Source: a virus
Virus record (IMG/VR): IMGVR_UViG_3300037193_001734
Coordinates: 1 to 21,058 of that record
DNA length: 21,058 bases
Strand: one strand, 5' to 3'
Of this stretch, positions 1 through 21,058 are shown piece by piece. Under the pieces are notes generated by a model. It was not told the origin of the DNA, made no database searches, and worked only from the letters and a program-made list of their open reading frames with translations. Positions within the stretch are counted from its first letter, which is position 1; each line of letters opens with the position of its first letter. Both the position numbers and the translations under genes were made by a program.

Positions 1-1
1 C

Positions 2-568
2 CTCGCTGGCATGACACCCCGCAACCCTGGGCGGAAGCGAAGCGCCAAACGAGCTGACCCATCAGCGGTCGTTCGCGACGAGGCCGGCAACCCGGTGATC
101 GACGAGTCGCTGGCGATCCTCACCAGTGACGAGTTCGCTGCGTTGCAGCACATCCTCGATTCCCGTGCCACTCCTCAGTCCCGGAAGCGAAGCGAAAGGG
201 AGAAGACGAGCCCGTTGCTCTCTCGCGTCGCCCACTGTGACGACTGCGCCGTGTACCTGTGTCGTGGGACGAACCAGAAGCGCCCTGTCCTCTACTGCCC
301 TCGCTGCAGACAGACCATCGGTCGCGAACGCCTCGACGCGTACCTGATCCGGCGGCTCCTACGCGAGCGCGGAGGCCAACCACTAGGGGCGACCACGGTC
401 CGCGACCACTGGCGTGTCGCCGGCACCGACGACCTCGCTCGCCGAGAGGTGCTCGTCAGTCAGATCGCCAGCCTCCGCATCCGCCGCGGTTTGGTCGGCC
501 GGGCCTTCGACAAGACCCGGGTCCTGCTCACCTGGGCCCCGTTCTCATCAGCCGAGGAGGCAGCGTGA
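2..568 (+). CDS. Large serine recombinase (phage integrase), C-terminal part, 5' end outside window
   Basis: The reading frame is open to the left edge (Leu-Ala-Gly precedes the first ATG at 11), so this is the tail of a longer gene and the ATG at 11 is probably not its start. Numbering from that Met, residues about 20-52 resemble the end of the 'Recombinase' domain (VRDEAGNPVI, then LAILTSDEFAAL). A recombinase zinc-ribbon follows, with Cys76/Cys79 and Cys96/Cys99. The end, FDKTRVLLTW, is typical of the short C-terminal segment of serine integrases. The N-terminal resolvase domain with the catalytic serine is not in the window, so activity cannot be judged. Large serine integrases recombine attP with attB for lysogeny. 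The stop overlaps the next start by 4 nt (GTGA at 565), which places the integrase at the head of the early gene chain. Confidence 0.85.
   Translation, partial: LAGMTPRNPGRKRSAKRADPSAVVRDEAGNPVIDESLAILTSDEFAALQHILDSRATPQSRKRSEREKTSPLLSRVAHCDDCAVYLCRGTNQKRPVLYCPRCRQTIGRERLDAYLIRRLLRERGGQPLGATTVRDHWRVAGTDDLARREVLVSQIASLRIRRGLVGRAFDKTRVLLTWAPFSSAEEAA
32..194 (+). repeat. 13-bp direct repeat inside the integrase gene (copies at 32-44 and 182-194)
   Basis: CGGAAGCGAAGCG occurs at 32-44 and 182-194, exactly 150 bp apart and therefore in the same codon phase. Both copies encode Arg-Lys-Arg-Ser. They flank the segment between the recombinase domain and the zinc ribbon. It may simply reflect two basic linkers, and no function is claimed. 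Confidence 0.4.
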
Positions 569-1116
569 GCGTCGACCAGCCGGTACCCGGCCCCACCCGA
601 GAGCAGATCGCCGAGCGCATCGAGTTCGCGTACCGCAGCCCACTCACCGCAGACCAGTGGCCTCTTGTCGCCGCAGACCAGGTGATGGCTCTACTGCCTG
701 CCCGCCCCAGCGACGACGACCCATCCAAGCCGGAACGACTCAAGGGGAAAGGGACCGACGTCTGCTCGCACGGCCGCCCCGACCACCAAGAGCTGATCCG
801 CCAACTCCTGGAGGCCCTCGGCATGTCGACCGCCGCCAGGCCGTACTCGCCCGCCCAGCTGTTCAGCGAATGCCTGGCCGAGATCGAGCAGCTGCGCCGG
901 GAGGCCGTCGGCCACGAAGCCCGGCTCGCCACCCAGGCACAGACCATACGAGGCGACACGGTGGCACTCAACGCCCTCGCGGCCGAGATCGAGCGTCTCC
1001 GTGCCCGACCGTGCCCCTGGGTCGAGACCAGCGACGAAGGCACCAGCCACTGCAGGCTCGCCGCAGGGACCGACGACGAGGACCGGATCGCCCGAGAGAA
1101 CCGGAGACGACAGTGA
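565..1116 (+). CDS. Hypothetical early phage protein, 183 aa, with probable coiled coil
   Basis: The GTG at 565 was chosen because it overlaps the integrase stop (GTGA) and has a GAGGAGG ribosome binding site at 554-560. The frame is open further upstream, but that part is a shadow of the integrase. The family is not recognised. The second half (LFSECLAEIEQLRREA and later LAAEIERLRARP) shows heptad-like Leu/Ile spacing rich in Glu and Arg, consistent with a coiled coil. Near the C-terminus there are isolated Cys residues (PCPWVET and SHCRLA). No signal peptide or membrane segment is seen. It begins the run of small early genes and its end overlaps the next start by 4 nt. Confidence 0.7.
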   Translation: MSVDQPVPGPTREQIAERIEFAYRSPLTADQWPLVAADQVMALLPARPSDDDPSKPERLKGKGTDVCSHGRPDHQELIRQLLEALGMSTAARPYSPAQLFSECLAEIEQLRREAVGHEARLATQAQTIRGDTVALNALAAEIERLRARPCPWVETSDEGTSHCRLAAGTDDEDRIARENRRRQ

Positions 1117-1400
1117 GCGACCCCGCACACCTCATCCCATCGACCAGCGACCGCGGGTTCGATCACCTGCCGGTCGTGTCCGGCACCTTCGCCGGCCGAC
1201 CCCACGGGTTCGCCAGCCTCTACGAGTCGTCCAACGCCGAAGAGCCGTGCGTCTGGCTACACGTCCGGGAAGGTGGTGGCGGACCCAGCATCCCCGCACC
1301 CGAGGCCACCGTCCAGCTCACGCTCGACGCCGCCGCCAAGCTGCGCGACCAGCTCACCTGGCTGATCGAGCACCACTACCAGGCGGACGACGATGGATGA
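1113..1400 (+). CDS. Hypothetical early phage protein, 95 aa
   Basis: GTG at 1113 overlaps the preceding stop by 4 nt, with GGAGA at 1103-1107 as a ribosome binding site. The frame extends far upstream without a stop, but that is shadow sequence. The protein has a central stretch with Trp and acidic residues (PCVWLHVREG) and an amphipathic C-terminal helix (LDAAAKLRDQLTWLIEHHY). The C-terminal pattern resembles small phage proteins of unknown role that carry a predicted beta-sheet followed by a helix. No function is proposed. Its last 8 nt overlap the nucleotidyltransferase gene. Confidence 0.7.
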   Translation: MSDPAHLIPSTSDRGFDHLPVVSGTFAGRPHGFASLYESSNAEEPCVWLHVREGGGGPSIPAPEATVQLTLDAAAKLRDQLTWLIEHHYQADDDG

Positions 1401-1737
1401 CCGGGCGACCTATCTCACCCAGTCCGGGATCCGCCTCCTCGACGACTGGGGCGTGGCCCTCTGGCGCATGTTCCACGGCGAGCGGGCCTACCTCGTCGGC
1501 TCCGCCCTGACCACCACCGGCCATCGAGACGTCGACGTGCGGGTCATGCTCGACGACGACTCGTGGGCCGCCCTCGATGACCTGGTCGACATCGATGACC
1601 TGAACCTCGCCGTCTCGCTCTGGGGCCAGCAGGTCACCGGCCTGCCCATCGACTTCCAGGTACAGCACGCCGAGGCCGCGAACGCCGACTTCGCCGGTCG
1701 ACGGCACCCCCTCGGCGTCCGGGCGGTGACGTCATGA
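1393..1737 (+). CDS. Minimal nucleotidyltransferase-fold protein, 114 aa
   Basis: ATG at 1393 lies inside the end of the upstream gene. The protein shows the pol-beta-type nucleotidyltransferase signature: Gly36-Ser37 in LVGSAL, an Asp-x-Asp pair at Asp46/Asp48 in RDVDVR, and a third acidic residue at Asp87 in LPIDFQV. All three metal-binding positions are therefore present and it is plausibly active. At 114 aa it is a stand-alone minimal domain with no substrate-recognition module. Relatives include MNT-type antitoxins, aminoglycoside nucleotidyltransferases and uncharacterised phage nucleotidyltransferases. The substrate is unknown. The next gene (79 aa) does not look like a HEPN toxin, so an MNT/HEPN pair is not supported. 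It ends in an ATGA overlap with the next gene. Confidence 0.75.
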   Translation: MDDRATYLTQSGIRLLDDWGVALWRMFHGERAYLVGSALTTTGHRDVDVRVMLDDDSWAALDDLVDIDDLNLAVSLWGQQVTGLPIDFQVQHAEAANADFAGRRHPLGVRAVTS

Positions 1738-1973
1738 CCACCACGTCGACCATGCGCCGGGCCATCCTCGCTGGCATCGACGCCGGCGAGCGCCGGTCCG
1801 GATACGCCAGCGAGCGCATCGACGAGATCCTCGCTGCCTTGGACCGCGCCGGGTTCTGCATCGTCAGCAAGGCCGACGCTCTCGCCGCCGCTCGCTGCGC
1901 CAACAACGCCGTGGTCCTCGGTGTCTCCGACGCTGACCCCGACCTCGGCCGCCGACTGGAGCCGAACACGTGA
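1734..1973 (+). CDS. Hypothetical early phage protein, 79 aa
   Basis: ATG at 1734 forms an ATGA overlap with the nucleotidyltransferase stop. The family is not recognised. The sequence looks largely helical, with two predicted helices (MRRAILAGIDAGERR and RIDEILAALDRAG) followed by VSKADALAAARCANNA. The end (DADPDLGRRLEP) is polar. It could be a small adaptor or a partner of the upstream nucleotidyltransferase because the two are translationally coupled, but nothing in the sequence shows this. Confidence 0.65.
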   Translation: MTTTSTMRRAILAGIDAGERRSGYASERIDEILAALDRAGFCIVSKADALAAARCANNAVVLGVSDADPDLGRRLEPNT

Positions 1974-2146
1974 TGGTCTCCGCCACCCGCCCCGTCTGCC
2001 GATGCGGACACCCACAGGTCTGGCACCGCAGACCCAAGCAGACCACGGGCATCCCACCCGACGACCGGTGGGGCGTCTGCGAGATCACCGGTCCACAAAC
2101 CGAGGACGGGTGCGCCTGCACCGAGTTCCAGGAGGCCACCCAGTGA
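1973..2146 (+). CDS. Small Cys-rich protein, probable zinc-binding, 57 aa
   Basis: ATG at 1973 overlaps the upstream stop as TGATG; a GTG at 1970 is an equivalent alternative. The 57-residue product carries CRCGH near residue 9, a middle segment with Trp, and then WGVC and CACTEF towards the end. The Cys-x-Cys and Cys-Gly-His pattern suggests a single zinc-binding knuckle. Short proteins of this layout are common among actinobacteriophage early genes and have no assigned role. GGAGG at 2131-2135 near its end serves as the ribosome binding site for the next gene. Confidence 0.65.
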   Translation: MVSATRPVCRCGHPQVWHRRPKQTTGIPPDDRWGVCEITGPQTEDGCACTEFQEATQ

Positions 2147-2535
2147 ACCCGCTCGCCGCCTACTGCGCGATCACCCTCGTCGGGGTCGCCCTCTGCGTCG
2201 CCCTCGCCTACGACCGGCCCACCCGCCCCACACCCCGCATCGCCCTCATCCCGCCAACCGTCGACGTCCCCACCGTGCCCTACCCGGCGTGGCTCGACGA
2301 ACCCGACCCCACCTTCGTCCCCGCCACCCACCGACCCCGGGCCGCGGTCAACGAGCACACCGGGACCACCTGGCCCGACCCACCCCCGCCCGTGTTCGCC
2401 CGCCAGCCCGCACCGACCCTCACCGGCTCGGTCGCCGCCGCCTGGGACCAGTGGCACCACCACACCACCTGGCACGCCACCACCCCCGTCGTCCTACCCC
2501 CCGTCGACCCCGACCCCATCCAGGTGGCCGCGTGA
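2143..2535 (+). CDS. Hypothetical membrane-anchored protein, 130 aa, Pro-rich
   Basis: GTG at 2143 overlaps the preceding stop (GTGA) and has GGAGG 7 nt upstream. Residues about 4-23 (LAAYCAITLVGVALCVALAY) form a hydrophobic segment able to span the membrane, with no charged N-region and no clear signal-peptidase site, so a single N-terminal anchor is likelier than secretion. The remaining ~105 residues are Pro-, Thr- and Asp-rich (PPTVDVPTVPYPAW and TWPDPPPPVF) with a cluster of Trp and His near the end, suggesting an extended, poorly ordered domain. The family is unknown. The position in the early chain argues against a lysis role. Confidence 0.65.
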   Translation: MNPLAAYCAITLVGVALCVALAYDRPTRPTPRIALIPPTVDVPTVPYPAWLDEPDPTFVPATHRPRAAVNEHTGTTWPDPPPPVFARQPAPTLTGSVAAAWDQWHHHTTWHATTPVVLPPVDPDPIQVAA

Positions 2536-2780
2536 TGGGCACCTCCTACCCGCCCAACGAGACCCCCAGCGACGTCGCAGCGTTCCTGCGGCGCAACCAC
2601 CCCGAGATGTCCGACGACGAGATCGCCGCGCTGATCGGTGGTGAGCCGCCGAAGCGTCGCAAGGACTGGGGTGTCAACCGGAACATGACCGCCGGTGTGA
2701 GGGGACCGGCCGGCAAGGGCATCGTCCGCGCAGGGGGCCTCAAGCGGGCCAACGGCCGCAGGCGGAGGCACCGAGCGTGA
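2535..2780 (+). CDS. Hypothetical small basic protein, 81 aa
   Basis: ATG at 2535 shares its A with the upstream stop (TGATG). The N-terminal half contains an acidic helix (SDVAAFLRRNHPEMSDDEIA) that looks like a short helical protein-binding or UBA-like element. The C-terminal half is strongly basic (GGLKRANGRRRRHRA), which would suit nucleic-acid binding. No catalytic motif is visible and the family is not recognised. The gene ends with a GTGA overlap. Confidence 0.65.
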   Translation: MGTSYPPNETPSDVAAFLRRNHPEMSDDEIAALIGGEPPKRRKDWGVNRNMTAGVRGPAGKGIVRAGGLKRANGRRRRHRA

Positions 2781-2974
2781 CCCACCTCAACGACCGCGAC
2801 CGTGCCCGGCACTGCGACGTCTGCGTCTGCGACACCCCCCGCTTCACCGGGCCCTGCAACTGCGACCAGAAACGCCACGCCCCCGGCGAGTGCCGCGCCT
2901 GCCACCGCCCCTACGGGCCCACCTTCACCCACATCCGTGACGCCTGGCGTGCCCGGCTCGGGAGGGTGGCGTGA
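2777..2974 (+). CDS. Small Cys-rich protein, probable zinc ribbon, 65 aa
   Basis: GTG at 2777 overlaps the preceding stop and has GGAGG at 2764-2768. The protein carries CDVCVC, then CNC, then a CRAC pair (GECRACHRPYGP), giving enough Cys pairs for a treble-clef or zinc-ribbon fold in 65 residues. It ends with a basic helix (IRDAWRARLGRV). The composition fits a small DNA- or protein-binding zinc protein. The exact role is unknown. Confidence 0.65.
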   Translation: MTHLNDRDRARHCDVCVCDTPRFTGPCNCDQKRHAPGECRACHRPYGPTFTHIRDAWRARLGRVA

Positions 2975-3165
2975 CCCGCTCCGGCACCCAAATCCGGTTC
3001 CCCACCGACCTGCACCAGCAGCTACGGGAAGCCGCCGAGACCCACGGGCTGCCCATCAACTACCTCGTCACCAAGGCCGTCGAGGAGTTCCTCGAGAACC
3101 TTCTCCCACCCGACCAGGTCCGCCTCACCCGGCAGGACAGCGACCACGCCCGGGAGGCGCAGTGA
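2971..3165 (+). CDS. Ribbon-helix-helix (Arc/CopG-like) DNA-binding protein, 64 aa
   Basis: GTG at 2971 overlaps the preceding stop, with GGGAGGG at 2960-2966. Residues about 5-44 fit a ribbon-helix-helix fold: a short strand with alternating residues (TQIRFP), helix A (TDLHQQLREAAETHG), a turn (LPIN) and helix B (YLVTKAVEEFLENL). Proteins of this fold bind DNA as dimers through the N-terminal strand and usually repress their own or neighbouring promoters. No antidote-toxin partner is adjacent, so a stand-alone transcription regulator is favoured. Confidence 0.8.
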   Translation: MTRSGTQIRFPTDLHQQLREAAETHGLPINYLVTKAVEEFLENLLPPDQVRLTRQDSDHAREAQ

Positions 3166-3692
3166 ACGAGCCATACGGCCCGTGGCAGCGCCCCGGCTAC
3201 GACGGCGCCGACATCTACCCGCCCTTCGCCTGCGACGACAGGATGCGGGCCGGCGGGGTCAACATCGGCTCCACCCGACAGCTCGTCCACGACCTCCTCG
3301 CCTCGATCATGGAAGGCGGCTGGGAGTGGGCCGTCGAGTCGTTCGGCCCCCAAGCCTGCGAGCCCGGCGACTATGCCCGGTTCCTCCACGACCTCCTCAA
3401 CGTGCGGGGCGAGTTCGGGCGGCTCCTGCTCACCCTCGCTGCCGCAGAGCGGGCAGAGAACGACCGCCACGACGCCGTCCTCGACGAAGCGACCGGCGGC
3501 AAAGGCGGGCTCGTCAACATCACGCCCGGAGACCCCGAAGCGGTCGAGCTGCCCCCGCCGTGGTGGGAGAGCCCCGACCTGATCGCCCCCGTCGTCGCCC
3601 AGCTCCGCCGCTGCCTCGCGATCCTCGACGACGACCCCGAACCCGTCACCCCGGCTGAGCGTCGGGCTCTCGACGACCTGGGGCCGGCGTGA
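3162..3692 (+). CDS. Hypothetical early phage protein, 176 aa
   Basis: GTG at 3162 overlaps the ribbon-helix-helix gene's stop. The family is not recognised. Residues about 35-110 are mostly helical with several Trp and Leu (QLVHDLLASIMEGGWEW, then DYARFLHDLLNVRGEF and LLLTLAAAERAEN). An acidic Pro-rich linker follows, then a C-terminal helix (IAPVVAQLRRCLAILDD). It looks like a soluble cytosolic protein and no active-site motif is visible. Its stop overlaps a 21-codon mini-ORF that leads into the first methyltransferase. Confidence 0.65.
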   Translation: MNEPYGPWQRPGYDGADIYPPFACDDRMRAGGVNIGSTRQLVHDLLASIMEGGWEWAVESFGPQACEPGDYARFLHDLLNVRGEFGRLLLTLAAAERAENDRHDAVLDEATGGKGGLVNITPGDPEAVELPPPWWESPDLIAPVVAQLRRCLAILDDDPEPVTPAERRALDDLGPA

Positions 3693-3754
3693 CCCAGCTC
3701 TCCCTCGCCCTCCCGCTCCCCGACGCCCACACGCTCCCCAGAGGCCACCGATGA
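3689..3754 (+). CDS. Mini-ORF, 21 aa, possible translational coupler
   Basis: GTG at 3689 overlaps the upstream stop by 4 nt, and the TGA at 3752-3754 overlaps the methyltransferase ATG (ATGA). The frame thus bridges an otherwise 58-nt gap exactly. The peptide (VTQLSLALPLPDAH...) has no recognisable domain. Two more frames with the same arrangement occur at 5224 and 5932. It could be a leader that passes ribosomes to the next gene, or a chance open frame in GC-rich DNA. Confidence 0.35.
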   Translation: MTQLSLALPLPDAHTLPRGHR

Positions 3755-4776
3755 GCACGGCCACCTACCTCGTCGGCGACGTCTTCGACCGCCTCGCCGA
3801 GATGCCTGACGCGTCGGTCCACAGCGTCATCACCTCGCCGCCGTACTGGCGCAAGCGCCGGTACCTCCCCCTCGACCACCCCGACGCCGCCAAGGAGATC
3901 GGCCAGGAAGCATCCCCAGGCGAGTTCCTGGCGACGCTGCTGCGGCTCACCGACGAGCTGTGGCGGATCGTCGCCGACGACGGGACCATCTGGATCAACC
4001 TCGGTGACACCGCTTCGGGTAGCGGGGGAGCGGGCGGCGACTACGACGAGGACGGATGGCGTGCCGGCCAGAACCGCTACGCCGGCACCAACCGGGCCGT
4101 GCGCGACGCCAGCCCCGGCACGCCCTACGGCGGCAAGGACATGCCGATGCGCAAGTCGGTGTGCTGGATCCCCGAGCTGTTCGGCGCCTCCCTCGCCTAC
4201 GGGCGCAACCTCCTGACCGGAGAACCGTGCCGGCAGTGGATCACCCGCCCCTCGGTCACCTGGTGCAAGCCCGCACCGACCCCCGGCGAGATCATCGACA
4301 AGTTCCGTGAGGCCACCGAGCTGTTCGTGTGGGCGTCCAAGCAGCCCGCCTACTACTTCGACCTCGACGCCGTCAGGATCACCGACGGCCCGGGCGGCAA
4401 CCCCACACGGCGCTCATCGAGGAATCGCGGGGCGCCCGGCTACCACACCGGCGGCAACGGCGAGCTGGGCGTCCACGACAACCCCAAGGGAACCCCGCCG
4501 CTCACGTGGTGGGTGATCAACACCTCGGGCTACGAGGGCGCCCACTTCGCCACGTTTCCGCCCGAGCTGATCATCCGCCCCGTCCTCGCCTCCTGCCCGC
4601 CCGGCGGCACGATCCTCGACCCCTTCGGCGGCAGCGGCACCACCGCGGCGGTGGCCACCGGCCACGGCCGCAACTGCATCGCCATTGACATCGACGAACG
4701 CAACGCCGACCTCGCCCGCGAGCGCGTCGGCCTCTTTCTGACTGTGGAGGAGGGCACGAGTGCGCACCCTGCTTGA
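3751..4776 (+). CDS. DNA methyltransferase, SPPY type (N4-cytosine or N6-adenine), beta-class order, 341 aa
   Basis: ATG at 3751 has AGAGG a few bases upstream. The catalytic motif IV is TSPPYW at residues 28-33 and the S-adenosylmethionine motif I is DPFGGSGTT at 290-298, followed by an acidic strand (CIAIDIDE). Motif IV before motif I is the beta-class order. A Ser-Pro-Pro-Tyr tetrad is commonest in N4-cytosine enzymes but also occurs in N6-adenine enzymes, so the modified base is not settled. The region between (about 95-270), including a Gly-rich stretch, should hold target recognition. It acts on double-stranded DNA in the cytosol. No cognate restriction enzyme is adjacent, so it is probably an orphan phage enzyme protecting against host restriction or marking phage DNA. 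It overlaps the HNH gene by 17 nt. Confidence 0.88.
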   Translation: MSTATYLVGDVFDRLAEMPDASVHSVITSPPYWRKRRYLPLDHPDAAKEIGQEASPGEFLATLLRLTDELWRIVADDGTIWINLGDTASGSGGAGGDYDEDGWRAGQNRYAGTNRAVRDASPGTPYGGKDMPMRKSVCWIPELFGASLAYGRNLLTGEPCRQWITRPSVTWCKPAPTPGEIIDKFREATELFVWASKQPAYYFDLDAVRITDGPGGNPTRRSSRNRGAPGYHTGGNGELGVHDNPKGTPPLTWWVINTSGYEGAHFATFPPELIIRPVLASCPPGGTILDPFGGSGTTAAVATGHGRNCIAIDIDERNADLARERVGLFLTVEEGTSAHPA

Positions 4777-5227
4777 GCGCTTCGAGGCCAAGGTCCAGCG
4801 GACGGACGGCTGCTGGCTGTGGACCGCCAAGTTGAACAACCGCGGCTACGGGCTGTTCAACATCAACAAGAAGATGGTCGCCGCCCACCGGGTCTCTTAC
4901 GAGCTGTACGTCGGTCCGATCCCCGAGGGGCACGACATCGACCACGTGAAGTCCCGCGGCTGCACTGCCCGCCACTGCGTCAACCCGGACCACCTTGAGC
5001 CCGTGACCCATCGGGAGAACCTCTTGCGAGGGTCGGGCTTCGCCGCTGTCAACGCGGCGAAGACGCACTGCCCGCGTGGCCACGAGTACTCGCCCGAAAA
5101 CACCTACGTGAACCCGCACCCTCAGGGCGGTCGGATCTGCCGTATCTGCAAGCGCGAGGGCGACCGTAGGCGTGCGTCCGCCCGACGGTTCCTCACCGTC
5201 CACGAACCCGCGGTGGTCGCGTCGTGA
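4760..5227 (+). CDS. HNH endonuclease with C-terminal zinc-ribbon-like segment, 155 aa
   Basis: GTG at 4760 lies within the end of the methyltransferase gene and has GGAGGAGGG at 4746-4754. The HNH core spans residues about 43-90: Asp61-His62 (DIDHVKS), a Cys pair (GCTARHC), Asn75 and His78 (NPDHLEPV), and then RENLLRG, as in HNH nucleases of the HNH_3/homing type. The C-terminal part has HCPRGHEY and RICRICKRE (Cys104, His108, Cys127, Cys130), a second metal site often seen after HNH cores in phage free-standing endonucleases. It may be a selfish homing endonuclease inserted between two methyltransferases, or a nicking enzyme acting with them. Confidence 0.88.
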   Translation: MRTLLERFEAKVQRTDGCWLWTAKLNNRGYGLFNINKKMVAAHRVSYELYVGPIPEGHDIDHVKSRGCTARHCVNPDHLEPVTHRENLLRGSGFAAVNAAKTHCPRGHEYSPENTYVNPHPQGGRICRICKREGDRRRASARRFLTVHEPAVVAS

Positions 5228-5277
5228 GCCACTACCGGCCTGAGACCATCACCAACCGCCACGGGACGGCGACGTGA
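5224..5277 (+). CDS. Mini-ORF, 17 aa, possible translational coupler
   Basis: GTG at 5224 overlaps the HNH stop (GTGA), and its own TGA at 5275-5277 overlaps the GTG start of the next methyltransferase (GTGA at 5274). It fills the whole 46-nt gap. The 17-residue peptide (VSHYRPETITNRHGTAT) has no recognisable feature. Support comes only from the overlap at both ends, repeated at two other junctions. Confidence 0.35.
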   Translation: MSHYRPETITNRHGTAT

Positions 5278-5939
5278 CCCCCTACTTCGACGACGGGACC
5301 GTCCAACTGTTCCACGGCGACTGCCGAGAGATCCTGCCCCAGCTCGGCCTCAACGACCTGCAGTGCGCCCTGGCGTTCGACCCGCCCTACGGGGCGAGCT
5401 ACGAGACCAACCGGACCCGCCTGGCCGGCAACGCCCGCACGATCGCCAACGACCACGACACCACCGTCCGCGACGCCGTCCTCGACTGGTGGGCCGGTCG
5501 TGGCCCAGCCCTCGTGTTCGGCACCTGGAAGCGTCCTCGACCAGAGGCCACGAAGGGCGTGCTCATCTGGGACAAGGGCGGTGCCCTCGGCATGGGCGAC
5601 CTGTCGTTGCCGTGGAAGTTCGACCACGAAGAGATCTACGTCATCGGCGGACCGTTCGCCGGTCGCCGCGACTGCGGATCGGTGATCCGCCATCCCCCCG
5701 TCCAAGCCGTCGGCCGGGCACACCCCAACGAGAAGCCCGTCGGACTCATGTCGAAGCTCCTCGCCAAGCTCCCCCCGGTCCCCGTGATCGACCCGTGCTG
5801 CGGTGTCGGCGCGACGCTCGTCGCCGCCAAATCCCACGGGCGCCCGGCGCTCGGCATCGAACTGGATGAGCGCTACCTAGAGGTCACCGCCAGCCGGCTC
5901 GCCCAAGGCGCCCTCACGTTCGGAGCGCCCCGTGCCTGA
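5274..5939 (+). CDS. DNA adenine-N6 methyltransferase, DPPY type, beta-class order, 221 aa
   Basis: GTG at 5274 was chosen because coding similarity begins at once (TPYFDDGTVQLFHGDC). Motif IV is DPPYG at residues 36-40, after a typical HGDCREIL strand. An HPNEKPVGLM motif precedes motif I, DPCCGVGATL, at residue 173 onwards, followed by GIELDERYLE. Asp-Pro-Pro-Tyr and the order IV-then-I identify a beta-class N6-adenine methyltransferase. At 221 aa it is short, and the target-recognition part is limited to about residues 45-150. No restriction partner is visible. It is one of two modification enzymes within 1.6 kb, so together they could modify two sequence contexts on phage DNA. Confidence 0.88.
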   Translation: MTPYFDDGTVQLFHGDCREILPQLGLNDLQCALAFDPPYGASYETNRTRLAGNARTIANDHDTTVRDAVLDWWAGRGPALVFGTWKRPRPEATKGVLIWDKGGALGMGDLSLPWKFDHEEIYVIGGPFAGRRDCGSVIRHPPVQAVGRAHPNEKPVGLMSKLLAKLPPVPVIDPCCGVGATLVAAKSHGRPALGIELDERYLEVTASRLAQGALTFGAPRA

Positions 5940-5979
5940 GCCCGTCTACCGCCTCGGCCACGAGCGGGGGCGCAGCTGA
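5932..5979 (+). CDS. Mini-ORF, 15 aa, possible translational coupler
   Basis: GTG at 5932 starts inside the end of the adenine methyltransferase gene, and the TGA at 5977-5979 overlaps the ATG of the next gene as TGATG. The peptide (VPEPVYRLGHERGRS) is basic and featureless. It is the third such frame in this operon and covers a 39-nt gap. Confidence 0.3.
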   Translation: MPEPVYRLGHERGRS

Positions 5980-6341
5980 TGCCGATCCGCCCCGAGAACC
6001 GCGACCGCTACCCGGCCAACTGGAAGACGATCAGCGACGACATCCGCTTCGGCCGCGCCGACTCGCGCTGCGAATGCCTCGGCGAATGCGGGCGCAACAC
6101 CCACATCGGCCGGTGCCCCAACACCCACAACGGCCAGGCCTACGGCACCGGTTCGCGGGTGATCCTCACCGTCGCCCACCTCGACCACACCCCCGAGAAC
6201 TGCGACCCCGAGAACCTCCGCGCCATGTGCCAGGGCTGCCACCTCCACTACGACCGCGACCACCACGCCCGCACCGCCGCAGCCACCCGCCAGCGCGAGC
6301 GCACCGCCGGCATGGACCCCCTGTTCGAGGCCATCCCGTGA
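5979..6341 (+). CDS. HNH-type nuclease / treble-clef zinc protein, 120 aa
   Basis: ATG at 5979 overlaps the mini-ORF stop. Residues 31-46 carry a Cys cluster (RCECLGECG and later GRCPN). An HNH-like core follows: AHLDHTPENC with His67, Asp69 and His70, then ENLRAMCQGCH with Cys84, Cys87 and His88, and a YDRDHHA tail. This is the layout of a small HNH/treble-clef protein family common in actinobacteriophages. The usual Asn of the motif may be that of ENLRAM at residue 79. It is likely a DNA nicking or cleaving enzyme. Its position directly behind two methyltransferases suggests a shared DNA-modification role, but substrate specificity is unknown. Confidence 0.8.
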   Translation: MPIRPENRDRYPANWKTISDDIRFGRADSRCECLGECGRNTHIGRCPNTHNGQAYGTGSRVILTVAHLDHTPENCDPENLRAMCQGCHLHYDRDHHARTAAATRQRERTAGMDPLFEAIP

Positions 6342-6754
6342 GCGACGTTATCCACAGCCTTGTCCGTGGTGCGGGCGGCCCGGATCCGGTGTTCCCATCC
6401 AGCGGTGACCAGAGCACCCTCCTGGAAGTGATGCGCACCCTGAAGGCCGAAGCGCTCGCCGAGTCCCACCGGCTCCGGGCCGAAGCCCGAGCGCAGATCC
6501 CGACCCCACCGCCCCAGCCGGTCACCGGCTGGACCACCACAGCCACATGCCCCAACTGCGGCGGGCACCTCGAACACATCACCTCCGGTCGCCCCGGGCC
6601 CGACACCCGTGCCATCGCCGGCTGCCCCGGCTGCGGCCGCCGCTGGTCGATCACCGCGTCGATCCGGGACGCAACCGCCGACCTCGGCCGCCACCCCCGC
6701 CCCAAACCCCACCCCGTCGGCTGCAGATGCGCCGCCCACCGGGGTGCAGCGTGA
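6338..6754 (+). CDS. Zinc-ribbon protein of unknown function, 138 aa
   Basis: GTG at 6338 overlaps the preceding stop. The N-terminal half contains a predicted helix (LLEVMRTLKAEALAESHRLRAEARAQ) and a Pro-rich linker. Then comes a zinc ribbon with TCPNCGGH and, about 30 residues later, GCPGCGRRW, and the C-terminus has a further CRCAAH knuckle. The helix-linker-ribbon layout suggests a DNA- or protein-binding adaptor. It opens a run of three consecutive small Cys-pair proteins. No enzyme motif is visible. Confidence 0.65.
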   Translation: MSDVIHSLVRGAGGPDPVFPSSGDQSTLLEVMRTLKAEALAESHRLRAEARAQIPTPPPQPVTGWTTTATCPNCGGHLEHITSGRPGPDTRAIAGCPGCGRRWSITASIRDATADLGRHPRPKPHPVGCRCAAHRGAA

Positions 6755-6915
6755 CCGACCCGCTCTGCGCCACATGCCGCCAGAGGCCCGCCGCGTGGAC
6801 GGCGACGCTCGACCGTCTCGGGCGGGGCGAGAACGAAACCTGGCCGGTCTGTGACCGTTGCAAGGACCAGGCCCAACGCCTGACCGTCCTCGTCTCCCAC
6901 GGGCCGCTCCCGTGA
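6751..6915 (+). CDS. Tiny zinc-ribbon protein, 54 aa
   Basis: GTG at 6751 overlaps the preceding stop (GTGA). The 54-residue product has two Cys pairs, LCATCRQRP at the N-terminus and VCDRCKDQA in the middle, spaced as in a minimal zinc ribbon. The remainder is a short helix (AQRLTVLVSH). Similar tiny proteins are frequent in phage early regions and have no assigned role. Confidence 0.6.
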   Translation: MTDPLCATCRQRPAAWTATLDRLGRGENETWPVCDRCKDQAQRLTVLVSHGPLP

Positions 6916-7109
6916 CTGTCCCGACGTGCCCGTGGTGCGGTCACCACGACCGTGCCGTGCCCGTCGAGCACCCGGCGGGCCGGTTCTTCTGCGCGTGCGG
7001 GTCCCTGTTCTGGGGCACCGACTCCGAGTGGCGCCGGCTTGCTCAACACCGCCGCGAGGTACTCGAGCGGCGGATCCAGTCCGACCACATCCACGAGGAG
7101 GCCAGCTAG
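6912..7109 (+). CDS. Tiny zinc-finger-like protein, 65 aa
   Basis: GTG at 6912 overlaps the preceding stop. Residues 6-12 are CPWCGHH and a second pair follows as FFCACGSLFWG, giving a four-Cys zinc ribbon. The C-terminal half is a charged helix (EWRRLAQHRREVLERRIQSD) that could dimerise or contact DNA. GAGGAGG at 7095-7101 near its end serves the next gene. No function is assigned. Confidence 0.65.
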   Translation: MTVPTCPWCGHHDRAVPVEHPAGRFFCACGSLFWGTDSEWRRLAQHRREVLERRIQSDHIHEEAS

Positions 7110-7637
7110 GTGCCGCAGTTCCAGGCACGCCCTACGAACTATCGGGGCATCCAGATGCGTAGCAGGCTCGAGGCCGGCTACGCCGCCTGGCTCGACCAGT
7201 GGGGCTTCCACTGGGAGTACGAGCCCCAAGCCTTCGCCAGTCCCAGCGGCCAGTACCTGCCCGACTTCCTCCTCAAGCAGGTGCCAGCGGCCACCGGCGA
7301 TGGCAAGGTCCGAACGACCGACGTGTACGTCGAGGTCAAGCCCTCCAGCAGGACCGGCGACCTCGACGCCCTTGGCAAGCGAATGGCGATCATCACAGAG
7401 TCACACCGGGATGCGACCCTGCTCCTCGAAACGCCGGGCCAGGCACCTAGGGAGACCTTCGTGTTGCTGTACCCCGAGCCAAGAGTGTGCTGGCAGGAGT
7501 GCGCCTGGACCTACAACGTGGCAGGTCAGAACGACCCCCACGGCCGGGAGTCCGGCAGCGAGTACCTCGCCCTCGCCTGGACCATCGAGCGCGACCACCA
7601 GCCCTGGCCGCACGGCTACTGGAACGGACCCGCCTGA
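7110..7637 (+). CDS. PD-(D/E)XK-fold endonuclease, TnsA-N-terminal-like, 175 aa
   Basis: GTG at 7110 directly follows the upstream TAG and has GAGGAGG about 8 nt upstream. The nuclease core is clear: an N-terminal helix with Glu21 (MRSRLEAGYAAWLD), the WEYEP strand, Asp52 in YLPDFLL, and Glu75-Val-Lys77 in YVEVKPSS. This order matches TnsA-type and very-short-patch-like endonucleases, in which Glu, Asp and the Glu-x-Lys bind metal and cut DNA. The C-terminal half has no recognisable second domain. Possible roles are host-DNA degradation, processing of phage DNA replication intermediates, or restriction together with the nearby methyltransferases. It lies next to the replication initiator, which favours DNA metabolism. 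Confidence 0.8.
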   Translation: MPQFQARPTNYRGIQMRSRLEAGYAAWLDQWGFHWEYEPQAFASPSGQYLPDFLLKQVPAATGDGKVRTTDVYVEVKPSSRTGDLDALGKRMAIITESHRDATLLLETPGQAPRETFVLLYPEPRVCWQECAWTYNVAGQNDPHGRESGSEYLALAWTIERDHQPWPHGYWNGPA

Positions 7638-8494
7638 TGGCCTGGGTCTACCTCGACGACCAGTTCCCCGACCACCCCAAGGTCGTCGCCGCCGGCGACG
7701 CAGCCGCCTGGATGTTCGTCTGCGGGCTCGCCTACTGCAAGCGCTACGCCACCGGCGGGCGCATCCCCAAGGGCCAGGTGGCAAAGCTGACCACGAGCCG
7801 CTCGCCGGCGAAGCTCGCCAAGGCTCTCGTGTCGGTGGTCCTGTGGGAGGACGCCGGAGCGGACTACGTCGTCCACGACTACGACGACTGGAACAAGCCC
7901 CAGGCGTCGCGCACCGAGTCCGCTCGGAAGGCGGCCCGTGCCCGCTGGGGAGCACCCAAGGACGATGCGAATGCACATGCGGACGCATTGCCCGGCGCAT
8001 CCGAAACGCACAGCGAACGCAATGCGGAGGGCGATGCCTCAACATGCCCACCACCCACTCCCTCTGTAGTTACGTCTCCTGACAACTCTCGTCGTCTTGG
8101 TGGCGACGCATCCGACGACGACGACCGAATTCGTCAAGCCGTCACCCTCCTGGCCAGGGCCGACCTGGCGAAACGCCAGGTCGCGCCAGGCGTCGAGCCG
8201 ATCGGCGACCCCGACGCCTGGCTGCGAGAAGCCATCACCCGGCGATCCGAACGTGACACGTCTCGGCTGATCGAACTCGTTGCCTTCGACCCGGATGCCA
8301 CGCCGGAGCAGCTCGTCGAGGCGCTCGACCCGCCCGTCCAACCCGAGCCGCTCGCTGACGCCGCCCGCCCTTGGCCGCCGCTGCACGTCGCCGACTTCGA
8401 AGACAACGAGCGGTTCCAGCCCCCGCCACCCGAGGTTCTCGCTGCCGCCAGACGTGCAGCCCGCCACCCCCTCGCCCGAGAGGAACCCGCATGA
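7637..8494 (+). CDS. Probable phage replication initiation protein with N-terminal winged-helix-like domain, 285 aa
   Basis: ATG at 7637 overlaps the preceding stop as TGATG. The N-terminal ~85 residues (MAWVYLDDQFPDHPKV, AAAWMFVCGLAYC, GRIPKGQVAKLT and VHDYDDWNKPQ) look like the winged-helix domain of DnaD/lambda-O-type replication initiators of Gram-positive phages. The HDYDDWN element followed by a basic helix (ESARKAARARWG) is typical of that group. A long low-complexity acidic and polar linker follows (about 110-165), and a C-terminal helical region (about 166-225) could contact a helicase or loader. The DNA encoding the linker holds a cluster of short repeats that may be the phage origin (separate entry). 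Assignment is by pattern. A transcription regulator is the main alternative. Confidence 0.65.
   Translation: MAWVYLDDQFPDHPKVVAAGDAAAWMFVCGLAYCKRYATGGRIPKGQVAKLTTSRSPAKLAKALVSVVLWEDAGADYVVHDYDDWNKPQASRTESARKAARARWGAPKDDANAHADALPGASETHSERNAEGDASTCPPPTPSVVTSPDNSRRLGGDASDDDDRIRQAVTLLARADLAKRQVAPGVEPIGDPDAWLREAITRRSERDTSRLIELVAFDPDATPEQLVEALDPPVQPEPLADAARPWPPLHVADFEDNERFQPPPPEVLAAARRAARHPLAREEPA
7965..8111 (+). repeat. Cluster of ATGC/GCAT motifs inside the initiator gene, candidate replication origin iterons
   Basis: ATGC or its complement GCAT occurs at 7965, 7971, 7977, 7985, 7997, 8022, 8034 and 8044, with a ninth copy at 8108. The first three are spaced exactly 6 bp. ATGCG at 7977-7981 and CGCAT at 7984-7988 form an inverted repeat, and CGCA-A-TGCG at 8018-8026 forms another. 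The 40 bp at 8061-8100 are about 48% A+T, much richer than the surroundings. Iterons followed by an AT-rich stretch inside the initiator gene is the lambda-O arrangement. The repeats could instead be a by-product of an Ala-rich (x-Ala) coding linker. Confidence 0.45.
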
Positions 8495-8727
8495 CCACCA
8501 CCGTGGATCTGGCCAGCATCGTCATCCGTCTGCCCCCACGAGATGATCCACCGTGGACGAAAGGACCTGCCGTGACCGACCCCGCCCAGACCCTCAACGC
8601 CGCCCTACCCGCCAACCCGACCGACCACGGACCCATCGCCGTCCCCGCCGACACAGTGCGCCAGGTCCTCGGCGAGCTGGTCCGGCTGCGCAAGGCCGTC
8701 GTGAACCAGACGGACGGTGGAGAGTGA
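8491..8727 (+). CDS. Hypothetical protein, 78 aa (alternative start at 8572)
   Basis: ATG at 8491 overlaps the initiator stop (ATGA) and has GAGAGGA about 6 nt upstream. An in-frame GTG at 8572 also has a good ribosome binding site (GAAAGGA at 8559-8565) and would give a 51-residue protein beginning VTDPAQTLNA. Which start is used cannot be decided here. The C-terminal part (ADTVRQVLGELVRLRKAVVNQ) is a likely amphipathic helix. No domain is recognised. Confidence 0.6.
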   Translation: MTTTVDLASIVIRLPPRDDPPWTKGPAVTDPAQTLNAALPANPTDHGPIAVPADTVRQVLGELVRLRKAVVNQTDGGE

Positions 8728-9323
8728 CCCGCAGGGCGGACCTGCTCGGCGAGCTCGCGTCCCTGCGCGAGCACGCCACCACCCCCAGGGTCGACTCCAC
8801 CCGGAACCGCATCGCAGCGACAGCCACCCTCCTTGGTGACGTACTGCCCCACATCGACGACCTCCACGCCCTCGCCTACGACCGCGCCGCGGCACGGCGG
8901 GACGCAGTCGTGGCGGGAGGTAGCCGGGACTACGCCCTCGACACCCACGGCGACCCCAACGCACGCCAGGCGTACAAGCACCTTGCGTTGGCCACGGTCG
9001 ATGCGTGCGAGATCCTCGCCGAGGCCGCCCACGACGCGCTGGTCTTGTTCCGTACCGGGGACCACGACCACAACGCGGCCGGTCGGGTCACCGAGGAAGA
9101 ACTGGCCCTCGCGTTGGTGGCGAAGGCGAGGCGTATCGCCCGGGGTGAGGCCGAGTCGATCCCGGTCGGCGCCCAACCCCACGCCGACCTGACCGCCCGG
9201 GTGCTGCAGCGGGTGATCGCCGAGCGTGACGCCCTGCAGCGCAAGGTCGACCGCTACGAACGAGACCACCCCAAGCCCAAGCGCGAGAAGCGTGGATGGC
9301 GCAAGACACCAAAGGACGTGTGA
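8724..9323 (+). CDS. Hypothetical phage protein, 199 aa, mostly helical
   Basis: GTG at 8724 overlaps the preceding stop. The protein is rich in Ala, Arg and Asp and predicted helical. The segment GSRDYALDTHGDPNARQAY (about 66-85) is distinctive, and the C-terminus is a long charged helix ending in a basic tail (KVDRYERDHPKPKREKRG). Proteins with a similar RDYALD/HGDP segment occur in other actinobacterial phages as far as I recall, without a known function. It closes the gap-free early chain; the first real intergenic space follows. Confidence 0.7.
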   Translation: MTRRADLLGELASLREHATTPRVDSTRNRIAATATLLGDVLPHIDDLHALAYDRAAARRDAVVAGGSRDYALDTHGDPNARQAYKHLALATVDACEILAEAAHDALVLFRTGDHDHNAAGRVTEEELALALVAKARRIARGEAESIPVGAQPHADLTARVLQRVIAERDALQRKVDRYERDHPKPKREKRGWRKTPKDV

Positions 9324-9462
9324 CCTGCATGTCTTACACGACTTGTGCTAGAACGCTGACTACATCGCTAAGCCACCAGAGGTGTCGCCCGTTGCGGTGG
9401 CTCTGGCAGCGCCTAGCGAACTGGTGCGTACCGGCCGAAGCGCTGAATCTTGGACGCAGGCC
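9324..9462 (+). promoter_or_regulatory. Possible promoter / structured leader between early chain and next gene
   Basis: This is the first intergenic stretch in the window and is visibly AT-richer than its flanks. TGC-TAGAAC at 9346-9354 resembles an extended -10 element, but no good -35 lies at the right distance. Downstream, GCCACC at 9372-9377 can pair with GGTGGC at 9396-9401, and CCAGAG at 9376-9381 can pair with CTCTGG at 9401-9406. The two stems compete for bases. The annotated GTG at 9382 lies inside this region and has no ribosome binding site, so the next gene may start later. Confidence 0.3.
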
Positions 9463-9732
9463 GTGAGAGCCACACCCGTCGCGCGGCAGGTGATCATCGA
9501 CAGCCACGGTGTCACGATCACCACGCCCCGCTACCGCTGGGACTACCGCCGACCTGGCGCATGGCTCCCGCTCTCGATGTGTGACCACGGTGAGCCAGTG
9601 TTCCAAGCGGCCGTGGATCGCCTTTGGATGGCACAGGGCCCACGCCTCAAGACGGACACGTGGCGAGGCTGGTGGGGAACCCTGCAGCGCACTGAAGCCA
9701 AGGACCCCGAGGTAGACCTCACCCCGGACTGA
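9382..9732 (+). CDS. Hypothetical protein, 116 aa (start uncertain)
   Basis: The longest frame begins with GTG at 9382, but no ribosome binding site precedes it and the first ~27 codons use more A/T third bases than the rest, so the in-frame GTG at 9463 (89 aa, beginning VRATPVARQVI) may be the true start. The conserved-looking core alternates strands and aromatic residues (VIIDSHGVTITTPRYRWDYR, then PGAWLPLSMCDHG) and ends with a Trp-rich helix (DTWRGWWGTLQ). The family is not recognised. The end overlaps the HNH gene start (TGATG at 9730). Confidence 0.6.
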   Translation: MSPVAVALAAPSELVRTGRSAESWTQAVRATPVARQVIIDSHGVTITTPRYRWDYRRPGAWLPLSMCDHGEPVFQAAVDRLWMAQGPRLKTDTWRGWWGTLQRTEAKDPEVDLTPD

Positions 9733-10184
9733 TGTCCCCCCGTCGCGCCCCCTCCGTCTGCCCCACCTCTGGGTGCCCAGAGCTGACCGAGGGGGGAGCG
9801 TGCGAGACGTGCAGGCGTGAACGCAAGCGCAACCAGGCCAGACAGCGCAGGGCAGCCGGAGACCCGGCCATGTCGGTGTACACCACCGACCAGTGGCGCG
9901 CCCGGCGCCGTGCCTTCCTCCGCACCCACCCAACCTGCGTCGACTGCGGAGCACCAGCAACCGAGCCCGACCACGTCCCACCCCGAGCCCTCCTCGCAGC
10001 CCTCGGCATCCACGACCCAGACGCCGACCAGTGGCTACGCCCACGCTGTGGGTCGTGTCACGCACGCAAGACACGGCTCATCGACATGCCGCTGCTCCAG
10101 CGCTGGCGCGCAGGCGAGGACGCACGAACACTGTGCGAGCAGGCGATGACCACGGAGGGTGGGGGGGACCAACTAGGGGCCTGA
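9732..10184 (+). CDS. HNH endonuclease, terminase-associated type, 150 aa
   Basis: ATG at 9732 overlaps the preceding stop. A Cys-rich N-terminus (Cys10, Cys15, Cys24, Cys27) is followed by a basic helix (RRERKRNQARQRRAA). The HNH core follows: CVDCGAP (Cys69, Cys72), EPDHVPP (Asp80-His81), and WLRPRCGSCHARKT (Cys106, Cys109, His110). This is the layout of phage HNH nucleases encoded beside the terminase. In phages such as HK97 these cooperate with the terminase and portal in cos cleavage and DNA packaging. The position one gene upstream of the small terminase supports that role. The canonical central Asn is not obvious. Confidence 0.88.
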   Translation: MSPRRAPSVCPTSGCPELTEGGACETCRRERKRNQARQRRAAGDPAMSVYTTDQWRARRRAFLRTHPTCVDCGAPATEPDHVPPRALLAALGIHDPDADQWLRPRCGSCHARKTRLIDMPLLQRWRAGEDARTLCEQAMTTEGGGDQLGA

Positions 10185-10261
10185 CTCCCACGGCGCCTTG
10201 GTCAGTCTCTCGCCCTCTGTCGGATTCTGGGATGGCTCAAGAGTTCCGAGGAGGTGACGGC
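10185..10261 (+). other. Intergenic gap before the packaging module
   Basis: This 77-nt gap follows a G-run at 10160-10167. TTGGTC at 10198-10203 and GATTCT at 10223-10228 could be a weak -35/-10 pair but are 19 bp apart and poor matches. No convincing terminator is seen. A cos site near a terminase cannot be recognised from sequence alone. Confidence 0.3.
10248..10257 (+). promoter_or_regulatory. Strong ribosome binding site that fixes the TerS start
   Basis: GAGGAGGTGA at 10248-10257 is a near-perfect anti-16S match. It ends 4 nt before the ATG at 10262, so that ATG is preferred over the upstream in-frame ATG at 10232, which has no such site. Confidence 0.75.
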
Positions 10262-10681
10262 ATGGCTGGTCGAGGACGTGCTCCGAAGGATCCGGACAAG
10301 CGGTTGAACCCCCGGTCGAAGCCGACCCACGAGTGGCAGCCCACGGTCGGTAGTGGCTGGCAGCACGATGATCTACCGAAGCCTCCGGACGGTTTGCTGA
10401 AGGCGTCGAGGGATGCGTGGCAGACGTGGATGACGTCGTGGTTCGCTGCTCATTGGGGGCCGGCGGATCTGCCTGGGTTGAACCATGTGATCCGGCTCTA
10501 CGACCAGGTGCAGCGCGGCGAGTTCCAGCGCTCGGCCGAGCTGCGGTTGTCGATGGACACGTACGGGATCACGCCGAAGGGTCAGCAGGACCGGCGGTGG
10601 AAGCCCCCGTCAGAGCAGCCCGACTCGCCGACGTTGGCGCCGGTCGTGACGCCGGACCGGTGGAAGCGCAACACGGGTTGA
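10262..10681 (+). CDS. terS: Terminase small subunit (P27-like), 139 aa
   Basis: The start at 10262 is set by the strong ribosome binding site. The protein opens with a basic segment (MAGRGRAPKDPDKRLNPRSK). A central region with Trp-rich helices (DAWQTWMTSWFAAHWGPAD, then LNHVIRLYDQVQRGEF) and a later RLSMDTYGITPKGQQDRRWK element follow. That order of a helix, a D/E-rich turn and a 'GITPKGQ..RRW' end is typical of small terminase subunits of siphoviruses with a P27-like large partner. The protein recognises the packaging site and regulates the large subunit. It lies 4 nt upstream of the large terminase and one gene after the HNH nuclease. Assignment rests on pattern and context. Confidence 0.82.
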   Translation: MAGRGRAPKDPDKRLNPRSKPTHEWQPTVGSGWQHDDLPKPPDGLLKASRDAWQTWMTSWFAAHWGPADLPGLNHVIRLYDQVQRGEFQRSAELRLSMDTYGITPKGQQDRRWKPPSEQPDSPTLAPVVTPDRWKRNTG

Positions 10682-10685
10682 GTCC

Positions 10686-12272
10686 GTGTCGCTGACCGTC
10701 GACCGCGTCGGCTTCGTCCCTGCGTGGCCGGGGCAGGTGTGCTCGCTCGGCTACCAGGTCGGTCCGCTTATCGAGCGGGATCTCGGTGTGACGTTGACGG
10801 GCGAGCAGCAGGACCGGGTGCTGGAGTACTGGCGGCTGGATCCGCAGACTGGGCGGCGGGTGAACCGTCGTGCTGCGATCCGCCGGCCGAAGGGCGCCGG
10901 GAAGTCCCCCGAGGGCGCCTACTGCGGGTATGCCGAGCTCGTCGGGCCCGTGGTGTTCCACTCGTGGTCGGATGGCCAGCCGGTGGGTGTGCCGTGGCCC
11001 GACCCATGGGTGCAGTTCGCTGCGGTGTCCGAGGACCAGACCGACAACGTGATGGTCTGGTTGTTCGACACGCTCGCCGCTCGGCCGGATGTGTGCCGGG
11101 AGCGGGGCATCGACCTGGGCCGGACCCGGATCTACCTGACCGGGCGATCCGGCCGCCTCGAGCCCGTCACCGCTGCTGCGGGTTCTCGTGAGGGCCAGCC
11201 GATCAAGTTCGCGGTGCTGGACCAGTCCGAGAGCTGGACGAAGGAGAACGGCGGCTGGCGGCTGGCTGACACGCTGCGCCGGAACGCAGCGAAGATGGGC
11301 GGCTGGTCGCTCGAGCTGCAGAACGCCCCGGGGCTCGGCGACGGGTCGGTGGCGGACCGCACCGGCAAGGCCTCCGACCGCCGTGCCGCCGGCGTGTACT
11401 TCGACACTCGGGAACCCCCCGGGGTCGACAAGGTCGACATGGCCGATCCCTCGCAGCTGTTGCCGGCGCTCGAGTACGCCTACGGCGAGTCGGCTCTGTC
11501 GAAGGGTGGGTGGGTCGACCTCGATCGTCTGGTCGAGGAGATCCTCGACCCCGACACCGACCCCTCGGACGCGAAGCGCTACTACCTGAACACTGCTGCA
11601 CCGTCGTCCGACTGGGCGTGGGACCGGGAGAAGTTCTCCCAGCTCGGTGGGACCGGGCTGATCCCGCAGTGCGACGAGCTCGTGGTGGCCGGGTTCGACG
11701 GCGCCAAGTTCGACGACGCCACTGGCATCGTGTGCGTCGAGGTCGAGACCGGCAACACGTGGCTCCACGCGGTGTGGGAGAAGCCCGACAAGGCCGGCGA
11801 CGACTGGGAGGTCCCTGAGCCTGAGGTCAACCAGGCGGTCGCTGATCTCTTCGCCCAGCATCGGGTGTGGCGGTTCTACTGCGACCCGCCGTACTGGGAG
11901 TCCGAGGTCGCGGCGTGGGAAGCGAAGTACAAGGGCGCCGACCGCAAGCAGGCTGTGGTGCCGTGGTGGACGAACCGGTGGCGCCAGGTCGGCTACGCCT
12001 GCCGTGCCGTGGGTTCGGCGATCCGGGGTGGGCAGATCCACCGGCAGGAAGACGGCGGCGACGACGTCCTGCTGCGGCACGTCCGCAACGCGGTGAAGCG
12101 CCCGGTCAACGCCCGTGACGAGCAGGGCAAGCAGCTGTGGACGATCAACAAGCCCGCGCCGGGACGGAAGATCGACGCCGCCATGGCGCTCGTCTTGGCG
12201 TGGGAGGCACGCACGGATGCGATCGCCTCCGGGGTCAGGTTGCGCAAGGTAAGGGCTGTCGGGTTCCGGTGA
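10686..12272 (+). CDS. terL: Terminase large subunit, 528 aa
   Basis: GTG at 10686 follows the TerS stop by 4 nt without an obvious ribosome binding site, suggesting coupling. The ATPase half has a Walker A-like loop RRPKGAGKS at residues 66-74 and a Walker B-like strand KFAVLDQSESW at 174-184. The RNase-H-like nuclease half shows the three expected acidic positions: Asp338 in GFDGAKFDDATGI, Asp400 in FYCDPPYWE, and Asp497 in KIDAAMALVLAWEA. The length is normal for the family. The protein is the packaging motor and cuts concatemeric DNA, working with TerS, the HNH nuclease and the portal encoded next. Confidence 0.95.
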   Translation: MSLTVDRVGFVPAWPGQVCSLGYQVGPLIERDLGVTLTGEQQDRVLEYWRLDPQTGRRVNRRAAIRRPKGAGKSPEGAYCGYAELVGPVVFHSWSDGQPVGVPWPDPWVQFAAVSEDQTDNVMVWLFDTLAARPDVCRERGIDLGRTRIYLTGRSGRLEPVTAAAGSREGQPIKFAVLDQSESWTKENGGWRLADTLRRNAAKMGGWSLELQNAPGLGDGSVADRTGKASDRRAAGVYFDTREPPGVDKVDMADPSQLLPALEYAYGESALSKGGWVDLDRLVEEILDPDTDPSDAKRYYLNTAAPSSDWAWDREKFSQLGGTGLIPQCDELVVAGFDGAKFDDATGIVCVEVETGNTWLHAVWEKPDKAGDDWEVPEPEVNQAVADLFAQHRVWRFYCDPPYWESEVAAWEAKYKGADRKQAVVPWWTNRWRQVGYACRAVGSAIRGGQIHRQEDGGDDVLLRHVRNAVKRPVNARDEQGKQLWTINKPAPGRKIDAAMALVLAWEARTDAIASGVRLRKVRAVGFR

Positions 12273-12282
12273 GGAGGGTTCG

Positions 12283-13839
12283 ATGACGATTGTTGACATC
12301 GAGCCGGCCGACCGAGTGGTCCCGCTGTCACCGGCCTGGTGGCTTCACCGTCTTTGCGGAAAGCTCGCCCTCGACCAGCCACGCCTGGCGTTGATGGACC
12401 GGTACTACCGGGGTGAGCATCCGCTCCCCTACGTGCCCCGGGAGCTGAAAGCCGAGTTCCGGAGGATGCTCGCCCGGTCGCGCAGCAACTTCATGCGGCT
12501 CGTCGTCCAGGCGCCGTCAGAGCGGCTCCGGGTGCAGGGGTTCCGTCCGAAGGGCGGCGAGGACGCCGACAGCGACGTGTGGCGCTGGTGGACCGACGTC
12601 TGTGAGATGGATGTCGACGCGAACCTGTCGATCTCCGACTCGATGGCGATGGGACGGTCATACCTATCGGTCTGGCAGTTCCAGGGCGAGGACGAACCAC
12701 GGGCCCAGATCGAGGACCCGCGGACAACGATCACCGAACGGGACCCGAAGGATCGCCGCAAGCGTGCAGCCGGGCTGCGGTTGTGGCTCGATGAGTGGAC
12801 CGCCCTGGTGATGGCGGACGTTTGGCTCCCGGACGGGTGCTTTCACTACCAGGCGAGGGCCAACGACATCGCCGCGTCTGATCTGTGGCCGCAGGCCTGG
12901 ACTCCGGCGTACCCGATCGACGGCACCGAGGTGCGCCGCACGGATCTCGTGCTGCGGGAGTCGACCGCCAACAGCGTCACGAACTGGCTCACCCAGTGGG
13001 AGGAGCTGGACGTCACCGACAACCCGTCTGGCGAGATCCCGATCGTCCCCCTCGTCAACTACCCGTCGGTGCTCAAGCAACCCGACGGCGAGTCCGAGCT
13101 CGACGACGTGTACCTGACCCAGGACCGCATCAACGAGATGCTGTTCAACCGGGCGCTCGCGGCGTGGACCACCGCCTACAGGCAGAAGTGGGCGACGGGT
13201 TTGGAGGTGCCGGTCGACGACAAGGGCGAGCCGATCAAGCCGTTCGAGGCGGCGATCGACCGGCTGTGGGTGTCGGAGGACCCGAACGCCAAGTTCGGCG
13301 AGTTCGGCCAGACCGACCTCAAGCCCTACATCGCGTCGGTCGAGGAGGACGTCCAGCACATCGCGGTCCAGACCCGCACTCCGCGGCACTACTTCCTCCA
13401 GCAGGGCCAGTCACCCAGCGGCGACGCGATCAAGTCGGCGGAAGCCGGGCTGGTGGCGAAGGTGAACGAGAAGCAGCTCTACCTCGGCCGAGCCTTCGCC
13501 GAGGTCATCCGAGTCCGTGATGCCATCGCCGGACGAGAACCGCGACGGATGGAAGTGATCTGGGCGGACCCGGAGTTCCGGACGATGGCCGAACTGACGG
13601 ACGCGGTGATCAAGCAGTTCCAGGCAGGCCTGATCCCGAAGCGGGTTGCCCGCGAGGAACTCGGCAAGTCGCCGACCGAGATCGCCCGCATGGAACGACT
13701 TGAGGCACAGGAACAGATCGTCGCCGAGGCCGCGTCGATGGTCGAGCGGCCGGCAGTCCCACCGGAGTTGGACATCCCGGAGCCGCTCGCCACCGCCGAG
13801 GCGCCGACGAACCCTGATCCGGCATTGACCGGTGCCTGA
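12283..13839 (+). CDS. Portal protein (SPP1 gp6-like), 518 aa
   Basis: ATG at 12283 has GAGGAGGG at 12271-12278, which overlaps the TerL stop. The N-terminus (LALMDRYYRGEHPLPY, then SNFMRLVVQAPSERLRVQGF) matches the start of SPP1/HK97-type portal proteins, and the central region has the typical VPLVNYP strand and DRINEMLFNRALAA helix. The later QTRTPRHYFLQQGQSPSGDAI segment corresponds to the portal crown/stem part. The length is usual for the family. The dodecameric portal forms the DNA channel at one vertex. It overlaps the MuF-like gene by 8 nt. Confidence 0.93.
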   Translation: MTIVDIEPADRVVPLSPAWWLHRLCGKLALDQPRLALMDRYYRGEHPLPYVPRELKAEFRRMLARSRSNFMRLVVQAPSERLRVQGFRPKGGEDADSDVWRWWTDVCEMDVDANLSISDSMAMGRSYLSVWQFQGEDEPRAQIEDPRTTITERDPKDRRKRAAGLRLWLDEWTALVMADVWLPDGCFHYQARANDIAASDLWPQAWTPAYPIDGTEVRRTDLVLRESTANSVTNWLTQWEELDVTDNPSGEIPIVPLVNYPSVLKQPDGESELDDVYLTQDRINEMLFNRALAAWTTAYRQKWATGLEVPVDDKGEPIKPFEAAIDRLWVSEDPNAKFGEFGQTDLKPYIASVEEDVQHIAVQTRTPRHYFLQQGQSPSGDAIKSAEAGLVAKVNEKQLYLGRAFAEVIRVRDAIAGREPRRMEVIWADPEFRTMAELTDAVIKQFQAGLIPKRVAREELGKSPTEIARMERLEAQEQIVAEAASMVERPAVPPELDIPEPLATAEAPTNPDPALTGA

Positions 13840-14566
13840 CACGACTCGACTGCACCTTGCGTATCGAGCCCGCCTCCTTCGGCTACGCAACGTCACAGTC
13901 GCCCGGGCGCTGCAAGCCGACGACCCCGACGCCGCCGTGCAGCTTCTACTCGAAGCTCAGCGCCAGGCGGTCGGCAACGCGGACGCGTACCTGTCCCTCG
14001 AAGCCGGTCTGGCCACGGACTCCGACACGGAGCCCTGGGGTGTTGATGCCGACCAGTTGATCGGTGTCGCTGCGAGACGAGGGCGCCCGCTCGAGGACGT
14101 GTACGGCGCAAACTGGGCCGCCATGGCAGGGTCGTTCGCCGGGCGCATCACCCGCGAGGTCAACACCGACCTGACGCTCGCCGACCGTGCCGCGACGTTC
14201 GTGCACACCGATGGCGACTCGCGGATCATCGGCTCCCGCCGAGTCCTCGGCTCGGGACCGAACTGCGGACTGTGCGTCGCCGCGGCGACGCACCGCTACC
14301 ACAAGCATGACCTGCGTCCCATCCACCACCACTGCGGGTGCTCGACTCAGCCGATCTACTCCGACATGGACGCCTCCGGCTGGTCGAAACCCACCAACGA
14401 CGCGCTCACCGCGCTCTACAGGCGTGCAGGCAGCACGACCGGCTCCGATCTATCGCGGATCGTGGTCGACGAAGCCGACCTGCCCCCTGGCGTGAAGCCG
14501 GGATCCCTACCGGTCGTCGAGGTCGTGGACAGTCCTGAGCTGGGCCCGACCCTCGTCGCCGCTTGA
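13832..14566 (+). CDS. MuF-like minor capsid protein, 244 aa
   Basis: GTG at 13832 lies within the end of the portal gene. The N-terminal ~110 residues are helical (LHLAYRARLLRLRN and later SFAGRITREVNTDLTL). The C-terminal region has the Cys/His pattern of MuF-like head proteins: Cys145-x-x-Cys148 (CGLC), then DLRPIHHHCGC with His165-167, Cys168 and Cys170. Proteins of this family sit inside the head near the portal and are sometimes ejected or fused to toxin domains. Here no toxin domain follows the MuF core; the last ~65 residues are Pro/Asp-rich. The next start lies 47 nt downstream. Confidence 0.85.
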   Translation: MPDTTRLHLAYRARLLRLRNVTVARALQADDPDAAVQLLLEAQRQAVGNADAYLSLEAGLATDSDTEPWGVDADQLIGVAARRGRPLEDVYGANWAAMAGSFAGRITREVNTDLTLADRAATFVHTDGDSRIIGSRRVLGSGPNCGLCVAAATHRYHKHDLRPIHHHCGCSTQPIYSDMDASGWSKPTNDALTALYRRAGSTTGSDLSRIVVDEADLPPGVKPGSLPVVEVVDSPELGPTLVAA

Positions 14567-14613
14567 GTTCTCGCACCCGACCAGGGGTGCACCAACACCC
14601 GGAGGAAGCCCGC

Positions 14614-15204
14614 GTGGCCGACGCCGACACCCCGCCCACCGAGGGCAACACCGAGTCCACAACGGACACCCCCGACCCCACCGAGGGGACGGGCGAAGCA
14701 ACCGAAACCGAGGCGACGCCCGAGCCCAGCGACGACCTGCTCGCCAAGCTCCGGTCCAAGACCACGGAATCGACCAAGTACCAGAAGCGAGCACAGAAGG
14801 CCGAGGCCGAACTCGAGAAGCTCCGCCAAGCGTCCCTGTCCGAACAGGAGAAAGCCGTCGAAGCGGCCCGCACCGAAGGCCTCAGTGAAGGCCGGGCGGC
14901 CGGCGACAAGCGCCTGATCCGCGCCGAGGTCCTCATCGCCGCCGCAGGGAAGGCCGCAGACCCATCCGACGTGTACGCGCTGCTCGATGCCCGCGGGTCC
15001 CTCACGGGGATCGAGGTCGCCGAGGACGGGTCGATGGACACCAAGGCCATCGCCACCGCGGTCGACGAGCTGCTCGCCGAGAAGAAGCACCTCGCCGCTG
15101 GCCCGCAGTCGCGGGACCCCGACTTCGGGGCCCGGTCACCCACCACGCCGCAGATGAGCACCGATCAGGCGTTCGCGGCGTGGCTCGACCAACAGCGGCG
15201 CTGA
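14614..15204 (+). CDS. Capsid scaffolding protein, 196 aa
   Basis: GTG at 14614 is preferred because GGAGGA lies at 14601-14606, although in-frame GTG (14587) and TTG (14563) codons exist upstream. The N-terminal ~40 residues are Thr/Glu/Pro-rich and disordered-looking. A coiled coil follows (KYQKRAQKAEAELEKLRQ, residues about 53-90), then a helical region, and a C-terminal Asp/Pro/Gln-rich tail ending in FAAWLDQQRR, which resembles the capsid-binding end of scaffolds. Composition, size and position just before the major capsid gene support scaffold. No protease motif is seen. A strong hairpin follows its stop. Confidence 0.88.
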   Translation: MADADTPPTEGNTESTTDTPDPTEGTGEATETEATPEPSDDLLAKLRSKTTESTKYQKRAQKAEAELEKLRQASLSEQEKAVEAARTEGLSEGRAAGDKRLIRAEVLIAAAGKAADPSDVYALLDARGSLTGIEVAEDGSMDTKAIATAVDELLAEKKHLAAGPQSRDPDFGARSPTTPQMSTDQAFAAWLDQQRR

Positions 15205-15208
15205 CCTC

Positions 15209-15225
15209 GCCCCCTCCGCGGGGGC
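15209..15225 (+). terminator. Short GC hairpin after the scaffold gene
   Basis: GCCCCC at 15209-15214 and GGGGGC at 15220-15225 form a perfect 6-bp stem with a TCCGC loop. No U-tract follows, so it is more likely an RNA-stabilising or pausing hairpin than a full terminator. It precedes a stronger hairpin. Confidence 0.45.
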
Positions 15226-15237
15226 AACGAACCAATC

Positions 15238-15264
15238 CGGCCCATCCGCTGCGGTGGGCCGTTT
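15238..15264 (+). terminator. Probable rho-independent terminator/attenuator between scaffold and capsid genes
   Basis: CGGCCCA at 15238-15244 pairs with TGGGCCG at 15255-15261, and the inner bases CCGC and GCGG can extend the stem past a one-base bulge. TTT follows at 15262-15264. The run of T is short, so termination may be partial, which would let readthrough supply the capsid message. Confidence 0.65.
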
Positions 15265-15278
15265 CGCGTCCCCTCAAG

Positions 15279-15285
15279 AGGAGGT
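15279..15285 (+). promoter_or_regulatory. Strong ribosome binding site of the major capsid gene
   Basis: AGGAGGT at 15279-15285 is a full anti-16S match about 9 nt before the ATG at 15294. It fits the high expression expected of a major capsid protein and decides the start. Confidence 0.8.
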
Positions 15286-15293
15286 AACCCGGC

Positions 15294-16238
15294 ATGGCCG
15301 GTTACAGCGAGATCATCAACCGGGCCAGCTCGGGTTCCGACCCCCTGGTCCCCGAGCCCTTCGTCGCCGACGTCATCAAGGAGATGCCGCGGTCCTCGGC
15401 GGTCATGCAGCTCGCACGGCGTGTTCCGATGTCGACGAAGTCCCTCCGTCAGCCCGTGATGAGCGTGCTGCCCGAGGCCTACTTCGTGAACGGCGACACC
15501 GGGCGCAAGCAGACCACGGCAGTCGAGTGGGAGAACCTCGACCTGGTCGCCGAGGAGATCGCGGTGATCGTCCCGATCCCCGAGAGCTACCTCGACGATT
15601 CGGCGATCCCGGTGTGGTCGGAGGTCCGGCCCTACATCGCCGAGGCGTTCGGCCGGCGGCTCGACCGTACGGCGCTGTTCAACGAGGCCCGCCCCTCGAC
15701 GTGGGGCGAGGCGGTGCTCAACACTGCCGTCGCCTCGGGCAACACCGTCACCGAGGGTTCGGGCGAGGACCTCGCCGAGGAGGTCGCGGAGCTGCTCCAG
15801 ACCCTCGCCGAGAAGGGCGTCGACCCGAACGGCTTCGCGACGGCCCCCGGGTTCCGGTGGCGGCTCACCCGTCTCCGCACCACGGATGGCATGCCGATCT
15901 ACGCACCGCCCGCCGGTGACCAGCCGGCGAGCCTGTACGGGGTGCAGCTTCCTGCGGTCACCAACGGCGGCTGGCTCCCGACCGTCGCGTCGCTGCTCGT
16001 CGGGGACTGGACCAAGGCGATCTGGGGTGTCCGCCAGGACATGACGTTCAAGGTGTTCACCGAGGGCGTCATCTCGGACGACTCGGGCAACGTGGTCCTG
16101 AACCTGATGCAGCAGGACTCGATCGCCCTGCGCGTCGTTGCCCGCTTCGGGTGGCAGATCGCCAACCCCGTCAACCCGGTCCACACGACCGAGGCCACCC
16201 GCAGCTACTTCGGTGCGCTGCTCCCGGCCTCAAGCTGA
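15294..16238 (+). CDS. Major capsid protein, HK97 fold, 314 aa
   Basis: ATG at 15294 is set by a perfect ribosome binding site. The protein matches HK97-like capsid subunits: an N-terminal arm, then SSAVMQLARRVPMSTKSLRQPV, the AVEWENLDLVAEEIAVIVPIPE spine region, the IPVWSEVRPYIAEAFGRRLDRTALF helix with its RRLDRTALF end, and a C-terminal strand pair (DSIALRVVARFGWQIANP, then FGALLPA). There is no long N-terminal delta domain, which agrees with a separate scaffold gene. It assembles into the icosahedral head. The gene is flanked by hairpins on both sides and is the only structural gene so isolated. Confidence 0.95.
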   Translation: MAGYSEIINRASSGSDPLVPEPFVADVIKEMPRSSAVMQLARRVPMSTKSLRQPVMSVLPEAYFVNGDTGRKQTTAVEWENLDLVAEEIAVIVPIPESYLDDSAIPVWSEVRPYIAEAFGRRLDRTALFNEARPSTWGEAVLNTAVASGNTVTEGSGEDLAEEVAELLQTLAEKGVDPNGFATAPGFRWRLTRLRTTDGMPIYAPPAGDQPASLYGVQLPAVTNGGWLPTVASLLVGDWTKAIWGVRQDMTFKVFTEGVISDDSGNVVLNLMQQDSIALRVVARFGWQIANPVNPVHTTEATRSYFGALLPASS

Positions 16239-16246
16239 CCCTGCAC

Positions 16247-16273
16247 GACCCGGCCGGCTGGACCGGCCGGGTC
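16247..16273 (+). terminator. Perfect 11-bp hairpin after the capsid gene, probable terminator
   Basis: GACCCGGCCGG at 16247-16257 pairs perfectly with CCGGCCGGGTC at 16263-16273 around a 5-nt loop (CTGGA). It starts 8 nt after the capsid stop. The following bases (ACCCCTTCTCC) are pyrimidine-rich but not a T-run, so it may terminate only partly or protect the 3' end of the capsid mRNA. Confidence 0.65.
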
Positions 16274-16298
16274 ACCCCTTCTCCTGGGAGGCGACCGC

Positions 16299-16652
16299 GT
16301 GAACCAGCCCGAGGCGCTCGCCTACATCACCGACAACCTCCTCCCCGACAACGACCCCGTCCTCTCACCGGACGAGGTCGTCTCGCTGCTCGACCTTGCG
16401 AAGGTCGCCGACGCCGACGGCAACACCCCCGACCTCGCAGCGTGGACACCCACCTACGACCGCCGCGGGTGCGCCCGCGCGATCGCCGAGGGGTGGATGC
16501 GCAAGCGGGGCAAGGCGGTGGGCCGGTTCGAGTTCACCACCGACGGACAGACCTTCCGGCGCCAGCAGATCCTCGACCAGATCGAGCACCAGCGACGCCT
16601 GTGGGCCCGCCGGGTCCCCGTCTCCCCCTCAACCCTCGGAGCGACCTCGTGA
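16299..16652 (+). CDS. Probable head-tail connector/adaptor protein, 117 aa
   Basis: GTG at 16299 has GGGAGG at 16286-16291. The N-terminal part (ALAYITDNLLPDNDPVLSPDEVVSLLDLA) and the middle (YDRRGCARAIAEGWMRKRGK), followed by FEFTTDGQTFRRQQILDQIEHQ, recall small proteins found right after the capsid gene in many actinobacteriophages, with a W-containing helix and a DG-x-x-F turn. Such proteins are often annotated as connectors, but no structure-defining motif is visible. The role is inferred from position. It overlaps the next gene by 4 nt. Confidence 0.6.
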   Translation: MNQPEALAYITDNLLPDNDPVLSPDEVVSLLDLAKVADADGNTPDLAAWTPTYDRRGCARAIAEGWMRKRGKAVGRFEFTTDGQTFRRQQILDQIEHQRRLWARRVPVSPSTLGATS

Positions 16653-16906
16653 CCGACGTCGTGGACATCTGGCACCCAGACCACCCCGGCGTCACGTCGC
16701 GGGTCAGCAGGAACGCTTACGAGCGTCGCTCGGCGAAGCTCGGCTGGCTCCTCGCCGGTGACCAACCGGCGGCACCGGAAGCCCCTCCGGTCGACGAGAA
16801 GGCCGACCTCACCGCGAGGCTCGAGGCCGCCAGCGTCACCGTCGACCGGCGGTGGGGCGTCAAGCGCCTCCGGGCCGAGGTGCTAGCGCTCGAGGACCAG
16901 GTGTGA
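16649..16906 (+). CDS. Small protein with HeH/LEM-like C-terminal motif, 85 aa
   Basis: GTG at 16649 overlaps the preceding stop. Residues 1-45 contain a short acidic start (TDVVDIWHPDHPG) and a Trp-containing helix. Residues about 54-82 (LTARLEAASVTVDRRWG, then KRLRAEVLALED) match the HeH/LEM-like two-helix motif with its V-D-x-R-W-G turn, which occurs in many small phage head and tail proteins and may bind DNA. It lies between a connector and the glycosyltransferase genes. The role is unknown, and a head-closure or adaptor function is possible. Confidence 0.6.
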   Translation: MTDVVDIWHPDHPGVTSRVSRNAYERRSAKLGWLLAGDQPAAPEAPPVDEKADLTARLEAASVTVDRRWGVKRLRAEVLALEDQV

Positions 16907-17868
16907 AGGTCGCCTACGTCGGGAACTTCGAGCCGGCTCACAGCACCGAGAGCCACGTGGCTCGGGCGTTCGAGGCGAACGGCCACGAGGTGGTCCGGCT
17001 CCAGGAGCAGTCGTTCGGCTGGGACCCCGGCGCGGTTCCCGGCGACGCTGCGTTCGTGCTGTGGACCCACACCCACGGTCTGGCCCCGGAGCGCACCCAC
17101 CGGGCGCAGGACCGGTTCCTGTCGGCGCTGGACGTCCCGTCGGTGTCGCTCCACCTGGACCGCTACTGGGACCTGTACCGGGAGTCGCAGATCGCCGGTC
17201 CGAGGCAGGAGCCGTTCTTTCGGACGGCGTTGATGTGCTCGGCCGACGGCGGCAACGACGACCGGTGGGCGGCGGCGGGTGTGGACCACGTGTGGATGCC
17301 GCCGGGGGTGTCGGAACCGGAGTGCGAGCCGGGCACCTTCCGGCCGGAGATGGCGTCGGATGTGGCGTTCGTGGGGACGTGGCCGCCCGGCTATCACACC
17401 GAGTCGACGCACCGTCCTCAGCTCGTCTCGGCGCTCCGGGGCTACTACGGGGAGCGCTGCCGGTTCTGGCCGGCGCTGGGTGAGCCGGCGGTGCGCAACG
17501 AGGCACTGCGTGACCTGTACGCGTCGGTGAAGGTGCTGGTCGGTGACTCGTGCTTCTCCGGCGACCCCCGCGGTCACCGGTATCTGTCGGACCGGGTCCC
17601 CGAGACGATCGGCCGGGGCGGCCTGCTGGTCCACCCGCACACCCCGGGTGTGACGGACGGGACGCTCTACACGGCGGGTGAGCACCTGTTGTGCTGGGAG
17701 GTCGGCGACTGGGACGGTCTGTGGTCGACGATCGACGCAGCCCTGGCCGACGACGAGGAACGGGCCCGGATCGCGAAGGCCGGACGTGAGCACGTCCTGA
17801 CCCACCACACCTACGAGCGGCGCATGGTTCAGCTGGTCAGCCTGCTGGCCGAGCGGGGTCTCGTGTGA
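16903..17868 (+). CDS. GT-B glycosyltransferase, CgeB-like / group 1, 321 aa
   Basis: GTG at 16903 overlaps the preceding stop. The N-terminus (VKVAYVGNFEPAHSTESHVARAF, in two parts) is a Rossmann-type strand-loop-helix of a GT-B fold. The C-terminal half has the donor-binding region: LSDRVPETIGRGGLLVHPH (residues from about 229) with the usual E-x-x-G-x-G-x-x-x-x pattern, then EHLLCWEVGDWDGLWSTI and the closing helix AKAGREHVLTHHTYERRM. This arrangement is that of CgeB-like group 1 glycosyltransferases. It would transfer a sugar from a nucleotide donor in the cytosol. The acceptor is unknown. Its place right after the head genes suggests a virion protein as target. Confidence 0.85.
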   Translation: MKVAYVGNFEPAHSTESHVARAFEANGHEVVRLQEQSFGWDPGAVPGDAAFVLWTHTHGLAPERTHRAQDRFLSALDVPSVSLHLDRYWDLYRESQIAGPRQEPFFRTALMCSADGGNDDRWAAAGVDHVWMPPGVSEPECEPGTFRPEMASDVAFVGTWPPGYHTESTHRPQLVSALRGYYGERCRFWPALGEPAVRNEALRDLYASVKVLVGDSCFSGDPRGHRYLSDRVPETIGRGGLLVHPHTPGVTDGTLYTAGEHLLCWEVGDWDGLWSTIDAALADDEERARIAKAGREHVLTHHTYERRMVQLVSLLAERGLV

Positions 17869-18569
17869 AGGCGACACGGATCTACCGGGGCGACGTGCCG
17901 GACCTGGTCCTCCCCGACCACCTGGCCGACTGGGACGTCTGGGACTACTGGGAACGCGAGCGGTACGACTCGATGGCAGCGCACATCCCCGCCGACGGGA
18001 CGTTGTGGGTGATCGGCGCTGAGCACGGTGCGATGGCGGCGCTGTGGTCGAGGCTCGCCGCCCGGGTGGTGTTGGTGGAGCCGTCGCCGGAGTTCTGGCC
18101 CAACATCCGGATGACCTGGGAGGCCAACGGCCTGCCTACCCCGGCTGCGACGGTCCAGGCGTTCGCCGGCCCCGAGTACTCGGGCGGGTTCACGTGGCAG
18201 TCCCCGTGGCCGTCCTGTGCTGAGGGTGACACGGAGTGTCCGGCGCAGGCGTACCGGTACCTGCACGAACCGGGGCACGTCGCCCAGATCCCGACGATCA
18301 CCCTCGACGGCATCGCCACGATGGTCGGCCGCCCGGACGCGGTCAGCGTCGACATCGAAGGCGCCGAAGTGTTGGCGCTCGCCGGTGCCAGTCAGCTGCT
18401 GGCGTCGGGGAACGCCGAGTGGTGGGTGTCGGTCCACCCGGACCTGATCGAACGGGACTACTCGCCGCACACCGACCGCGACGTCTACGACCTGATGGCC
18501 GGCCACGGCTACGTCGCTGAGCACCTCGCCACCGACCACGAGACCCACGTCAGGTTCCACCGGCCATGA
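17865..18569 (+). CDS. FkbM-family SAM-dependent methyltransferase, 234 aa
   Basis: GTG at 17865 overlaps the glycosyltransferase stop. Residues about 47-78 (LWVIGAEHGAMAALWSRLA, then VVLVEPSPEFW) form the S-adenosylmethionine-binding Rossmann core with an acidic residue ending strand 2. The FkbM signature lies downstream: TLDGIATMVG, then VSVDIEGAEVLALAGA with DIEGAE at 163-168, followed by VSVHPDLI. FkbM methyltransferases typically O-methylate sugars or polyketides. Translational coupling to glycosyltransferases on both sides implies that it methylates the transferred glycan rather than DNA or protein. The canonical GxGxG of motif I is loose (IGAEHG), and the effect on activity cannot be judged. 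Confidence 0.85.
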   Translation: MKATRIYRGDVPDLVLPDHLADWDVWDYWERERYDSMAAHIPADGTLWVIGAEHGAMAALWSRLAARVVLVEPSPEFWPNIRMTWEANGLPTPAATVQAFAGPEYSGGFTWQSPWPSCAEGDTECPAQAYRYLHEPGHVAQIPTITLDGIATMVGRPDAVSVDIEGAEVLALAGASQLLASGNAEWWVSVHPDLIERDYSPHTDRDVYDLMAGHGYVAEHLATDHETHVRFHRP

Positions 18570-20203
18570 TCCCCGTCGTCTGGTGGGATAGCCACGTCCT
18601 GTGCTGGGACCAGGCCATGGTCGACGCCGTGCTGACAGGCCTGTCCTGGCCGACGGGCTACGAGTTCGATCACCACGTCTACGACGGGCGCATCATCCTG
18701 TGGGAGAAGAGCGACTCGACCGGCGCCGTGCTGGTCATCCCGGCCCGCCATCACGTCGACGACGTCGACGACATCAACGAGCAGCTGTCGAAGCTCGACT
18801 GGGCGCTGGTCATCCTCACCTCCGACGAGGAGCGGGTGTTCCCGGCCGAGAAGCTCGACCACCCGAACATTGCCGTCTGGGTCCAGACCCCCCACGACAC
18901 CGACCGCGCCGACTGGGTGCTCCCGGTCGGGTTCCCGCCGCACCTGCCGGGCCTGCTGTCCGGCATCGACCGGCCAGAGAAGGCGGGATGGTTCTTCGCC
19001 GGGCAGGTCAACAACTCCCGGCGCAAGGCGTGCCTAGAGACCTTGCGGGGCTTGCCTGACGGACGGCTGGTGGAGACACCGGGGTTCACGCAGGGCCTCC
19101 CCCACGCCGAGTACGCCCACGGTCTCGCGCAGGCGCGGGTGGTCCCGTGCCCTGCCGGCCCGCAGACGGTCGACACGTTCCGGGTCGCGGAAGCGCTCGA
19201 GGCCGGCTGTGTGCCGGTCGTCGACGAAGTCGCCGGCCGAGAAGGCAACCAGGCCTGGTACTGGCCGCTGATGTGGGGTGACTTGCCGTTCCCGCGCCTG
19301 TCGCACTGGACCACGTTCCCCATCCTTCTGGCCGAGATCGAGAGCGACTGGCCGAGGGTGGCGAACCGGTGCTCTGCCTGGTGGCAGGGCTACAAGCGTG
19401 ACCTGGCGGTCCGCACCTCGGACGCGGTTCGTGGCCTGTCGGGTGTTATGCCGGACCCGGGTGACGTGACGGTCCTGATCCCCACGTCACCGGTCGCAGC
19501 CCATCCGGACACGTCCCTGATCGAGACGACGGTCGGGTCGATCCGCTACTGGCTGCCCGACGCCGAGATCCTGGTCATGTGCGACGGGGTCCGACCTGAG
19601 CAGGAGCACTACCGGCAGCGCTACGAGGAGTACTTGGAGCGGCTGCTGTGGCTGTCCGGGACGAAGTGGGACCGGGTCCTGCCGGTCGTCCATGACGAGC
19701 ACCTGCACCAGGTCGGGCTGACCCGGCGTGCGTTGGAGATGGTGCGGACGCCACTGGTGCTGTTCGTGGAGCACGACTGCCCGATCGTCACGGACGAGCC
19801 GATCGACTGGCCTGCGCTCACCGCGGCGTGCCTGTCGGGTGAGGCCGACCTGATCCGCCTGCATCACGAGGCGCTCGTGCTACCGGACCACGAGCACCTG
19901 ATGCTCGACCGGGACCCGCAGGACGTGGCTGGTGCGCCGTTGTTGCGGACGGTGCAGTGGTCGCAGCGCCCGCACCTGGCGACGGCGGGGTTCTACCGGC
20001 GGCTGCTCGCCGAGGACTTCCCGCCCGGCTACGTCGGGATGATCGAGGACCGCATGCACTCGGTGGTGGAGTCGGCGTGGCGGGACTACGGGCTCGCCGG
20101 CTGGCACCGGTACCGGCTGTGGATGTACTCGCCGCCAGGGCAGATCAAGCGCAGCTACACGCTCGACGGGCGCGGCCCCGACCAGAAGTGGGTCGACTCG
20201 TGA
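18566..20203 (+). CDS. Bifunctional glycosyltransferase: exostosin-like (GT47-type) domain fused to GT-A domain, 545 aa
   Basis: ATG at 18566 overlaps the FkbM stop. Two domains are visible. Residues about 80-225 are exostosin-like: WVQTPH, FFAGQVNNSRRKACLETL (143-160), ARVVPCPAGPQTVDTFRVAEAL and EAGCVPVV (to 219). Residues from about 300 form a GT-A fold: VTVLIPTSPVAAHPDTSLIE, AEILVMCDGVRP, then a long helix and LVLFVEHDCPIV (to 408), where Glu402-His-Asp404 takes the place of the metal-binding D-x-D. The C-terminal ~130 residues (IRLHHEALVLPD, HLATAGFYRRLLAEDF) complete the GT-A part. Two transferase domains in one chain suggest two successive sugar additions. The acceptor is unknown. Its stop overlaps a 75-codon frame. 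Confidence 0.82.
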   Translation: MIPVVWWDSHVLCWDQAMVDAVLTGLSWPTGYEFDHHVYDGRIILWEKSDSTGAVLVIPARHHVDDVDDINEQLSKLDWALVILTSDEERVFPAEKLDHPNIAVWVQTPHDTDRADWVLPVGFPPHLPGLLSGIDRPEKAGWFFAGQVNNSRRKACLETLRGLPDGRLVETPGFTQGLPHAEYAHGLAQARVVPCPAGPQTVDTFRVAEALEAGCVPVVDEVAGREGNQAWYWPLMWGDLPFPRLSHWTTFPILLAEIESDWPRVANRCSAWWQGYKRDLAVRTSDAVRGLSGVMPDPGDVTVLIPTSPVAAHPDTSLIETTVGSIRYWLPDAEILVMCDGVRPEQEHYRQRYEEYLERLLWLSGTKWDRVLPVVHDEHLHQVGLTRRALEMVRTPLVLFVEHDCPIVTDEPIDWPALTAACLSGEADLIRLHHEALVLPDHEHLMLDRDPQDVAGAPLLRTVQWSQRPHLATAGFYRRLLAEDFPPGYVGMIEDRMHSVVESAWRDYGLAGWHRYRLWMYSPPGQIKRSYTLDGRGPDQKWVDS

Positions 20204-20427
20204 AGGTTCCTCAACGGGGACGACCGCCAACACGTCTGGCATCCTTCGACCGTCGTCAAGATCCGCCAGGTTTCAGGCGGGTGACGCTCGCCCTAGACGA
20301 CCGTCCCCGGCGGGGGGAAGAGGAGCAGAACCCGGGACCCCGCTTTGCCGCCGACCACCTCGACCGTTCACATCAGGCAGTACTGCACGACCAGTCCGAG
20401 TCTACGCGAGTGCTGACGTGCGTCTAG
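20200..20427 (+). CDS. Odd 75-aa reading frame between two glycosyltransferase genes, coding status doubtful
   Basis: GTG at 20200 overlaps the preceding stop (GTGA), and its end overlaps the next glycosyltransferase start (GTG at 20418) by 10 nt, as a real coupled gene would. Against this, 27 of its 75 sense codons end in A or T, far more than in its neighbours. The sequence (VKVPQRGRPPTRLASFDRRQ...) is Arg/Pro/Asp-rich without a domain. Its VKV start resembles the start of the glycosyltransferase at 16903. The same bases contain the palindrome GCAGTACTGC at 20377-20386. It may be a recently acquired gene, a decayed segment, or a 214-nt regulatory spacer. Confidence 0.4.
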   Translation: MKVPQRGRPPTRLASFDRRQDPPGFRRVTLALDDRPRRGEEEQNPGPRFAADHLDRSHQAVLHDQSESTRVLTCV

Positions 20428-21058
20428 GCGTTATCGCCCGCGCCGAGGCCGGCAGGGGCCTCGCCAACCAGACGTGGGAGGTGTGTCGCCACCTCGACCC
20501 GGAGCGGGTGCTGCTCGTTGATCCGGGCCGGGATGGTCGGTTCACGCAGCACCCGGAGCGCTACGCCCAGTGGGAGACGACGACGGCCCGGTGGAACGGC
20601 GGCCGCTTGCCGGAGCGCGAGACCCGGGCCTGGCTCGCTGGCCTGGACGTCGTCTACAGCGCTGAGACCGCCTACGACTTGAGGTTCGGCCAGTGGGCCG
20701 CCGAGGCCGGCTGCGGGGTCGTGGTCCAAGCCAACCCGGAGTTCCTGGGGCCGGCCGACGCGCAGGTGCCGGTCAACTGGTGGGTCGCCACACCCTGGCG
20801 CCTGGAGCACCTGCCGGCCCGGACGCGGGTGGTGCCGATGCCGGTCCCCGCACCGCCGTTCCGGCACGAGCCGGGGGAGCGGGTCCGGTTCCTGCACACC
20901 GCCGGCTGGCCCGCGATCGCTGACCGCAACGGGACCGGCGTGTTCGCCGAAGCCGCCGAGATGACCACGGTGGACGCCGAGTTCATCATCCGGGGCCAGC
21001 ACCCCAGCGTCGAGACCTACAGGCGGTCGAGGGTGCGGGTCGAGCAGCGCTGCACCGC
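20418..21058 (+). CDS. GT-B glycosyltransferase, group 1, N-terminal part, 3' end outside window
   Basis: GTG at 20418 opens a frame that runs without a stop to the right edge (213 complete codons). The start VRLGVIARAEAGRGLANQTW (residues 1-20) is a GT-B Rossmann strand with the glycine-rich GLANQTWE loop. DVVYSAETAYD (from residue 77), VVVQANPEFLGP, NWWVATPWRLEHLP and later RFLHTAGWPAIADRNGTG (DRNGTG at 169-174) follow the pattern of group 1 glycosyltransferases found in bacteria and phages. The donor-binding C-terminal half begins near the edge and is incomplete. It is the fourth glycan-related enzyme in this cassette. Confidence 0.85.
   Translation, partial: MRLGVIARAEAGRGLANQTWEVCRHLDPERVLLVDPGRDGRFTQHPERYAQWETTTARWNGGRLPERETRAWLAGLDVVYSAETAYDLRFGQWAAEAGCGVVVQANPEFLGPADAQVPVNWWVATPWRLEHLPARTRVVPMPVPAPPFRHEPGERVRFLHTAGWPAIADRNGTGVFAEAAEMTTVDAEFIIRGQHPSVETYRRSRVRVEQRCT

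Follow-up and report, generated by a model that had tools for sequence, protein, structure and literature searches.

An ATGC repeat cluster inside a phage replication initiator gene is a probable origin of replication

The Streptomyces linear plasmid pSLA2 has a phage-like origin of replication within a gene. In the lambda-type phages, iterons bound by the initiator and an AT-rich tract are found in the middle of gene O (PMC7466680). SPP1 encodes the replisome organizer gp38, and its oriL, with repeats and an AT-rich unwinding element, is located inside gene 38 (PMC6316719). In the initiator Rep of pSK41 an N-terminal winged helix and a C-terminal domain are joined by an origin-encoded linker, which can be deleted if an origin is supplied (PMC5703833). 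Given the parallels with lambda O, SPP1 gp38, and pSK41 Rep, the kind of origin that we propose here is a known one. For the RepA mycobacteriophages an origin within repA or upstream of it was suggested by Wetzel et al., with no repeats seen in the region examined (PMC7157519), and the origins of RepA-like actinobacteriophages seem to be unmapped in the papers searched.

The DNA analysed here (the window) is a viral fragment of 21,058 bases from IMG/VR, an incomplete record with ~70% G+C. Its gene at 7637..8494 (+ strand, ATG at 7637, 285 amino acids) encodes, as judged from its profile matches, a phage replication initiation protein. It matches PHROG 2447 and PHROG 3926, both replication initiation proteins, with E-values of 2.1e-21 and 2.6e-21 over residues 1-156 and 1-139, respectively. 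The first ~100-135 residues have matches in 58 phage records with 29-33% identity, several of which are labelled as replication initiation protein or RepA-like replication initiator. The Pfam search of the protein matched no family; in particular, RepA_N is matched neither by the window protein nor by any member of the A2 set of relatives, and Phage_rep_org_N (PF09681) is not matched by the window protein and weakly by one of 11 relatives (E 0.0046). In Microbacterium phage Dropshot the relative of the initiator precedes genes for a helicase loader and for a DnaB-like helicase; in the window, none of the scanned genes was recognised as that of a helicase. The initiator gene is surrounded by HNH endonuclease genes (4760-5227, 5979-6341, and 9732-10184), and two adjacent DNA methyltransferase genes (PHROG 67) are located at 3751-4776 and 5274-5939.

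The AlphaFold2 model of the initiator, built from 37 aligned sequences, exceeds a pLDDT of 90 between about residues 11 and 80, with helices and a two-strand wing; the winged helix is confident to about residue 85 and the helices to about residue 113. Together with the alignment to RepA_N N-terminal domains, this places the predicted winged-helix DNA-binding domain at 7637..7951 (+ strand, residues 1-105). The linker, ~110-157, is modelled with low confidence (pLDDT below 50 at 120-134 and 141-153), and confident helices follow from residue 158 to about 230 within the C-terminal region (8108..8491, + strand, residues 158-285). VIA-align against the RepA_N-type N-terminal domains 4pql, 4pt7, and 5kbj gives Z of 7.1-7.3 and rmsd of 2.8-2.9 over 79-81 residues, and unrelated winged-helix chains score equally. 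The PDB sequence search with the initiator gave nothing credible, and in the PDB Foldseek found no model with E<=0.001, the closer alignment reflecting the common winged-helix fold only; against viral models Foldseek matched replisome organizers, DUF1376, and phage HTH proteins.

The DNA that encodes the linker contains eight ATGC/GCAT sites within 83 bp (7965..8047, in both orientations) and an outlying ninth, GCAT at 8108..8111. ATGC is found at 7965, 7971, 7977, 8022, 8034, and 8044, and GCAT at 7985, 7997, and 8108, so that the coordinates of the original prediction are all correct, as are its two inverted pairs, ATGCG-GA-CGCAT at 7977-7988 and CGCA-A-TGCG at 8018-8026. The eight sites are irregularly spaced, by 6, 6, 8, 12, 25, 12, and 10 bp. 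The whole window has 93 ATGC sites, when 95 are expected; hence, ATGC is not common in it and the cluster alone is unusual. Among the 83-bp clusters of all tetramers in the window it ranks first (Poisson, window-corrected ~1e-4, the next best being 4.5e-3), and eight sites are attained in none of 2000 dinucleotide shuffles of the 260-bp stretch behind the domain. Overlooked before were the longer core GCATTGC at 7985..7991, which occurs also in Arthrobacter phage Sonali and Mycobacterium phage Piper2020, its inverse GCAATGC at 8019..8025, and a C-rich tract and a hairpin farther downstream.

The first three sites all read xAT-GCx, that is x-Ala, and the original prediction warned that the x-Ala dipeptides of the linker could create the repeats. 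With the linker recoded synonymously at the codon usage of the window, the mean number of sites is 0.67 and the maximum is 5 in 20,000 trials. When codons are permuted within the whole gene, or synonymous versions of the gene are made, 0 of 5000 reach eight within 83 bp. Permutation limited to the own codons of the linker gives P = 0.08, being a weaker control, since its null retains the unusual codon choice, itself part of the signal; some of the signal thus comes from the use of rare codons (GCA, AAT, GAT, and CAT). The codon phases of the nine sites are 1,1,1,0,0,1,1,2,0, so all three phases and both orientations are represented. With the recoding mean so low and three phases in use, the peptide does not explain the cluster.

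Relatives of the initiator were gathered by profile from IMG/VR and GTDB genomes (searches A1 and A2) and reduced to 110 distinct ones; a search of viral contigs that used the window protein as its only query yielded none, and the plasmid search found two weak ones. The decisive evidence comes from four of them (L016, L019, L022, and L027), with 44-49% domain identity to the window, which encode the DNA-binding domain only (115-120 amino acids). In these, a stretch of ~70 bp that lies at the stop codon or directly behind it contains 8-9 ATGC/GCAT sites (shuffle P of 0.0005 or less). The DNA there is essentially noncoding; in L019 some of the cluster still falls within the last part of the reading frame. 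The ATGC cluster of Arthrobacter phage Sonali (L004) is at the equivalent place (P<=0.001), and in all five the cluster, at the position that matches that in the window, is mostly noncoding. Since the cluster persists in the essentially noncoding DNA of the four relatives, the peptide does not explain it. Sonali also has GCATTGC/GCAATGC repeats past the annotated stop, a core of which the window contains two copies. In Piper2020 three AGCAATGC repeats are present; its plain ATGC cluster, taken by itself, does not reach significance (P 0.2). In the alignment of the four relatives the number and spacing of the repeats vary; they are followed by C-rich repeats, CCCTNTACCCCTNCCC, and then by an AT-rich tract of 58-64% A+T with the nearly invariant GACAATTACTTACATCNGTTAATTACTTTCAGTTGGGG, after which comes a DnaA box, TGTGGATAA or TGTGGACAA. 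The conserved AT-rich word ACAATTACTTACATC, when searched for in viral contigs, matched 88 stretches, among them the contigs of these four relatives (there L176, L188, L209, and L234).

We also looked for relatives that keep the Ala-rich peptide and lose the ATGC motifs, which by the original prediction would speak against an origin, and observed none. Two relatives that share the C-terminal region of the window protein (L017 and L042, 34-37% identity there) keep both flanking domains, and their linker peptide is replaced along with the type of repeat, the repeats being of the CGAA and GTGAC types instead of ATGC and the peptides unrelated. As judged from these comparisons, the ATGC cluster is a genuine element that selection maintains as DNA.

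Across the 110 relatives short repeats, direct and inverted, are densest 60-90 bp past the winged-helix domain, with 38 pairs per 150 bp versus 9 in shuffles and mostly about 8-16 elsewhere. In the 88 relatives that are coding through the region, out-of-frame repeats number 18.1 versus 5.8 under synonymous recoding, and inverted repeats 14.2 versus 6.9. Out-of-frame repeats cannot stem from a repeated peptide. In 18 relatives with an early stop of the reading frame, the first 150 bp after the stop contain 28 repeat pairs versus 12.6 farther on (P = 0.0009). The cores are specific to clades (GTTAC, GTGAC, CGAAC, AGACG/GTCTAC, GGAATCC, TGTCCC, TTGCCA, TTGCTT, and others); the choice of clade motifs was exploratory, and some relatives lack clear repeats. 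Shared cores track domain identity only above about 70%, so a recognition code is not readable from them. In three relatives an HNH endonuclease-like sequence (CxxC and HH pattern, by eye) is fused to the winged-helix domain (L018 491-985, L035 2501-2998, and L082 2501-3718), with the junction where the repeats usually lie.

In 86 of the 110 relatives the repeats are followed by a CCCnn/CCCnnn tandem, compared with 7 for first-order shuffles, 3 for the opposite strand, and 9 and 10 for the adjacent 340-bp stretches. The tandem is read in all three frames and is present also in relatives of 45-48% G+C; among the coding relatives it is found in 70 of 82, versus 30 after synonymous recoding, and in four complete phages the tandem after the repeats is the longest genome-wide. 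Its frequency, also at low G+C, suggests that the tandem is an origin component beyond the iterons and the AT-rich element. Perfect hairpins with a stem of at least 9 bp occur in the stretch in 31 of 82 coding relatives (2.3 expected under synonymous recoding), versus 4 of 107 for the 339 bp that follow, and some of them are made by iteron pairs. Exact DnaA boxes are rare around the 110 relatives; 15 of 17 lie 0-300 bp after the domain, several coming from closely related contigs. As the relatives are not independent of one another, such counts characterise the family and are not strict probabilities. Two relatives that have the winged-helix domain alone (L063 and L088) contain three copies each of the DnaA box-like TATCCACA, 5 to 189 bp after the domain. 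In noncoding versions of the region a run of a 4- or 6-bp unit (ACAG, ACGT, ACGG, or CCGTAC) follows the iterons and ends in a TTACGTA-like word (L004 ~1945-1975, L006 ~1910-1940, L045 ~1100-1140, and L005 ~1955-1985), possibly another origin element.

We lean slightly towards a joint reading in which these phages share an origin module, located in the initiator linker or just after a shortened initiator. The module would begin with iterons whose core depends on the clade, continue with a strand-specific C-rich tandem, and close with either a perfect hairpin or an AT-rich tract that has a DnaA box. The tandem would have a period of 5 or 6, as in (CCCGA)n, (CCCGT)n, (CCCAT)n, and (CCCAAT)n, with the other strand potentially forming G-quadruplexes, and common peptides of the linker, for example TRPDPTRP, PSRPVPSRP, SHPIPS, and SQSQSQ, would arise as by-products of origin DNA, translated in any frame. 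We found no description of the shared C-rich and hairpin module in the open-licence literature searched, most subscription journals being outside its scope; as far as these papers show, the short clade-specific cores, the C-rich tandem with the hairpin, and the shift between coding and noncoding DNA are undescribed.

In the window the ATGC cluster is followed by the C-rich tract CCCACCACCCACTCCC (8047..8062, + strand), an irregular counterpart of the CCCnn tandem of the relatives; a tandem in the strict sense is absent there. Next is the least G+C-rich stretch beside the repeats, 8061..8100, a candidate unwinding region, with 47% A+T, in line with the about 48% noted before. The repeats correspond to codons 110-137, and the C-rich tract and the A+T stretch reach codon 155, all inside the linker predicted to be disordered. 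The perfect hairpin CGACCTGGCGAAACGCCAGGTCG (8161..8183, 10-bp stem) is one of four in the window with a stem of at least 9 bp. Two others, with stems in the range of 9-11 bp, are located outside this region at 14272-14293 and 16247-16273, the latter in an intergenic gap, where it may be terminator-like. No DnaA box is found within 1.2 kb of the cluster. The nearest exact one, TTATCCACA at 6348-6356, lies 1.6 kb upstream of the repeats, just past the HNH gene 5979-6341; such a word is rare in sequence as G+C-rich as the window. The window appears from its sequence to be a somewhat degenerate member of the wider layout, with iterons, an irregular C-rich tract, an A+T stretch, and a hairpin. The cumulative GC skew of the incomplete 21-kb record turns from falling to rising near 10,100 and not at 8000, just before the terminase gene, with the main genes on both sides on the + strand. 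The skew, proposed earlier as a check, proved uninformative, as in the window and four complete relatives the extremes are off the predicted origins.

We suggest, with a probability of roughly 85%, that the ATGC sites are iterons to which the winged-helix domain of the gene's own product binds and that the region from 7965 to about 8183 is the phage origin. Counting against this reading are the irregular spacing of the sites, the lack of a DnaA box nearby and of a strict tandem, the modest A+T content of 8061-8100, the place where the skew turns, the failure to recognise a helicase among the scanned genes, and the P of 0.08 in the own-codon permutation. The candidate origin proposed originally inside the initiator gene is supported: as in known in-gene iteron origins, the array is placed between the winged-helix domain and the helical C-terminal region, and its repeats appear to be selected as DNA. 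Since distant relatives keep like repeats in place even where the DNA is noncoding, the cluster is very probably DNA bound by the initiator at an origin.

The origin might work as follows. Several initiator molecules would occupy the ATGC sites, bending or wrapping the DNA. The less stable neighbour at 8061-8100, with the C-rich tract in between, would then open. The C-terminal region would recruit the replicative helicase, its loader, or primase, and the hairpin may be exposed as a single strand and serve loading or priming. The disordered linker would be mainly a translation of the origin DNA.

Repeats bound by an initiator often double for autoregulation, and a repeat array by itself does not prove origin activity. 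The protein could therefore bind its own gene mainly to repress it, with replication starting elsewhere. We consider this unlikely: the array lies about 330 bp into the gene or just past it rather than at a promoter, and in the relatives it is accompanied by the C-rich tandem, hairpin, AT-rich tract, and DnaA boxes, a known origin layout. Still less probable is another cis-acting site, for packaging (pac/cos) or partition (parS-like). Such sites are also marked by repeat arrays, and the gene of the terminase large subunit starts 2.6 kb downstream; however, in the complete phages Dropshot, B22, Jinkies, and Darolandstone the array is part of the replication module and the terminase gene is at least several kb away, and in the 110 relatives it follows the initiator DNA-binding domain. 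Least tenable, and already contradicted, is the view that the Ala-rich linker peptide yields the repeats and the DNA has no role, which has on its side the xAT-GCx reading of the first sites and the own-codon permutation, and against it the failure of synonymous recoding to give eight sites, the three codon phases, the clusters in essentially noncoding DNA, and the equal repeat density of relatives with unrelated linker peptides.

If the ATGC cluster and its neighbours are the origin, a rule follows that needs only the sequence: in many actinobacterial-type phages, whose origins are apparently unmapped, the origin would be found directly after the initiator winged-helix domain. The origin reading also predicts the binding site of each initiator and would account for the unusual linkers rich in proline and Asn-Ala, which would be origin DNA in translation. 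Last, such origins could supply small replicons for laboratory actinobacteria.

We note that the proposed origin has its layout in common with several described systems. Among the closest are the RepA-like and replication initiation proteins of Gordonia, Microbacterium, Arthrobacter, Propionibacterium, and Streptomyces phages, which have a homologous N-terminal domain; a repeat array directly follows it, as in the window, and the iteron core differs between clades. Lambda O with ori-lambda and the relatives in Stx phages have, as proposed for the window, the origin in the middle of the initiator gene; their iterons are followed by an AT-rich tract, for which the window has a candidate stretch. 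The lambda iterons are long, regular units, and ori-lambda has a palindrome beyond the AT-rich tract. In contrast, the iteron core of the window is 4 to 7 bp, the window is G+C rich, and the C-rich tandem is typical of its relatives. In SPP1 gp38 and oriL the binding repeats lie in the protein's own gene, as proposed here; unlike the window layout, SPP1 has a second origin, oriR. The pSK41-type RepA_N initiators have the three-part layout in common with the window initiator. However, the window protein has no Pfam RepA_N match and belongs to actinobacterial-type phages, not to Firmicutes plasmids, and a Z of about 7 over the common winged-helix fold is no proof of kinship with RepA_N.
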